Assembly: GCF_021495345.1 (NCBI RefSeq)
Contig: NZ_CP099397.1
Location: 1,302,001 to 1,366,000 of the forward strand
Source: Pseudomonas hydrolytica
GTDB lineage: Bacteria > Pseudomonadota > Gammaproteobacteria > Pseudomonadales > Pseudomonadaceae
DNA length: 64,000 nt
Reading direction: 5' to 3'
In this document: positions 1-64,000 of the stretch, piece after piece
Layout of the letters: the number at the start of each line of letters is the position of its first letter
Position numbering within the stretch: position 1 is the stretch's first letter
Translations under genes and position numbers: made by a program
The notes under the pieces: generated by a model
The model's input: the letters and a program-made list of their open reading frames with translations, nothing else
Database searches by the model: none
Told to the model about the DNA's origin: nothing

Positions 1-71
1 TGCGTGGCAATGTTGGGGCAGACGTCGATGAGAATCGGCTTTATGTGACGTACAGCTTGCCACTGCTTTAA
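1..71 (+). CDS. C-terminal end of an OprD-family outer-membrane porin (partial, cut by window start)
   Basis: Reading from base 3, an open frame gives RGNVGADVDENRLYVTYSLP followed by LL and a TAA stop at 69-71. The ending 'DEnRLyVtYsLPLL' matches the last beta-strand of OprD-type porins. The complete porin at 801-2141 ends in the same style (DEVRVIVEYPLQVL). Such porins are 18-strand outer-membrane channels for basic amino acids or carboxylates, and the final strand ends in a hydrophobic C-terminus recognised by the Bam machinery. Only 22 residues are visible, so the substrate cannot be guessed. The frame and motif are seen; the family call is inferred from the motif. A terminator hairpin follows directly. 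Confidence 0.6.
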   Translation, partial: RGNVGADVDENRLYVTYSLPLL

Positions 72-81
72 ACCATGGAAA

Positions 82-114
82 GTTGCCTCTTCTGTTCTGT
101 GCAGAAGGGGCAAC
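82..114. terminator. Hairpin between the porin end and cadR (probably bidirectional)
   Basis: GTTGCCTCTTCTG (82-94) and CAGAAGGGGCAAC (102-114) pair over 13 positions with one G-U, around the 7-base loop TTCTGTG. It lies between the stop of the plus-strand porin (71) and the stop of the minus-strand cadR gene (120). The U-tract is weak on both sides, so efficiency is uncertain. Confidence 0.6.
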
Positions 115-119
115 ATGAT

Positions 120-560
120 TCACTTCAATTCGTTTTTTTCAGCGGTTGATAAAGACGAACCGCTACCGTGGCTGCTCAACTGGAGTACGATGCCACAGTA
201 TGCCATTTTTTCACTTCCTCCCTTGCAGCGCCCGAGCAATTCGCGCAACTGCGCATGCAGTGCCTGCAAATTCTGAATGCGTGCCTCGACATGAGCGATG
301 TGTTCTTTCACCAATGTACTAATGAGTGCGCAACTCGCATGCGGCCGATCATGCATTGCCAATAAGCGACCTATTTCTTCCAATGTCATATCGAGTACAC
401 GACAATTGCGGATGAATGTCAGGCGCTCGAAGTGCAGCTGACTATATAAACGATAGTTACTGTTGTTGCGTGAGGGGCTGGGTAGTAATCCCTGATGCTC
501 GTAGTAACGAATGGTCTCCACTGGGCAGCCAGTTCGCTTAGCAAGTTCACCAATTTTCAT
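120..560 (-). CDS. cadR: MerR-family heavy-metal regulator, CadR/PbrR type
   Basis: This is a 146-residue MerR-type activator that bends a promoter with an overlong spacer when Cd, Pb or Zn binds. The N-terminal winged helix (MKIGELAKRTGCPVETIRYY...NYRLY) is typical. The dimerisation helix follows. Metal-ligand cysteines are visible at about residues 77, 112 and 122. Cys77 and Cys112 match CadR; the third lies a few residues later than in P. putida CadR, closer to the PbrR-like layout. The His-rich tail of P. putida CadR is absent. I chose MKIGELAK (560) rather than the upstream MLAYSGS start because family members begin there. No cadA ATPase gene is adjacent, so the regulator is an orphan. 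A CadR-like operator exists at 5454-5472 in front of czcRS, which is its likely target. Confidence 0.8.
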   Translation of the reverse strand: MKIGELAKRTGCPVETIRYYEHQGLLPSPSRNNSNYRLYSQLHFERLTFIRNCRVLDMTLEEIGRLLAMHDRPHASCALISTLVKEHIAHVEARIQNLQALHAQLRELLGRCKGGSEKMAYCGIVLQLSSHGSGSSLSTAEKNELK

Positions 561-587
561 AATGATGCTTCCAGAGTACGCCAGCAT

Positions 588-800
588 GAGGGGCTGATAA
601 AGCCGTTAGAGCGGCTTGCCATCATCTAGATTGATGGCTTCGTGACAGCCTGGAAATGAAGAGGTTCTTTGATTACGAAATTGTAATGCAGCGCTCATCT
701 TCGAGTTATCTGGAGGTTGCAAGGATAGAGGGGCCAAATCCACAAGAAGAAATCGGCCTATGACAATCCCAGAACTGCCGGTAAGCATCAGGAGCAATGC
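588..800. other. cadR / porin divergent intergenic region
   Basis: These 213 bases separate the divergent cadR and porin genes. The CzcR-like palindrome at 672-687 is the only strong motif. I see no MerR-type palindrome like the one at 5454-5472, so autoregulation of cadR from here is not supported. The 63-residue minus-strand open frame at 606-797 has no family features and no ribosome-binding site and is treated as chance. Confidence 0.5.
672..687. promoter_or_regulatory. Putative CzcR box upstream of the porin gene
   Basis: ATTACGAAATTGTAAT has half-sites ATTAC and GTAAT with a 6-base centre. It agrees at 14 of 16 positions with ATTACGTATTTGTAAT at 5630-5645 in front of czcC. It lies 114 bases before the porin start. 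Metal-responsive OmpR-type regulators (the CopR/CusR/CzcR subgroup) bind palindromes of this layout. Assignment to CzcR is an inference from its placement. Confidence 0.5.
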
Positions 801-2141
801 ATGAAAAAAAGTCCTCTAACCATGGCGATCATCTCCGCGTTGGCATTCGGTGCAAGCGCGATGGCTCAGGCATCCGAGTCTCAGGTTGCCGAAGGCTTCA
901 TCGAAGGAAGTAGCCTGAATATTCTTAACCGAAACATGTATTTCAACCGGGACTTTCGCAAAGGGGAGGCCAGGGTACTACCCAGCGGTGAGCGCAGCAG
1001 CTACACCGAGGCTTGGGGGCACGGCATCATGGCTAACTTCGAGTCCGGTTTCACTCAGGGAACCGTTGGTTTCGGCATTGACGCCTATGCCGGACTGGGC
1101 CTGAAGCTTGATACCGGTGATGGACGTTATGGTCCCGGTGGTAGTGTCAACATGTTCCCGGTCGACAGCGATGATCGTGCCGAGGACTCGTATTCGAAAG
1201 TGGGGGCCGCGGTAAAGGCGCGCTTCGCTGATACGGTCGTCAAGGCCGGTGACGTATTCCCAACCACGCCCGTCGTGCACTACGGGGACTCTCGTCTGCT
1301 GCCGCAGAGCTTCAAAGGTGTGACGGTCGTCAACGAAAGCATAGAGGGCCTGACCCTGCAAGGCGGTCGTCTACATGCCATGAGCCAACCGCAGGAGAGC
1401 ACTTCACGCGGTGATTTCGCGACCTTCTATGCTGGGCAGGTGGACTCTCCCTGGGTCGGCTACTTTGGTGGTGACTACGAGCTCAACGACAACCTGGGCT
1501 TCAGCCTTTACAGCAGCCGTTTGAAGGATGCCTGGGATCAGTACTACGCTGGCATGTGGTGGACTTACCCACTTTCCGAGGATCTGTCGTTGTTTGGTGG
1601 TCTGAATTACTACAACGCCACCGACGAAGGTAAGAAGCAGCTGGGTGATTTCAGTAACAACATCTATAGCGGTAGCATCGGTGTCAAGTACGGCGCTCAC
1701 CGTGTAGCGCTCTCTCACCAGCGTAACAACGGCGATGACGACTTTGACTACCTGCGTCAGTCCGACTCGATCTTCCTCGACAACTCCCTTCAGTACAGCG
1801 ACTTCAACTCGCCCAAGGAACGCTCCTGGATGGTGCGCTACGATCTGGACATGGCTGACTTTGGTGTGCCAGGGCTGAGCTTCATGGCGCGTTACGCGCT
1901 GGGACGTGATGCGGATTACTCCAATGCCAACAGCATTTACATGCGCACGGATGGTGCCGGTAACCCGCTGACCGATCAGAAGCGCTGGGAGCGCAACCTT
2001 GAGGTCAAATACGTGTTCCTCGAGGGTTCTCTGAAGGATCTGTCCGTGCGTGTACGTCAGATGACCACTCGCGCTACTGCTTACGAAAGCGACCTCGATG
2101 AAGTGCGTGTAATCGTCGAGTATCCGCTTCAGGTGCTGTAA
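801..2141 (+). CDS. OprD-family outer-membrane porin
   Basis: The 446-residue precursor starts with a Sec signal peptide (MKKSPLTMAIISALAFGASA-MAQA). The mature protein has OprD-family hallmarks: an early 'GFIEGSSLNILNRNMYFNRD' stretch, 'AWGHGIMANFESGFTQGTVGFGID', a central 'VKAGD' segment, and the C-terminal strand DEVRVIVEYPLQVL. Length is typical for the family (about 420-450). It should form a monomeric 18-strand channel for small solutes; the substrate cannot be read from sequence. In Pseudomonas aeruginosa CzcR represses oprD during zinc exposure, linking metal resistance to carbapenem resistance. Here a relative sits inside the metal island with a candidate CzcR box upstream (672-687), so its expression may respond to metal. 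A terminator follows the stop. Confidence 0.9.
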   Translation: MKKSPLTMAIISALAFGASAMAQASESQVAEGFIEGSSLNILNRNMYFNRDFRKGEARVLPSGERSSYTEAWGHGIMANFESGFTQGTVGFGIDAYAGLGLKLDTGDGRYGPGGSVNMFPVDSDDRAEDSYSKVGAAVKARFADTVVKAGDVFPTTPVVHYGDSRLLPQSFKGVTVVNESIEGLTLQGGRLHAMSQPQESTSRGDFATFYAGQVDSPWVGYFGGDYELNDNLGFSLYSSRLKDAWDQYYAGMWWTYPLSEDLSLFGGLNYYNATDEGKKQLGDFSNNIYSGSIGVKYGAHRVALSHQRNNGDDDFDYLRQSDSIFLDNSLQYSDFNSPKERSWMVRYDLDMADFGVPGLSFMARYALGRDADYSNANSIYMRTDGAGNPLTDQKRWERNLEVKYVFLEGSLKDLSVRVRQMTTRATAYESDLDEVRVIVEYPLQVL

Positions 2142-2149
2142 CGACATTC

Positions 2150-2170
2150 AGGGGCGGCATAGCCGCCCCT
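2150..2170 (+). terminator. Terminator hairpin after the porin
   Basis: AGGGGCGGC (2150-2158) pairs perfectly with GCCGCCCCT (2162-2170) around the loop ATA. It starts nine bases after the porin stop. Only a weak pyrimidine run (CTCTG) follows. Confidence 0.6.
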
Positions 2171-2172
2171 CT

Positions 2173-2188
2173 CTGACAAGATTGTAAT
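2173..2188. promoter_or_regulatory. Weaker CzcR-like box upstream of the small exported protein
   Basis: CTGACAAGATTGTAAT matches the 672-687 palindrome at 12 of 16 positions. The right half (ATTGTAAT) is intact and the left half degenerate. It lies about 95 bases before the ATG at 2283. Confidence 0.35.
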
Positions 2189-2282
2189 TTGAACCTCATG
2201 CTCATGTTAGGTGCCGATCCGTAACATGGGACTGTCTTCGAAGCATTCGTTTCCATATTTGCTCAGTCAGTCCGAGGTGCAT

Positions 2283-2474
2283 ATGAAAGTTTTTTCCCAG
2301 TTTCTGTTTATCGTGTTTCTGGGGGCAGCCAGCATGGTTGCCTCTGCAGAAGATGGCTCTGAGCGCTCTCTCAATGCCGTCAAGCAATTCCGTGAGAATC
2401 AACAGCGTATCCATGGTGACAACGCCGTTGAGCAGCAGAAGTCCCAAAGTGCTCAGAGTGAGCAAGACGATTGA
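2283..2474 (+). CDS. Small exported protein, PtrA-like (metal-associated periplasmic peptide)
   Basis: This encodes 63 residues. MKVFSQFLFIVFLGAASMVASA is a clear Sec signal peptide. It leaves a hydrophilic mature part of about 41 residues rich in Glu, Gln, Asp and Ser, with no cysteine. The ATG at 2283 is chosen over an upstream in-frame ATG at 2211 because it begins the signal peptide and has a purine-rich GAGGTG just before it. Short exported proteins of this type, often annotated 'co-regulatory protein PtrA N-terminal domain', accompany copper/zinc resistance loci in Pseudomonas. The resemblance (A-E-x-G-x-[DE]-R-[ST]) is weak but the context fits. A possible CzcR box lies upstream and a strong terminator downstream. 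Function is unknown. Confidence 0.6.
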   Translation: MKVFSQFLFIVFLGAASMVASAEDGSERSLNAVKQFRENQQRIHGDNAVEQQKSQSAQSEQDD

Positions 2475-2561
2475 GCGCATGAACTAACGCAGCCGTCCTG
2501 CTCGCTCTCTCCAGTCCATCTCTTGGTAGCTCCCGCTCCTTTGGTGAGAGATGGTTCCTTG

Positions 2562-2588
2562 GCGCCCCTTTGGGGGCGCTTTTTTTTG
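2562..2588 (+). terminator. Rho-independent terminator
   Basis: GCGCCCC (2562-2568), loop TTTG, GGGGCGC (2573-2579), then a run of eight T. This is a strong canonical terminator, about 90 bases after the small exported protein. Confidence 0.85.
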
Positions 2589-2749
2589 TTCGTCAAAGAA
2601 TTGGGTTGGAACTGCTTAGTCTTGTGGGCGCGATATCTATCCACTTGAGTTTGCTCTATCCCAAGTTGAGTGGGCACTGATTGATAGTGGATAGTGTCTG
2701 CCGTAATAAGTGTCCATGATCCATACCAGGCGACGTTTTCCGAATAATT

Positions 2750-3240
2750 CAAAAGAGAGACGGTAGAGCAGTGCTTACTGGCACGACGCTTCGTCATATG
2801 TTCGAGAGACGCTTGGTATCGCTGAAAGTCTGTTGGGCAAGTGGAAGTGCTAGAACGAACAGCAGTGTGAGTTGTGAAAGTGTGAAGCTGCGCCAGCGGC
2901 TGGCTCAGGTCAACAGTAATGCGATGCTCTAAAGACGCTCGCCATCTCCTCACAGCCCACGGAGTCAAGTTTAGCGCTGTCGAGGCATTGGTCGGTCTCT
3001 ATCCCGTAGCACTGATGTGCCGGCTGCTGTGGGTATTAAGCAACGGTTTCTATGCCTGGCAGCAGCGGTCGCCCTCGGTGTGAAAGATGGCGAGTCGGCG
3101 TCTGAGCAAGGAGAACCACACCATCTACCATGAGATGAATGTCTGTAGGGGACGAAGTGGGCGGCTGAAACTGAGAAAATGTGTCGTCTGGTGAGGGGCT
3201 TGTATTCGACGTAGATGGGGCAAAAAGGGGGCGCCATCCC
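2750..3240 (+). pseudogene. Degraded IS3-family transposase (OrfA/OrfB remnants)
   Basis: No intact frame exists, but plus-strand translations in shifting frames resemble IS3-family transposases. Around 2800-2850 'VRETLGIAESLLGKWK' is OrfA-like (helix-turn-helix region). Around 2876-2935 'KLRQRLAQVNSNAML' is like the OrfA leucine zipper. Near 2950-3080 'HGVKFSAVEALVGLYPVALM' followed by 'CRLLWVLSNGFYAWQQRSPS' is the start of OrfB, ended by TGA at 3081. Around 3164-3205 'AETEKMCRLVRGL' resembles the next OrfB segment. Several stops and frameshifts separate these pieces and the DDE catalytic part is missing. I see no terminal inverted repeats. It is an old insertion scar between the porin block and czcRS. 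Confidence 0.65.
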
Positions 3241-3253
3241 TGGCGCAATTCGA

Positions 3254-4687
3254 TTAAGCAGTCTTTTCCGTTGAGCTTTGGCGGGCCTGCTCGATCAAGG
3301 GCTTTGGTAAAGGGAAGTACAGCGTAAAAACTGTGGTCTGATCTGCGATGCTGCTCACGCCCACGTGGCCATGGTGCAGGCTCATGATCGAACGCACGAT
3401 GGCCAGGCCCAGCCCGGTGCCGCCATCAGCACGTGACCGCCCACGATCCACGCGATAGAAACGCTCGAACAGTTTGGGTAGGTGCTCGGGAGGAATGCCT
3501 GCACCTGGGTTGCTCACTGCCAGGGTGGCGTTCGTCGCGTTAGTGATGAGGTCAATATCGATTTTCGAGCCTTCCGGGCTATGGCGGATGGCGTTGGATA
3601 GCAGGTTAGAGATAGCTCTCTGTACCATCAAACGATCGCCATTAATTGTTGCGTACCCTGATACGTTGAGTTTGATGTCCTTTTCTTCGGCCGTGAGGCT
3701 GAAAAGCTCCACTACTTTCTCTGCCTCTTCGTGCAGTGCAATTGCCTCGAAGGGGATAAGTGCTGCCGGATGGCTGACGTGGGCGAGAAACAGCATGTCC
3801 GATACGATCCGCGTGACCCGGCCGAGCTCCTCAGTGCAGTTCTCCAGCACCAGTTTGTATTCTTCTGGCGGGCGTTCCCGTGAGAGCGTCACCTGCGCTT
3901 TGCCGATCAGATTGGTGATGGGGGAGCGTAATTCATGTGCCAGGTCGTCAGAGAATTGCGAAAGCTGTTGTACGCCACCGTCCAGGCGATGAAGCATGAA
4001 GTTGATGCTGTTAGCCAATTCGCGAAGCTCCTGCGGTAGGTTATCCAGTGGCAGGCGATGGCTCAGATCCTGGGTCGAGACGAGTTCTGCAACCTTGCGG
4101 AACTGATTCAGGGAGCTCAGGCCGCGATGAGCGATCCACCAGGCTCCGGCCGCGATCAGAGCCAGTACGAAGGGCAGGGCAATCAAGGTGGATTCGACAT
4201 AGGCGTGTAGCAGTGCTTGGTCAGCGGAGCGCTCCAGTGTAAGGACGGCGCGTATTCGTGATCCGTCCTTACGCAGAATAAGCTGCGAGGCGGTCAAGAG
4301 CTGCTTGTCCTGCGCATCTCGCCAATGTTCGAAGGCGATGGTCTCGCTGGCGTTTTCTATAAAGGAAGGTAGGGCCTCCTGTGTCTGGCCCACGCTCATG
4401 ATTTCCTTGGGAGACGAGCTGTCGTCATAAAGAGCGAGCGAGAGGCTGTCGTGGCCTTTGATCAAATCTCTGATGTTGTGGGCCTGGTCACCGACTTCCG
4501 GGCGAGTGTTGATTTCTCTCATGCCATGGCGGATTTGCTGAAGCTTGTCCTCGAGGCTTTGCTCTGCAATGTAGTTGAGCTGCCGGCTTAACGAGAAATA
4601 AGCCAGCGCACTCAGCAGTGCAACCAGTATCAGGCCCAGTATTGCGACCGACAGGCTGAGTTGGCTTGAGAGTCTGGCAGGCCTCAT
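3254..4687 (-). CDS. czcS: Heavy-metal sensor histidine kinase CzcS
   Basis: This 477-residue inner-membrane kinase pairs with the response regulator encoded just upstream. A first membrane helix lies at about residues 12-32, then a periplasmic sensor region, and a second helix at about 166-186. A HAMP domain follows, then the HisKA box '[17 protein letters not shown]' with the phosphorylated His near residue 251. The HATPase domain has the N-box '[10 protein letters not shown]' and the G-box '[15 protein letters not shown]'. Length and layout match the CzcS/CusS/IrlS family, which senses periplasmic Zn, Cd, Co or Cu. The start overlaps the czcR stop by 4 bases (ATGA), so the two are translationally coupled. 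Confidence 0.9.
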
Positions 4688-5358
4688 TGACGAGCCTCCA
4701 GTACATAGCCGACGCCGCGCAAGGTGTGGATCAGTTTGTTCTCGAAAGGGTCGTCGATCTTGGCGCGCAAGCGCCGGATGGAAACTTCGACGACGTTGGT
4801 ATCACAGTCGAAGTTCATGTCCCAGACCAGCGAGATGATCTGGGTGCGCGAGAGTACTTCGCCGCTGCGTCGCATCAGCAGGTGCAGCAGAGCGAACTCC
4901 TTGGTGGTCAGATCGATTCGTTGACCATTGCGATAGGCGCGGTGGCGGGCTGGATCCAGCTCAAGGTCGTCGACCTTGAGCACGTCTGGCGCGCTGACCT
5001 GTTCACCTCTTCGTAGCAGCGAGCGAACTCTGGCCAGAAGCTCGGGGAACTCGAATGGCTTCACCAGATAGTCGTCGGCACCGGAGTCGAAACCTTTGAG
5101 CTTGTCGGCCAGGCGCCCGCGTGCCGTCAGCATCATCACAGGGGTGCGACTATTACGGCGAATGCTGGCCAGTACGCCCCAGCCATCGATCTCTGGTAAG
5201 TCGACATCAAGGATGATCAATTCGTAGGACGCTTGGGCCGCCATGTGCAAGCCGTCGACACCATTGGTGGCAATATCGACGACATAGCCGCTCTCGGTAA
5301 GTCCCTGGTGGAGATATTCGGCAGTTTTAAGCTCGTCCTCAACAATCAGGATTCGCAT
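4684..5358 (-). CDS. czcR: Heavy-metal response regulator CzcR (OmpR/PhoB family)
   Basis: This 224-residue DNA-binding regulator is phosphorylated by CzcS. The receiver domain begins [16 protein letters not shown], with phospho-acceptor Asp at about residue 51 ([14 protein letters not shown]) and the conserved Lys in 'DYLVKPF'. The C-terminal winged helix contains '[15 protein letters not shown]' and '[14 protein letters not shown]', as in CzcR/CopR/IrlR. In P. aeruginosa CzcR activates czcCBA and represses oprD. Here a shared palindrome precedes both a porin gene and czcC. An unusual upstream element, a MerR-type operator in a 19-base spacer (5446-5476), suggests czcRS itself is switched on by CadR. 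Confidence 0.92.
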
Positions 5359-5445
5359 GTAGTAGTTGACCTTGGTGGGGGAGAGAAATTTTTATCGAGT
5401 CGCGATGATTGTTGGACTTGGTAGCGATCGGCATTTGCGTGGCGG

Positions 5446-5476
5446 ATGATGATCCCTGTAGTTACTACAGGGTCAA
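5446..5476 (-). promoter_or_regulatory. CadR/MerR-type promoter and operator driving czcRS
   Basis: On the minus strand a -35 TTGACC (5476-5471) and a -10 CATCAT (5451-5446) are separated by 19 bases, the overlong spacing typical of MerR-family promoters. Overlapping the -35 and filling the spacer is the 19-base palindrome CCCTGTAGTTACTACAGGG (5454-5472), perfect 9-base arms about one central base. From memory it closely resembles the P. putida CadR/PbrR operator (ACCCTATAGTGGCTACAGGGT). The czcR start is 88 bases downstream of the -10. Geometry is seen; regulator identity is inferred. Confidence 0.75.
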
Positions 5477-5629
5477 GCGGGAGCCACCTGATTTAGAGGG
5501 TACAGCCCCGTCCGTGTACGCCGCTGCTTGCTTTTATGATGCTTTTTATATGTCCAGTTGTAACTTTATGACTCGAATGATTGTTGCATTCGCGGCATGT
5601 TAATACAGAGTTATATGGCGTGGTTGGGC

Positions 5630-5645
5630 ATTACGTATTTGTAAT
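5630..5645. promoter_or_regulatory. Putative CzcR box upstream of czcCBA
   Basis: ATTACGTATTTGTAAT has half-sites ATTAC/GTAAT with a 6-base centre and is a near-copy of the element at 672-687. It is about 110 bases before the czcC start, a suitable place for an OmpR-family activator. Confidence 0.55.
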
Positions 5646-5754
5646 TTTGCAGTCACCTCGACGATAGGTGAGGCTCCCTAAATTCTGCACCGAATGAAGG
5701 TCTCGGAGATTTCATACATGTCTCCGAATTTATACAGGTGTGGAGGAAAGGCCC

Positions 5755-7005
5755 TTGTCGAGGCGTTATTCGAGAGTTGCTGAGGCACTTTGCCTGGCTG
5801 TTGCCTGCTCAGTTGTAGTGAATCATGCCGTGGCATCAACGCCGATCACCCTGGGCGACGCATGGGGGCAGGCACTGCAGACCAACCCGTCGCTGATGGC
5901 AGGTGATCGTAATGTCGGCATCGCAGAAGGTGAGCGTCGCCAAGCCGGTGTGATTCCCAATCCGGAGCTGTCTTGGGAGGTTGAGGACACCCGCAGTGCT
6001 ACGAGGACCACGACGGTACAGATCAGCCAACCTATCGAGCTGGGCGGCAAGCGCGGCGCCCGGATAGAAATGGCCGAACGCGGTATCGACAGTGCTGCGG
6101 TCGGTCAGGAGCAGCTGCGCAATGAGCTGCGTGCCGAGGTGGTCGGGGCTTTTCAAGGAGCCTTGTTGGCGAAGATGCGCCAAGAGTTGGCTGAGCAGTC
6201 ACAACGCCTGAGCGAACGCGGCGTGGCGGTCGTTGATGCGCGCGTCAAGGCTGGCAAGGCCTCTGCCCTGGAGGCATCGCGCGCCCGGCTGCAGTACGAA
6301 GAGGTTCGACTGGAGGCCGCGCGGGCTCGAGATCAGTACATCAACGCCATGAATCAGTTGCTGGCCTTGATTGGGGGGGCATCCGCCAGTGGTGAGCCTA
6401 GCCTCAGTGGCGATGTTACCGATATGCCCGCAATACCCTCTGAAGTCGCACTTCTGAGCCGTCTGGACAAAGTTCCGCAGATGCGTCTTGCCAGGGTCGA
6501 GATCGACCGGCAAGAGGCCGGAATCGCCGTTGAGAAAAGCCGGCGGATTCCCGATCTGACGGTCAGCCTCGGCAGCCAATACAGCAGTGAGGATCGTGAG
6601 CGCGTCAACCTTGTTGGTTTGTCCATGCCTCTGCCTCTGTTCGATCGCAACCAGGGAAATGTTCTGGCCGCCTCGCGGCGGGCTGATCAGGCGCGCGACT
6701 TGCGAAATGCTGCCGAGTTGCGCCTGCGCAGTGAGGTGCAGCAGGCCTATCAGCAATGGCGAACGGCGCAGGGAGCGATTAGCGGTTTCGAGGGGGGCCT
6801 GCTTGCGTCCGCGGACACAGCTTTGGAAAGCACGACGCGTGGATTTCAGATGGGCAAGTTCGGCTTTATCGATGTTCTCGATGCCCAGCGCACATTGATT
6901 GACGTTCGCTCCCGTTACCTGCAGGCACTCGGCGAAGCGCTCGATGCCTGGGTTCGCCTTGAGCGCATCTACGGCGACCTATCTGCCCAAGCCGATAACT
7001 ACTGA
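5755..7005 (+). CDS. czcC: CzcC, outer-membrane factor of the metal efflux pump
   Basis: This TolC-superfamily protein (416 residues from the chosen start) forms the outer-membrane exit duct of the CzcCBA Zn/Cd/Co efflux complex. A signal peptide (MSRRYSRVAEALCLAVACS...AVAS) precedes 'PITLGDAWGQALQTNPSLMAG', the usual start of the mature OEP domain. Two helical OEP repeats follow, with 'QISQPIELGGKRGAR' and 'LVGLSMPLPLFDRNQGN' as family signatures. I chose the TTG at 5755 because GGAGG lies 8 bases upstream. The alternative GTG at 5740 has no such site and adds five residues. czcB begins 57 bases after the stop. Confidence 0.88.
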   Translation: MSRRYSRVAEALCLAVACSVVVNHAVASTPITLGDAWGQALQTNPSLMAGDRNVGIAEGERRQAGVIPNPELSWEVEDTRSATRTTTVQISQPIELGGKRGARIEMAERGIDSAAVGQEQLRNELRAEVVGAFQGALLAKMRQELAEQSQRLSERGVAVVDARVKAGKASALEASRARLQYEEVRLEAARARDQYINAMNQLLALIGGASASGEPSLSGDVTDMPAIPSEVALLSRLDKVPQMRLARVEIDRQEAGIAVEKSRRIPDLTVSLGSQYSSEDRERVNLVGLSMPLPLFDRNQGNVLAASRRADQARDLRNAAELRLRSEVQQAYQQWRTAQGAISGFEGGLLASADTALESTTRGFQMGKFGFIDVLDAQRTLIDVRSRYLQALGEALDAWVRLERIYGDLSAQADNY

Positions 7006-7062
7006 TTTCCTGTCACGACGATCGGCGCGATGCCGGTTACTGATCATCTTTTGGGGTTGTTC

Positions 7063-11497
<4,435 letters not shown>

Positions 11498-11668
11498 GAG
11501 CGAGTATATCGCGGCGCTGGTGCGGAATTATTACGAACCGGCGAAGTGGCAATGGCTCAATGGGTTGGTAACGGATGGCGCGTAAGGCCTAGTTACCCGG
11601 CCCATTTCTCAACAGAGTCTGTCGAAAGCAGCCATTTGAAGAGTGATGGCTTCGATACTGTAATCGCA

Positions 11669-11702
11669 AAAAATAAAGTGATCCCGCACCGGTTGGTGCG
11701 AG
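11669..11702 (-). terminator. Terminator of the minus-strand gene at 11727
   Basis: Read on the minus strand, CGCACC (11700-11695), loop AACC, GGTGCG (11690-11685), followed by GGATCACTTTATTTTTT. It is 25 bases beyond the stop of the 11727-12356 gene. Confidence 0.6.
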
Positions 11703-11726
11703 ATCTAAGCTGATGCTAGCGTTCGC

Positions 11727-12356
11727 TTACTGAAGCGGCAGGCCGCATTCTTCGCGAATCTGAAGCTCTAGATAGTAGTCTTCGTTCGGCACGCCGAATC
11801 TGCGTTCGAGCTCATCTAGCGCATCTTCATAGCAGGCTTCCTTTCCATAGTTCTTCGGGCGTGGCTTCGAGCTACCGAACGGGGCTTGATTTTTCTTGGG
11901 GCCGACATCGTTGCGATAGGCCACGGTATTGCCTTGAGCGTCATAGTCCAGATACCAGCCATTTTCGATGAGGTAATTCCCCTGGCGTCCCTGTCCAAGC
12001 AGCGCACCGGGAGTGTATCCGTCGACCTCATTTTGAAGGGCGCATCCGTGTTCTCCACACTGCAGGGTTAAAGTCCCTGCGGTGTGTTTTACAAAGCGCT
12101 CCCCCGTTTCCCGGTTGATGAATGCCATCTGCTTTTGGCTGGGTGTGTTCTTGCCCGCCGGCCGACAGTCGTAGACGGTTCGGGTCGGCAATGAGCCATC
12201 GGCCCTTCTCAGACCCAGAGTAGGGATCTCCATCTTGGTGTCACAGGACATAACGTTCATGGCGGGCGTGTAATCGAAGAATTCCGCTTGTTCTGCGAAG
12301 GCAGGGAGGCTGCTGATCAGCCCCAGAGCTACGAGCGACTTCCTGAATATGGTCAT
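11727..12356 (-). CDS. Exported hypothetical protein
   Basis: I do not recognise this 209-residue protein. MTIFRKSLVALGLISSLPAFA is a clear signal peptide cleaved before EQAEFFDY, so it is periplasmic or secreted. The mature part has six cysteines (near residues 38, 59, 100, 105, 175 and 203), so disulfides are plausible. There is a central 'TAGTLTLQCGEHGCALQNEVDGY' and an acidic helical end. A GGAGTCC-type ribosome-binding site lies just before the start. It is the last of the island accessory genes before czcA and has its own terminator. It is one of two unknown minus-strand genes next to a small Xre regulator. It could be a secreted effector or an envelope factor, but nothing in the sequence decides. 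Confidence 0.65.
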   Translation of the reverse strand: MTIFRKSLVALGLISSLPAFAEQAEFFDYTPAMNVMSCDTKMEIPTLGLRRADGSLPTRTVYDCRPAGKNTPSQKQMAFINRETGERFVKHTAGTLTLQCGEHGCALQNEVDGYTPGALLGQGRQGNYLIENGWYLDYDAQGNTVAYRNDVGPKKNQAPFGSSKPRPKNYGKEACYEDALDELERRFGVPNEDYYLELQIREECGLPLQ

Positions 12357-12450
12357 GAGGACTCCTTTTCATTTATTTGGCCCATGCAGGTAGAAGCTGC
12401 ATGGAGGCCATGTGGCGTAGGTGATTGCTGAAGAGTTAGGTCGGGGAGGG

Positions 12451-12795
12451 TTACTTCTTCTTTTTCTTGTAGCGAACGACGATCCGGTTGTAGGTCGGAT
12501 ACTTCTCGATCACGTAGTCAGGACTGAGTGTCAGCAGGTTGTGCATGGCAATGCCGGTGGCCGTGAGCAACCCCAATGCGCCTGTGATACCTCCTGCGAA
12601 GCTGCCTGCTGCCAGGCCAATTCGTCCGGCTGTGTAAACGCGGCAAGTCAGTCCAGTGACCTCAATCTTGCTTTCGACCAGGCGAACAGCTTCGAGCAAC
12701 TTGCCGCCGAGGCCTACGACCTCGAAAGACTCCTTGCTGCTGATGAGTTGAGGAAGTTTGGCGGTGGCTAGGTCATGAAAAGTTAGCTTCATCAT
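12451..12795 (-). CDS. Small glycine-zipper membrane-associated protein, unknown
   Basis: This 114-residue protein has no recognised family. A polar N-terminal half (about 1-55) is followed by a Gly/Ala-rich hydrophobic hairpin (GRIGLAAGSFAGGITGALGLLTATGIAMHN split over about 58-85) that could span or deform a membrane. It ends in a basic tail (RYKKKKK). The ATG at 12795 or the next codon, 12792, could be used; GGGAG lies upstream. It is divergent from the Xre-type regulator at 12876, sharing an 80-base promoter region, a layout common for regulator-controlled or toxin-like genes. Function is unknown. Confidence 0.6.
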   Translation of the reverse strand: MMKLTFHDLATAKLPQLISSKESFEVVGLGGKLLEAVRLVESKIEVTGLTCRVYTAGRIGLAAGSFAGGITGALGLLTATGIAMHNLLTLSPDYVIEKYPTYNRIVVRYKKKKK

Positions 12796-12875
12796 TTCAG
12801 TACTCCCTGTGTGATCAAAGAAATGGGTCGTAAATACCGTGGTCGTTTTGGCAGCATAACGAAACGATTCGCGTC

Positions 12876-13121
12876 ATGCCAAGAATCTCCGCGACTCAAG
12901 ATCAAGACCAAAGCCTGATGCGTCTGGGAAAGGCTGTTCGTGCCCGCAGAGCGCAGCAGGCTCTCTCCCAGGAAGCACTTGCTGATGCGGCTGGGATTGA
13001 CCGCTCCCATATGGGGAAAATTGAGCGTGGGGAACGCAATGTGACCTTTCTGAACATTGCGCGAATCGCTTCTGCGCTTGGATGTAAACCATCTGACTTA
13101 CTGCTGGACGCTGATCTGTAG
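12876..13121 (+). CDS. Xre-family (Cro/C1-type) transcriptional regulator
   Basis: This 81-residue protein is almost entirely one HTH_3 domain: 'LGKAVRARRAQQALSQEALADAAGIDRSHMGKIERGERN' (in pieces, about 16-54) then 'VTFLNIARIASALGCKPSDLL'. Small single-domain Xre proteins control neighbouring mobile-element or defence genes. It diverges from the glycine-zipper gene at 12451-12795 and probably represses that intergenic region, where an imperfect palindrome CGAAACGATTCG sits at 12860-12871. A second possible start is the ATG at 12918. The regulatory target is inferred from position only. Confidence 0.8.
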   Translation: MPRISATQDQDQSLMRLGKAVRARRAQQALSQEALADAAGIDRSHMGKIERGERNVTFLNIARIASALGCKPSDLLLDADL

Positions 13122-13149
13122 CGTCTCGCCCAACGGCGCCTGCCATCTG

Positions 13150-13647
13150 TTAAAGCAAGCCCTGTTCAGCCAGCGACACGATGCCTTCTGACCCCACGAT
13201 GAAGTGGTCCAGCGTGGTGGTGCCAACCATGACCAAGGCGTTTTTGAGTGTCTGCGTCAGGCGTATATCTGCCTGGCTGGGCGAGGGATCGCCCGAAGGG
13301 TGGTTGTGCACCAGGATCACGGCAGCGGCGTTGTGAGCGAGCACTGTCTTGACCACTTCGCGCGGATACACGCTGGCCGCATCGAGGGTGCCGCGAAACA
13401 ACTCCTCGAAACTGATCACCCGGTGTTTGCTGTCGAGCAGCAGCACCGCGAAGATTTCGTGTGGTAGATCCTGCAGCAGCACCTGCAGGTGTTCTCTGAC
13501 TTTGTGTGGATCAGTCAGCGCGCGTCCCTTACTAAGTCGCTGAGTGGCCAACTGCTGGGCCATGCGCAGGATGTCGGTTTCGCTGACAGGCGAGTCCACC
13601 AGGTAATTGCCGGCGACTTCACCGGCCCTGAGTTTGTGAAATTTCAT
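13150..13647 (-). CDS. RadC-like JAB/MPN-domain protein
   Basis: This 165-residue RadC-family protein carries the metal-binding JAMM motif 'VILVHNHPSGDPSPSQADI' and a conserved upstream Glu in 'HEIFAVLLLDSKHRVISFEELFRGT'. It lacks the N-terminal helix-hairpin-helix part of chromosomal RadC. This short form is the one usually carried by integrative elements and prophages (UPF0758/DUF2466). The biochemical role is unsettled. It follows the gp3-like gene on the same strand with a 41-base gap, an order common in Pseudomonas integrative elements, suggesting one operon read from about 16.1 kb. Confidence 0.85.
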   Translation of the reverse strand: MKFHKLRAGEVAGNYLVDSPVSETDILRMAQQLATQRLSKGRALTDPHKVREHLQVLLQDLPHEIFAVLLLDSKHRVISFEELFRGTLDAASVYPREVVKTVLAHNAAAVILVHNHPSGDPSPSQADIRLTQTLKNALVMVGTTTLDHFIVGSEGIVSLAEQGLL

Positions 13648-13688
13648 GGTGTGTCTCCGGATGGCGAGCCGATTCGGCCCGCCTATGG

Positions 13689-14585
13689 TTAGGCTGACGG
13701 TTCGAGCTGTTGGGATTGGGCTTCGAGTTTCTCGGCGAGTGACTGGGTGTGAACGGTGCTGTCGGGCTTCGATGCGGCAGGCTGGCCGTCCGGAAAGAAC
13801 TCTTCAGCAATGGCGCTGCTGTCCTCACCGTCGTCTTCGAAGATGCCGTTGCTCAGGCCGAGTCGCGCGGTGGCATCCAACGCTGCCTGATCAAAGCCAG
13901 CCGCCAGACGCGCCTCATCCAGCTCCCGTGCAGTGAGCAACGCTTGCTCCACGGTCATGCCGCTACGTAGCGTCAGATCGACGTAGAAGATCGGTGTGCC
14001 ATAGCTCTGCCGCGTGGATTTGCCACGCAGACGCAGTTCCAGCGGCAGGCAGGCCAGGCGATCACCGGATATGGCCCGGAAGTATTGCAGCCGGGCTATC
14101 AGCGTGCGGATGCTATTGAAGCCCGTGGTGCGAAACACGAAGCTGCCCAGGGCGTCCTCATCGCCAATCACCACGTTCATCCGCCCGTAGGGCTTGCAGG
14201 CGTTGCCCTTGGCTAGAGGGCAGGCATCGGGTGACGGGCAGGGCAGCGATTGGACGCCATCCTTACCGATACGCTTGCAGGTTTCACCGTTGCCGACACA
14301 CATCGGTCGACCGTTCTGCCGATCAAACAGGGTGTAATCAGCGCGGAAGTTCAGCTCAGGTTCGTTGAACAGCAAGCGCACCGGGATGCTGCGCAGCTTG
14401 TCGTCCTTGCCCTGACGTAACTCATCATTGAGTGGATGCAGCAACCAGCCGTCTTTGCCCTGCACCTGGGAGGTGATGGTGAATTGATCGTCTTTCTCCG
14501 GCAGGCGCTTGCCGTTCTTCTCGACGACCTTGCCGATCGAGATGCGCCCGAGTACGGGCGGGGTAATTGCCAGGCCTTTGAGCAT
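13689..14585 (-). CDS. gp3-like / 'hydrolase or metal-binding protein' of integrative elements
   Basis: This 298-residue protein is of a type found in Pseudomonas and other proteobacterial genomic islands, usually named 'hydrolase or metal-binding protein', possibly related to gp3-type recombination directionality factors. A basic N-terminal domain is followed by a Cys-rich section (CVGNGETCKRI, then LPCPSPDACPLAKGNACKPYG, about residues 94-130) that probably binds zinc. Residues 135-240 form a conserved core. The C-terminus (about 245-298) is acidic and low in complexity. The start at 14585 (MLKGLAITPP) has AAGGAG seven bases upstream, so the longer start at 14606 is rejected. It lies between a YqaJ-type exonuclease remnant and RadC, suggesting a recombination role. 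That role is inferred from context. Confidence 0.65.
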   Translation of the reverse strand: MLKGLAITPPVLGRISIGKVVEKNGKRLPEKDDQFTITSQVQGKDGWLLHPLNDELRQGKDDKLRSIPVRLLFNEPELNFRADYTLFDRQNGRPMCVGNGETCKRIGKDGVQSLPCPSPDACPLAKGNACKPYGRMNVVIGDEDALGSFVFRTTGFNSIRTLIARLQYFRAISGDRLACLPLELRLRGKSTRQSYGTPIFYVDLTLRSGMTVEQALLTARELDEARLAAGFDQAALDATARLGLSNGIFEDDGEDSSAIAEEFFPDGQPAASKPDSTVHTQSLAEKLEAQSQQLEPSA

Positions 14586-14673
14586 GATGGCGCTCCTTGT
14601 AAGCAAAAAAGGCCAGCCAGCAGCGCGAACTGCATGGACTGGCCAAGGGGAGGGATGGAGTAGAAGAGGGCGA

Positions 14674-16074
14674 TCAGCCGATCAGAAAGCGCCGACTACC
14701 TTCCTTGAGCTTCGGATAACGGGCCTGCAGGTAAGGCTTTTCCTGGAGCAGGCGCTCGACATCGAGCACGGTGCTGTCTTTGGCTTTGCGCCAGCTCACG
14801 TAGCCGCTGGAGAACTCAGCACGGGTCGATTCACCCATGGCTTGCTGCAGCATTTGCTTGAGCTCGGCCTCGCGCTTTTCTTTCTCGGAGATCGATTGAC
14901 GCACAGCCTTCAGCTCCAGGAAGGCAGCCGCCAGACCGGCATTGCTGCTGAAGTCGACCACCTGGCCATTGTCCTGCGGATACAGGCAACGCAGCGCCAG
15001 CTCGGCCGATGCACTGCCATCGGCAGGTGGTGGTGTATCCGTTTCAACGTACTGCCAGAAGCGGCGCTCCAGTTCGATCAGGCGAGCGATCATCTGCTCA
15101 TCCCGCTCGATGCGATGGATCTCCAGCGTCTGACCACCGAGCAACACCGCCACATCAGCCGCCTGCTTGCCGGTTACGGCGAGCTGGTGCATCACCTGCA
15201 ACTGCACATATTCGGGGACGCCTTCTTTCCAGAGGCGTGCCCCGTTTATGCCGGCTGTCTTGCATTCGAGGATCTGCACTTCGTCTGTACCAATCACCTC
15301 GCGATCAATGTTAGCCAGCATCCAGGGCAAATCCGGATTGGGATGCTGCAGTACGGCGTTGATGCGACGTACCTTGTGCTTCGTGCGCTTGCTGTAGCCC
15401 AGTGCCTCATGCCACTGCACCTTGCGCTCAGCCAGCGCGCGCATGCGGTACATGAAGTCGTCCCATTGCGAGACGGCGATGCCAAGTTGCTTCTTCACCG
15501 CCTTCGGATCGAAGCGGGTGTTGTGCGGCACCTTGATCGCACGGCTGGTGCCATCCAGGGCGACCGTCAGGGTGTTGTTGCACACCACGCGAACGGTGGT
15601 CGGTGTCGCCGTGGTGGCCAGGGTGCCGTCACAGGAAGTCGCCAGCAGCAGGTAGCCGTTGACCTGATCGTTGCCCTTGATCGACGTGCCTTGTCCGGTA
15701 CGCGCCAGCGCCCAGAACTTGCGACCTCCCTTGAGCACGCCCGCAGTTTCCAGCTCATAGCCGGACACTTCGGTCAGATCGCGATAGAACTCCAGCACCT
15801 CGCGCGGTTGCACGGTGTGATAGCGGTTGGAGACTACCGATAACGGAGCCTTGGTATCGGAGCGGTAGAGCACCTTCTGTTCAGGAAAGGAATGGATCGT
15901 GCCCAGATGACCGACAGCATCCGATTTGAAATGTACCGGCGACTCCTGGATTTGCCAGTCCATACCAGCTTGACGTTGCCAGACCTCGATAGGTTGCTTG
16001 CGAGGCAGGTTGTTGCCCAGGCCGTGCCAGGGAGTGGTGCCGACGTAAGCCATTTGTTCGACTTGATGAGCCAT
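14674..16074 (-). CDS. DUF932 protein fused to a truncated YqaJ-type exonuclease
   Basis: This 466-residue protein looks like two genes joined. Residues 1 to about 226 are a DUF932 domain (MAYVGTTPWHGLG; VVSNRYHTVQPREVLEF; 'TPTTVRVVCNNTL'; ending 'ERKVQWHEALGY'). From about residue 228 ('SKRTKHKVRRINAVLQHPNP') it continues as the C-terminal half of a YqaJ-like viral recombinase exonuclease: 'WMLANIDREV', then 'QILECKTAGINGARLW', 'VPEYVQLQVMHQLAVTG', 'VAVLLGGQTLEIHRIERDEQ'. The Asp of NID (257) and the ExK (270/272) of the nuclease core remain, but its N-terminal part is gone. These are normally separate neighbouring genes, so an in-frame deletion is likely. The start at 16074 is set by AAAGGAA upstream. 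Confidence 0.75.
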   Translation of the reverse strand: MAHQVEQMAYVGTTPWHGLGNNLPRKQPIEVWQRQAGMDWQIQESPVHFKSDAVGHLGTIHSFPEQKVLYRSDTKAPLSVVSNRYHTVQPREVLEFYRDLTEVSGYELETAGVLKGGRKFWALARTGQGTSIKGNDQVNGYLLLATSCDGTLATTATPTTVRVVCNNTLTVALDGTSRAIKVPHNTRFDPKAVKKQLGIAVSQWDDFMYRMRALAERKVQWHEALGYSKRTKHKVRRINAVLQHPNPDLPWMLANIDREVIGTDEVQILECKTAGINGARLWKEGVPEYVQLQVMHQLAVTGKQAADVAVLLGGQTLEIHRIERDEQMIARLIELERRFWQYVETDTPPPADGSASAELALRCLYPQDNGQVVDFSSNAGLAAAFLELKAVRQSISEKEKREAELKQMLQQAMGESTRAEFSSGYVSWRKAKDSTVLDVERLLQEKPYLQARYPKLKEGSRRFLIG

Positions 16075-16166
16075 GATGAATTTCCTTTGAGCAATAGCCG
16101 GCATAAAGCGCTGCGCATGGCGCAGCACCGGCATTTAGGGATGAATGAAAGAGAAGGGCGGCCGGA

Positions 16167-16493
16167 TCAGACCGTTTGATTGAAGCGGTGACCGCAGCTC
16201 AGACAGTGGTTGTGGGCCAGCACATGACGGTCAAGTTTTTCACCAAGCTGAGCGCCCATCGCACAACCACCAGCAGCACCAACCAGTCCGTTGAGAATGG
16301 CCGATGACAGGGCATTGAGGTTGACGTTGGGAGGTTTGGCTAGGCCGCTGCTGGCAATGGCCGGACCAGTGAGCAGGATGGTACCGGCACCACGCAGCGC
16401 ACCGCCCAGCATGCCGATGAAGGCAGCAATCCGCATGGCGGAGAGGTGCGTGGAGACCTGAGGAGAGCCGCAGCTCGGGCAGTGCAATGACAT
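16167..16493 (-). CDS. Zinc-ribbon protein with glycine-rich hydrophobic core, unknown
   Basis: This 108-residue protein begins MSLHCPSCGSPQ and ends near HCLSCGHRFNQTV, so two CxxC knuckles at the two ends could join to bind one zinc. Between them lies a Gly/Ala-rich hydrophobic stretch (IAAFIGMLGGALRGAGTILL... and ILNGLVGAAGGCAMGAQLG) resembling glycine-zipper membrane hairpins. I chose ATG 16493, with GGAG nine bases upstream, over 16508. It is upstream of the DUF932 fusion gene on the same strand. The family is unknown. It resembles the 12451-12795 product only in having a glycine-zipper core. Confidence 0.6.
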   Translation of the reverse strand: MSLHCPSCGSPQVSTHLSAMRIAAFIGMLGGALRGAGTILLTGPAIASSGLAKPPNVNLNALSSAILNGLVGAAGGCAMGAQLGEKLDRHVLAHNHCLSCGHRFNQTV

Positions 16494-16661
16494 GGTTGAA
16501 GACTCCATGGTGGGGATGTCATTGCGGTGATGTGTGACTGAAAAAAAATGGATTCAACGCGGCAGGAAAGGTCATCGTTGATTGACAATTGCTTTTACTT
16601 GCTCAGATTACGAAACTGTCGCTCCGCAGCCTCAGAGCTGCTGCTAAGAAGGATGCAAGAA

Positions 16662-16811
16662 ATGAGCGACCGTTTTGAAGACGATGAAGAGGAAAATACC
16701 CTCGATTTCGATCACGAAGCAGCTGAAAAAGCAGGCTATTCCGGTGTTCCTATTGAGGAGCTGGACGAAATAGCTCTTCGTGAAATAGAGCGGGTTAGCA
16801 AAGGCGAATAG
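16662..16811 (+). CDS. Small acidic protein, unknown
   Basis: This encodes 49 residues with a strongly acidic N-terminus (MSDRFEDDEEENTLDFDHEA) and a helical acidic end. No signal peptide, cysteines or known motif are present. The ATG at 16662 follows AAGGATGCAAGAA; a longer in-frame start at 16548 reads through an unlikely sequence. It stands alone on the plus strand upstream of the nuclease-helicase operon. Its acidity recalls DNA-mimic proteins, but there is no other evidence for that. Confidence 0.45.
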   Translation: MSDRFEDDEEENTLDFDHEAAEKAGYSGVPIEELDEIALREIERVSKGE

Positions 16812-17047
16812 CCTGCCAGCTTGATCAAGCCTTGATGCTTATCTGGCGCCCGTTTCTACTTGGGTCATGGCATGCGGTTAGTTTGTCTTGGTAGCTGCAT
16901 GCTGTGAGCCACGATTTGCGGCCCGCACAGCGCTAACACGATAATCCAGGTGTCAAGGATCGTCGCCCAAATGCAGATAGCGGACTCCCTCAGAACTCTC
17001 AGGCAGTGCCTGTTGCATCGTTTTTTAGACATGGATGAGAGCCGCGC

Positions 17048-17833
17048 ATGATTTGGCAAACCCTATATCAGTCGGCAGATGGCTGCGTCTCCTGGCAAGG
17101 TAACTGTGCGCAGGCTGGAGATTTGTTCAATGGCTTTCTGCAAGGTCCCGTGTCTGCACGCCTGAACGATAGTGAAGGCAGCATTGCATTGAGCCAGCAT
17201 CTTCGAGGTCTTAGCCTAACTGGTATGGGGCAGGATGCCTTGCAGGCTGTGCTCGACGCAGAGCTGCCAGAAACTCGCGATTGGGCTGCGGGTGAGGCAC
17301 TGGCAGAGGTAGTGCTGCAGGAGCAGCATGACGTGGTGTTGCCCTGGAACAATGAGCGCGACAAGCGTAATCCTTTTGCATCTTTGCCAGGTGCTGACAT
17401 TGTTGGCTTCCAGCGCGATGGTGAATCACATCGTCTGGCATTGGGTGAAGTCAAATGCTCATCCGAGGATAAATGGCCGCCTCAGGTTATGACTGGGCGT
17501 AGTGGCATGATCCATCAGCTAGAGACGCTTGCTGGAAACCTCGGCACCTTGTGCCAGTTGCTCAAATGGTTACTGCCTAGAGTCAAGAATACTGAATATC
17601 AGGCAGCCTTTGATTCCGCTTGCAGGCGATATTTCGAGTCTGGAAATCGTGATCTAGCGCTATTTGGCGTTTTAATACGCGATCAGGCAGCCAGCGAGAT
17701 GGATTTGAAAAATCGCGGCAAGGCTCTTGTAAAGAGCGTGCATGCCCCGACACGTTGCCACCTACTTGCCTTGTATCTGCCTTGGCCGATTGAACAACTG
17801 CCTGCTGTTATTACGCAGGGATGTGGAACATGA
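17048..17833 (+). CDS. PD-(D/E)xK nuclease-like protein of a Hachiman/AbpAB-like defence pair
   Basis: This 261-residue protein shows a nuclease-type pattern: Glu83 and Glu87 in a helix (AAGEALAEVVLQ), Asp117 in 'SLPGADIVGF', and Glu134-x-Lys136 in 'RLALGEVKCSSED'. That is the E-D-ExK order of PD-(D/E)xK enzymes. The N-terminal 75 residues look like a separate domain; the C-terminal part (about 150-260) is mostly helical. No membrane segment or signal is seen. It overlaps the following helicase gene by 4 bases (ATGA at 17830-17833), implying a coupled pair. This size and gene order match HamA (DUF1837)-HamB of Hachiman and resemble AbpA-AbpB. I cannot confirm DUF1837 homology by eye, so it is named by architecture only. 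Confidence 0.65.
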   Translation: MIWQTLYQSADGCVSWQGNCAQAGDLFNGFLQGPVSARLNDSEGSIALSQHLRGLSLTGMGQDALQAVLDAELPETRDWAAGEALAEVVLQEQHDVVLPWNNERDKRNPFASLPGADIVGFQRDGESHRLALGEVKCSSEDKWPPQVMTGRSGMIHQLETLAGNLGTLCQLLKWLLPRVKNTEYQAAFDSACRRYFESGNRDLALFGVLIRDQAASEMDLKNRGKALVKSVHAPTRCHLLALYLPWPIEQLPAVITQGCGT

Positions 17834-20800
17834 ATCACTGGCTGCTGGAAGCGATTGCAGAACGGCGTGCACAAGCGCTGCGTGATGCTGACCGGGTGCA
17901 GTTCTACCGTGAAATGACGCCGCAAGAGCCTGATTTAGATGCTCAGACCATTCATGAGGTAGTGGCTGCGCTGGAACTGGCCGTGCTGGATATGGAACTG
18001 GACCGCTTTGGGGATGAGAAGGATCGCCAGGCGGTACTGCACAGTGCAGCAGCAGATGCTTTCCGACTTTTGCGGGTACTGCCCTTACCTGAAACTCCGA
18101 TGGCAGCGGCTACGCACATGCTGCGGGCATCCATATTGGCGGTGATTGGTGACCGGGGAGCAGATGCTGCGCGCTGGCTCCGTGCGCTTGATGATAAAAA
18201 AGCTTGGCCCGTGCTACCCCTGAACTCGTCAGATTGGGGGGAGCGCTGTCGTGCCACTCTTACCGATGTATGGTTGCGCCTGGTTCGCAAGCAAGGCTGG
18301 AACGACCGTGACACCGTACTTGAGCGGGTGGCTGCTCTGCGCACCAGCCAGCAGGAGTTTGAGCGAGAGTACCTGGGGTCTTTCGATCCGCTGCAAGCAA
18401 AGCGCTCGGCGCTAGAGCTTATCGCCATCTACCATTTGGCCAAAGCAGCTGACGTGCTAGCCCACTTCATCACCGATGGCGTGGTGGAGGATAGTTTTCA
18501 GATTCAGCCGATGCTGGACTCGCACTTTGACCGTGCCATTGCGGCCTGTGATACCGCTCAGTTGCTTGAGCTGGGGCCGCTAACGCGTCTGTTGGCAAGG
18601 GCAGCCGCTCAGATGGAGGCGAATTCGCTGTGGACGGTCACTCGTGCGGTGAACTCAAGGGTGACGAAATTTGTGCGCGAGTTGGTCAGTCGTGGCCGTG
18701 GTGATCGTGCCCTGTTCGATGTGCTGCCACCTCAGCGCCGCACGCTTGCTGAGCGGGGCTTGCTGGGATCTAGCCGCCGTGCCGTGGTGGTTAGTCTGCC
18801 GACTTCCAGTGGTAAGACGCTGATTGCCCAGTTTCGCATGCTGCAGGCGCTGAATCAGTTTGATGACCGCAAGGGGTGGGTTGCTTATCTTGCACCCAGT
18901 CGGGCACTGGTGAATCAGGTTACGCGACAGCTACGGCGCGATTTCCAGCCGCTAGGCGTGGTAGTGGAGCGGGTCAGTCCAGCTATGGAGGTCAACGGCA
19001 TCGAGGCGGGGGTGTTGGCCGAGCAACAGAGTGATGCTCAGTTTCGTGTTCTTGTAGCCACGCCCGAAAAGTTCGATTTGATGCTACGCCAGGGGTGGGA
19101 GGAAAAAATTGGTCGTCCGCTCACACTAGTTGTGGTGGATGAAGCTCACACGATTCAGGACAGTGAGCGCGGACTGCGGCTTGAGTTGCTGCTAGCAACT
19201 ATTAACCGTGAGTGCCGCGAGGCGCAGTTCCTACTGTTGACGCCTTTCATCCAGAACGCCCGGGAAGTTGCGCGCTGGTTGGGTGGTCTGAACTCTGAAG
19301 ACATAAGCCTTGGGGTGGACTGGCAGCCGAATGACAGGGCTATCGGTATTGTCAGCGCGGTAGATGCGGGTGCCAAGAAGGGGCGAAGTCGCGATTATCA
19401 GGTGAACTTCGAGACAGTTCACACTTCTCGACCCAGTATTATCCTGGATGACGTGTTCCCTCTGGGCAGAGAACAGAGCCTGGCTACCTCGCTGACGGAG
19501 GTCAAGGCTGTGGGTACGCTAGCTGCGATCGCTGCGCGCAAGCTGGCTGCCCGTGGGCCGGTTATTGCCATGCACAACACTCCGGATAATGTCTGGAGAT
19601 TGGCACATAAGCTGAAGTCTGGACGAAGCATAGAACTGTCGGCTGATTTGCGGTTTGTGCAGGACTATGTGGCGGCAGAGATGGGCGAGCAGTTCCCGTT
19701 GGTGGATTTGTTGTCCCATCGTGTGGGGGTGCACCATGGCGGGCTGCCGGAAGAAGTCCGGATGCTGATGGAGTGGCTGTTCGAGAAAGGTCATCTGGAT
19801 GTCCTGGCAGCCACTACTACCCTTGCCCAGGGGGTGAACTTTCCTGTGAGCGGTGTGGTGATGGCGTCTACTCATTACCCGCAAGGAAAGAGCTCTGTTC
19901 CCATGCCGCCGGAGGACTTCTGGAATATTGCTGGTCGGGCGGGGCGTGTTTCTCAAGGGCAGTTGGGTGTGGTCGCGCTGGTGGCCAAAGACGCAGCTGA
20001 CGTGGAAAAACGTCGTGACTTCATCAACCGCAACACCGGAGATCTGAACTCCGCACTGATTCAGTTGGCTCAAGCTGCAGCCGGTGAACTGACTGACCTT
20101 GGATTGATTGTTTACCACCATCCCGAGTGGTCTAGCTTTCTGCAGTATCTAGCCCATACCTACCGCCAGATGGGGCAGCCGTCCAACTTTGCCGATCAGA
20201 TCGAGCAGGTCTTGCGTGGCACCTTCGGCTTTGAACGGCTTCGCACGTCAAACAGTCAGCTTGCTCGCAGTTTGCTTACAGGTATCCGCAGTTACGTTTC
20301 TTACATGGCTAGCCCTGCACAACCGCTAGGGCTGGTAGACAGTACGGGCTTCTCGCTGCAGAGCATCAAAACGGTCATGACCCATCGCGGTAACATCGGG
20401 CCAGATTCATGGGATCGGGACAGGCTGTTCAAGGCTGGTGACGGCACTCTGCAGACCATGATGGGGGTGCTGCTCCGTGTGCCGGAGTTGCGCGATAACC
20501 TGAAGGCAGTTTTAGGTGGAAAAACGCCAGATGGCGACAAACTTGCGCTCATTTTGAAGGACTGGGTGAATGGTGAAGAGCTGGTCACCATTGCCGAGCG
20601 GCACTTCAGCCAGGAAGGCACGGATACAGTTACTGCCTTGACCAAGTGCGGTCAGAACCTCTTCGGTAAGCTGGCTCATACCTCTTCTTGGGGGTTGAAT
20701 GCACTGCTTGCTATTACAGGATCAGAGCTTGAAGACGGCGAGCGTAGCCTATTAGCCAATCTACCCTCGCAGGTGTATTACGGTGTATCGACAGATGAAG

Positions 20801-21000
20801 CAGTTTCGCTGCGCCTTCTAGGTGTACCTCGCCGAGCCGCACCAGCTTTGGCTCGGGCGATGCAATTGAAACCAGGTGACTCCTTGCCTTTGATCCGGCA
20901 ACGCCTTGAGGCCTTGCCGGAACAGGGGTGGAGTGCTGCACTGGGCGCTGATGGACAGGTTTATCGCAAAGCTTGGCTGATCATGGACGGAGTGGAGTAG
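17830..21000 (+). CDS. Superfamily 2 (Ski2-like) helicase of the nuclease-helicase defence pair (HamB-like)
   Basis: This 1056-residue SF2 helicase has about 310 helical residues before the motor. Motif I is 'LPTSSGKT' (Lys329), motif Ia 'YLAPSRALVNQ', motif II 'VVVDEAHTIQD' (DEAH, 437-440). Motif III is atypical, 'LLLTPF' instead of SAT. Motif V is 'AATTTLAQGVNFPV' and motif VI 'FWNIAGRAGR' (702-706). These RecA2 motifs resemble Ski2/Hel308-type helicases. Some 350 residues follow, probably winged-helix and accessory domains. ATG 17830 is chosen because it overlaps the nuclease stop; ATG 17821 is also possible. The location beside an ssrA integrase fits a defence island. The HamB-like identity is inferred. 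Confidence 0.8.
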   Translation: MNHWLLEAIAERRAQALRDADRVQFYREMTPQEPDLDAQTIHEVVAALELAVLDMELDRFGDEKDRQAVLHSAAADAFRLLRVLPLPETPMAAATHMLRASILAVIGDRGADAARWLRALDDKKAWPVLPLNSSDWGERCRATLTDVWLRLVRKQGWNDRDTVLERVAALRTSQQEFEREYLGSFDPLQAKRSALELIAIYHLAKAADVLAHFITDGVVEDSFQIQPMLDSHFDRAIAACDTAQLLELGPLTRLLARAAAQMEANSLWTVTRAVNSRVTKFVRELVSRGRGDRALFDVLPPQRRTLAERGLLGSSRRAVVVSLPTSSGKTLIAQFRMLQALNQFDDRKGWVAYLAPSRALVNQVTRQLRRDFQPLGVVVERVSPAMEVNGIEAGVLAEQQSDAQFRVLVATPEKFDLMLRQGWEEKIGRPLTLVVVDEAHTIQDSERGLRLELLLATINRECREAQFLLLTPFIQNAREVARWLGGLNSEDISLGVDWQPNDRAIGIVSAVDAGAKKGRSRDYQVNFETVHTSRPSIILDDVFPLGREQSLATSLTEVKAVGTLAAIAARKLAARGPVIAMHNTPDNVWRLAHKLKSGRSIELSADLRFVQDYVAAEMGEQFPLVDLLSHRVGVHHGGLPEEVRMLMEWLFEKGHLDVLAATTTLAQGVNFPVSGVVMASTHYPQGKSSVPMPPEDFWNIAGRAGRVSQGQLGVVALVAKDAADVEKRRDFINRNTGDLNSALIQLAQAAAGELTDLGLIVYHHPEWSSFLQYLAHTYRQMGQPSNFADQIEQVLRGTFGFERLRTSNSQLARSLLTGIRSYVSYMASPAQPLGLVDSTGFSLQSIKTVMTHRGNIGPDSWDRDRLFKAGDGTLQTMMGVLLRVPELRDNLKAVLGGKTPDGDKLALILKDWVNGEELVTIAERHFSQEGTDTVTALTKCGQNLFGKLAHTSSWGLNALLAITGSELEDGERSLLANLPSQVYYGVSTDEAVSLRLLGVPRRAAPALARAMQLKPGDSLPLIRQRLEALPEQGWSAALGADGQVYRKAWLIMDGVE

Positions 21001-21057
21001 GCGAGGGCTCGAAAACAACCATCGATCTTCGAAAATCAGCTGATAATTTCTGGCTGC

Positions 21058-22317
21058 TTAGCGGCGTATTGGAATGATTTTTCGATCACCAAGTTGATTG
21101 ATAGCTGCAGCCGAAAGATTGCCGGTAGCAGCCTTTTGAATATGCTCACTCCACCAAGCCATCATAGGGCGCCTGCGATCGATATAGTCCGCACGGTTGT
21201 AGGCACTGCGCACTTCGTCCTTATCCACATGCGCCAGCGCTACTTCGATCAGCTCAGGCTCCCAGCCGTGCTCGTTGAGCGTTGTACTGGCCATTGATCG
21301 CATTCCGTGGCTTACCAAGCGTCCCTCAAAGCCCATGCGTTTCAAGGCCATGTTGGCTGTTTGGCTATTGCAGTGAGTACGCGGATTGCGGTCAGCAGGG
21401 AACACGTATTCACGGTGCCCGCTGTAGGGTTTGATTGCTTCCAGAATGGCCAATGCTTGATCTGTAAGCGGCACCGTATGCGGGCGACGTTTCTTCATGC
21501 GTTCAGCCGGGATCGTCCAGATCCTTTTCTCGAAGTCGATATCGGCCCAGCGGGTAGTGGCAGCCTCAACGGGGCGAGTCATCGTGTGCAGTTGCCACTC
21601 GATCAGGCATCGAGTGGTTCTTTTTATGCTGGCGTTCGCGATTGCAACCATGAGCTCTTTGAGCTCATCGGGATGTAAGGCCGGCATGTTCTTTTTCTTC
21701 GGCTTCTTGAACACGCTACCAATCCCGGTAAGTGGGTTGGCGGGTATCAGGCCTGAGTTGACCCCGTAGGTCATGATTTCGTTGAGTCGCTGCGTAAGGC
21801 GTTTGACGGTTTCCAGGCTGCCTTTAGTTTCGAGCGGCTTGAGAAGGCTGATGACTTTCGGAGCTGTTATGGATGCGATCGGCGTAACGCCCAAGTCGGG
21901 GAAGACGTGCAACGTAAGCGAGCGCCAAATGTCTTCAGCGTAGGCGGGGGTTACTGCATCTTTCTTGAGTTCATACCAGGACGTCGCTACGTTCTGCAGC
22001 GTGTGCTCGGTTGCGGCCTTTTTGGCCTGTCGATCTGCGTCGCGTCTCTCTTTGGGATCAATGCCCTGTGCTACGAGCTCACGCGCTTCAATGGTCAGTT
22101 TGCGGGCTTGAGCAAGGCTTACTTCCGGGAAGGTGCCAAGCCCCATATTCAGTCGCTTCTTGGTGATGGGGTGGATGTAGTTGAAATTCCACAATCTCGA
22201 TCCATTGATTCTCACTCGCATCTGAAGGCCGTTGCCGTCAGTCAAGGTGTAGTCCTTTTCTTTGGGCTTTGCTGCTTTGACCTTCAGGTCTGAAAGGCGC
22301 GTTGTTGCGGCACCCAT
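21058..22317 (-). CDS. P4-type tyrosine integrase (DUF4102 family), ssrA-specific
   Basis: This 419-residue site-specific recombinase has the N-terminal arm-binding/DUF4102 domain (LSDLKVKAAKPKEKDYTLTD, then 'GLQMRVRINGSRLWNFNY'), a central SAM-like core-binding domain (about 100-190), and the catalytic domain. Catalytic residues visible are Arg in 'HTMTRPVEAATTRW', His-x-x-Arg in 'VSHGMRSMAS', His in 'ALAHVDKDEVRSAY', and the nucleophilic Tyr in that last motif. Length is normal, so it may be active. It lies 184 bases from the tmRNA 3' end, the usual position for an integrase of an element inserted in ssrA. Repeated TTGGAATACA words upstream may be its operator or arm sites. No excisionase gene is recognised. 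Confidence 0.93.
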   Translation of the reverse strand: MGAATTRLSDLKVKAAKPKEKDYTLTDGNGLQMRVRINGSRLWNFNYIHPITKKRLNMGLGTFPEVSLAQARKLTIEARELVAQGIDPKERRDADRQAKKAATEHTLQNVATSWYELKKDAVTPAYAEDIWRSLTLHVFPDLGVTPIASITAPKVISLLKPLETKGSLETVKRLTQRLNEIMTYGVNSGLIPANPLTGIGSVFKKPKKKNMPALHPDELKELMVAIANASIKRTTRCLIEWQLHTMTRPVEAATTRWADIDFEKRIWTIPAERMKKRRPHTVPLTDQALAILEAIKPYSGHREYVFPADRNPRTHCNSQTANMALKRMGFEGRLVSHGMRSMASTTLNEHGWEPELIEVALAHVDKDEVRSAYNRADYIDRRRPMMAWWSEHIQKAATGNLSAAAINQLGDRKIIPIRR

Positions 22318-22337
22318 GGTGTACTCCAGTGCGATTT

Positions 22338-22389
22338 GTGTATTCCAAAAAATACTGGCTTAGGGCTTGGAATACAATTTGGAATACAC
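22338..22389. repeat. TTGGAATACA repeats upstream of the integrase (arm-type sites or int operator)
   Basis: TTGGAATACA occurs at 22367-22376 and again at 22379-22388, 12 bases apart. It also occurs in inverse orientation as TGTATTCCAA at 22339-22348. The outer copies form the inverted repeat GTGTATTCCAAA / TTTGGAATACAC (22338-22349, 22378-22389). The cluster lies between int and ssrA, where P4-type integrases bind arm sites and repress their own promoter. Confidence 0.6.
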
Positions 22390-22407
22390 GAAGGCATGGA
22401 TGCAGTC

Positions 22408-22425
22408 AGACGTCTTTGTACGTCT
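22408..22425. repeat. Short inverted repeat AGACGT-6-ACGTCT
   Basis: AGACGT (22408-22413) and ACGTCT (22420-22425) flank CTTTGT. The arm matches the core of the ssrA terminator stem at 22469-22490, so this may be a copied or degenerate terminator generated by the insertion at ssrA. It lies between the arm-type repeats and that terminator. Confidence 0.35.
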
Positions 22426-22464
22426 ATGACGCTGAAGGTCCCGTATTTGCTGGGTTTCAGACAC

Positions 22465-22490
22465 AAAAAAAGACGTCCGTGGACGTCTTT
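22465..22490 (-). terminator. Rho-independent terminator of ssrA
   Basis: On the minus strand, AAAGACGTCC (22490-22481), two-base AC loop, GGACGTCTTT (22478-22469) form a perfect 10-base stem continued by a T run. It lies 12 bases beyond the tmRNA 3' CCA. Confidence 0.85.
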
Positions 22491-22501
22491 AGATGTTGTA
22501 A

Positions 22502-22858
22502 TGGTGGAGCCGGGGGGATTTGAACCCCCGTCCGCCAGCTCTCCGCTATCGGTTCTACATGCTTAGCCATCTCTACTGAGTTAACTCCGCGCCGCCCGAG
22601 TGGCAGGGTGCTTGGAGCGAGCTGCATGAGTTTTAGCCGTTACGTCTGCAGCGAACTTGGCGGCGATCCTGTTCTATATGACTGACCAGATCTTCGGGTT
22701 TACAGGCATCCCCTAGGGTCAGCTGGCGCCCTTAGGCGGCCAGAGCGTAGTTGTCGTCGTTGGCAACTATGAAGTTGTGGCAGCGGATTTACGAGAACTG
22801 TCACCTACTCGGCATGCCCCTCAAGTTTCGTTACCGGCGTCGAATCCTAATCGGCCCC
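22502..22858 (-). ncRNA. ssrA: Transfer-messenger RNA (tmRNA)
   Basis: This 357-base RNA rescues stalled ribosomes and tags the incomplete peptides. The 5' end reads GGGGCCGATTAGGATTCGAC (22858 downwards) and the 3' end is a tRNA-like acceptor/T-arm (GGTTCAAATCCCCCCGGCTC, then CACCA) with the CCA encoded at 22504-22502. The tag frame at 22764-22732 reads GCC AAC GAC GAC AAC TAC GCT CTG GCC GCC TAA, giving ANDDNYALAA, the Pseudomonas tag. tmRNA 3' ends are common integration sites. The adjacent integrase and island suggest the element entered here and preserved the 3' sequence. The RNA appears intact. Confidence 0.97.
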
Positions 22859-22989
22859 AAAACCTTCGTGGTTACAGCTAGGACGCGAAGTGTACGGCAA
22901 AGGTTCCTCAGCGTCGACTGCGGATTCCGTCGCGGACGGCTATGATGGCGCATCGCGCTTCGCTGCGCGCCTCATGGAAAGGAGTCGTC

Positions 22990-25905
22990 ATGCCGAGTTC
23001 CAGCCGCTTTCCCCTGCGTCAGTGGATCTGGCGAGCGTTCGTGCAGAGCGCGCTGATCCCGTTGATTCTGGTGGAGTCGGTACTGATCGCGGTGTATCTG
23101 CTGAGCAATCAGGCGATTCGCGATACGCAGATCGGCCATCTGCAGGAGGCCGCGGTCAAGGATCTGGCCAGCGCGGCGTTACGCGAGGGGCAGATCATCG
23201 ATGGGCGTTTGCGCTCGATCGAGTCGCTGGTGCAGGTCTATCGTGATGCAACCCTGCAGGCGCTGCTCGACGATCGTTTCCAGGCCGACGAGCTGGAACA
23301 CCGGCGCCACGCCAGCACCGACAGCGGCGTGTTCTATACCCGCAGCGACGATGGGCGCGCGGCTTCCTTCTATGCCAACAGCACGCCGCGAGAGCAGCAG
23401 GACCACGCCAAGGTCATGCGCCTGTCGCAGGTCGATCCGCTGATGCGTTCGATCAAGCAGGCCAACCCTCTGGTGGCGGCGCTGTATTTCAACAGCTGGG
23501 ACAGCTACAACCGCATCTACCCCTGGTTCGATACGCCGGCCCAGTACCCTCACGACATGGTGATCCCGGATTACAACTTCTATTACCTCGCCGATGCCAA
23601 GCACAACCCGGAGCGCAAGGTGATGTGGACCGAGGTCTACCTCGATCCGGCGGGCCTGGGCTGGATGATGTCAGCCATCGCCCCGGTCTACCGCGGCGAT
23701 TTCCTGGAAGGGGTGGTGGGGCTGGATATCACGGTGGATCAGGTCCTGGGCGAGATCGCGGAGCTCAACGTGCCCTGGCAGGGTTACGCCATGCTGGTCA
23801 GCCATGACCACAACATCATGGCGCTGCCGGCGGCCGGCGAGCTGGATTTCGGTCTGCGCGAGCTGACCCACTATTCCTACGAGGAGGCAGTACGCCGCGA
23901 GGTGCTCAAGCCCGAGGACTTCAATCTGACCAAGCGCGAGGGCATGGCGCCACTGCTGCGGGCGATGAACGAGGGGCGCGGCAATGTCCAGGAGGTACTG
24001 CTCGGCGGGCGCAAGCAACTGGTGGCCTGGAGCGAGATCCCGCAGACCGGCTGGCGTCTGCTGCTGGTGGTGGACGAGGAGCAGATCTTCCACGAGACCA
24101 ATCAGCTGGCCGAACGCTACATGCAGATCGGCTACCTGCTGATCGCCGGTCTGCTGGCCTTCTACCTGCTGTTCTTCGCCCTGATGTGGCTGCGTTCGCG
24201 GCATCTCAGCAACCAGCTGGCCCGTCCCATCGCCGGTATCGTGGAGATGGCCGGCAGCCTGGGGCAGGGCAACTATCTGCCGGCTTCACCGGACAGTCGC
24301 ATCGCCGAAGTCAGCCGCCTGGCCGAGGCGGTTCAGCAGGCGGGCAAGCAGTTGCAGGCCAGCGAGCTGGAGCGTCAGGAGGCGCAGAACAGTCTACAGC
24401 TGGTGCTGGAGAGCACCACCGAAAGTCTGTGGCACATCAATACGCAGGACCTGACCATCGAGCTCAGCGAGCGCTTCGTGCGTCGCTTCGGCCTGGGTGG
24501 CCGTCACCTGAGTCTCAGCGAATTCAACCAGCGCGTGCATCCCGACGATCTGGAGCGGCTGCGCCATCTGCGCAAGCACTTTGCCGAGAGCGGCGACGAG
24601 CATTTCGATGCCGAGTACCGCTACCTCGACGCCAAGGGGGACTATCTGTGGCTGCTCAGCCGCGGCAAGGTGCTGACACGGGACGACAATGGCTGGCCGC
24701 TGCGTATCGCCGGCACCCACGTCGATATCACCAGGCTCAAGCAGGTGCAGGAAGAGCTGCGCCACGCCAGCCTCGAGGCGCTCGCCGCCAGCCAGGCCAA
24801 GAGCCGTTTCCTGTCGAGCATGAGCCATGAGCTGCGCACGCCGCTCAACGCCATCCACGGCTTTGCCCAGCTGATCGAGATGGAAACCCAGGACAAGGCC
24901 GATGCCGGTCCGGAGAGCGACTACGCGCGAGAAATCGTCAATGCCAGCCGGCATCTCACCTCCCTGGTGGACGATATCCTCGATCTGTCGAGCATCGAGA
25001 GTCGTCGTCAGCAATTGCAGCTGCAGCCGATCGAGATCGGCGGTTTGCTCAACGGCTGTGCCGAGCTGGTGCTGCCCGAAGTGCAGCAGAGGCAGTTGCA
25101 GCTACAGGTGATGGAGCCCGCCCAGCCGCCGCTGTTCGTGCAGGGTGACCCGCGCCGGGTACGGCAGATTCTGCTCAATCTGCTTTCCAACGCGATCAAG
25201 TACAACAGCCCGCGCGGGATGATCCGCATGGGGTATGAAGTGCGTGCCGACTGTGTGCGCCTGTGGGTCGATGACACCGGGCCGGGGCTTTCCACCGAGC
25301 AGCAGGCGCAGCTGTTCCAGCCGTTTCAGCGTCTTGGTCGGGAGAGTTCCAACATCCCCGGCACCGGCATCGGCCTGGTGCTGTGCCGGGAACTGGCCAG
25401 CCTGATGGAGGGCGAGATCGGCCTGCGCAGCGAGCCGGGAGTGGGCAGCCGCTTCTGGCTCGATCTGCCCAGTGCCGCCAGCCCGGAGGGCGAGGCCAGC
25501 GATGCCACAGACGAGCCCGCCCAGCCGCGTCAGCGCCTGGTGCAGGTGCTGTGCGTGGAGGACCATCCGGCCTGCATGAAAATCCTGCAGGCTTCCCTGC
25601 GCGAGTTCGCCGAAGTGCGCGGCGTGAGCTCGTGCCAGCGAGCCCTGGCCGAATTGCAGAGCAGCGAGCCGGCCCTGGTCTTGCTGGATATCGATCTGCC
25701 CGACGGCAGCGGACTGGAGGTGCTGGACAGCATGCGTGCCGATCCCCGGCTACGCGAGATACCGGTGTTGGTGATCAGTGCTGTGGCCGACGCCCGTCTG
25801 TTCGAGGACGCCCGCGCGCGCGGCGCTTCGGCCTGTCTGAGCAAACCGGTGGATCTGCAGGAAGTGCGTCAGGTCGCGCTGGGCTTGCTGTACAGCGGCT
25901 ATTGA
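22990..25905 (+). CDS. Hybrid sensor histidine kinase (periplasmic Cache-like sensor, HAMP, PAS, HisKA, HATPase, receiver)
   Basis: This 971-residue membrane kinase has a first membrane helix at about 17-40 (SALIPLILVESVLIAVYLL) and a large periplasmic part of about 330 residues resembling a double-Cache domain ('YNRIYPWFD', 'WMMSAIAPVYRGDFLEGVVGLDI'). A second helix lies at about 380-400, then HAMP, a PAS/PAC domain (about 465-590) and a HisKA box 'MSHELRTPLNAIHGFAQ' (His613). The HATPase domain has 'NLLSNAIKYN' and 'GTGIGLVLCREL'. A C-terminal receiver has acceptor Asp near 900 (LVLLDIDLPDGSG). ATG 22990 has GGAG upstream; ATG 22942 is less likely. No response regulator is adjacent, so its output partner is elsewhere. 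It is the first backbone gene beyond ssrA. Confidence 0.9.
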   Translation: MPSSSRFPLRQWIWRAFVQSALIPLILVESVLIAVYLLSNQAIRDTQIGHLQEAAVKDLASAALREGQIIDGRLRSIESLVQVYRDATLQALLDDRFQADELEHRRHASTDSGVFYTRSDDGRAASFYANSTPREQQDHAKVMRLSQVDPLMRSIKQANPLVAALYFNSWDSYNRIYPWFDTPAQYPHDMVIPDYNFYYLADAKHNPERKVMWTEVYLDPAGLGWMMSAIAPVYRGDFLEGVVGLDITVDQVLGEIAELNVPWQGYAMLVSHDHNIMALPAAGELDFGLRELTHYSYEEAVRREVLKPEDFNLTKREGMAPLLRAMNEGRGNVQEVLLGGRKQLVAWSEIPQTGWRLLLVVDEEQIFHETNQLAERYMQIGYLLIAGLLAFYLLFFALMWLRSRHLSNQLARPIAGIVEMAGSLGQGNYLPASPDSRIAEVSRLAEAVQQAGKQLQASELERQEAQNSLQLVLESTTESLWHINTQDLTIELSERFVRRFGLGGRHLSLSEFNQRVHPDDLERLRHLRKHFAESGDEHFDAEYRYLDAKGDYLWLLSRGKVLTRDDNGWPLRIAGTHVDITRLKQVQEELRHASLEALAASQAKSRFLSSMSHELRTPLNAIHGFAQLIEMETQDKADAGPESDYAREIVNASRHLTSLVDDILDLSSIESRRQQLQLQPIEIGGLLNGCAELVLPEVQQRQLQLQVMEPAQPPLFVQGDPRRVRQILLNLLSNAIKYNSPRGMIRMGYEVRADCVRLWVDDTGPGLSTEQQAQLFQPFQRLGRESSNIPGTGIGLVLCRELASLMEGEIGLRSEPGVGSRFWLDLPSAASPEGEASDATDEPAQPRQRLVQVLCVEDHPACMKILQASLREFAEVRGVSSCQRALAELQSSEPALVLLDIDLPDGSGLEVLDSMRADPRLREIPVLVISAVADARLFEDARARGASACLSKPVDLQEVRQVALGLLYSGY

Positions 25906-25921
25906 GCGAGCCCAGCGTGAT

Positions 25922-26167
25922 TCACTCGCTGGCGGCCAGCAGATCGAGCGCTTCGCCCAGCACCTTGACCGACTCGGCGTGGTCGCCGGCCTTGTGCAGG
26001 GCTTCGCCTTCGGCGCGCAGCTCCTGAACCTTGGCCAGCACCGCCGGGTCGGCAGGCGGATCGCTTTGCAGCAGGGCATCGATCTTGGCCATGTCCTGCG
26101 GGCAGTGCATGGCCCAGAGTGGCAGGCTGATCAATGTAGCGGCGAGAAACATGAGCGTGCGACGCAT
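25922..26167 (-). CDS. Small periplasmic helical protein
   Basis: This 81-residue precursor has a signal peptide (MRRTLMFLAATLISLPLWAM). The mature part has one Cys (HCPQDMAKIDALL) and two amphipathic helices (PAVLAKVQELRAEGEALHKA and DHAESVKVLGEALDLL) that look like a single tetratricopeptide-type hairpin. The start at 26167 is preferred because AGGAGAG precedes it. A longer in-frame start at 26371 overlaps the previous stop but would bury the signal peptide. It follows the DUF4105 gene on the same strand with a 203-base gap in which I see no separate gene. Function is unknown. Confidence 0.7.
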   Translation of the reverse strand: MRRTLMFLAATLISLPLWAMHCPQDMAKIDALLQSDPPADPAVLAKVQELRAEGEALHKAGDHAESVKVLGEALDLLAASE

Positions 26168-26370
26168 GATGACTCTCCTGGAACGGGCTTGGGGAAATTC
26201 AGTATAGGAGAGCCCTGAGCAGTCGGCGGTTTTCAGCCTTGGCGTGCACATTGCTCTGGCCGAAGCTGTTGAAAAGTGCTCGCAGGCGATTTCCAGCAGC
26301 AACACGTTGCCCGTGCCGATCCGCTTGTCCAGCCATAGGCCTTTCAACGCCGGCAGCGGCCATCCGTGCA

Positions 26371-28224
26371 TCAGTAGTAGTACCAGCGCAGCTCCAGCTT
26401 CACCTCGTTGACCGGGCTGGCCAGTTGGCTGAATTCACGCTGCGCGCTCAGGCGCAGGCCCAGATCGGTGGAAACTTCCCACTGCTGGTTGAGCGACAGG
26501 CGGCGGCGCACTTCGCCGTTGTGGAAGTAGTCGCCGGCCACTTCCAGGGTCAGGTTGCCCAGCGGGTTGCGCCATAGCATCCCGCCATTGAAGCCCAGCG
26601 CAGGGGAGAGCACGGCGGCAAAGCCCTCGTTGTATTCCAGGCGTGCGGTACCCAGGGCGAAGCCCAGCAGCCTGTCGTGCAGCTGCCAGGCGGCGCCGGC
26701 ACCGCCGCTGATATGACCGACCAACGGGGTATCGCCGTCCTCGCCGAGCACGCGTTCCAGGCCACCACCGACCTGCCAGGACAGCGGCTGCAGCAGGGCG
26801 TTGCGCGGCGTCAGCGAGCGGATGTTGGCCAGGTCCAGGCGCTGCAGTTGCCAGTGGTTGCCCTCGTACTGGCGCAGCTTGAGCTGGAGAATCTCGATCT
26901 GCGCGCCGAGCGGGAAGCCGTCGAGGTTGTCGTTCAGGTCGTGGTAGGCCATGCGCAGGCCGTATTCGGCAAAGGCGCGCTCGTCGCGGCTGCCGCCGGC
27001 CAGCTGCCAGGTGCGCGACTGGTGGCCCGCTTCCGGCAGTGGCGGGCGTTCCAGCTGCAAGCTGGGTGGCGGGTTGCGGTTGATGGCGCTGAGCAGCTGG
27101 AAGCTGCGCTGGGCATTGGCGCTGCGTTCCTCGTTGCTGGCGTGATAGCGCACCAGGCGGAAGGCGGCATCCTGAATCAGCGCGCGGCGCTCGGCCGGCA
27201 GGGCGAGGTAGTCGGCATCCTCAAGTCGCGCCGGATCCTGGCTCAGGCGCAAGACCCAGACCTCTTCGTCGGCCTGCAGCGGCTGCGCGCGGGCCAGCAG
27301 CTCGCGCTCGCGCGAGGGGCGATAGTCGATGCGTTCGATCAGCCCGGCGTCCTTCACCGCCCTGACCGTGTCGGTGGGGATCGCGGTGATGGGGAAGCGT
27401 TCGGTCAGTTCGATGCCCGGGCGGGCGATCTCCAGCAGTTCCAGCAGGCGGTAGGAGCAGTTTTCGTCGAAGAAGAAGTAGTCGAAGCGGATCTGCTTGA
27501 GTTCCCACACGTGCTCGACCATGCGCCCGGTTTCCTCGGGTGTCAGGTTGAGGCGGTATTCCCACAGGTCGCGGTTCTCCAGGCGGCTGTATTCGCTGAG
27601 CTTCTCGCGATAGGGCACCAGGGCGAACAGCCCGGGGTAGCCGCCCATCAGGCCGCGCCAGGCGTAGAGAATGCTGTTGTCGTCGCCTTCGATGAAGGCG
27701 CCGAAATTCAGCGCGTAGCTCAGCAGGGCGGTGTTGTGGCTGTCGATGTCGGGCTGGTCGATGCGCAGCAGGGTGTGGCCGAACATCGACGACGGGCTGT
27801 TGAGGTAGGCCGCGGGGAAGACCAGCACCGTGCTGTGTGGATTGACGTCCTTGAACCAGGCACGGAATTCGGCGCAGTCCGGGCTGGGCAGGTCGGTCAG
27901 CGCCAGGCGTTCCCTGAGCCAGCGGGTACGCGCCGGGTACACGCACTGTGGATGGCGGTCGCCGAGTTCGGCCGGCTGGTACAGCGCCTGCACGGTGGCG
28001 ACCAGTTCGGCCCTGGGATTGCTGGCGCCATCTGCGGCGAGAAAGAACGCCTTGTCATCGACATAGCTGCGCCAGCCGCCGAGCTTGCCGGTTTCGTAGT
28101 GGCCGAGAGCGATCCAGTAGGGATCGTCGGCAAGTTGCTCTGGCGTGGCGGCGTGCAGGGGAAGGCTGGCGCTGAGGGCGAGGACGGCGAATATCCGTTT
28201 CAAGGTCGCTGTTCTTCTGGTCAT
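26371..28224 (-). CDS. DUF4105 (Lnb N-terminal-like) periplasmic protein with beta-barrel-like C-terminus
   Basis: This 617-residue protein starts with a signal peptide (LKRIFAVLALSASLPLHA). Residues of about 110-290 hold DUF4105 features: 'HSTVLVFPAAYLNSPSSMFG' then HTLLRID, 'YALNFGAF', and 'FFFDENCSYRLLELLE' with conserved His and Cys that suggest a papain-like or peptidase-type fold. The C-terminal 200 residues alternate hydrophobic strands and end WYYY, as outer-membrane beta-barrels do. The family is widespread in Pseudomonas but its function is not established. It is probably transcribed with the small periplasmic protein downstream. Confidence 0.8.
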   Translation of the reverse strand: MTRRTATLKRIFAVLALSASLPLHAATPEQLADDPYWIALGHYETGKLGGWRSYVDDKAFFLAADGASNPRAELVATVQALYQPAELGDRHPQCVYPARTRWLRERLALTDLPSPDCAEFRAWFKDVNPHSTVLVFPAAYLNSPSSMFGHTLLRIDQPDIDSHNTALLSYALNFGAFIEGDDNSILYAWRGLMGGYPGLFALVPYREKLSEYSRLENRDLWEYRLNLTPEETGRMVEHVWELKQIRFDYFFFDENCSYRLLELLEIARPGIELTERFPITAIPTDTVRAVKDAGLIERIDYRPSRERELLARAQPLQADEEVWVLRLSQDPARLEDADYLALPAERRALIQDAAFRLVRYHASNEERSANAQRSFQLLSAINRNPPPSLQLERPPLPEAGHQSRTWQLAGGSRDERAFAEYGLRMAYHDLNDNLDGFPLGAQIEILQLKLRQYEGNHWQLQRLDLANIRSLTPRNALLQPLSWQVGGGLERVLGEDGDTPLVGHISGGAGAAWQLHDRLLGFALGTARLEYNEGFAAVLSPALGFNGGMLWRNPLGNLTLEVAGDYFHNGEVRRRLSLNQQWEVSTDLGLRLSAQREFSQLASPVNEVKLELRWYYY

Positions 28225-28367
28225 GGCGATGGCCGAGCTTTGGTCAGGCGCAGTGCAGGTGTCAAGGCAGCAGAGAAGAGGATTTTGCGCAAGTAATGAT
28301 CGATATCAGCGTCTGGCCATGATGCCGGTGTCACACTGAAAACTCGCAGCCATCGAGGAGACGGGTC

Positions 28368-28712
28368 ATGAACCGGCGTGAGGCATTGCTGGGCCTGCAG
28401 CATGAATATCGTGTCCGTGCCGAGGCCATCCGGCGCGACCTGGGGCGTAGCCATTCGCCGGACTTCGCCGAGCAGGCGCAGCAGCGGCAGAACGACGAAG
28501 TCCTGGAAGCCCTGCTGGCCGAGGCCGAGCTGGGCCTGGCCCTGGTCAATCAGGCCTTGGCACGCGTCGCCGATGGCAGCTACGGGTTGTGCCTGAAATG
28601 CGGCGAGCCGATCAGCGAGGCGCGCCTGAATGCCATCCCGGCTGCGGAGTACTGCCTGAGCTGCGCTGGCGCCATGGCGGGTCAGAGTAGCCAGGCGGCC
28701 AGGCTGAAGTAG
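28368..28712 (+). CDS. DksA/TraR-family C4 zinc-finger protein
   Basis: This 114-residue protein has an N-terminal coiled coil (about 1-70) and the zinc finger 'YGLCLKCGEPISEARLNAIP' followed by YCLSC, giving Cys-x2-Cys-x17-Cys-x2-Cys. Proteins of this family insert the coiled coil into the secondary channel of RNA polymerase. The tip of true DksA carries two Asp residues; this short relative has 'RQNDEVLEAL' there, so stringent-response activity is uncertain. The 3' end overlaps the convergent Mg-transporter gene by 31 bases. Confidence 0.88.
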   Translation: MNRREALLGLQHEYRVRAEAIRRDLGRSHSPDFAEQAQQRQNDEVLEALLAEAELGLALVNQALARVADGSYGLCLKCGEPISEARLNAIPAAEYCLSCAGAMAGQSSQAARLK

Positions 28713-29662
28713 AACAAAAGGGTACAGATGTCCGTGATCGCCAGCGTCACCGGCCCAGCGGCGATCTTTGGGTCCAGCTTCGCCGCGTGCAAAGCGGCAG
28801 GCACGCTCAATCCCAGCAGACAGGCGGCGCACAGCGAGAGCAGGATGCTGCTGCCGATGATCAGGCCGGTCCAGGCCTCGTCTCGCCACAGCCAGACGAT
28901 CAGCCAGACCAGGCTGCCGCAGGTGGTGCCGAGCAGCACGGCCGTTGGCATTTCGTGGCGCAGACAGCGCAGATACCAGGCAAGGTCGGGACGTACACTG
29001 CGCAGCGCCTGGATGGTCACCGACATCGATTGCATGCTGACGCTTTCTCCCAGGCCCAGCACCAGGGTCAGAAAAAACGCCAGTACCAGGCTCTTGGCCA
29101 GTGTCAGTTCATAGAGGCTGGCCAGCACGGCGCACGCCGTACCGCTGGCGATCGTCGCCAGCAGCCAGGGCACGCGCAGGCGAAATGCCCAGAGCGGCGA
29201 CGCGTTGCCCACCTGAGCGACGTGGAAACCCAGGGTCTCGAACAGGGCATCGGCCTGATCTCGCTGTCGCAGGTCATAGCTCTCCTCGTTGAGCAGGGCG
29301 ATGTCCACCAGGCCGCAGAGCCGGCCCTCCGCATCGACCACTGGCAGCGCCAGGAAGCGACGCTGGATCAGCAGCTGGCACGCCTGCAGAATGCTCGCCT
29401 GCTCCGGTATCGACACCACGCCGCGGTCCATCAGGTCGACCAGGCGGTCGTCCAGTGGTGCGGTGAGCAGGCGGCGGCTGGGCAATACGCCGAGCAGGCG
29501 TCCTTCATCGTCCACCACGTAGAAATAGATGATGCGCTCGCCCAGGCCCTGTTGGCGGATATTGTCCAGTGCTTCGCGCACGCTGAACTGGTGATTCAGC
29601 GCGGCATAGTCGTGACGGGCGACGTGCAGCACGGGCAGACTTAGGTGGTTGGGATGGGGCAT
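28682..29662 (-). CDS. MgtE-like magnesium transporter with CBS domains
   Basis: This 326-residue protein has a CBS pair in its first 150 residues ('IIYFYVVDDEGRLLGVLPSR' and 'LALPVVDAEGRLCGLVDI'). Five predicted membrane helices follow ('PWLLATIASGTACAVLASLY', 'SLVLAFFLTLVLGLGESVSM', and three more), ending FYFSLAAWLL. This is the MgtE core, but the N-terminal Mg-sensing superhelical domain of classic MgtE (about 450 residues) is missing. It may be a reduced Mg2+/Co2+ channel. The start at 29662 (MPHPNHLSL) is preferred; the upstream in-frame extension to 29812 looks non-coding. The 5' end faces the LonB-like gene. Confidence 0.82.
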   Translation of the reverse strand: MPHPNHLSLPVLHVARHDYAALNHQFSVREALDNIRQQGLGERIIYFYVVDDEGRLLGVLPSRRLLTAPLDDRLVDLMDRGVVSIPEQASILQACQLLIQRRFLALPVVDAEGRLCGLVDIALLNEESYDLRQRDQADALFETLGFHVAQVGNASPLWAFRLRVPWLLATIASGTACAVLASLYELTLAKSLVLAFFLTLVLGLGESVSMQSMSVTIQALRSVRPDLAWYLRCLRHEMPTAVLLGTTCGSLVWLIVWLWRDEAWTGLIIGSSILLSLCAACLLGLSVPAALHAAKLDPKIAAGPVTLAITDICTLLFYFSLAAWLL

Positions 29663-29811
29663 GCGGCGTTTCCGGCTGTGAGGCTCGAAGCAGATTACAC
29701 CGTCACACGTTTTTTTCCTTTGCGCGGAATCAAGCCTTGATCGTGATCGTCCAGCAGGCCCAGAATCACCCCATGTTTTGCGGAAACTTCCGCCCGCTAT
29801 AAGGATCGCCA

Positions 29812-32301
29812 ATGTCCAAGCGTAGCCTCGATGCTTTGCGCCTTGCCCCCGACTCCCTGACCCGCCCCTTCGCCCCCGAACAGTTCAACTTCAGCAGTAC
29901 CGATGATCTGGAACCCTTCCGCGGCGTGCTCGGCCAGGCTCGCGCGGTGGAGGCCCTGCAGTTCGGCGTGGCCATGCCGCGCGCCGGCTACAACGTGTTC
30001 GTCATGGGTGAGCCGGGCACCGGGCGTTTCTCCTTCGTGCAGCGCTATCTCAAGGCCGAGGCCAAGCGCATGGAGACTCCGGCCGACCGCGTCTACGTCA
30101 ACAATTTCGACGAGCCGCGCGAGCCGCGTGCGCTGGAGTTGCCGGCCGGCACCGCGAGTGCCTTCATCGCCGACATCAATCAGCTGATCGACAACCTGTT
30201 GGCCACCTTCCCGGCGGTGTTCGAAACGCCGACCTACCAGCAGAAGAAGAGCGCCATCGACCGCTCCTTCAACAAGCGCTACGACCAGGCGCTGGACGTG
30301 ATCGAAAAGCTGTCGCTGGAGAAGGGCGTGGCCCTGTACCGCGACAGCACCAATATCGCCTTCACCCCGATGGCAGACGGCAAGGCGCTGGACGAGGCCG
30401 AGTTCGCCCAGCTGCCGGAGGCCGATCGCGAGCGTTTCCATGCCGATATCGCCCTGCTCGAGGAGCGCCTTAACGAGGAGCTGGCCAGCCTGCCGCAGTG
30501 GAAGCGCGAGTCGAGCAATCTGCTGCGTCAGCTCAACGAAGAGACCATCACCGTCGCCCTGCAGCCGCTGCTGGCGCCGCTGTCGGAGAAGTACGCCGAG
30601 AACGCCGGCGTCTGCGCCTATCTGCAGGCCATGCAGATCAACCTGCTGAAGACCGCGGTGGAGCAGCTGGTGGATGTGGACAAGGCCGACCCGCAGCTGC
30701 GCAAGCTGCTGGAGGAAATGTACTGCCCGAGCCTCGTGGTCGGTCATCACGCCCAGGGCGGCGCCCCAGTGGTGTTCGAATCGCACCCGACCTACGACAA
30801 CCTGTTCGGCCGCATCGAGTACAGCTCCGATCAGGGCGCCCTGTACACCAGCTACCGCCAGCTGCGCCCGGGGGCGCTGCACCGTGCCAACGGCGGCTAT
30901 CTGGTGGTCGAGGCCGAAAAGCTGCTCGGTGAGCCCTTCGTCTGGGAGGCGCTCAAGCGCGCCCTGCATTCGCGCCAGCTGAAAATGGAATCGCCGCTGG
31001 GCGATCTGGGGCGCATCGCCACCGTGACCCTCAATCCGCAGATGATTCCCTTGCAGCTCAAGGTGGTGATCATCGGCTCGCGCCAGCTCTACTACGCGCT
31101 GCAGGATCACGATCCGGACTTCCAGGAGATGTTCCGTGTGCTGGTCGACTTCGACGAGGACATCCCGCTCGCCGAAGACAGCCTGGAGCAGTTCGCTCAG
31201 CTGATGAAGACGCGCACCTCGGAAGAGGGCATGGCACCGCTGACCGGCGCCGCCGTGGCGCGTCTGGCCACCTACAGCGCGCGCCTGGCCGAGCATCAGG
31301 GGCGTCTGTCGGCGCGCATCGGCGACCTCTTCCAGCTGGTCAGCGAGGCCGATTTCATCCGCCATCTGGCCGGTGAAAGCATCACCGACGTCGGTCATAT
31401 CGAGCGTGCGCTGAAGGCCAAGGCCACCCGCACCGGGCGCGTTTCGGCGCGCATCATCGACGACATGCTGGCCGGCATCATCCTTATCGACACCAGCGGC
31501 GCCGCCGTCGGCAAGTGCAATGGCCTGACCGTGCTGGAAGTGGGCGACTCGGCCTTCGGCGTGCCGGCGCGAATTTCCGCCACCGTCTACCCGGGCGGCA
31601 GCGGCATCGTCGACATCGAGCGCGAGGTCAGCCTGGGGCAGCCGATCCACTCCAAGGGCGTGATGATCCTCACCGGTTTCCTCGGCAGCCGCTACGCCCA
31701 GGAGTTCCCCCTGGAGATCTCCGCCAGCATCGCCCTGGAGCAGTCCTACGGCTACGTCGATGGCGACAGCGCCTCGCTGGGCGAGGTGTGCACGCTGATT
31801 TCGGCGCTGTCGCGCACGCCGCTCAAGCAGTGCTTCGCCATCACCGGTTCGATCAACCAGTTCGGCGAGGTGCAGGCGGTCGGCGGGGTCAACGAGAAGA
31901 TCGAAGGCTTCTTCCGGCTGTGCGAGGCGCGCGGCCTGACCGGCGAACAGGGGGTGATCATTCCGCATTCCAACGTCAGCAACCTGATGCTCGACGAGCG
32001 GGTGCTCGACGCCGTGCGCGCCGGCCAGTTCAACGTCTACGCCGTGCGCCATGTCGACGAGGCGCTGAGCCTGCTGGTGGGCGAACCGGCGGGGCATCCC
32101 GACGAGAAGGGCCGCTTCCCCAAGGGCAGCGTCAATGCGCGTGTGCTGGAGCGGCTGCGCGAGATCGCCGAGATCGGCATGGAGGAGGAGGGCAAGCACC
32201 TCGAACCGGCAAAGGAAAAGAGCGCAGCCGTTGAGGAGGCAGCCAAACCGGCCAAGGCACCTCGGCGCAAGAAGGGTGAAGGCGAGGGTGCCGCGGGCTG
32301 A
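29812..32301 (+). CDS. LonB/LonC-like AAA+ ATP-dependent protease
   Basis: This 829-residue protein is of the Lon-like family lacking the classic N-terminal substrate domain. The P-loop is atypical, 'VFVMGEPGTGRFSFVQRYL' (GEPGTGR in place of GPPGTGKT). A long helical insertion follows (about 115-330), then a Walker B-like 'GGYLVVEAEKLLG'. The C-terminal S16 protease domain has the catalytic Ser in 'VDGDSASLGEVC' and Lys in 'GGVNEKIEGFFRLCE'. The Lys-rich tail (AKAPRRKKGEG) is low complexity. Such proteins are distinct from housekeeping Lon. A second Lon-type protease is at 57479. An inverted pair of DnaA-box words follows at 32376-32400. Confidence 0.85.
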   Translation: MSKRSLDALRLAPDSLTRPFAPEQFNFSSTDDLEPFRGVLGQARAVEALQFGVAMPRAGYNVFVMGEPGTGRFSFVQRYLKAEAKRMETPADRVYVNNFDEPREPRALELPAGTASAFIADINQLIDNLLATFPAVFETPTYQQKKSAIDRSFNKRYDQALDVIEKLSLEKGVALYRDSTNIAFTPMADGKALDEAEFAQLPEADRERFHADIALLEERLNEELASLPQWKRESSNLLRQLNEETITVALQPLLAPLSEKYAENAGVCAYLQAMQINLLKTAVEQLVDVDKADPQLRKLLEEMYCPSLVVGHHAQGGAPVVFESHPTYDNLFGRIEYSSDQGALYTSYRQLRPGALHRANGGYLVVEAEKLLGEPFVWEALKRALHSRQLKMESPLGDLGRIATVTLNPQMIPLQLKVVIIGSRQLYYALQDHDPDFQEMFRVLVDFDEDIPLAEDSLEQFAQLMKTRTSEEGMAPLTGAAVARLATYSARLAEHQGRLSARIGDLFQLVSEADFIRHLAGESITDVGHIERALKAKATRTGRVSARIIDDMLAGIILIDTSGAAVGKCNGLTVLEVGDSAFGVPARISATVYPGGSGIVDIEREVSLGQPIHSKGVMILTGFLGSRYAQEFPLEISASIALEQSYGYVDGDSASLGEVCTLISALSRTPLKQCFAITGSINQFGEVQAVGGVNEKIEGFFRLCEARGLTGEQGVIIPHSNVSNLMLDERVLDAVRAGQFNVYAVRHVDEALSLLVGEPAGHPDEKGRFPKGSVNARVLERLREIAEIGMEEEGKHLEPAKEKSAAVEEAAKPAKAPRRKKGEGEGAAG

Positions 32302-32375
32302 TCAGAACTTGCACGATTGTCCCGAATCACCCGTCACTGGCGGGCGGCGCCTTTTGCTCACGCGTCATGCACAGA

Positions 32376-32400
32376 GTTATCCACAGAATGCGTGGATAAC
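32376..32400. repeat. Inverted DnaA-box pair
   Basis: GTTATCCAC (32376-32384) and GTGGATAAC (32392-32400) form a perfect 9-base inverted repeat. The left half contains the consensus DnaA box TTATCCACA; the right is CGTGGATAA (8 of 9). A third exact TTATCCACA occurs at 32886-32894. It lies between the LonB-like gene and a hypothetical gene. Confidence 0.55.
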
Positions 32401-32466
32401 TTTTGCCTTCACAGTGCGACCGCTCGGGGTGTAGGCTGAAGCCTGGATTCCGCGAGGGTCGCCGCC

Positions 32467-32820
32467 ATGCCGCGCAGCCTCTGCCTTACCCGCCAATGCC
32501 TGGGCCTGGTCACTCGTATCGAATGCATGATTCGGCCACTGGCTGGCGACAACGGACGTTGGACCCTGCTCTGTGCCGCCGGCATGTCCGGTGCGCAGCC
32601 TTCGGCGATCAGGGCGCAAGGCCCGTTCTACGGGCCTCACGCTGCTGAAGGGGTGCTCGCGGCAATCGCCGAAAGCCTGCTGCAACAAGGCTATGCGGAA
32701 TGTTCCGAACCGCCCATCTGGCACCTGCATCTGCAGGCGGAGCTGCGCCGTGTCAACGGTGAGCGCCACAGCCACTTCACCCCCTTCCAGCATCACCCCG
32801 AGACCGACGGGCAGGGTTGA
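32467..32820 (+). CDS. Conserved-looking hypothetical protein
   Basis: This 117-residue protein is not a family I recognise. It has no signal peptide or membrane helix. A Cys-containing N-terminal half (LCLTRQCLGLVTRIECM) is followed by a helix (AAEGVLAAIAESLLQQGYAE) and a strand 'PIWHLHLQAELRRV'; His is frequent at the C-terminus (ERHSHFTPFQHHPE). Codon use is like the neighbours. It lies between two sets of DnaA-box words and upstream of yqhA. Alternative starts exist; ATG 32467 has GAGGGTCGCC before it. Confidence 0.6.
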   Translation: MPRSLCLTRQCLGLVTRIECMIRPLAGDNGRWTLLCAAGMSGAQPSAIRAQGPFYGPHAAEGVLAAIAESLLQQGYAECSEPPIWHLHLQAELRRVNGERHSHFTPFQHHPETDGQG

Positions 32821-32885
32821 GCGCGGCGCCTGGCACGCTTTAGCCAGGGCGCTGGCGGTCGGCTTTGGCGCGGGCGGCGCAGGGG

Positions 32886-32894
32886 TTATCCACA
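32886..32894 (+). promoter_or_regulatory. Consensus DnaA box
   Basis: An exact TTATCCACA word within GGGGTTATCCACAGTG, 66 bases after the hypothetical gene and 80 before yqhA. Together with the inverted pair at 32376-32400 it brackets the hypothetical gene. Confidence 0.5.
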
Positions 32895-32973
32895 GTGTTT
32901 CGAGATGCTTCTGCTGCTGCGCCCCGCTGGGTATACTCGCGCGCATTTCCGCTCCCCCCTCAGTGAGTTGTCC

Positions 32974-33468
32974 ATGGAACGCTTTCTCGAAAACGCGATG
33001 TACGCCTCGCGCTGGCTGCTGGCGCCTATCTATTTCGGCCTGTCCCTCGCCCTGCTGGCCCTGTCGCTGAAGTTCTTTCAGGAAATCTTCCACATCCTTC
33101 CGCATGTGTTCGCCAAGAGCGAATCCGAGCTGATCCTGGTGCTGCTGTCGCTGATCGACATGGCGCTGGTCGGCGGCCTGCTGGTGATGGTGATGATTTC
33201 CGGCTACGAGAATTTCGTCTCGCAACTGGACATCGACGAAGGCAAGGAAAAGCTCGACTGGCTCGGCAAGATGGACTCCGGCTCGCTGAAGATGAAGGTG
33301 GCCGCCTCCATCGTCGCCATCTCCTCGATCCACCTGCTGCGCATGTTCATGGATGCCCAGCAGATCGATAACGAGAAGCTCATGTGGTACGTGATCATGC
33401 ACATGACCTTCGTCGTCTCGGCCTTCGCCATGGGTTATCTGGACAAGCTGACCAAGCACGACCACTGA
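32974..33468 (+). CDS. yqhA: YqhA/UPF0114 family inner-membrane protein
   Basis: This 164-residue integral membrane protein starts [20 protein letters not shown], then FGLSLALL, the diagnostic opening of the UPF0114/TIGR00645 family. Three or four membrane segments follow ('[20 protein letters not shown]' and '[20 protein letters not shown]'). The conserved loop '[14 protein letters not shown]' lies between them. The molecular role is unknown. The start at 32974 is preferred to 32905 because it gives the standard N-terminus. A terminator follows. Confidence 0.9.
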
Positions 33469-33489
33469 TCCGCCTCGTCTGCCTGACTG

Positions 33490-33524
33490 CCGCCCGGCCG
33501 TTGTCTAACGGACGGGCGGTTTTC
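33490..33524 (+). terminator. Terminator after yqhA
   Basis: CCGCCCG-G-CCGTT (33490-33502) pairs with AACGG-A-CGGGCGG (33507-33519) with one internal mismatch and loop GTCT, followed by TTTT. Confidence 0.75.
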
Positions 33525-33548
33525 GTTTGGCCTTGCGCTTTCTGAGTG

Positions 33549-33578
33549 TTGTACAAAGATTTGCTTTGTAGATATTTT
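33549..33578 (+). promoter_or_regulatory. Possible MerR-type (LitR-like) promoter of the photolyase operon
   Basis: A -35 TTGTAC (33549-33554) and -10 TATTTT (33573-33578) are 18 bases apart, longer than optimal. The palindrome TACAAAG-ATTTG-CTTTGTA (33552-33570) overlaps the -35 and spacer. This geometry suits a MerR-family activator. Light-responsive LitR regulators control photolyase genes in Pseudomonas. Regulator identity is inferred. Confidence 0.4.
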
Positions 33579-33609
33579 TGTATAACTTTGCGGGGCGCGA
33601 GGAAACATC

Positions 33610-33912
33610 ATGAATTTGCACGATCTATCCACCCACGCCCAGGCCGGGCGTATCGACGAACTCAATCTGATCTCCCTGGAAGGCGGCATCTATCTGCTTG
33701 AGGCGCGGATGGAGGGGCGTGCTCACCCGATTCTCGATGAGCAGGGCAGCACCCTGAACCTGCGGTCGGTGGAGCATGCGCGTGACGTGCTGCAGGAAAT
33801 GCCGACGCTGCCGTTCTTTCTGGTGCACAGCTCGGTGCACGACGAGATGTGCGGCATGCCTTCGGCAGACAATAGCCTGCGCGTGCCCATCGCCATTCGT
33901 TCTTCCTGGTGA
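33610..33912 (+). CDS. DUF6482-like small protein
   Basis: This 100-residue cytoplasmic protein (MNLHDLSTHAQAGRIDELNL; 'LEGGIYLLEARMEG'; 'SVEHARDVLQEMP'; 'VHDEMCGMPSADNSLRVPI') matches my recollection of the DUF6482 family in Pseudomonas. It is probably a compact alpha/beta fold of unknown function. It is the first gene of an operon with photolyase and DUF2256 genes, and its stop overlaps a GTG start of the photolyase (GTGA). Its promoter region carries the MerR-type palindrome. Confidence 0.6.
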   Translation: MNLHDLSTHAQAGRIDELNLISLEGGIYLLEARMEGRAHPILDEQGSTLNLRSVEHARDVLQEMPTLPFFLVHSSVHDEMCGMPSADNSLRVPIAIRSSW

Positions 33913-35486
33913 GCGCTGACGCCATGTCGGCAGCGCCGGGGCCTGCCGACTCGGGCACACGCCGCCTGATCCTGGTGCTGGGCGATCAGCTCACCCCGGC
34001 ACTGGGCGCGCTGGCGCAGATCGACGCGCGGCATGATCGGGTGTTGCTGGCCGAGGTGATGGAGGAGGCCAGTCATGTGCCGCATCACCCGAAGAAGATC
34101 GCACTGATCTTCAGCGCCATGCGCCATTTCGCCGAAGCCCTGCGCACGCAGGGCATCCAGGTGCATTACGTGACTCTGGACGATCCCGACAACAGCGGCT
34201 CCTTGCCCGGCGAACTGCAGCGCTGGACGCAGCGGCTGAATCCCGCCGAAGTGCACCTGACCGAGTGTGGCGACTGGCGCCTGGAACAGTCGCTGCGCCA
34301 CTGCGGCGTGCCGATCCACTGGCATCAGGACAGCCGTTTTCTCTGCACGCGCGAGGCCTTCGCCGCCTGGGCGAAGGATCGCAAGCAGCTGCGCATGGAG
34401 TTCTTCTACCGCGAGATGCGCCGCACCAGTGGCCTGCTGCTCAATCCCGACGGCACGCCCGAAGGCGGCGCCTGGAATTTCGATGCCGACAACCGCAAGG
34501 CGCTGCCCAAGGAGGTGCGCCCACCCACGGCATGGCGCATCGAGCCGGACGCCATCACGCGCGAGGTGCTGGCGTTGGTCGGGCAGCGTTTTACCGAGCA
34601 CTACGGCAGCCTGGAGGGTTTCGACTACCCGGTGACCACCGAGCAGGCCGAGCGTCTCTGGCAGCATTTTCTCGCCAACGGCCTGGCCGAGTTTGGCGAT
34701 TACCAGGACGCCATGGCCGATGACGAGCCGTTTCTCTTTCATTCGCGCATCAGCGCCGCGCTGAACATCGGCCTGCTCGATCTGCGGCGGGTCTGCGCCG
34801 AAGTCGAGGCGGCTTATCGTGCCGGCGACGTGCCGCTGAACGCCGCCGAAGGTTTCATTCGCCAACTGATCGGCTGGCGCGAATACGTGCGCGGCATCTA
34901 CTGGCTGCGCATGCCGGAGTACGCCGAAGGCAACGCCTTCGGCAATTCACGGGCGCTGCCCGAGTTCTACTGGACCGGCCGGACGCGCATGAACTGCATG
35001 CGCCAGGCCATCGGCCAGACCCTGGAGCATGCCTACGCCCACCATATCCAGCGGCTGATGGTCACCGGCAACTTCGCGCTGCTGGCCGGCATCGCGCCCA
35101 AGGCCATCTGCGACTGGTACCTGGCCGTGTACATGGACGCCTTCGACTGGGTGGAGCTGCCCAACACCCTGGGCATGGTGATGCACGCCGACGGTGGCTA
35201 TCTCGGTTCCAAGCCCTACTGCGCCAGCGGCCAGTACATCAAGCGCATGTCCAACCATTGCCAGGGCTGCAGCTACAAGGTGAGCGAGAGCACCGGGGAG
35301 GCGGCCTGTCCGTTCAACGCGCTGTACTGGCACTTCCTCATGCGCCACCGCGAGCGGCTGGAGCGCAACCCGCGCATGGGCATGGTCTACCGCAACCTGG
35401 CGCGGATGAACGAGGCCAGGCAGCGGGCGCTGTGGGACTGGGGCGAGCGCCTGCTGGCCAGGCTCGATGCGGGAGAGGTGTTGTGA
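33909..35486 (+). CDS. Iron-sulfur bacterial cryptochrome/(6-4) photolyase
   Basis: This 525-residue protein is of the FeS-BCP (PhrB/CryB) group of photolyases, which repair UV lesions with FAD and light. The N-terminal half is a Rossmann-like antenna domain ([20 protein letters not shown]). The C-terminal half binds FAD ('[20 protein letters not shown]', '[20 protein letters not shown]', '[11 protein letters not shown]'). Cysteines in '[17 protein letters not shown]' and '[14 protein letters not shown]...ACPFN' are the four ligands of the [4Fe-4S] cluster of this group. The start may be GTG 33909 (overlapping the previous stop) or ATG 33924. The downstream DUF2256 gene overlaps its stop. Confidence 0.92.
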
Positions 35487-35647
35487 AAAAGAGTGAGCTG
35501 CCGGTGAAGACCTGCGCGGTCTGTGGCCTGCCGTTCACCTGGCGCCGGAAATGGGCGCGCTGCTGGGACGAAGTGCGCTACTGCTCCGAGCGCTGCCGGC
35601 GCGGACGCAGGGTGGGCAGCGATACGAGTGCCAGGTCCGGCCCCTGA
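35483..35647 (+). CDS. DUF2256 zinc-finger protein
   Basis: These 54 residues start at a GTG overlapping the photolyase stop (GTGA, 35483-35486). '[20 protein letters not shown]' followed by [16 protein letters not shown] is the DUF2256 signature, with CxxC and CxxxC metal ligands. The family is nearly always encoded beside cryptochrome/photolyase genes, so a role with that enzyme is likely but unproven. The C-terminal tail is poorly conserved in appearance. Confidence 0.85.
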
Positions 35648-35717
35648 GGCCGTGACGCCAGGCCGGGCATCTGTGCTAGTCTGGCCGGCCTTTTTGCAGC
35701 CCCAAGCGGAGCCTTTC

Positions 35718-36347
35718 ATGTCCGAATTCACCTTCAGCCCCGATCTGTCCTCCGACGAGGGCCGCGTCAGCTACGGCATCGGCCGCCAGCTCGGCGGTCA
35801 ATTGCGCGACAACCCGCCGCCTGGCGTCGACCTGAGCGCCATCCTCGCCGGCCTGACCGACGCCTTCACCGGCCAGGCCAGCCGCGTGTCCGAGGCCGAG
35901 CTGGGCGCCAGCTTCAAGGTCATCCGCGAAATCATGCAGGCCGAAGCTGCTGCCAAGGCCGAAGCCGCTGCCGGCGAAGGCCGCGCCTACCTGGCCGAGA
36001 ATGCCAAGCGCGAAGGCGTGACCGTGTTGCCGTCCGGCCTGCAGTACGAAGTGCTGGTGGCGGGCGAGGGCGCCAAGCCGTCGGCCGACGATCAGGTGCG
36101 TACCCACTACCACGGTACCCTGATCGACGGCACCGTGTTCGACAGCTCCTACGAGCGCGGCCAGCCGGCGGAATTCCCGGTCGGCGGCGTGATCCCGGGC
36201 TGGGTCGAGGCGCTGCAACTGATGGGTACCGGCAGCAAGTGGCGCCTGCACGTGCCGAGCGAGCTGGCCTACGGCGCCCAGGGCGTCGGCAGCATCCCGC
36301 CGCACAGCGTGCTGGTATTCGATGTCGAGCTGCTCGACATCCTGTAA
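35718..36347 (+). CDS. FKBP-type peptidyl-prolyl cis-trans isomerase (FklB-like)
   Basis: This 209-residue protein has an N-terminal helical dimerisation domain ('RVSYGIGRQLGGQLRDNPPP', about 15-90) and a C-terminal FKBP domain ('VRTHYHGTLIDGTVFDSSYE', 'FPVGGVIPGWVEALQLMGTG', 'KWRLHVPSELAYGAQGVGSI', 'PPHSVLVFDVELLDIL'). Length and layout match FklB/Mip-like isomerases that catalyse proline isomerisation. No signal peptide is seen with the chosen start (MSEFTFSPDLSS), so it is probably cytoplasmic. An Ala/Glu-rich linker (about 75-95) joins the domains. Confidence 0.92.
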   Translation: MSEFTFSPDLSSDEGRVSYGIGRQLGGQLRDNPPPGVDLSAILAGLTDAFTGQASRVSEAELGASFKVIREIMQAEAAAKAEAAAGEGRAYLAENAKREGVTVLPSGLQYEVLVAGEGAKPSADDQVRTHYHGTLIDGTVFDSSYERGQPAEFPVGGVIPGWVEALQLMGTGSKWRLHVPSELAYGAQGVGSIPPHSVLVFDVELLDIL

Positions 36348-36361
36348 GGCCTCTCGGTGTC

Positions 36362-36378
36362 GGTGCGCACGGCGCACC
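36362..36378. repeat. REP-like palindrome, copy 1
   Basis: GGTGCGCACGGCGCACC belongs to the family with core GTAGGGTGCGCCGTGCGCACC (reverse complement here). It is inverted relative to copy 2 at 36435-36455, and the two flank a terminator hairpin. Confidence 0.7.
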
Positions 36379-36392
36379 CGACTGGAGAAATG

Positions 36393-36428
36393 CAAACGGG
36401 GCGCCCCATCAAAAGGGCGCCCCGTTTG
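36393..36428. terminator. Bidirectional terminator between convergent genes
   Basis: CAAACGGGGCGCCC (36393-36406) pairs perfectly over 14 bases with GGGCGCCCCGTTTG (36415-36428), loop CATCAAAA. It lies between the FKBP gene (plus) and the 75-residue gene (minus). Confidence 0.8.
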
Positions 36429-36434
36429 CGTTAG

Positions 36435-36455
36435 GTAGGGTGCGCCGTGCGCACC
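36435..36455. repeat. REP-like palindrome, copy 2
   Basis: GTAGGGTGCGCCGTGCGCACC, the reference copy of the backbone repeat family. The inner part GGTGCGC/GCGCACC is self-complementary. Confidence 0.75.
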
Positions 36456-36506
36456 GGGTTGGCATGGAGCGCCGCTATTTCAGCGAAGGTTCGCTCGTTT
36501 AGCGTT

Positions 36507-36734
36507 TCAGGGCCGCAACGCCCGCGCATAGCAGAACAGAAACAGGCTGCGCACCAGCTCCTTGAGCACGATGGGTTCGCTGGAGGTGAGCTCGTGCAGG
36601 TCCAGATCGCCCTGGTCGCGCAACTCGTCCAGGGCGTCTTCTTCGAGCATGGCGCAGACCTCGCCGGTTTCGCGGTTGAGGATGCGCAGATAGGGATGCG
36701 GGCGGTCCAGCCAGGCATCGATCAGGTAGGTCAT
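36507..36734 (-). CDS. Small conserved-looking protein, possibly iron-regulated
   Basis: These 75 residues (MTYLIDAWLDRPHPYLRIL; 'NRETGEVCAMLEEDALDEL'; ending 'LKELVRSLFLFCYARALRP') show no named domain. It looks like a small cytoplasmic alpha/beta protein with a hydrophobic C-terminal helix. GGAGACC precedes the start. A Fur-like AT-rich element at 36766-36784 lies just upstream, so expression may respond to iron. It is separated by terminators and REP-like repeats from its neighbours, so it is probably monocistronic. Confidence 0.65.
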   Translation of the reverse strand: MTYLIDAWLDRPHPYLRILNRETGEVCAMLEEDALDELRDQGDLDLHELTSSEPIVLKELVRSLFLFCYARALRP

Positions 36735-36765
36735 GGCAGGTCTCCTTGGCCGTCTTTACGTAACT

Positions 36766-36784
36766 GAGAATAATTCCTATTACA
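36766..36784. promoter_or_regulatory. Fur-like box
   Basis: GAGAATAATTCCTATTACA matches the 19-base Fur consensus GATAATGATAATCATTATC at about 10 positions and lies 32-50 bases before the 36734 start, in an unusually AT-rich stretch. It is a weak match and the call is tentative. Confidence 0.35.
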
Positions 36785-36883
36785 TAAATAGCAAGGGTTA
36801 ATTACGACCTTCTGTCGTGCGCCGGCCGTAGGGGGGCGTGGCCGCCCAGGTTGTGCGCACCGCTTCCGAGGTACCGGGGAGGC

Positions 36884-36904
36884 GGTGCGCACGGCGCACC
36901 CTAC
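36884..36904. repeat. REP-like palindrome, copy 3
   Basis: GGTGCGCACGGCGCACCCTAC is the exact reverse complement of copy 2, between the 75-residue gene and the end of the RND pump gene. Confidence 0.75.
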
Positions 36905-36943
36905 GGTGAGTCGCCTCTCCCGCGAGGGAGAGGCGCGGGTGCA

Positions 36944-39900
36944 TCAGTGAACGGGCACGGCCTGCGCCTGCGGCTCGGCATCCGGCTTGGCCAGCAGGCT
37001 GTAGACGCAGGGCAGGACGAACAGGGTGAACAGCGTGCCGACGCTCATGCCGGTGGCGATCACCAGGCCGATGTCGAAGCGGCTCACCGCACCGGCGCCG
37101 CTGGCGAGGATCAGCGGCACCATGCCGAACACCATCGCCGCGGTAGTCATCAGCACCGGGCGCAGGCGAATGGCCGCCGCTTCCTCGATGGCCTCGCGCA
37201 GCGGCAGGCCCTTCTCGTGGCGCAGCTGGTTGGCGAACTCGACGATGAGGATGCCGTGCTTGCTGATCAGGCCGATCAGCGTCACCAGGCCCACCTGGGT
37301 GTAGATGTTCATGGTGGAGAAACCGAGGAAGATCGGGATCAGCGCGCCGCAGATCGACAGCGGCACGGTGACCAGGATCACCAGCGGGTCGCGGAAGCTC
37401 TCGAACTGCGCGGCCAGCACCAGGAAGATGATCGCCAGGGCCAGGGCGAAGGTGACGAACAGCGCGCTGCCTTCCTGGATGTACTGCCGCGAGGCACCGG
37501 CGTAGTCGAAGCTGTAGCCGCGCGGCGCTTCCTCGCGGGCGATGGCGGTGATGGTGTCGATCGCCTCGCCCTGGCTGACGATGGGCACGCCTTCGATGAT
37601 CGCCGAGTTGAGCTGCTGGAACTGCTTGAGCTTGGTCGGTCGGGCGCGGTCGCTGAGGCTGATCAGGGTGCCCAGCGGCACCATGGCGCCGCTCTCGCTG
37701 CGCACGTGGTAGTTGTCCAGCCAGCCCGGATTGTCGCGGTAGGCGCGCTCGACCTGGGCGATCACCTTGTAGCTGCGCCCGTCGATGGTGAAGCGGTTGA
37801 TCTCGCCCTCACCGAGCAGGCTGACCAGGGTGGCGCCCAGGTCTTCCATGGACACGCCCATCTGTGCGGCCTTGGCGCGGTCGATGTCGACCACGATTTC
37901 CGGCTTGTCGAAGGCCAGGTCGATATTGAGGAAGGCGAACTTGCCCGACTCCAGCGCGCGCGCCTTGACCCGTTCGGCCACCTGCAGCAGCGACTCGTAG
38001 TCGTTCGGCGTGTTGACCACGAACTGGAACGGCAGGCCCTCGCCGGTGCCGGGCAGGGACGGCAGGTTGAAGCCGAAGATCTGCAGGCCGGGGATGTGGT
38101 TGAGCCGCGCCTGCACCTCCGGAAGGATCTCCATCTGCGTGCGTTCGCGGTCGTTCCACGGCGTCAGCAGAAAGCCGCCGATGCCCGACTGCACGCCATC
38201 GAAACCATTGATCTGGAACGAGGAGTAGTACTCGGGGAAGCTCTTGAAGATCTCCACGAACTGGTCGGTGTAGGCGTTGACGTAGTCGAGGTTGGTCGGC
38301 TGCGGCGCGTTGGCGAAGAGGAACACCACGCCCTGGTCTTCCTCGGGCGCCAGCTCGCTCTCGGTGAAGCTGAGCAGCACCGGGATCAGCGCCATGACGA
38401 TCACGCCGAACACCACCACCACCGGGCGGGTGTTGAGGGTGCCGTGGAGCATCTTCTGGTAACGCTGCTTGAGCCGGTCGAAGATCATGTCCAGGCGATG
38501 GGCCAGCCCCGAGGGGTTCTCGTCGTGACGCAGCAGCTTGGCGCACATCATCGGCGACAGGGTCAACGCGACGATGCCGGAGATGATCACCGCGCCGGCC
38601 AGGGTCAGGGCGAACTCCTTGAACAGCGCGCCAGTCAGGCCTTCGAGGAAGCCGATGGGGGCGTACACCGCAGCCAGGGTGATGGTCATCGACACCACCG
38701 GCACGGCGATTTCGCGCGCACCCTCGATGGCCGCGTCGAATGGCGTCTTGCCCTCCTCGATATGGCGGTGGATGTTCTCAACCACGACGATGGCATCGTC
38801 CACCACCAGGCCGATGGCCAGCACCATGGCCAAGAGGGTAAGGAGATTTATTGAGTACCCCATCAGCTGCATAAAGAACAGCACGCCGATCATCGACAGC
38901 GGGATGGTGATCACCGGGATCAGTACCGAGCGGAATGCACCGAGGAACAGGAACACCACGACGATGACGATCAGCACCGCCTCGACCAGGGTCTTGACCA
39001 CCTCGTCGATGGACGCCTGGATGAACAGGGTGGCGTCGTAGGCGATGGCCACCTTGAGGTTCGGCGGCAGCTGAGCCTCCAGTTCAGGAAGGATGCCGCG
39101 CACTTCCTTGATCACGTCCAGCGGGTTGGCGCTCGGCGTGCCCTTGATGGCGATGTACACCGAGGGAATGCCGTCGAACGAGCTGATCGAGTCGTAGTTT
39201 TCCGCGCCCATTTCCACTCGGGCGATGTCGCGCACCAGCACGCGGGTGTCCCCCAGCGTCTTCACCGGAATGGCGCCGAAGGCCTCGGCGGACTTCAGGT
39301 CGGTGCTGGCGTTGATGCTGGTGACCACATACTGGCCCTTCACCTCGCCGGCGGCGGAGAGGAAGTTGTACTTGCGCACCGCGCTGTTGAGGTCGCCGGC
39401 GGTGATGCCGTAGGCGGCCATCTTCACCGGGTCCAGCCACAGGCGCATGGCGAACACCTGGTTGCCGAGGATCTGCGCCTCGGCCATGCCGGGCAGGGTG
39501 GCCAGCTTGGGCTGGATCACGCGCGACAGGTAGTCGGTGATCTGCGGGTTGGACAGCTCGTCGCTGTAAAAACTGACGTACATCAGCGCCGAGGCGTCGG
39601 CCGCTTCCTTGGACAGCACCGGGTCCTCGGCGTCCTGCGGCAGCTGGTTCTTCACCTCATTGGCCTTGGCCAGCAGCTCGGTGAACAGGCGGTCGGTGTC
39701 GGCGCCGATATGGGCATAGATGGAAATGGTCGACAGGTTCTGCTGGCTCGACGAGGTCATGTAGTCGATGCCTTCGGCACTGGCCAGGCTCTGCTGCAGC
39801 GGCTGGGTGATATAGCCCTGGATGGTCTCGGCATTGGCCCCGGGGTAGGCGGTGGTGACCGTGATCAGGGCGTTCTCCATCTGCGGATACTGGCGGATGC

Positions 39901-39997
39901 TCAGCTTGCTGAAGGCCTGAAAGCCGAGCAGGACGATCAGCAGGCTGACCACGGTGGCCAGCACCGGGCGGCGGATGAAAGGATCGGTAAAAGCCAT
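36944..39997 (-). CDS. RND multidrug efflux permease (HAE1 type)
   Basis: This 1017-residue inner-membrane proton antiporter starts 'FIRRPVLATVVSLLIVLLGF' and contains the HAE1 features 'SIRQYPQMENALITVTTAYP' and 'GANAETIQGYITQPLQQSL'. The helix-4 relay 'VLAIGLVVDDAIVVVENIHR' has two adjacent Asp, as in AcrB-type drug pumps and unlike the czcA gene at 8351. Large periplasmic loops and 12 membrane helices are expected. It resembles MexI/MexF-like pumps. It is the second gene after the membrane-fusion protein at 40199. No outer-membrane factor gene is present, so it probably recruits an OprM/TolC-type channel encoded elsewhere. Confidence 0.92.
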   Translation of the reverse strand: MAFTDPFIRRPVLATVVSLLIVLLGFQAFSKLSIRQYPQMENALITVTTAYPGANAETIQGYITQPLQQSLASAEGIDYMTSSSQQNLSTISIYAHIGADTDRLFTELLAKANEVKNQLPQDAEDPVLSKEAADASALMYVSFYSDELSNPQITDYLSRVIQPKLATLPGMAEAQILGNQVFAMRLWLDPVKMAAYGITAGDLNSAVRKYNFLSAAGEVKGQYVVTSINASTDLKSAEAFGAIPVKTLGDTRVLVRDIARVEMGAENYDSISSFDGIPSVYIAIKGTPSANPLDVIKEVRGILPELEAQLPPNLKVAIAYDATLFIQASIDEVVKTLVEAVLIVIVVVFLFLGAFRSVLIPVITIPLSMIGVLFFMQLMGYSINLLTLLAMVLAIGLVVDDAIVVVENIHRHIEEGKTPFDAAIEGAREIAVPVVSMTITLAAVYAPIGFLEGLTGALFKEFALTLAGAVIISGIVALTLSPMMCAKLLRHDENPSGLAHRLDMIFDRLKQRYQKMLHGTLNTRPVVVVFGVIVMALIPVLLSFTESELAPEEDQGVVFLFANAPQPTNLDYVNAYTDQFVEIFKSFPEYYSSFQINGFDGVQSGIGGFLLTPWNDRERTQMEILPEVQARLNHIPGLQIFGFNLPSLPGTGEGLPFQFVVNTPNDYESLLQVAERVKARALESGKFAFLNIDLAFDKPEIVVDIDRAKAAQMGVSMEDLGATLVSLLGEGEINRFTIDGRSYKVIAQVERAYRDNPGWLDNYHVRSESGAMVPLGTLISLSDRARPTKLKQFQQLNSAIIEGVPIVSQGEAIDTITAIAREEAPRGYSFDYAGASRQYIQEGSALFVTFALALAIIFLVLAAQFESFRDPLVILVTVPLSICGALIPIFLGFSTMNIYTQVGLVTLIGLISKHGILIVEFANQLRHEKGLPLREAIEEAAAIRLRPVLMTTAAMVFGMVPLILASGAGAVSRFDIGLVIATGMSVGTLFTLFVLPCVYSLLAKPDAEPQAQAVPVH

Positions 39998-40198
39998 AAG
40001 GATTTCCTTGGCCGCCCTGCGGCGGCCTGTCTATCAGCAGTTGCGCGCGTTCTACTGCCTCTCCCGTTCATGGGAGGGGCCGGGGAAAGGGCGGAGTCAG
40101 CGTGCCCGTTTTCCCTCTCCTGGCCTCACCCCGAAGGGGCGAGGACTGTTTGCATTCGGCGCAGGCTTAATTGAACAGCATGACAAATTGCAGCGAAG

Positions 40199-41344
40199 TT
40201 ACTGCGTGGTGGCGGCAGCCTGGATCGCCAGCGCCGGATCCTCGACCACCTCGACATGGGCGCCGTTGTCCAGCTTGAGCTGGCCGGAGGTAACCACCTG
40301 CTCGCCGGCCTGCAGGCCCTTGACGATCACCACGCGCCCGGCACGCCGTTCGCCGGTCTCGACGAAGCGCCGCTCGACCGTCAGCTGCGTCTTGCCGCCT
40401 TCGTCCTTGACCGGTTGGCCATCCTCGCCGCGCTTCTCGTCGATGACGTACACCGAGTTGCCATAGAGGGTGTAGGTGATGGCGGTTTCCGGCACCACGA
40501 TCTTCGCCTCGTCATCGGGCAGCAGCACCTCGAGGTTGGCGAACATGCCCGGCAGCAGCTTCTCGTCCGGGTTGCTCAGGGTGGCGCGCACCTGCAGGTT
40601 GCGGGTCTCGTTCTCCACCTTGGGGTTGATCGCGGCGATCTGCCCTTCGAAGGTCTCGCCCGGATAGGCCGCCACGCCCACCAGCACGCGCTGCCCCACC
40701 TGCAGCTGCGGTGCGCGCTGCTCGGGCAGGAAGAAGTCGACGTGCAGGCGCGACAGATCCTGCAGGGTGGCGATGGCGGCGCCCGGCGAGAGGTAGTCGC
40801 CGGTGTCCACCTGGCGGATGCCGATGGTACCGGCGAAGGGCGCGAGCACGCGTTTCTTGTCCAACTGCGCCTTGAGCTGGGAGACCGTGGCCTCGGCCTT
40901 GAGCAGCTCGGCGTTGAGGCGGTCGAACTCGCTCTTGGAGATGTTCTGCCGGCTCACCAGGCTGCGCCCGCGCTCGAACTCGACCCGCGCCAGGCTGCGC
41001 ACCGCCTCGGCGGTGGCCAGGTTGGCGCGTTCCACTTCGCTGTCGAGCTGGATCAGCGGCTGGCCGAGCGTGACCTTCTGCCCGGACTCGAACAGCACCG
41101 CACTGACGATGCCGTCCACTTCGGCAGCCAGGTCCACACCCTGGAACGCCTTGAGCGTGCCGATGGCTGGCAGGCGGCCCTGCCAGGGCTGCTCTTCGGC
41201 CAGGGCGGCGGAAACGCTGATGGCCGGCTGCGGCGCCGAGAACATCTGGATCTGCTGATAGATGGAGAAGCCTTTGTAGGCGGCGAGGGCGAGTACCACG
41301 ACGAGTACGACGCCGAGCATGATGAGCATGCGGCGGAGCAACAT
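40199..41344 (-). CDS. RND efflux periplasmic adaptor (membrane-fusion protein)
   Basis: This 381-residue adaptor has an N-terminal membrane anchor (LIMLGVVLVVVLALAAYKGF). Its lipoyl halves are 'GVDLAAEVDGIVSAVLFESG' and 'VLAPFAGTIGIRQVDTGDYL', around a short coiled coil (about 100-165). A beta-barrel and membrane-proximal domain follow ('GMFANLEVLLPDDEAKIVVP'). There is no lipobox Cys, so it is anchored by the N-terminal helix. The RND permease follows after 201 bases. A chemoreceptor gene lies upstream on the same strand. The substrate is unknown. Confidence 0.9.
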   Translation of the reverse strand: MLLRRMLIMLGVVLVVVLALAAYKGFSIYQQIQMFSAPQPAISVSAALAEEQPWQGRLPAIGTLKAFQGVDLAAEVDGIVSAVLFESGQKVTLGQPLIQLDSEVERANLATAEAVRSLARVEFERGRSLVSRQNISKSEFDRLNAELLKAEATVSQLKAQLDKKRVLAPFAGTIGIRQVDTGDYLSPGAAIATLQDLSRLHVDFFLPEQRAPQLQVGQRVLVGVAAYPGETFEGQIAAINPKVENETRNLQVRATLSNPDEKLLPGMFANLEVLLPDDEAKIVVPETAITYTLYGNSVYVIDEKRGEDGQPVKDEGGKTQLTVERRFVETGERRAGRVVIVKGLQAGEQVVTSGQLKLDNGAHVEVVEDPALAIQAAATTQ

Positions 41345-41486
41345 ATTCCGTTTCCTTGGCGAGCAGGGTAGGGCCTGGGAATAGGCAAGATAGGCACCTT
41401 AGTGCCAGAGCGGGACGCTGTCAAAGCGCCGTTTTATCGGTGATTGCACCGTGCTGGCACTTCCCTGTGCCGGTGTTCTGCCGGGG

Positions 41487-43109
41487 TCAGGAGCCCAGGC
41501 GGCGGGTCACTTCACCGAGCTGGCCGGACAGGTCGCGCAGGTTGTGGCTGGCGATCTGGGTACGCTCGACGTTTTCCTGGTTGGCGCTGGCGATGGCGGT
41601 CAGTTCGGTGAGGTTGCGCGAGATGTCCTCGGCCACCGAGGTTTGCTCTTCGGCTGCCGTGGCGATCTGCCGGTTCATGTCGCGGATCGCCTCCACCGCA
41701 CCGGTGATGCGTTGCAGCATGGCGCCGGCCTCGGTGACCTGGGTCACCCCCTGCTCGCTGCGCTGCTGGCCGCTCTCGATGGCGCGCACGGCGTTCAGCG
41801 CGCCGCTCTGCACGGTATCGATGATCTGGTTGATCTCGGCGGTGGACTCGGCGGTGCGCTGCGCCAGGGTGCGCACCTCGTCGGCCACCACGGCGAAGCC
41901 GCGGCCCTGTTCGCCGGCCCGCGCCGCTTCGATGGCGGCATTGAGCGCCAGCAGGTTGGTCTGCTCGGCGATGCCGCGGATCACTTCCAGCACCTTGCCG
42001 ATGCGCCCGCTGTCGCTTTCCAGACGGCGGATCACCTCGGCTGTGTTGGCGATCTCGCCGCGTATGTCGGTGATTGTGGCGATGGTCGACTGCATCACCT
42101 TGCCGCCCTGGCGTGCCGAGTCGTCGGCATCGTCCGCGGCATGCGCCGCCTCGGCGGCGTGGCGCGCCACCTCCTGGGCGGTGGCGGACATCTCGTGCAT
42201 GGCGGTGGCGACCTGATCGGTGCGCTCGAACTGCTCGCTGACGCCTTCGGTCATGCGCGAGGCGATGGCGTTGAGCTCGCCGCTGGCATTGTCGAGGTTG
42301 CGCGTGCTGTGGTGCAGGCGCTCGGTGGTGCTGGCGAGGAAATCGCGCAGGGTATTGGCGGCGCGCGCCAGCAGGCCCAGCTCATCCTGGCGGGTGCTGT
42401 CCACGCGCTGGCCGAACTGGCCATGGCTGAGCTGATCGACATGGCCGATCAGATGGCGGATGGGAATGATCAGGTTGCGGTTGACCAGCCACAGGCTGAA
42501 CACGGCGATGACCAGCGCGGCGGCAAGCATCAGCAGGGTGCCGGCGAGAATGGTGCGCTCGGCGCTGGCATTGATCTGCTCGGCCTGGCTCAGGCTGTTC
42601 TGCCGCAGCTGTTCGACCAGCGCGCTCATCTGCTCGCTGGTGGCGCGGTCGATACCGCGCACGGCCTCGTCACCGGCCTTGGGATCGGCCCCGGCGGCGA
42701 CGAAGGCGTCGCGCCCCTTGCGATAGTTGCCGCCGAGCGCCTGGTGCTCGCTGCGCAAGCGCTCGACCTGCGTTCTGAGCGTCGGGTCGGCCGCGGCTAC
42801 CTGCGTCAGTTGGCCGAGAATGTCCTGCACCTTGCGCTCCTGCGCCTCGAACTGGCCCCAGTAACGTTGCAGGTTGGCGCTGTCCTGGCCGCGCAGCAGC
42901 ACGTTCTTCCATTCCTGTACCTGAATCTTGAATTCGACGTTGGCGGCGTCGATCAGGCGTGAGGACTCCAGCGGACCGTCGAGCAGGCCGCGGTAGGACT
43001 GGATGCCGCCGGAGAGAAAGCTGAAGCAGGCCAGGGCGGTGATCAGGATCAGCGCCAGGCTGCCACCGAGCAGGGCGAGAATCTGCGCGCGCAGGGATTT
43101 TTGGAACAT
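41487..43109 (-). CDS. Methyl-accepting chemotaxis protein
   Basis: This 540-residue transmembrane chemoreceptor has a first membrane helix at about residues 11-33 ([20 protein letters not shown]). A periplasmic four-helix-bundle-like sensor spans about 35-190, and a second membrane helix about 192-212. A HAMP domain follows ('[20 protein letters not shown]'). The cytoplasmic signalling domain has the conserved hairpin tip '[20 protein letters not shown]' and [20 protein letters not shown]. There is no C-terminal CheR-binding pentapeptide (it ends EVTRRLGS). The ligand is unknown. It lies 142 bases upstream of the RND adaptor gene. Confidence 0.92.
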
Positions 43110-43420
43110 GGGTCACGCCTCGGAGATGGGGTGGTGGGGCTTGCCAGTCTGACGGCCGTGGATGTCAGTTCAGCGGATGTCCCTATCGTCCGGCGCCACG
43201 CCAGCCTGGAAGCTGGCCTACACAGTATAGGCGGGCAAAAAGAGTGATGGCACTTTGCTCTGAAAATCTGCCCCCACCTGCACGCCCAGCCTCGCGTAGG
43301 CTGCGCCACGCGCACCAGGGACCGGGCAGTGCTACCAAGCAGGCCGTTGGCTGGCGCGCAATTTCCAGCAGACGGTTCACCAGGCCGCCGCCTCTCCCAT
43401 CGCAAGAGAGACGGCGTGAT
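43110..43420. other. Intergenic region without a gene
   Basis: These 311 bases lie between the chemoreceptor and tctA. They hold a diverged REP-like element (GTAGGCTGCGCCACGCGCACC, 43296-43316) and an imperfect hairpin near 43383-43415 that could end the tctA transcript. I see no promising open frame. Confidence 0.5.
43296..43316. repeat. REP-like palindrome, diverged copy
   Basis: GTAGGCTGCGCCACGCGCACC differs from copy 2 at three positions (GTAGGGTGCGCCGTGCGCACC). Confidence 0.5.
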
Positions 43421-44941
43421 TCAGGTGCGCAGGATCTCGTTGATCGCGCTGGGTCTGGGGCGCAGGGCGCTGAACACCTGCCACAGCACGAAGGCCAGGG
43501 CCAGGCCGAGGAAACTGCCGGCGATGGGGTTGGTGACGAAGTCCATGAAGTCGTTGTCCGACAGCATCAGCCCGCGGCGCAGGTTGGTCTCGGCCATCGG
43601 CCCGAGGATGAAGCCGATGATGAAGGGCGCCGCCGGCATGCCGGCCTTGACGAAGCCGTAGCCGAGCAGGCCGAACAGCAGGATCGACCAGACGTCGAAC
43701 AGGCGGCTGGACAGGCCGAAGGCGCCGACCACGCAGAGCACCAGGATGATCGGCAGCAGGATGTGCTTGGGCACGTCGAGCAGCTTGATGAACAGGCGCA
43801 GGCCGTAGAACTCCATGAACAGCATGATCACCGTGGCCACGATCAGCGCGGCGAAGATGGTGTACACCAGCGGGCCCTGGCTGACGAACAGCAGCGGGCC
43901 GGGCTGGATGCCGTGGATCAGGAAGCCGCCGAGCAGGATCGCGGTGACGGTGTCGCCGGGAATGCCCAGGGTCATCAGCGGCATCATTGCGCCGCCGACG
44001 CCGGCGTTGTTGGCGGTCTCGCTGGCCACCACGCCGCCGATATTGCCCTTGCCGTAGCTGTGCGGATCCTTCGCGCGCTTCTTCGAGATGATGTAGGCCA
44101 GCAGGTTGGAGGTGCCGGCGCCGATGCCCGGCAGGATGCCCACGCCCAGGCCGATCAGCCCGGAGCGCCCGGCATTGGGCAGTTGTTCGCGAAACTCCTT
44201 GAGCGAGAAGCCGAAGCCCTTGATGTGCTTCATGCTCACCGACTTGGCCTTGCCCTGCACGGCATGACGACCGGTTTCGGCCAGCTTGATGATCTCGGCC
44301 ACGGCGAACATGCCGATCATCACGGTGAGCATGGAGAAGCCACCGTTGAGTTCGCTGAAGCCGAAGGTGAAGCGGCGCACGGCCTCCACCGGCGCGATGC
44401 CGACGGTGGACACGGCGATGCCCAGGGCGCCGGCGAACAGCCCCTTGAGCATGGAGCCGGCCGACAGCGTGGCGATCAGGGTCAGGGAAAACACCGCGAT
44501 GGCGAAGTATTCGTGCGGGCCGAAGCTCAGCGCCACCTTGGCCAGCTGCGGTGCGATGAACATCAGCGCCACCACGCTGAAGATGGTGCCGAGAAAGGAG
44601 AACACGATGCCCACGCCCAGCGCCTTGACGCCCTGGCCCTGCTCCATCAGCGGGCCGCCGTCGAACACCGTGGCGATGGATGACGGCGTGCCGGGAATCT
44701 TCAGCAGAATCGCCGAGATCAAGCCGCCGGAGGTGGCGCCGATGAACAGCGCCACCAGCAGCGACAGACCCGCCTGCGGGCCCATGGTGAAGGTCAGCGG
44801 CAGGCACAGGGCCACGGCCATGGTGGCCGAGAGGCCGGGTACCGCGCCGAACACGATGCCCACGGCGACGCCGACGAACATCAGCATCAGGATGTTGAGC
44901 GAGAAGACGGCACCGAAGCCTTGCTGCAGTAATTCGAGCAT
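43421..44941 (-). CDS. tctA: TctA, large permease subunit of a tripartite tricarboxylate-type transporter
   Basis: This 506-residue integral membrane protein has about 11-12 helices. Family signatures are 'VAVGIVFGAVPGLSATMAVA', 'LFIGATSGGLISAILLKIPG' followed by TPSSIATVFDGGPL, and 'VGILPGIGAGTSNLLAYIIS'. TTT systems import carboxylates or sugar acids using a periplasmic receptor and an ion gradient. It is the last gene of the minus-strand operon gudD-tctC-tctB-tctA, so glucarate or galactarate is the expected substrate. The stop is followed by an imperfect hairpin region. Confidence 0.93.
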   Translation of the reverse strand: MLELLQQGFGAVFSLNILMLMFVGVAVGIVFGAVPGLSATMAVALCLPLTFTMGPQAGLSLLVALFIGATSGGLISAILLKIPGTPSSIATVFDGGPLMEQGQGVKALGVGIVFSFLGTIFSVVALMFIAPQLAKVALSFGPHEYFAIAVFSLTLIATLSAGSMLKGLFAGALGIAVSTVGIAPVEAVRRFTFGFSELNGGFSMLTVMIGMFAVAEIIKLAETGRHAVQGKAKSVSMKHIKGFGFSLKEFREQLPNAGRSGLIGLGVGILPGIGAGTSNLLAYIISKKRAKDPHSYGKGNIGGVVASETANNAGVGGAMMPLMTLGIPGDTVTAILLGGFLIHGIQPGPLLFVSQGPLVYTIFAALIVATVIMLFMEFYGLRLFIKLLDVPKHILLPIILVLCVVGAFGLSSRLFDVWSILLFGLLGYGFVKAGMPAAPFIIGFILGPMAETNLRRGLMLSDNDFMDFVTNPIAGSFLGLALAFVLWQVFSALRPRPSAINEILRT

Positions 44942-44950
44942 GGTCGATCC

Positions 44951-45463
44951 TCAGAGGAAGTGGTTCAGCAGGCCGGCGGGCAGCATCAGGTCGAAGGCCT
45001 CGCGGAACAGCAGGAAGATCACCGCCGCGGTGACCAGCGCGATCAGGGCGTAGGTGAGGTGGCTGACCTTGTGACCCACCGGGGTCAGCACGATGAACTG
45101 CAGATACAGATACACCGCGGTCATGATCGGAAAGCCCACCGGGCCCAGCAGCGCCATGTAGCCGAGAATCAGCCCCAGGGTCTTGAGCACGGTCCTGGGC
45201 TCGCTGGTGGCCGGCGGCACCGGGCTGGCAACGCTCCCGCTGGCTGCCGGCGTGCTTGGCGCCGCGTTCCGGGGCTTGTGGCTGAAGGCGCTGAACAGCT
45301 GCATCACCCCCAGTAGCGAGAGGAAGGCGGCAAGCAGCGTGGGCAGCGTGGCGGCGTCGATGCCCGCGTGCCCCGGCAGTCGATAGGCCATCGCCATGTA
45401 GACGATGCCGGCGCTCAGCATGGCGATGCCGATGAGCAGTTCTTTCTTGTTCGCAGTGTTCAT
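44951..45463 (-). CDS. tctB: TctB, small permease subunit of the TTT transporter
   Basis: This 170-residue membrane protein has four predicted helices: 'LLIGIAMLSAGIVYMAMAYR', 'LPTLLAAFLSLLGVMQLFSA', 'LKTLGLILGYMALLGPVGFP', and 'YALIALVTAAVIFLLFREAF'. A Ser/Pro-rich loop (about 65-90) sits in the middle. The ending 'LMLPAGLLNHFL' is typical of TctB. It lies 9 bases upstream of tctA and 66 bases downstream of tctC. Confidence 0.88.
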   Translation of the reverse strand: MNTANKKELLIGIAMLSAGIVYMAMAYRLPGHAGIDAATLPTLLAAFLSLLGVMQLFSAFSHKPRNAAPSTPAASGSVASPVPPATSEPRTVLKTLGLILGYMALLGPVGFPIMTAVYLYLQFIVLTPVGHKVSHLTYALIALVTAAVIFLLFREAFDLMLPAGLLNHFL

Positions 45464-45529
45464 CGCGTACCTCGATGTTCTGAGGTGCAGCGCCGCCAGT
45501 CATCGCGGGCGGCGGCGCTGCGTCAGGGC

Positions 45530-46507
45530 TTACTTGGCCTTGCGCAGCTCATCCTTGAACTGCATGAAGTCGTCGCGGGTCTTGGCCAGGATCGCCCTGG
45601 ACTCTTCGGTGCCATGGAAGGCCACCGGCTGCTTGAACTTCTTCAGGTCCTCGGCGTACTCGGGGATCTCGCTGATCTGCTTCATCAGGTCGGCCATCTT
45701 CTTGACGATGGCCGGGTCGGTGCCTTTCGGGAAGGCGACCACGTAGGGCTTGTCCATGGTGATGTCGAGGCCCTGTTCCTTGAGCGTCGGCACGTCGCCG
45801 AGCATGGCGTTGCGCTCGGCGTTGGGCTGGCCGAGGGCGACCATCTGCCCGCCCTGGACATAATCCTGCACCGAGCCGTAGGTGATGGCGCCCATGTCCA
45901 GACGGCCGCCGAGCATGCCCACGACGCGGTCGGCGACGGTGCCGCCGTCGACCATCTTCAGCTTGATGCCGGTGAGCTTCTCCAGCATCAGGCCCTGCAG
46001 GTGGGAGAAGCTGCCCATCTCGGTGCCGTAGGTGATTCTGCCCGGGTTGGCCTTCGACTTCTCGATCAGGTCCTGCATGCTGGTCACGCCGGACTGCTTG
46101 GAGGCGACGAACACCGTGCTCTTGTCGACGCCGGCGATGCAGGCCACGTCGAAGGTCTCGAAGCTGTCCTCGGTCAGCCCGGCCACCTCGTTGACGATCA
46201 ACTGGCCCGGGTGGGTGAAGAGCAGGGTGTTGCCGTCCGGTGCGGCGCCCTTGACCTGCTCGGCCGCCAGTGTACCGCCGCCGCCGGCGACATTGGTCAC
46301 CACCATGCTCCTGCCGGTGAGCTGGTTGAAGTACTTGGCCATCATGCGCGCGTTGAAGTCGGTGTCGCCGCCGGGGTTGGCGATCACCACCACCTGCACC
46401 GGGCGTGTCGGCCATTTGACCTCGTCGGCGAAGGTGGCGGAATGGGCGAGCAGGGCACCCATGCCGAACAGGGCAGAGAACAGAGAGGCACGGAATGTTT
46501 TTTTCAT
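45530..46507 (-). CDS. tctC: TctC, periplasmic receptor (BUG family) of the TTT transporter
   Basis: This 325-residue binding protein has a signal peptide (MKKTFRASLFSALFGMGALL, then AHSATFADE). The mature start 'VKWPTRPVQVVVIANPGGDT' carries the beta1-alpha1 loop that contacts carboxylates in BUG proteins. Other family features are 'MVVTNVAGGGGTLAAEQVKG' and 'YAEDLKKFKQPVAFHGTEES'. It should capture a sugar diacid for TctAB. The start at 46507 gives the signal peptide; longer frames antisense to gudD are spurious. The gap to gudD is 34 bases. Confidence 0.92.
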   Translation of the reverse strand: MKKTFRASLFSALFGMGALLAHSATFADEVKWPTRPVQVVVIANPGGDTDFNARMMAKYFNQLTGRSMVVTNVAGGGGTLAAEQVKGAAPDGNTLLFTHPGQLIVNEVAGLTEDSFETFDVACIAGVDKSTVFVASKQSGVTSMQDLIEKSKANPGRITYGTEMGSFSHLQGLMLEKLTGIKLKMVDGGTVADRVVGMLGGRLDMGAITYGSVQDYVQGGQMVALGQPNAERNAMLGDVPTLKEQGLDITMDKPYVVAFPKGTDPAIVKKMADLMKQISEIPEYAEDLKKFKQPVAFHGTEESRAILAKTRDDFMQFKDELRKAK

Positions 46508-46541
46508 TGGAATACTCCGGGGTGAATGGCGGCCGCTTGAA

Positions 46542-47936
46542 TCAGTCGCGGCCGAGGCTGGGGCGCTTCGGGTGGTATTGCCAACCCGGAACCAGGTACT
46601 GCATGGCCATGGCGTCGTCGCGCGCGCCGCTGGCCACCTTCTTGTACAGCTCGTGGGCGGCCATGATTCGCTGCATGTCCGGCTCGATGCCGAGGCCGGG
46701 CTTGTCCGGCACCTGTACCTGACCGCCGACGATGCGCAGCGGTTCACGGGTCAGGCGCTCTTCGCCTTCCTGCCAGATCCAGTGGGTGTCGATGGCGGTG
46801 ATGCGCCCGGGCACGGCGGCGGCGGCATGGGTGAACATGGCCAGGGAAATGTCGAAGTGGTTGTTGGAATGCGAGCCCCAGGTCAGGCCGAATTCCTCGC
46901 ACACCTGGCCGAGGCGTACGGCGCCCTGCATGGTCCAGAAGTGCGGGTCGGCCAGCGGAATGTCCACGGCCTCCAGGCGCAGCGAGTGGCCCATCTGCCG
47001 CCAGTCGGTGGCGACCATGTTGGTGGCGGTGGGAATGCCGGTGGCGCGCTTGAATTCGGCCATCACCTCGCGGCCCGAGTAGCCGTTTTCCGGTCCGCAG
47101 GGGTCTTCGGCATAGGCCAGCACATGACCCTGGCCCTTGCACAGGGCGACGGCTTCGTCCAGCGACCAGGCGCCGTTGGGGTCGAGGGTGACCCGGGCAT
47201 CGGGGAAGCGCGCCTTGATCGCGCGGATCGCCTCCATCTCCTCGGCGCCGCGCATCACCCCGCCCTTGAGCTTGAAATCGGCGAAGCCATAGCGCGCGCG
47301 GGCGGCCTCGGCCAGGCGGGCGATGGCGTCCGGCGTCAGCGCGGCCTGGTGGCGCAGGTGATACCAGTCATCCTCGGAGCCTTTGCCGGCCAGGTAGGGC
47401 AGGTCGGCGCGCTGGCGTTCACCGATATAGAAGAGGTAGGCAAGCATCGGCACGCGCTGGCGCTGCTGGCCGCTGCCGAGCAGCTCGGCCACCGGCACCT
47501 CGAGGTGCTGGCCGAGCAGATCCAGCAGGGCCGCTTCGACCGCGGTGATCACGTTGTCCAGGCGCAGGTTGATCTCGTGCGGCTGCTTGAGTACCCGTGC
47601 TTCGGCCTCCGAGGTGACCTGATGCTGGGTGGTCTGCGGTCCCTTGGCCGGCCCGGCGATGGCCTGGCGCAGATCGTTGAGCACGCGGTTGTAGCGGCCG
47701 ACCGACTGCCCGATCACCCGTTCGCGGCAGCGCTCCAGCGCCTGGCGGATGCCCTCGCCACCCGGCACCTCGCCGCAGCCGGTGCGCCCGGCGTTGTCCT
47801 TGAGCAGCACCAGGTTGCGGGTGAAGTAGGGGGCGTGGGCGCCGCACAGGTTGAGCAGCATGCTGTCACGGCCGGCGACCGGGATGACCTGCATGTCGAC
47901 GATACGGGGTGTGCTGCTGGGGGAGGCTTGGTGCAT
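46542..47936 (-). CDS. gudD: Glucarate dehydratase (enolase superfamily), copy 1
   Basis: This 464-residue enzyme converts D-glucarate (and idarate) to 5-dehydro-4-deoxyglucarate. Enolase-superfamily residues are visible: the KxK pair in '[13 protein letters not shown]', metal ligands in '[14 protein letters not shown]', '[14 protein letters not shown]' and '[14 protein letters not shown]', and the His-Asp acid/base dyad in '[18 protein letters not shown]'. It starts [21 protein letters not shown] longer start at 48101 runs through a low-complexity Arg-rich stretch and is rejected. It is the first gene of the minus operon with tctCBA. A paralogue is encoded divergently at 49469 and differs chiefly in the middle (about residues 85-125). 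Confidence 0.9.
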
Positions 47937-48165
47937 CTTGGCTGGGGCTCCGAACGTGGCGCGGCCCTCGGCCGCTATGGCGAAGGGACGGTTCAGTCGT
48001 GCATCGGCATCGGCAATGGGGCCGAGCCGTGGGCGGGGGCGGCAGCGAGGGCGGCGTCGCGAGCGCCGTGCAGGCGGCTGGCGGCCCATGAGCCTGTGCA
48101 TTGGCAGCGAATGGCGGCAGTGAAGGTCGATGACATGACCTGGCCTCGTTTGTTTTTATAGGGTT

Positions 48166-48185
48166 GTCATATGTTGTCGTATGAC
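48166..48185. promoter_or_regulatory. GntR-like operator upstream of gudD-tctCBA
   Basis: GTCATATG-TTGT-CGTATGAC has 8-base arms that pair at 7 positions. It lies just upstream of a minus-strand -10-like TATAAA (48160-48155), a repressor position. FadR-type GntR regulators of sugar-acid genes bind palindromes of about this size. The regulator is not in the window. Confidence 0.5.
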
Positions 48186-48376
48186 TTGATGAAATTAGTA
48201 TCAGCCTGCTCCTGGCCTGTCAACGCTCCGCATGGCTGTGGGCAAGGTCGGCGTGCGTCATGGGTTTGTCAGCTGCTGCTCTGGTTCGAGCGTTGAGACG
48301 TCAGGCTGGGGAGCAGGGGGCGGCGAAGAGCTTCGACGAATGGGCGATACGAAAACTGGTGTTTTTTTTATTGTTG

Positions 48377-48388
48377 TACGATAACGTA
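48377..48388. promoter_or_regulatory. Second palindrome, upstream of kdgD
   Basis: TACG-ATAA-CGTA (48377-48388) within TTGTTGTACGATAACGTATC. Its TTGT-plus-CGTAT word composition resembles the 48166-48185 site, so one regulator may bind both. It is 59 bases before the kdgD start. Confidence 0.4.
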
Positions 48389-48446
48389 TCTCTACGGCTT
48401 CGCCTGAGGCTATTTCTCACAACTCGCTCTACAGGGTGTTCGCATA

Positions 48447-49358
48447 ATGAATCCACAAGAACTCAAGTCCATCCTCTCGTCCGGTCTGCTGTCCTTTCCG
48501 GTGACCGATTTCGATGCCGCCGGTGATTTCCACCAGGCCGGCTACGTACGCCGTCTCGAGTGGCTGGCGCCCTACGGTGCCTCGGCGCTGTTCGCCGCCG
48601 GTGGCACTGGCGAGTTCTTCTCCCTGGCGCCGGACGAATACAGCGCCGTGATCAAGACCGCCGTGGACACCTGCGAGAAGTCCGTACCTATCCTTGCTGG
48701 TGTCGGCGGCCCGACCCGCGTCGCCATCCAGATGGCGCAGGAGGCCGAGCGCCTGGGCGCCAAAGGCCTGCTGCTGCTGCCGCATTACCTCACCGAAGCC
48801 TCGCAGGAGGGCGTTGCCGCGCACGTCGAGCATGTGTGCAAGGCGGTGAAAATCGGCGTGGTGATCTACAACCGTAACGTCTGCCGCCTCAATGCTCGCC
48901 TGCTGGAGCAGCTGGCCGAGCGCTGCCCCAATCTGATCGGCTACAAGGATGGCCTGGGCGACATCGAACTGATGGTGTCGATCCGTCGCCGCCTGGGCGA
49001 GCGCCTCACCTACCTCGGCGGCCTGCCGACTGCCGAGGTCTACGCCGCGGCCTACAAGGCCCTGGGCGTACCGGTGTATTCCTCGGCCGTGTTCAATTTC
49101 ATTCCGAAAACCGCCATGGCGTTCTACAAGGCCATCGCTGCCGACGATCAGGCCACGGTTGGCAAGCTGATCGACGATTTCTTCCTGCCCTACCTGGACA
49201 TCCGTAACCGCCGTGCCGGTTACGCCGTGAGCATCGTCAAGGCCGGTGCGAAAATCGTTGGTTACGATGCCGGCCCGGTGCGTGCGCCGCTGACCGACTT
49301 GCTGCCGGAGGAGTACGAAGCCCTGGCCAAGCTGATCGAGGCGCAAGGCGCGCAGTAA
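48447..49358 (+). CDS. kdgD: 5-dehydro-4-deoxyglucarate dehydratase
   Basis: This 303-residue class I aldolase-type enzyme of the DHDPS/NAL superfamily converts 5-dehydro-4-deoxy-D-glucarate to 2,5-dioxopentanoate with loss of water and CO2. It starts '[20 protein letters not shown]', typical of KdgD. The Schiff-base Lys is in '[15 protein letters not shown]' and the Tyr in '[12 protein letters not shown]'. '[12 protein letters not shown]' forms the carboxylate-binding loop. Length is the family norm. It heads the plus-strand operon and directly uses the product of both glucarate dehydratases and of GarD. The next enzyme, ketoglutarate-semialdehyde dehydrogenase, is not in the window. Confidence 0.93.
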
Positions 49359-49468
49359 CGCTGCAGGTGCCGCTCGCCCCGGCGAGCGGCCCGGTCGCGC
49401 CGCGGCAGGCCGGGCGCGACGACGCTGAACCATTGTCGAACCCGCACAAGAACAACAGGGTAACGCTC

Positions 49469-50818
49469 ATGACTTCACAGATTCCTGCCGCTGTCGGCAC
49501 TCCGCTGATCACCGAGCTGCAAGTCGTACCGGTTGCCGGTCAGGACAGCATGCTGCTCAACCTGAGCGGTGCTCACGGCCCTTACTTCACCCGCAACATC
49601 CTCATTCTCAAGGACAGCGCCGGCCATGTCGGGGTCGGCGAAGTCCCCGGCGGCGAGGGCATTCGCAAGACCCTCGAAGACGCCCGCGCGATCCTTGTCG
49701 GCCAGCCGGTCGGCAACTACAACGCATTGCTCAATCAGGTGCGCCGCGCCTTCGCTGATCGCGACTCTGGCGGCCGCGGCCTGCAGACCTTCGACCTGCG
49801 TATCACCATCCATGCCGTCACCGCGCTGGAGTCGGCGCTGCTCGACCTGCTCGGCCAGCACCTCGGTGTGCCGGTGGCCGCCCTGCTTGGCGAAGGCCAG
49901 CAGCGCGATGCGGTGGAAATGCTCGGCTACCTGTTCTTCATCGCCGACAAGGACAAGACCGATCTCGGCTACCGCGACGAGCGCGATGCCGACGACGCCT
50001 GGCGGCGGGTGCGCAACCAGGCCGCGCTGACCCCCGAGGCCATCGTCCGCCAGGCCGAGGCCGCGCACGCGCGCTACGGCTTCAACGACTTCAAGCTCAA
50101 GGGCGGCGTGCTGCATGGCGAGGCCGAAGTGGAGGCGATTCGTGCCCTGGCTGCGCGCTTCCCGAATGCCCGCGTGACGCTCGACCCCAATGGTGGCTGG
50201 TCGTTGGATCAGGCCATCGCCCTGTGCCGCGACCTGCATGGCGTGCTGGCCTATGCCGAAGACCCGTGCGGCGCCGAGAACGGCTACTCCGGTCGTGAAG
50301 TGATGGCCGAGTTCCGCCGTGCCACCGGCCTGCCGACGGCTACCAACATGATCGCTACCGACTGGCGGCAGATGGGCCACACCATCTCCCTGCAGTCGGT
50401 GGACATTCCGCTGGCCGACCCGCACTTCTGGACCATGGCCGGTTCCGTGCGCGTGGCGCAGATGTGCAACGACTGGGGCCTGACCTGGGGTTCGCATTCC
50501 AACAACCACTTCGACATTTCCCTGGCCATGTTCACCCACGTCGCCGCCGCGGCGCCGGGGCGCATCACCGCCATCGACACCCACTGGATCTGGCAGGACG
50601 GTCAGTACCTGACGCGCAACCCGCTGCGCATCGAAGGTGGCCTGGTGCAGGTGCCGAAGACGCCGGGTCTGGGTGTCGAGCTGGATTGGGATGCGCTGGC
50701 CAAGGCGCACGAGCTGTACCGGGCCAAGGGCCTGGGCGCGCGTGACGACTCAGTGGCCATGCAGTACCTGATTCCGGGCTGGACCTTCAATAACAAGAAG
50801 CCCTGCCTGGTGCGTTGA
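49469..50818 (+). CDS. gudD: Glucarate dehydratase (enolase superfamily), copy 2
   Basis: This 449-residue paralogue of the 46542-47936 product keeps every visible catalytic element: '[16 protein letters not shown]', '[14 protein letters not shown]', '[14 protein letters not shown]', '[14 protein letters not shown]', '[18 protein letters not shown]'. The region corresponding to residues 85-125 of copy 1 differs strongly (here '[20 protein letters not shown]'), so substrate or partner preference may differ. One copy may resemble GudX, a non-catalytic paralogue of E. coli, but both here look catalytically complete. The start at 49469 ([10 protein letters not shown]) is preferred to 49367. It lies 110 bases after kdgD. 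A REP-like inverted repeat follows. Confidence 0.9.
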
Positions 50819-50827
50819 GTCAGCTTT

Positions 50828-50883
50828 GTAGGGTGGGCTTCAGCCCACCTTGATTACAGCCGGTGGGCTAAATCCCACCCTAC
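50828..50883. repeat. Long REP-like inverted repeat after gudD copy 2
   Basis: The outer arms GTAGGGTGGG and CCCACCCTAC are perfect; the inner arms AGCCCACC and GGTGGGCT are also complementary, giving a long cruciform-type element of 56 bases. It shares architecture with 54836-54888 but not the arm sequence. It may protect or attenuate the operon transcript. Confidence 0.75.
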
Positions 50884-50967
50884 GGGGTGATGACCGTGGC
50901 TGCAGCGGAACGCCGCCCGGCCCACCCTACCGGCTCAGCCTTTCCTTCTGTCTCACGAGCCTTGCCG

Positions 50968-52305
50968 ATGCCAGATGCCAAACCGGGTCGGGTGCGCTAC
51001 AGCATTCTGCTGATGCTGTTTCTGGTCACCACCATCACCTTTGCCGATCGCTCCAGCCTCTCCGTCGCCGGTTCGGCGATGCAGGCCGGCCTCGGCATCG
51101 ACGCGGTGACGCTCGGCTACATCTTCTCGGCGTTCGGCTGGGCCTACGTGATCGGACAGATTCCCGGTGGTTGGCTGTTCGATCGCTTCGGCACCAAACC
51201 GGTGTACACCCTGGCGCTGTTCGTCTGGTCGGTACTGACCCTGCTGCAGGGCTTCGTCGGCTGGCTGCCCAGCACCTGGGCGGTGACCTCGATGTTCCTG
51301 CTGCGGCTGCTGGTGGGCTTTGCCAGCGCGCCGTGCTTTCCCGGCAACGCGCGGATCATCGCCTCCTGGTTTCCCACGGCCGAGCGCGCCACCGCCACGG
51401 CCATCTCCAGCTCGGCGCAGTACGCTGCCACGGCGCTGTTCGCCCCATTGATGGGCTGGGTGGTGCAAGCCATGGGTTGGCAATCGGCGTTTATCCTGCT
51501 CGGCTGCCTGGGGCTGGTGCTGTCGTTCGTCTGGTTGCAGCAACTGCATGGGCCACGTGCGCACCCGCGGATCGAGGCGGCCGAGCTGCACTATCTCGCT
51601 CAGGGCGGTGCGCTGATCGATCTGGAAGGGCAGCGCGGCAGCGCCGGTGGCTCGCAGTGGCGACACCTGGGCCTGCTGCTCAGGCAACGCACGATGATCG
51701 GCATCTACCTCGGCCAGTACTGCAACAACGCCATTACGTACTTCTTTCTCACCTGGTTCCCTGTGTACCTGGTGCAGGCACGCGGCATGAGCATTCTCGG
51801 CGCCGGTTTCGCCGCCGCGCTGCCAGCCATCGGTGGTTGCATCGGTGGCGTGCTCGGCGGGCTGCTGTCCGACGGCATGCTGCGCCGCGGCCATTCGCTG
51901 ACCCTGGCGCGCAAGCTGCCGATGGTGCTCGGCCTGCTGCTGTCGAGTGCCGTGGTGCTGTGCATTTATGTCGACAGCGACGCCGCGGTGGTGGCGCTGA
52001 TGGCCCTGGCGTTCTTCGGCAAGGGTCTCGGCTCGCTGGGCTGGACACTGGTGGCCGACACCTCGCCGCGGCAGATACTTGGCCTGTCCGGCGGGCTGTT
52101 CAACACCTTTGGCAACCTGGCGGCGATCACCACGCCCATCGTCATCGGCTACCTGGTCAGCCATAGCGGTTCTTTCGATGGGGCATTGGTCTATGTCGGC
52201 CTCAATGCCCTGCTGGCGGTCGTGAGCTTCGGCCTGATCGTCGGCCGTATTCACAGGGTCGAGCTGGACGACGCCTCGCGCGCCAATGCCGGCTCGGTAT
52301 CCTGA
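50968..52305 (+). CDS. MFS sugar-acid transporter (GudP/GarP-like)
   Basis: This 445-residue major-facilitator carrier with 12 predicted helices starts '[20 protein letters not shown]'. It has the helix 2-3 motif '[20 protein letters not shown]', characteristic of the anion:cation symporter (ACS) family that takes up glucarate, galactarate and galactonate. A late motif is '[20 protein letters not shown]'. The start at 50968 ([12 protein letters not shown]) is chosen because it leaves the usual short N-terminus; 50887 would begin inside the upstream repeat. Together with TctCBA it gives the cluster two different uptake systems for related diacids. Confidence 0.88.
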
Positions 52306-52327
52306 GCGCACAACAGGAGCACGCAGC

Positions 52328-53884
52328 ATGCAGTTGATTCCCCATCAGGATTCGCCCCGCTATATCCGCCTGCACCCAACCGACAACGTTGGTGTGGTGG
52401 TTAATGACCAGGGCGTTGCCGCAGGCGGTCAGTTCGACGATGGCCTGACGGCTATCGAAGGCATTCCACAGAGCCACAAGGTGGCGCTGGTGGATATCGC
52501 CGAAGGGCAAGAAGTAGTGCGCTATGGCGAGGTCATCGGCTATGCGCTCAAATCCATCGCCGCCGGCAGCTGGGTCACCGAGCAGGTGCTGCGCATGCCC
52601 GAGCCGCCAGTGCTGGACAACTTGCCCAAGGCGACCATCAAGGCCGCTCCGGGGGAGCCGTTGACGGGCTATACCTTCGAAGGTTTCCGCAACCCGGACG
52701 GCAGCGTCGGCACGCGAAATATCCTCGGCGTGACCACCACTGTGCAGTGCGTGGTCGGCGTGCTCGATCACGTGGTCGAGCGCGTGCGCAAGGAAGTCCT
52801 GCCCAGGTACCCCAATGTCGACGACGTGGTGGCGCTGTCGCACAGCTACGGCTGCGGCGTGGCGATCAATGCGCCGGACGCCGTGGTACCGATCCGCACC
52901 CTGTACAACATCAGCCGTAACCCCAACCTCGGTGGCCAGGCGCTGGTGATCAGTCTCGGCTGCGAGAAACTGCAGGCCAACCAGTTGATGGATGGCGACC
53001 TGCTCACCAACGGCATGGAAGAGGAAGACTGGCTGTTCCGCCTGCAGGATTCCGGCACCGGCTTCACCGGCATGGTCGAGCAGATCATGGGCATGATCGA
53101 GGAGCGCCTGCAGGTGCTCGACCAGCGTCGCCGCGAGACCGTACCGGCTTCCGAACTGGTGGTTGGCATGCAGTGCGGCGGTAGCGACGCTTTCTCCGGC
53201 ATCACCGCCAACCCGGCTTTGGGTGTGGCCGCCGACCTGCTGGTGCGCGCTGGTGCCACCGTGATGTTCTCCGAGAACACCGAAGTGCGTGACGGCATCC
53301 ACCTGCTGACACCGCGCGCCGCCAGCGTCGAGGTGGCCGATGCGCTGATTCGCGAGATGGACTGGTACGATGCCTACCTTGCGCGCGGCATGGCCGATCG
53401 CAGCGCCAACACCACGCCGGGCAACAAGAAGGGCGGGCTGAACAACATCGTCGAGAAGGCCATGGGTTCCATCGCCAAGTCCGGCAGTAGCCCGATTGCC
53501 GGCGTCGTCTCCCCGGGCGAGCGCATTCGCGGCAAGGGCCTGTGGTTCTGCGCCACGCCGGCCAGCGACTTTATCTGCGGCACCCTGCAACTGGCGGCGG
53601 GGATGAACCTGCATATCTTCACCACCGGGCGCGGCACGCCGTACGGCCTGTCGATGGTGCCGGTGATCAAGGTGGCCACGCGCAGCCAACTGGCCGAGCG
53701 TTGGCCGGACCTGATCGACGTCGACGCCGGGCAGATCCTCTCCGGACGCATGAGCCTGGAGGAAATGGGCTGGCATATCTTTCAGCTCTATCTGGACGTG
53801 GCCAGCGGGCGCAGGCAGACCTGCGCCGAACGCCTGCGTCTGCATAACGATCTGGTGCTATTCAACCCGGCGCCGGTGACCTGA
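52328..53884 (+). CDS. garD: Galactarate dehydratase (UxaA/GarD family)
   Basis: This 518-residue enzyme dehydrates galactarate to 5-dehydro-4-deoxyglucarate. The N-terminal SAF domain (about 1-95) begins '[20 protein letters not shown]'. The UxaA/GarD core starts '[20 protein letters not shown]', with '[20 protein letters not shown]', '[20 protein letters not shown]' and '[20 protein letters not shown]' as conserved segments containing Cys/His metal ligands. AGGAG precedes the ATG at 52328. Its product feeds KdgD. It follows the MFS gene by 22 bases and precedes the dehydrogenase by 13. Confidence 0.92.
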
Positions 53885-53897
53885 ACGGGAGAGCCTG

Positions 53898-54839
53898 ATG
53901 AGCAAGATCAAGGTGCTGCAGATCGGTCCGCTGAGCGAGCGCTTCAACCGCGAGCTGGCGGCCGAGTATGAGGTCAGTGCGCTGTGGCAACAGGCCGAGC
54001 CGCTGACCTTTCTGCGCGAGCAGGGCGGGCAGTTCCGCTACATGGTGTCCTCGGCGCGTTTCGGCTGTAAGGCCGAGCAGCTCGAGCTGTTGCCCAATCT
54101 GCGTGCCATCTGCAGTTTCGGCGTCGGCCATGACCCCTATCCGCTTGAGCTGCTGCGCGAGCGCGGCATCGCCATCAGCACCACGCCGGACGTGCTCAAC
54201 GACTGCGTGGCGGATCTGGCCATGGGCCTGATCATCGACAGTGCGCGGCGTCTGTCGGCCTCCGACCGCTTTGTGCGCAGCGGCGCCTGGGGCGACGGGC
54301 AGAGCTTCCCCCTGGCCCGCCGGGTCAGCGGCAAGCGCCTGGGTATCGTCGGCCTCGGTCGCATCGGCGAGGCGGTGGCGCAGCGGGCGGCGGGCTTCGC
54401 CATGCCGCTGCGTTACCACAACCGCCGTGCGGTCGAGGGCAGTCCTTACCAGCATGAGCCGGATCTGCTGGCGCTGGCGCGCTGGGCGGACTTTCTCGTG
54501 CTGACCTGTCCGGGCGGTGCGGCGACCCGGAATCTGATCGATGCCGAAGTGCTCGAGGCGCTGGGGGCCGACGGTTTCCTGATCAATGTCGCGCGCGGTT
54601 CGGTGGTCGATGAGGCGGCGCTGATCACGGCTTTGCAAAATGGTGTGATTGCCGGCGCCGGTCTCGACGTCTACCAGCACGAACCCCAGGTACCGCCGGC
54701 CTTGCGCGAGCTGGACAACGTGGTGCTGCTGCCGCATGTCGGCAGCGCCAGCGTCGAGACCCGCCAGCAGATGGCCGACCTGGTGCTGGACAACCTGCGT
54801 TCCTTCATCGCCAGCGGCAAGCTGTTGACTCCGCTGTAG
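53898..54839 (+). CDS. D-2-hydroxyacid dehydrogenase (glyoxylate/hydroxypyruvate reductase-like)
   Basis: This 313-residue NAD(P)-dependent D-isomer-specific reductase has a split substrate domain. The Rossmann motif is '[20 protein letters not shown]', followed by '[11 protein letters not shown]', suggesting NADPH preference. Catalytic residues are Arg in '[16 protein letters not shown]', Glu in '[12 protein letters not shown]', and His in '[15 protein letters not shown]'. It could reduce a side product such as tartronate semialdehyde or hydroxypyruvate, or an unidentified sugar-acid intermediate. It is the last gene of the plus operon. A REP-like inverted repeat begins in its stop codon. 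Confidence 0.9.
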
Positions 54840-54888
54840 GGCGGGTACAACCCGCCAGCTCTTTATTGGCGGGTTGCACCCGCCCTAC
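54836..54888. repeat. REP-like inverted repeat at the end of the sugar-acid operon
   Basis: The outer arms GTAGGGCGGGT and ACCCGCCCTAC are perfect (11 bases); the inner arms AACCCGCC and GGCGGGTT are also complementary. The stop codon TAG of the preceding gene lies within the left arm. The layout is the same as the element at 50828-50883, with different arm sequence. Confidence 0.75.
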
Positions 54889-55003
54889 GAAACATCCCGC
54901 TCCTGCAGCGGGCCCCATATGCAAGGCGGCGCTCGCCGCCCTGCCTATCGCCGCAGCGCCACAAGCGTCGCGGCCGCTTCACCCTCAACCTCACCTGCAG
55001 CAT

Positions 55004-55030
55004 CGGCGCGCCACAAGCGCGCCGTTTTTT
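55004..55030 (+). terminator. Strong rho-independent terminator without an adjacent gene
   Basis: CGGCGCGC (55004-55011), loop CACAA, GCGCGCCG (55017-55024), then TTTTTT. It lies 165 bases after the dehydrogenase stop. Confidence 0.85.
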
Positions 55031-55106
55031 GCGCTCTGCCTGCATTGACTGCTGGAGGGGCGCGCGGGGCCGCCCGGGCTGTGCGCGCCAGGCAGGTTCG
55101 TTCCTC

Positions 55107-55127
55107 GGTGCGCACGGAGCACCCTAC
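55107..55127. repeat. REP-like palindrome, diverged copy
   Basis: GGTGCGCACGGAGCACCCTAC differs at one position from copy 3 (36884-36904). Confidence 0.7.
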
Positions 55128-55225
55128 CGCCCGAAGCTTTTCCGGGATGAACCAATACCGCACTTGCCCTGTCCGGGTGGTCAGGCTCTACACTCTGTGG
55201 TTTTTCCGCAGGCAAGGATTCTACC

Positions 55226-56155
55226 GTGCAGTCGGTCATCTCCATTTCGCAACTGAACAAGACCTACGCCTCGGGCCATCCGGCCCTGCAAGGCATCGAC
55301 CTGGACATTCGCCAGGGCGAGATCTTCGCCTTGCTCGGGCCCAACGGCGCCGGCAAGACCACGCTAATCAGCATCATCTGCGGCATCGTCAATCCGGGCG
55401 GGGGCAGGGTGCTGGTCGGCGGCAAGGACATCGTCCGCGACTACCGCGCGGCCCGCTCGCAGATCGGCCTGGTGCCGCAGGAGCTGGTCAGCGACGTGTT
55501 CGAAACCGTCTGGGCGACGGTCAAGTTCAGCCGCGGCCTGTTCGGCAAGAAGCCCGATCCGGCCTATCTCGAGCAGCTGCTCAAGGACCTGTCGCTGTGG
55601 GACAAGCGCAACGCCAAGATCATGGAGCTGTCCGGCGGCATGAAGCGCCGGGTGATGATCGCCAAGGCGCTTTCGCACGAGCCGCAGATTCTCTTTCTCG
55701 ACGAGCCTACCGCCGGCGTCGACGTCGAGCTGCGTCGCGACATGTGGAACATGGTGCGGCGTCTGCGCGAGCGCGGCGTGACCATCATCCTCACCACCCA
55801 CTACATCGAAGAGGCCGAGGAAATGGCCGACCGCATCGGGGTGATCAGCAAGGGGCGGATCATTCTGGTGGAGGACAAGCAGGTGCTGATGCACAAGCTG
55901 GGCAAGAAGCAGCTGACCCTGCACCTGCAGCAGCCGTTGTCCTGCGTGCCGGCCGAACTGGCGCGCTACGGCCTGGAGCTGACCGATCAGGGCCATGCCC
56001 TAGTGTTCACCTTCGATGCGCAACACGAGAACACCGGCATCGCCGAACTGCTGCGCGATCTGACCCAGCACGGCATCGACTTCAAGGATCTGCAGTCGAG
56101 CCAGAGTTCCCTGGAAGAAATCTTCGTCGGCCTGATCAAGGAGTCGCGCACATGA
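55226..56155 (+). CDS. ABC transporter ATP-binding protein (ABC-2 exporter type)
   Basis: This 309-residue ATPase has Walker A '[17 protein letters not shown]', the signature '[17 protein letters not shown]' and Walker B '[18 protein letters not shown]', followed by the switch His in '[14 protein letters not shown]'. The C-terminal extension (about 225-309) is typical of the CcmA/YadG/NodI group of drug or polysaccharide exporters. The start is a GTG at 55226, with AAGGA upstream. The stop overlaps the permease ATG (ATGA). It powers the permease encoded next. Confidence 0.92.
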
Positions 56156-56913
56156 ACCTGTACGCCATCAAGGCCATCTACCTGTTCGAGCTGGCGCGCA
56201 CCTGGCGCACCCTGCTGCAGAGCATCGCCACCCCGGTGATCAGCACCTCGCTGTACTTCGTGGTGTTCGGCTCGGCCATCGGTTCGAGCATGACCCAGGT
56301 GCAGGGCGTGAGCTACGGCGCCTTCATCATTCCCGGGCTGATCATGCTGGCGCTGCTGACCGAAAGCATTTCCAATGCCTCGTTCGGCATCTACATGCCC
56401 AAGTACTCGGGGAGCATCTACGAGATTCTTTCGGCGCCGGTCTCGTACCTGGAGATTCTGATCGGCTATGTCGGCGCGGCAGCGACCAAGTCGGTGATCC
56501 TCGGCCTGATCATCCTGCTGACCGCACGGCTGTTCGTCGATTTCGAGATTCAGCATCCGATCTGGATGGCGGCATTCCTGATCCTCACCGCGCTGACCTT
56601 CAGCCTGTTCGGCTTCATCATCGGCGTGTGGGCCGACGGCTGGGAGAAGCTGCAGATCGTCCCGGCGCTGATCGTCACGCCGCTGACCTTCCTTGGCGGC
56701 GCCTTCTATTCGATCAGCATGCTGCCGCCGGCCTGGCAGACGGTGACCCTGTTCAACCCGGTGGTGTACCTGATCAGCGCCTTTCGCTGGAGCTTCTACG
56801 GCGTGTCCGACGTCAATGTCGGCCTGAGCCTGACGATGATCCTCGGCTTTCTCGGACTGTGCATCCTGCTGGTGGGCTGGATCTTCAAGACCGGATACCG
56901 GCTCAAGAGCTGA
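56152..56913 (+). CDS. ABC-2 family permease (YadH-like)
   Basis: This 253-residue membrane protein has six predicted helices. ABC-2 signatures are '[20 protein letters not shown]' and '[20 protein letters not shown]', with '[20 protein letters not shown]' written here from '[19 protein letters not shown]' before the last helices. It starts [20 protein letters not shown] and is translationally coupled to the ATPase by a 4-base overlap. The YadGH-like pair probably exports a lipid, drug or polysaccharide. The substrate is unknown. Confidence 0.9.
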
Positions 56914-56998
56914 GCCGGGCAGGGAGGACGGGTTGAGGCGCTTTGGCGGCGATTCGTTTGCAGTCGTCGCGGCTAAAGCCCCTGCAGCCGGTTTTCCC

Positions 56999-57391
56999 TC
57001 ACTTCACCCGCAATTCACACTCGAAGGTTTGCGCTGGCGGCACGTTCGGCTCCCAGGGCTGCTGGTAGGTCAGCAGCAGGCGGCCTTCGCCGGCCTCGCG
57101 TGCAGTGAAGCGCCAGGTGGAGATGCCGCCGGCACCCACCAGCCCGGCATCTTCCGGATTGCTGTACACCTCGGGGCCGAGGCTTTGCAGCACGTTCGTT
57201 GCACCGTCGCGGACCTCCCAGCGAAAGCCGGTGGTCGGGTTGCTGGGCAGGCTGAGAATCAGTTGCTGGCCCTTGTTCAGCGTCAGCGGGCACTGCCTGG
57301 CCTTCTTCAGCTCCAGCGTGCCGGATTGATGAGCGCAGGCCGTGAGCAGGGCCAGGGCGGGCAGGGTAAGCAGGCGCAACGCGCGGTTCAT
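56999..57391 (-). CDS. Chagasin-like (I42) cysteine-protease inhibitor, lipoprotein
   Basis: This 130-residue precursor has a lipoprotein signal (MNRALRLLTLPALALLTACA, lipobox LTAC), so it is probably anchored in the envelope. The mature part has the I42 inhibitor loops: 'LPSNPTTGFRWEV' (the NPTTGF motif), 'GAGGISTWRFTA', and 'YQQPWEP', which together plug the active-site cleft of papain-like proteases. P. aeruginosa has a homologous inhibitor (PA0778) beside a Lon-type protease gene (PA0779), as here. The start at 57391 is chosen for the signal peptide. A REP-like element lies between it and the protease gene. Confidence 0.88.
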   Translation of the reverse strand: MNRALRLLTLPALALLTACAHQSGTLELKKARQCPLTLNKGQQLILSLPSNPTTGFRWEVRDGATNVLQSLGPEVYSNPEDAGLVGAGGISTWRFTAREAGEGRLLLTYQQPWEPNVPPAQTFECELRVK

Positions 57392-57453
57392 GACGGACTC
57401 CTGTCGGCGAAACCTGGCCCAGCATAGCCGCACCGGGGTGCGGCATGCGAGCC

Positions 57454-57474
57454 GTAGGGTGCGCCGCGCGCACC
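57454..57474. repeat. REP-like palindrome, copy 4
   Basis: GTAGGGTGCGCCGCGCGCACC, one base different from copy 2, between the inhibitor and protease genes. Confidence 0.7.
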
Positions 57475-57478
57475 GTGG

Positions 57479-59875
57479 TTAGTCGAAAAGCACCCTGGCC
57501 ACGTCGCCATAACGCCTGGCGAAATGCACCGTCAGGCCTTCCTTGAGGTAGTCCGGCAGTTCCTCGTAGCTGCCACGGTTGGCCTCCGGCAGGATCAGTT
57601 CATGGATCTTCTGCCGCCGCGCCGCGATGACCTTCTCGCGTACGCCGCCGATGGGCAGCACCTGGCCGGTGAGGGTCAGCTCGCCGGTCATGGCCACGCC
57701 CTTTTTCGGCGCCTGGTTGCGCGCCAGGGAGAGCAGGGCACTGGCCATGGTGATGCCGGCGCTGGGGCCGTCCTTGGGCGTGGCGCCTTCCGGCACGTGC
57801 AGGTGAACGAAGGCCTGGTCGAAGAAGGTTGGGTCGCCGCCGAACTGCTTCAGGTGCGAGCTGACGTAGCTGTAGGCGATCTCCGCCGACTCCTTCATCA
57901 CCTCGCCGAGCTGGCCGGTGAGCTTGAAGCCACGGTTGAGCGTGTGGATGCGCGTCGCCTCGATCGGCAGGGTGGCGCCGCCCATGCTGGTCCAGGCCAG
58001 CCCGGTGATCACGCCGACGCCGGCCAGTACCCGCTCGTTGCGGAACACCGGCATGCCGAGGGCCTCCTCCAGGTCCTTGGCGCCGATGCGGATCTTCGCC
58101 TCGGGATCCTCCAGCAGCTTGACCACCGATTTGCGCACCAGCTTGCCCAGCTGCTTCTCCAGCTGGCGCACGCCAGCTTCGCGGGCATAGCCTTCGATCA
58201 CTGCGCGCAGCGCCGCGTCGCTAATGGACAGGCGCGCCTTGGGCACGCCGGCCTTTTCCAGCTGCTTGGGCCACAGGTGGCGCTTGGCGATGGCCAGCTT
58301 TTCCTCGGTAATGTAGCCGGACAGGCGGATCACCTCCATGCGGTCGAGCAGCGGCCCGGGGATGGAATCCAGCGTGTTGGCGGTGCACACGAACAGCACC
58401 TTGGACAGGTCCAGGCGCAGGTCCAGGTAGTGGTCGAGGAATTCGACGTTCTGCTCCGGATCGAGGGTTTCCAGCAGCGCCGAGGCCGGGTCGCCCTGGT
58501 AGCTGGTGCCCATCTTGTCGATCTCGTCGAGCATGATCACCGGGTTCATCACCTCGGCTTCCTTCAGCGCCTGCACCAGCTTGCCGGGCATGGCGCCGAT
58601 GTAGGTGCGACGGTGGCCCTTGATCTCCGCCTCGTCACGCATGCCGCCCACCGAGAAACGGTAGAAGGGACGGCCGAGGGATTCGGCGATGGATTTGCCG
58701 ATGCTGGTCTTGCCCACGCCGGGCGGGCCGACCAGCAGCACGATGGAACCGGCGATCTCGCCCTTGAAGGCGCCGACGGCGAGAAACTCGGTGATGCGCC
58801 GCTTGATGTCGTCCATGCCGGCGTGGTGCTTGTCCAGCACCTTGCGCGCGCGGCCGAGGTCGAGCTTGTCCTGGCCATGGATGCCCCAGGGCAGTGCGGT
58901 GGCCCAGTCCAGGTAGTTGCGCGTGACGGCGTACTCCGGCGAGCCGGTCTCGAGGATCGACAGCTTGTTCAGCTCCTCGTCGATGCGCTTGCGCACCGGC
59001 GCCGGCAGGGTCTTGCCTTCGAGGCGGGCGAGGAATTCCTCGCGGTCGGCGCTCTTGTCGTCCTTGCTGATGCCCAGTTCCTGCTGGATCAGCTTGAGCT
59101 GCTCCTTGAGGAAGAACTCGCGCTGGCGCTCGCCGATCTGTCTGTTCACCTCGGCCGACAGCTCCTTCTGCAGGCGGCCGACTTCCACTTCCTTGCGCAG
59201 CAGCGGCAGGACCTTCTCCATGCGCTTGAGAATCGGCACGCAGTCGAGCACTTCCTGCAGCTCATGGCCGGGCGCAGTGGTGAGCGCTGCGGCGAAATCG
59301 GTCAGCGGCGACGGCTCGTTGGGGCTGAAGCGGTTGAGGTAGTTCTTCAACTCCTCGCTGTACAGCGGGTTGAGCGGCAGCAGCTCCTTGATCGCATTGA
59401 TCAGTGCCATGCCGTAGGCCTTCACTTCGTCGCGCGGGTCGCTCGGGGCCTGGGGATAATCCACCTCGGCCAGGTAGGGGCCGCGCCGGCTCAGCCAGCC
59501 GCGGATGCGCACGCGGGTCAGGCCCTGGGCGACGAACTGCAGCTTGCCGCCTTCCTCGCTGACATGGTGTACGCGGACCAGGGTGCCGTGCTCGGGCAGG
59601 CTGGCCAGGTCGAACTCGCCATTCTCGTCCGGCGGATTGTCGACGTAGAACACCGCCAGGCACTTGTGCTCGGTATTGCCCACGCGGTTGAGCGTGCGTC
59701 CCCAGGGATGCTGGTTGACGATCACCGGCAGCACCTGCGCCGGGAAGAACGGGCGGTTGTGAATGGGGATGACGTAGAGCTTGTCCGGCAGTTGCTGGGC
59801 GGGGAGCACCAGGCCGGTACTACCGACCTGCACCTTGTCTTCGACTGCCTCGGAGTTGATGTCCTGATCGTTCAT
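57479..59875 (-). CDS. Lon-type ATP-dependent protease (AsrA-like)
   Basis: This 798-residue cytoplasmic AAA+ serine protease has the LAN N-domain (about 30-230, 'LYVIPIHNRPFFPAQVLPVI'), a coiled-coil region, Walker A 'LLVGPPGVGKTSIGKSIAES' and Walker B 'NPVIMLDEIDKMG'. The S16 protease domain has catalytic Ser in 'PKDGPSAGITMASALLSL' and Lys in 'PIGGVREKVIAARRQKI'. It has the full length of classic Lon. By context (next to a chagasin-like gene) it corresponds to P. aeruginosa PA0779/AsrA, an aminoglycoside-induced stress protease, rather than housekeeping Lon. This identity is by synteny. Confidence 0.9.
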   Translation of the reverse strand: MNDQDINSEAVEDKVQVGSTGLVLPAQQLPDKLYVIPIHNRPFFPAQVLPVIVNQHPWGRTLNRVGNTEHKCLAVFYVDNPPDENGEFDLASLPEHGTLVRVHHVSEEGGKLQFVAQGLTRVRIRGWLSRRGPYLAEVDYPQAPSDPRDEVKAYGMALINAIKELLPLNPLYSEELKNYLNRFSPNEPSPLTDFAAALTTAPGHELQEVLDCVPILKRMEKVLPLLRKEVEVGRLQKELSAEVNRQIGERQREFFLKEQLKLIQQELGISKDDKSADREEFLARLEGKTLPAPVRKRIDEELNKLSILETGSPEYAVTRNYLDWATALPWGIHGQDKLDLGRARKVLDKHHAGMDDIKRRITEFLAVGAFKGEIAGSIVLLVGPPGVGKTSIGKSIAESLGRPFYRFSVGGMRDEAEIKGHRRTYIGAMPGKLVQALKEAEVMNPVIMLDEIDKMGTSYQGDPASALLETLDPEQNVEFLDHYLDLRLDLSKVLFVCTANTLDSIPGPLLDRMEVIRLSGYITEEKLAIAKRHLWPKQLEKAGVPKARLSISDAALRAVIEGYAREAGVRQLEKQLGKLVRKSVVKLLEDPEAKIRIGAKDLEEALGMPVFRNERVLAGVGVITGLAWTSMGGATLPIEATRIHTLNRGFKLTGQLGEVMKESAEIAYSYVSSHLKQFGGDPTFFDQAFVHLHVPEGATPKDGPSAGITMASALLSLARNQAPKKGVAMTGELTLTGQVLPIGGVREKVIAARRQKIHELILPEANRGSYEELPDYLKEGLTVHFARRYGDVARVLFD

Positions 59876-59971
59876 GGAGCACCTTTGCTTGCATGTTGAG
59901 TGCTACATGGGGCGGTGCTCGGAATTTTTCAACGCCAGGACTTCCCTTTGCGCCCGGCCTGTGCGCGGCGG

Positions 59972-60676
59972 TCAGGCCAGTGTCAGGCGAATGCCCTGCA
60001 GGCGCTGGTCGATCAGCGGCGTGAGCAGGGCGAAGCAGTCGGCGGGGGCCAGGCGCACCTGGGGCGACTCGATCAGTTCCTGGCGCAGGCGTTCGAGCAG
60101 CGCATGCAGCGTCTGGTCCGGGCTCTGGGTGTCGAGGCGCTCGCAGAGAAAGCGCATCTGCATCTGCAGACCCGCCGGGCAGCGCGAATAGTTCGCCGCG
60201 CGCACCGCCAGCCCGCGCAGGCGGGCCAGGTCCTCGAGTGCGCGGCAGGCTTCGCCGAGGCCGCGAATGGCCGGATGCTGATGCTGGTACAGGCGATCCT
60301 CGAGCTGCTCGATGACCTCCAGCAGGGCATCGATCAGGCGGCTGTGCGCCTCGAAATCGGCGGGTTTGCGGCGCAGCAGCGGCCAATGCTGTTGCAGTGG
60401 CGGCAATTGCAGGCTGGTGCCGGGCCAGTTCAGCCAGAGCTCGTCGAGTTGGCGAGCCAGGGCGTTGCGCTGGCTGACGCTGTGGAGGTCCTGCTGGGCG
60501 CCGAGGCCGCGGTGTTTCTGCAGCGCCTGGAGCAATTCCAGGCAGCGCTGCAGGGTGCGGTTCTCCAGCTTGCCCAGCGCCTGCTGGTGGCGCCGCTCGG
60601 CGCGCTGGCTCAGGCAGTGACCGAGCGTGAGCAGGGCGACCCCCAGGCCCAGGGCGATGAACAGTTCGGGATTCAT
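59972..60676 (-). CDS. Membrane-anchored helical hypothetical protein
   Basis: This 234-residue protein begins with one membrane helix (MNPELFIALGLGVALLTLGH) and is otherwise almost all alpha-helical. 'LELLQALQKHRGLGAQQDLH' resembles the first helix of NIT (nitrate/nitrite-sensing) domains, which have 'LQKERG', but no signalling domain follows, so it would be a stand-alone sensor-like protein. Few strands and three Cys (near 23, 45 and 143-167) are seen. It lies upstream of the AraC regulator, divergently oriented. Function is unknown. Confidence 0.65.
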   Translation of the reverse strand: MNPELFIALGLGVALLTLGHCLSQRAERRHQQALGKLENRTLQRCLELLQALQKHRGLGAQQDLHSVSQRNALARQLDELWLNWPGTSLQLPPLQQHWPLLRRKPADFEAHSRLIDALLEVIEQLEDRLYQHQHPAIRGLGEACRALEDLARLRGLAVRAANYSRCPAGLQMQMRFLCERLDTQSPDQTLHALLERLRQELIESPQVRLAPADCFALLTPLIDQRLQGIRLTLA

Positions 60677-60950
60677 GGGCTGCGCTCCATTGCATTGGCT
60701 GACTTGGCCAGGTCTTCGGTAGCTGGTTCAAGCAACTCCCCTGCCAGCGATGAGAGCGCCCGGCGTGCCTGGGGCGGGCGGTGCAGGGCGTTGCGGCGGA
60801 TGCCCGCAAATGGCGCAGGCAGCGCTTCGTCGGCTCAATCTGGTGCAAGCGATGTAAAAGGTGCAACCCATCCGCTGGTCGCGGGTTGCGGCGTTTTTTC
60901 CCGTAAAGGAGTAAAGTGCAACCCTTGTTTCATGCCGCAAGTCTTTCGCC

Positions 60951-61700
60951 ATGCTGCAAGCCCGTGTGATTCGCCTGGATGAACAGGCCCATGAACATGC
61001 TCACGATCATCACCAACTGGTGATGTCCCTGGTCGGCCGCGCCGAATTCGAGGTCGGCGGACGCGGCGGCGAAGTCTGCCGGATGCGCGCCTGTCTGGTG
61101 CCCGGCGACGCCGCTCACCAGTTCGCCGGCATGGGCGACAACCGCATGCTGATCGTCGATCTCGACGAGCAGGACACCCCCAGCGAGGATCTGGAACTGC
61201 TCCACAGCCTGTTCGAGACCCCGCGATTCCCGGCGCTGGACGCCGATTTCCAGCACCTGCTCAGCTATGCCGGCGCCGAACTGGAGCGCTACGGCAGCGA
61301 CTCGATCCTGGCGCGCTCTCTCGGCGGCGTGCTGTTGCGGGCGCTGCACCTGCGTCTGTTCGGCGAACAGCGGCGCCAGCCGCAGGGAGCGCTGGATCTG
61401 CAGCGGCTGGACAGCTACATCGGCGAGCACCTGGCGCGGCGCATCAGCGTGGCCGAGCTGGCTCAGGTGATGTGCCTGAGCCCCAGCCACTTCCATGCGC
61501 AGTTCAAGGACAGCGTGGGCCTCACCCCGCACCAGTACCTGCTCAAGACCCGCCTCGACCGCGCCGCGCGCATGCTGCGCGAGAGCACCCTGCCGCTGGT
61601 GCGCATCGCCGAGGAGTGCGGGTTCTCCAGCCAGAGCGCATTGACCACCTCCATGCGCCGCTATCTCGGCCTCACGCCCAAGCGTTTGCGCAGCGAGTAA
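60951..61700 (+). CDS. AraC-family transcriptional regulator
   Basis: This 249-residue regulator has an N-terminal cupin-like domain with His-rich strands ('DEQAHEHAHDHHQLVMSLVG', 'CLVPGDAAHQFAGMGDN'). Its C-terminal double helix-turn-helix is 'RISVAELAQVMCLSPSHFHA' and 'LVRIAEECGFSSQSALTTSM', followed by RRYLGLTPKRLR. The AraC domain is complete. P. aeruginosa has an AraC regulator, PruR (PA0780), next to PA0779, but I cannot confirm orthology. Two TGCAACCC words occur upstream (60862-60869 and 60917-60924) and could be its sites. No target genes are obvious. Confidence 0.88.
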   Translation: MLQARVIRLDEQAHEHAHDHHQLVMSLVGRAEFEVGGRGGEVCRMRACLVPGDAAHQFAGMGDNRMLIVDLDEQDTPSEDLELLHSLFETPRFPALDADFQHLLSYAGAELERYGSDSILARSLGGVLLRALHLRLFGEQRRQPQGALDLQRLDSYIGEHLARRISVAELAQVMCLSPSHFHAQFKDSVGLTPHQYLLKTRLDRAARMLRESTLPLVRIAEECGFSSQSALTTSMRRYLGLTPKRLRSE

Positions 61701-61836
61701 GGCCCTGGCTGGGCGATTGCTGGCCGGTTCGCCGCCGGCCAGCTAGGCTGTCAATTCTGTACGCCAAAACTCGGTTGCCAAGATGGCATGTAATCCTGTG
61801 GACGCCCCGGCCGTCGGCTCGGGCCAAGGCTCGCGC

Positions 61837-62523
61837 ATGACTGGTCGCAATTCCCGCCTGCTCCCCCTCGTTCTGTTCGCCGCCCTGGTCCTGCCCGGCC
61901 TGGCGCATGCCGCGGCGCTGCATGCCGATCTGCTGGACGCCGCCGGCCAGCCGCTGGCCGATGCGGTGATCAGCCTGAACGGCCCGCTGGACGCATCCCA
62001 GGCGCCACCGCCGGCGCTCATGGATCAGCGCGACAAGCAGTTCCAGCCCCATGTGCTGGCGGTGCGTACCGGCACGCTGGTGTCCTTCCCCAACAGCGAC
62101 GATATCCGCCACCAGGTCTACTCCTTCTCGCCGGCCAAGCGTTTCGAGCTGCGCCTGTACCAGGGCACGCCGAGCGAGCCGGTGCTGTTCGACAAGCCCG
62201 GGCTGGTGGTGCTGGGCTGCAATATCCATGACTGGATGCTCGGCTATATCTACGTCACCGACGATCCCTGGTTCGCCGTCAGCGACGAGAACGGCCGTGC
62301 GGCCATCGCCGGGTTGCCGGCCGGTCGCTACGCCGTGACCCTCTGGCACCCAGGCAATCCGCAGTTGTTGCCGCAGGCCGCCGGCGAGCTGCAGGTGCAG
62401 GTGCAGACGCTGAGCCAGCGGTTCACCCTGGCCAGCAGCGGCCCTGCCGAGCCGCCCGCGCCGCCGGCGCCGAGCGCGTTCGGCGAGGCTTTCAGGAAGG
62501 CCGCCGAAGATGCTGCGCAGTAG
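61837..62523 (+). CDS. Exported cupredoxin-like protein ('methylamine utilization protein' family)
   Basis: This 228-residue precursor has a signal peptide (LLPLVLFAALVLPGLAHAAA). The mature protein starts with a Big/CarboxypepD_reg-like strand set ('DAAGQPLADAVISLNGPLDA') and then has a cupredoxin pattern: a His in 'NSDDIRHQVYSFSPAKR' and Cys-x2-His-x2-Met in 'VVLGCNIHDWMLGYIYV', the four ligands of a type-1 copper site. The Pro/Ala-rich tail is low complexity. The start at 61837 (MTGRNSRLL) has AAGG upstream; 61783 is an alternative. It overlaps the GGDEF gene by 14 bases, so the two form an operon, probably periplasmic sensing plus signalling. Confidence 0.82.
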   Translation: MTGRNSRLLPLVLFAALVLPGLAHAAALHADLLDAAGQPLADAVISLNGPLDASQAPPPALMDQRDKQFQPHVLAVRTGTLVSFPNSDDIRHQVYSFSPAKRFELRLYQGTPSEPVLFDKPGLVVLGCNIHDWMLGYIYVTDDPWFAVSDENGRAAIAGLPAGRYAVTLWHPGNPQLLPQAAGELQVQVQTLSQRFTLASSGPAEPPAPPAPSAFGEAFRKAAEDAAQ

Positions 62524-64000
62524 CTTCCAGGCGCGCATCAGCGGCGTCCTCATCCTGCTGTTGCTGGTGGTGATCGGCGCCCTCTATGTCGCGGTGAAGG
62601 CAGCCACCGATGCCGCAGTACGCGCCCAGGCGCAGGAGCAGCTGAACGTCGGCAGTCTCGTCTTCGAGCAGCTGCTGGCGCTGCGCAGCGACCAGCTGCA
62701 GCAGGCCGCCCAGGTACTGGCGGCCGATTTCGGCTTCAAGGAGGCGGTGGCCAGCGGCGATGCGCCGACCATCCGCTCGGCACTGGCCAACCAGGGCGCG
62801 CGCATCAACGCCGACGCGGTGTTCCTGCTGGGGCTGGACGGCAGCCTGCAGGTGAGCACCGACCCGGACATCGACGCCGAGGCGCTGGCCCGTATGGACG
62901 GCCAGCTACAGCGGCCGCGGCGCGACGGGGCGCGGCTGTTCCTGCTGCCCATCGGCAGGCAGATCTATCTGCTGGTGGATGCCACGGTGAGCGCACCGCT
63001 GCCGATCGCCCGGGTGCTGATGGGCTTTGCCGTGGACCGCGAATTCGCCGTGCAGCTGCGTGAGCTGACCCACCTGGAGCTGAGCCTGGTGGCCAGTCGC
63101 GACGGTGCGGCGCCGACGTGGATCAGCACCCTGCCGGCCAGCGCCCAGGCCCTGCTGCAAGCGCAGATGAAGGCCGCCGGCGCGATGCCGCAGCGTCTCG
63201 ACGGTGGCAGCGAGCACTACTTCGGCCAGCACCTGCAACTGGCCAGCGGCCCCGGCTATCGCGTCGAGGCGCTGCTGCACAAGTCCCTCGGCGAGGCCGA
63301 GGCGGCGTTCGCACCGCTGGATCGGCGCATCCTGCTGATCAGCCTGGGGGCCATGCTCGCCTCGCTGATCGGTGCGCTGTTGCTGGCGCGCAGCCTGTCG
63401 CGACCGGTGCGCGAACTGGCCGCTGCCGCCCAGCGCATCGGCCGTGGCGACTATCAACAGCCGGTGGCCCTGGCCCGCAGCGACGAGCTCGGCCTGCTGG
63501 CGCTGGCGGTCAACGACATGCAGCGCGGCATCGCCGAGCGCGAGCGGCAGCTGGCGCACAACGCCCTGCACGACGCGCTGACCGGCCTGCCCAACCGCAC
63601 CCTGGCGCTGGAGCGGCTGGGCAGCGCGATCACCGCCGGCCGGCCCACGGCGCTGCTGTATCTGGGTGTGGGCAACTTCGCCGCGATCAACGAGAGCTGT
63701 GGCCAGGGTGGCGGCGACCTGGCCCTGCAACAGCTGGCCCGGCGTCTGCAGGCGACCCTGCGCCCCGGCGACAGCCTGGCGCGCCTGGTGGGCGATGAGT
63801 TCCTCCTGCTGCTGGAGCAGTGCGACGGCAGCAGTGCAGTGGCCAGCGCCGACCGTCTCCATCAGCTGCTGCTCAAGCCGCTGCGCATCGGCACGCTGGA
63901 CATCGCCCTGGACTGCCGCATCGGCATTGCCGCCTACCCGGCCGACGGTGACACACCGGACGATCTGCTGCGCCGTGCGCGCATCGCCATGCAGGACGCG
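62510..64000 (+). CDS. Membrane GGDEF-type signalling protein with degenerate active site (partial, cut by window end)
   Basis: An open frame begins ATG CTG CGC (62510) and runs through the window end: 497 residues visible. A first membrane helix (GVLILLLLVVIGALYVAVKA) is followed by a periplasmic double-Cache-like sensor of about 240 residues. A second helix (ILLISLGAMLASLIGALLLA) and HAMP domain follow ('RPVRELAAAAQRIGRGDYQQ'). A GGDEF domain then begins 'HDALTGLPNRTLALERL'. The active loop reads LARLVGDEFLLLL, so GGDEF is VGDEF (Val427), which probably abolishes diguanylate cyclase activity. An EAL domain may follow outside the window. It is coupled to the cupredoxin-like gene. Confidence 0.85.
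   Translation, partial: MLRSSFQARISGVLILLLLVVIGALYVAVKAATDAAVRAQAQEQLNVGSLVFEQLLALRSDQLQQAAQVLAADFGFKEAVASGDAPTIRSALANQGARINADAVFLLGLDGSLQVSTDPDIDAEALARMDGQLQRPRRDGARLFLLPIGRQIYLLVDATVSAPLPIARVLMGFAVDREFAVQLRELTHLELSLVASRDGAAPTWISTLPASAQALLQAQMKAAGAMPQRLDGGSEHYFGQHLQLASGPGYRVEALLHKSLGEAEAAFAPLDRRILLISLGAMLASLIGALLLARSLSRPVRELAAAAQRIGRGDYQQPVALARSDELGLLALAVNDMQRGIAERERQLAHNALHDALTGLPNRTLALERLGSAITAGRPTALLYLGVGNFAAINESCGQGGGDLALQQLARRLQATLRPGDSLARLVGDEFLLLLEQCDGSSAVASADRLHQLLLKPLRIGTLDIALDCRIGIAAYPADGDTPDDLLRRARIAMQDA

Follow-up and report, generated by a model that had tools for sequence, protein, structure and literature searches.

A PDC-M23 nuclease-helicase pair on an ssrA island of Pseudomonas hydrolytica is probably a Hachiman-like abortive anti-phage system

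Results

Gene pair and island

The window analyzed here is a stretch of 64,000 nucleotides from Pseudomonas hydrolytica (NZ_CP099397.1, positions 1,302,001 to 1,366,000). It contains two coupled genes, encoding a nuclease (M23A) and a helicase (M23B), on an island integrated at the tmRNA gene. The features of the locus are as follows, in window coordinates.

12876..16134, no strand given: island genes for an HTH regulator, RadC, a Gp3-like recombination directionality factor and a DUF932/YqaJ protein (Pfam)
16968..17051, plus strand: possible decayed 3' end of hsdS (a suggestive match only), in the frame closed by a TGA that overlaps the start codon of the nuclease gene
17048..17833, plus strand: nuclease gene (PDC-M23A) with a predicted HamA fold, 261 aa
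17294..17296, plus strand: codon of E83 (GE motif), E in 122/122 rows of alignment A5
17396..17398, plus strand: codon of D117 (GADIVG), D in 122/122 rows of A5
17447..17455, plus strand: codons of E134-V135-K136 (ExK motif), E and K in 122/122 rows of A5
17830..21000, plus strand: Ski2-like SF2 helicase gene (PDC-M23B), 1056 aa, motifs I-VI, ATGA overlap with the nuclease gene
18793..18819, plus strand: helicase motif I, SLPTSSGKT, with K329 (motif comparison)
19138..19149, plus strand: helicase motif II, DEAH
21058..22317, minus strand: tyrosine integrase of the island (PF00589, PF13356, PF22022)
22502..22524, no strand given: 23-bp att repeat at the 3' end of ssrA; its other exact copy lies outside the window, to the left, at G000:C1:1284542-1284564
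22502..22858, minus strand: tmRNA gene (ssrA), the integration target (ARAGORN; Rfam RF00023, 191.6 bits)

The open reading frame list and the sequence bear out the two overlapping genes described in an earlier note on this DNA. The helicase frame opens at 17821 (1059 aa), and the ATG at 17830 gives the 1056-residue protein and the overlap. A four-base overlap of this kind recurs in all 17 relatives for which it was computed, a set without L004, L007, L015 and L021. Given that the nuclease has 945 protein homologues (E <= 1e-3) and that a helicase gene lies directly 3' of it in 19/19 loci, including two where the helicase runs off the contig (L003, L007), the pairing is more than chance. A protein search of phages returned no match to the nuclease, and plasmids gave no match to the DNA of the pair or, at E <= 1e-100, to the helicase protein. 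Six E. coli records have a DNA match, two of which were examined; two further hits, G167 and G272, are weak and partial (E 0.003-0.005).

Both ends of the island were found. They are marked by the exact 23-bp repeat, with copies 39,960 bp apart, of which the window holds the one at ssrA. A search of the 5.29 Mb for 22 of the att bases, allowing up to three mismatches, returned these two places. The pair is carried on an island of about 40 kb integrated at ssrA, and the integrase adjoins the tmRNA gene, in agreement with the earlier placement in an integrated element.

Classification of the pair

The earlier note had proposed searching both proteins against PADLOC models. This search assigned the pair to the candidate system PDC-M23: the PDC-M23A model matched the nuclease (344 bits, E 9.6e-104) and the PDC-M23B model PDLC04531 matched the helicase (1373 bits, E 0), each over nearly the full length and in adjacent, overlapping genes. 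The helicase was also matched by the HamB1 model PDLC00192 (200 bits). No tested feature separates the window pair from PDC-M23, for which the PADLOC entry names no function. The family is already catalogued and hence is not an unnoticed one. A full-text literature search found no paper using the name, though a preprint by Payne et al., from which the PADLOC PDC models presumably stem, may report the system.

The residues E83, D117, E134 and K136 lie where they had been placed before and are invariant in alignment A5, which includes 18 HamA sequences among its 122 rows. K106 is also invariant in these rows; it is not counted as catalytic because it is absent from L049, a canonical HamA outside that set compared in a separate alignment. 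A Pfam scan gave the nuclease no match at E <= 1. PF08878 (HamA/DUF1837) matches none of 22 proteins, comprising the window nuclease and 21 close relatives (alignment A1), and the pair is therefore not filed as canonical Hachiman. Among the 120 relatives listed for the L018 branch, seven carry this family.

Structure prediction, also proposed earlier, gave a HamA fold over the whole nuclease. The likeness emerged when Foldseek matches were given a second look with VIA-align; Foldseek against the PDB alone returned no match at E <= 1e-3, and HamA surfaced only through VIA-align. As the alignment behind the model held 18 HamA rows of 122, the model and its match to HamA are only partly independent. 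The 104 M23A rows used in the comparison were likewise cut from an alignment built jointly with HamA. An AF2 model from the 22 close sequences of A1 was unusable (pLDDT 35.8). When the HamA-free profile A2 was searched against the PDB, HamA provided the two best matches, but at E values of only 0.32-0.37. Profile A5 also matched HamA in the PDB (E 1e-12), but this was set aside as circular, given the 18 HamA rows in A5. The earlier nuclease assignment is supported, and an uncharacterised PADLOC candidate gains a structural identity, namely a predicted HamA fold with an intact active site.

The helicase aligns with four long HamB proteins over residues 194-1036 (P 2e-44), and K329 sits in motif I. 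ASCC3 scores above HamB on this protein (158.7 bits in four stretches vs 89.3 in two). For the N-terminal domain, compared with the helical domain (NAH) through which HamB binds HamA, the profile score is 32.7, shuffles reaching 19.1 at most; a PDB sequence search with the same domain returned no HamB. In a tree of 36 rows, M23B forms its own clade. This tree was built without L003 and L007 (contig ends), L051 (548-aa short ORF) and L039, which lacks a clean helicase ORF. It warns of long branches, so only two of its features are used, the clade of M23B and the split into two sides. A house-keeping Ski2, Hel308 or Lhr identity was ruled out, since the scores are well short of the cut-offs in the NCBIfam helicase models shown and Lhr matches the core only.

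A role in DNA repair or element maintenance was also considered, in which the pair would process DNA ends for recombination or stability of the island, or exclude competing elements rather than phages. The RadC, DUF932/YqaJ and recombination directionality proteins nearby are in keeping with such a role, as is the resemblance of the helicase to Hel308 (NCBIfam PRK02362, E 2.5e-40, far under the model cut-off). However, these genes do not recur with the pair: one of nine window proteins tested (RadC, at L018) matches any of 20 related loci, whereas restriction genes do accompany it. We consider this role very unlikely.

Comparison with known systems

The pair resembles Hachiman (HamA-HamB of E. 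coli ECOR31; PDB 8vx9) in the predicted fold of its nuclease, the similar spacing of the GE-D-ExK residues, the nuclease-helicase gene order, the similar protein lengths, and a Ski2-like helicase whose N-terminal part is long. The M23A active site agrees with the D-E(x)K of HamA (E138/K140). The pair differs from Hachiman in lacking a PF08878 match and in its helicase motifs II and III, which read DEAH and TPF where most long HamB compared have DEGH and SA. Hachiman type II is defined by an additional HamC (DUF3223) gene (PMC8565338); none was found among ten window proteins scanned with Pfam. The earlier guess of a distinct subtype is supported.

AbpA-AbpB (E. coli K-12, CP4-57) is a poorer comparison. 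M23A has 261 residues against 538 for AbpA and is without the N-terminal Cap4-like nuclease, while M23B has 1056 against 729. M23A retains its active-site residues; in contrast, the HamA domain of AbpA is reported to be inactive (PMC12278908). Membership of AbpAB was ruled out by length, the presence of the HamA fold only, and the intact active residues. The Hachiman/AbpAB-like build recognized earlier stands, as judged by the PADLOC models, the helicase comparison and the HamA fold.

Restriction linkage

Among 27 relatives examined, 18 have hsdS of a type I restriction operon immediately upstream of the M23 pair, in three operon layouts, and two have a restriction-gene fragment there. One restriction-embedded copy (L010) is from Halomonas salicampi. 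The fetched flanks of the remaining seven contain no restriction gene, although two of these (L005, L006) have a clear hsdS stub. None of 17 Hachiman/AbpAB control loci, which leave out the K-12 AbpAB locus L037, has its gene pair directly behind hsdS. This comparison is restricted to the gene directly upstream because the restriction queries were taken from M23-linked operons, and so could miss other restriction genes, and because flanks were about 4 kb per side for control loci and up to 9 kb for M23 loci. A query-free check, in which 21 ORFs upstream of the control pairs (one or two per locus) were scanned with Pfam, showed no type I restriction family among the best 25 of 45 families. An hsdS-like match would have appeared, since this list reaches E 1.4e-9 and the Pfam-scanned hsdS genes scored 2.5e-13 or better; weaker matches could hide. 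The restriction linkage of the M23 family is new here. The earlier note, supported on build, nuclease, subtype and element, had missed both this linkage in most relatives and the PDC-M23 entry.

The pair has prrC beside it in 6 of 19 relatives, where the genes run R-S-M23A-M23B-prrC-M and further genes separate some of them. The pair occupies the same slot as PrrC, the hsdS-hsdM interval. The proteins are unrelated: PrrC is a tRNA anticodon nuclease and guards EcoPrrI (PMC12707154), whereas the pair combines a PD-(D/E)xK-type nuclease with a helicase. By analogy, an intact type I complex could keep the pair silent, probably through HsdS, until a phage anti-restriction protein disables the complex and the pair fires. 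The positions behind hsdS and beside prrC are consistent with such a guard. So is a similar type I operon at 4.22 Mb of the host genome, which has prrC and no M23 pair between hsdS and prrC. We regard this reading as unlikely, as seven relatives are without a restriction gene in the fetched flanks, the HamA/HamB build has its own sensing route in DNA damage, and eight restriction and PrrC queries found nothing in window positions 1-30000 or elsewhere on the island (L080).

The window copy is therefore free-standing, with no linked restriction system. The frame upstream may be an hsdS stub, as its local score of 30 is reached by 211 of 20,000 random segments and 11 of 1378 stop-ended segments, and a further test gave 16 of 5000, but this sequence evidence is suggestive only. 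The pair might then be a relic, cut from a restriction operon and no longer working alone. This would fit the possible stub, at about the 1% chance level, the clear stubs in L005 and L006, and a simple promoter scan of 16500-21300, which found no site upstream of 17048. Broken copies also occur elsewhere: the nuclease is in pieces in L021, L085 carries a deletion fusion, and the helicase is in two frames in L096. Yet the two window genes have intact, full-length frames that retain every catalytic motif and the conserved overlap, and this reading is very unlikely.

Discussion

The pair is probably a Hachiman-like abortive anti-phage system and a distinct sister subtype of HamA-HamB. Its likely function is damage-triggered, DNA-degrading abortive defence. 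By analogy with E. coli Hachiman, M23B would keep M23A inactive in a complex while scanning DNA. Engagement of a 3' single-stranded end, or of other DNA damaged by phage infection, would lead M23B to hydrolyse ATP and activate M23A. With its metal site of E83-D117-E134-K136, the nuclease would then degrade the DNA of both phage and host. Computation shows the gene pair, its motifs, the HamA fold, the helicase family, the restriction linkage and the island ends, whereas the complex, its trigger, the DNA substrate, cell death and phage defence are inferred.

Damaged DNA triggers Hachiman, and type I restriction produces damaged DNA. In most relatives examined, DNA ends made by the restriction system upstream could thus feed the pair. 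It is possible, though somewhat doubtful, that M23AB is a restriction-coupled form of Hachiman. In this view, a nuclease-helicase acting in genome integrity arose behind hsdS of type I restriction operons, where it is either fed by restriction ends or set off by inhibited restriction, and copies have moved out repeatedly to other locations, mobile islands among them, to stand alone. If true, Hachiman and restriction would be joined in one two-layer defence circuit. Because the trigger of the one is a product of the other and a Hachiman relative sits behind hsdS in three layouts, a vague 'defence island' association becomes a testable two-layer model. The free-standing copy in P. hydrolytica and the restriction-embedded copies elsewhere provide a ready-made comparison, and an uncharacterised PADLOC candidate now has a mechanism open to testing.

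Classification of the nuclease and helicase

The earlier note had proposed a coupled nuclease-helicase pair within an integrated element. The pair is real, with an ATGA overlap between its two genes and a conserved start for the helicase gene at position 17830.

17048-17833, forward strand: M23A, HamA-like nuclease of 261 residues
17830-21000, forward strand: M23B, Ski2-like helicase of 1056 residues
22502-22524: 23-bp sequence at the 3' end of the tmRNA gene

Profile searches with PADLOC, the check suggested for both proteins, matched them to the candidate system PDC-M23 (M23A model, 344 bits, E 9.6e-104; M23B model, 1373 bits, E 0). This family is already catalogued. A literature search by the name PDC-M23 indicates that it is undescribed in print under that name, as far as could be searched. 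A 2024 preprint by Payne et al. on embedded defences, cited by others, may already describe restriction embedding of M23.

Weaker PADLOC matches, to HamA1 for the nuclease (E 1.2e-3) and to HamB1 for the helicase (200 bits), point to Hachiman. AbpAB is not the closest match: AbpA has an additional nuclease, and its HamA domain is inactive (PMC12278908).

No Pfam family was matched by the window nuclease, and the HamA family PF08878 was found in 0 of the 22 rows of an alignment of this protein with 21 close relatives. PF08878 was, however, matched by 7 of 120 listed homologues from a branch further away, which share 57-60% identity with the L018 nuclease. The M23A family thus straddles the PF08878 threshold. 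In a few cases the homologue's source name is already "Anti-bacteriophage protein A/HamA" or "DUF1837". Profiles of M23A and long-type HamA, each built separately, aligned across 86 columns and brought the catalytic motifs into register (P 1.2e-4), and the spacing of the E, D and ExK residues is similar in both. A 104-row M23A profile, its rows cut from a joint alignment with HamA, scored 40.5 against HamA, compared with a maximum of 21.4 for 100 column shuffles and with 13.3 on reversal. When a HamA-free profile was searched against the PDB, HamA provided the two best matches, at non-significant values (E 0.32-0.37).

M23B contains the SF2 motifs. The 19 sequences analyzed (window, 17 loci and the additional locus L075) form one clade with support of 100/100, which shares a side of the tree with long HamB, apart from short HamB and AbpB, in a tree with long branches. 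Profile alignment with four long HamB covered M23B residues 194-1036, extended to 62-1038 by adding two intermediates; short HamB covered 267-1013 and AbpB-type or Lhr helicases the core only. The N-terminal 290 residues alone scored 32.7 against HamB (100 shuffles, at most 19.1), which hints at, without proving, a HamA-binding domain. Motif II is DEAH in M23B, whereas three of the four long-type HamB shown have DEGH and one has DEAH. Motif III (M23B residues 467-475) has TPF in place of the SA found in 4/4 of these HamB; TPF is closer to the P-containing forms of short HamB and AbpB.

Genomic context of the pair

Placement in an integrated element is upheld by a tyrosine integrase and tmRNA gene to the right of the pair and by an exact repeat bounding the island. 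The 23-bp sequence has a single second copy in the 5.29-Mb genome, at 1284542 (22-base query, up to 3 mismatches), which puts the pair within an island roughly 40.0 kb long, the right 22.5 kb of which lies within the window. GC content per kb is 53-60% across the pair; in the DNA beyond position 23000 it is about 65% (range 59-72%). Among 25 genomes of the genus, the nuclease was found in the window's own genome only, and the pair therefore looks sporadically acquired.

The island itself looks composite. Near its left end, to the left of the window, lies a C-terminal fragment of Druantia DruE (L080:1792-4422; G000:C1:1284792-1287422) matching PADLOC model PDLC00037 with 806 bits over profile positions 1223-2052 of 2055; it is a relic of another defence system. 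Other cargo includes a cation efflux protein, two porins (OprD and Porin_O_P families) and two neighbouring integrase-family genes (L080:5768-19071), and, judged by eye, an efflux protein resembling RND pumps (window 8351-11497). AbpAB of E. coli K-12, another HamA relative, lies on the integrase-bearing island CP4-57 with rnlAB and a DUF932 gene; the window island resembles CP4-57 in also having a DUF932 gene (14674-16134).

Association with type I restriction

In a first sample of 19 loci, fetched by sequence pattern, the helicase directly follows the nuclease in all 19 (two cut by contig ends). A type I hsdS lies directly upstream of the nuclease in 13/19, with an ATGA overlap in nine of the 13. 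Two further loci have a restriction-gene fragment upstream (L009, hsdR and an hsdS piece; L013, an hsdR piece only), L005 and L006 retain an hsdS 3' stub, and the fetched flanks of L015 and L018 contain no restriction gene or hsdS stub upstream. Directly downstream of the free pair in L018 is a 1258-aa protein with an LmuA-like N-terminus (L018:13127-16903), followed by RadC.

With restriction queries taken from M23-linked operons, hsdS was directly upstream in 0/17 Hachiman/AbpAB control loci (Fisher p 1.3e-5 against 13/19; p 7e-7 when 15/19 are counted), two of which (L040, L042) had any restriction match nearby. When 21 ORFs lying upstream in the control loci were scanned with Pfam, there was no restriction family among the best 25 of 45 families.

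A second sample, drawn without the sequence pattern, gave four non-self matches in 274 genomes of the class, two restriction-embedded (L094, L095) and two free (L093, L096). The L075 pair is free-standing, and the sole viral-collection contig (L084) has its pair embedded in a restriction operon. Both E. coli loci opened are also embedded. In strain GmM062, where a deletion has removed most of the helicase, a single open frame within a type I operon runs from M23A into the C-terminal portion of M23B (L085:7968-9398). Strain E14 (L086:878-10240) encodes a mad1-like regulator, hsdR, hsdM, hsdS and then M23A-M23B, with an integrase nearby. Across the 27 pooled relatives, 18 pairs stand directly behind hsdS, two behind a fragment and seven free. 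Three operon layouts were found (R, hsdR; S, hsdS; M, hsdM): R-S-M23-M, M-S-M23-R and R-M-S-M23.

The restriction queries had no match in window positions 1-30000 or in L080, which contains the rest of the island. In the reading frame with a stop codon that overlaps the start of the nuclease gene, the sequence QMQIADSLRTLRQCLLHRFLDMDESRA resembles a possible decayed hsdS end, at about the 1% chance level (211/20000 and 11/1378 segments; 16/5000 in a second test). At 4.22 Mb the host has a type I operon of its own (L087:7402-15961; G000:C1 about 4.224-4.233 Mb), comprising a C-terminal piece of hsdR, a Ppl-like ATPase of 880 residues, a protein with pAgo-model matches, hsdS, prrC and hsdM; several accessory defence genes are grouped in this one operon. 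Its hsdS and prrC overlap, and the slot taken by M23AB in relatives is therefore empty; no M23 was present among the ORFs scanned there.

Predicted function

According to PMC12278908, HamB keeps HamA in check within the E. coli HamAB heterodimer; it also detects free DNA ends and switches on the nuclease, which clears all DNA. M23AB probably shares this logic, with the helicase restraining the nuclease, sensing DNA ends and unleashing DNA clearance, since the nuclease residues, helicase motifs and overall build are retained. Behind hsdS, restriction fragments would be an obvious trigger, and the pair would form a second layer of defence. The main rival to this second-layer reading is that the pair is a guard of restriction similar to PrrC, a tRNA anticodon nuclease encoded in some type I operons; the order hsdR-hsdS-M23A-M23B-prrC-hsdM occurs in 6/19 loci, some with extra genes between. 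The existence of free-standing copies suggests that the M23 pair can also function alone.
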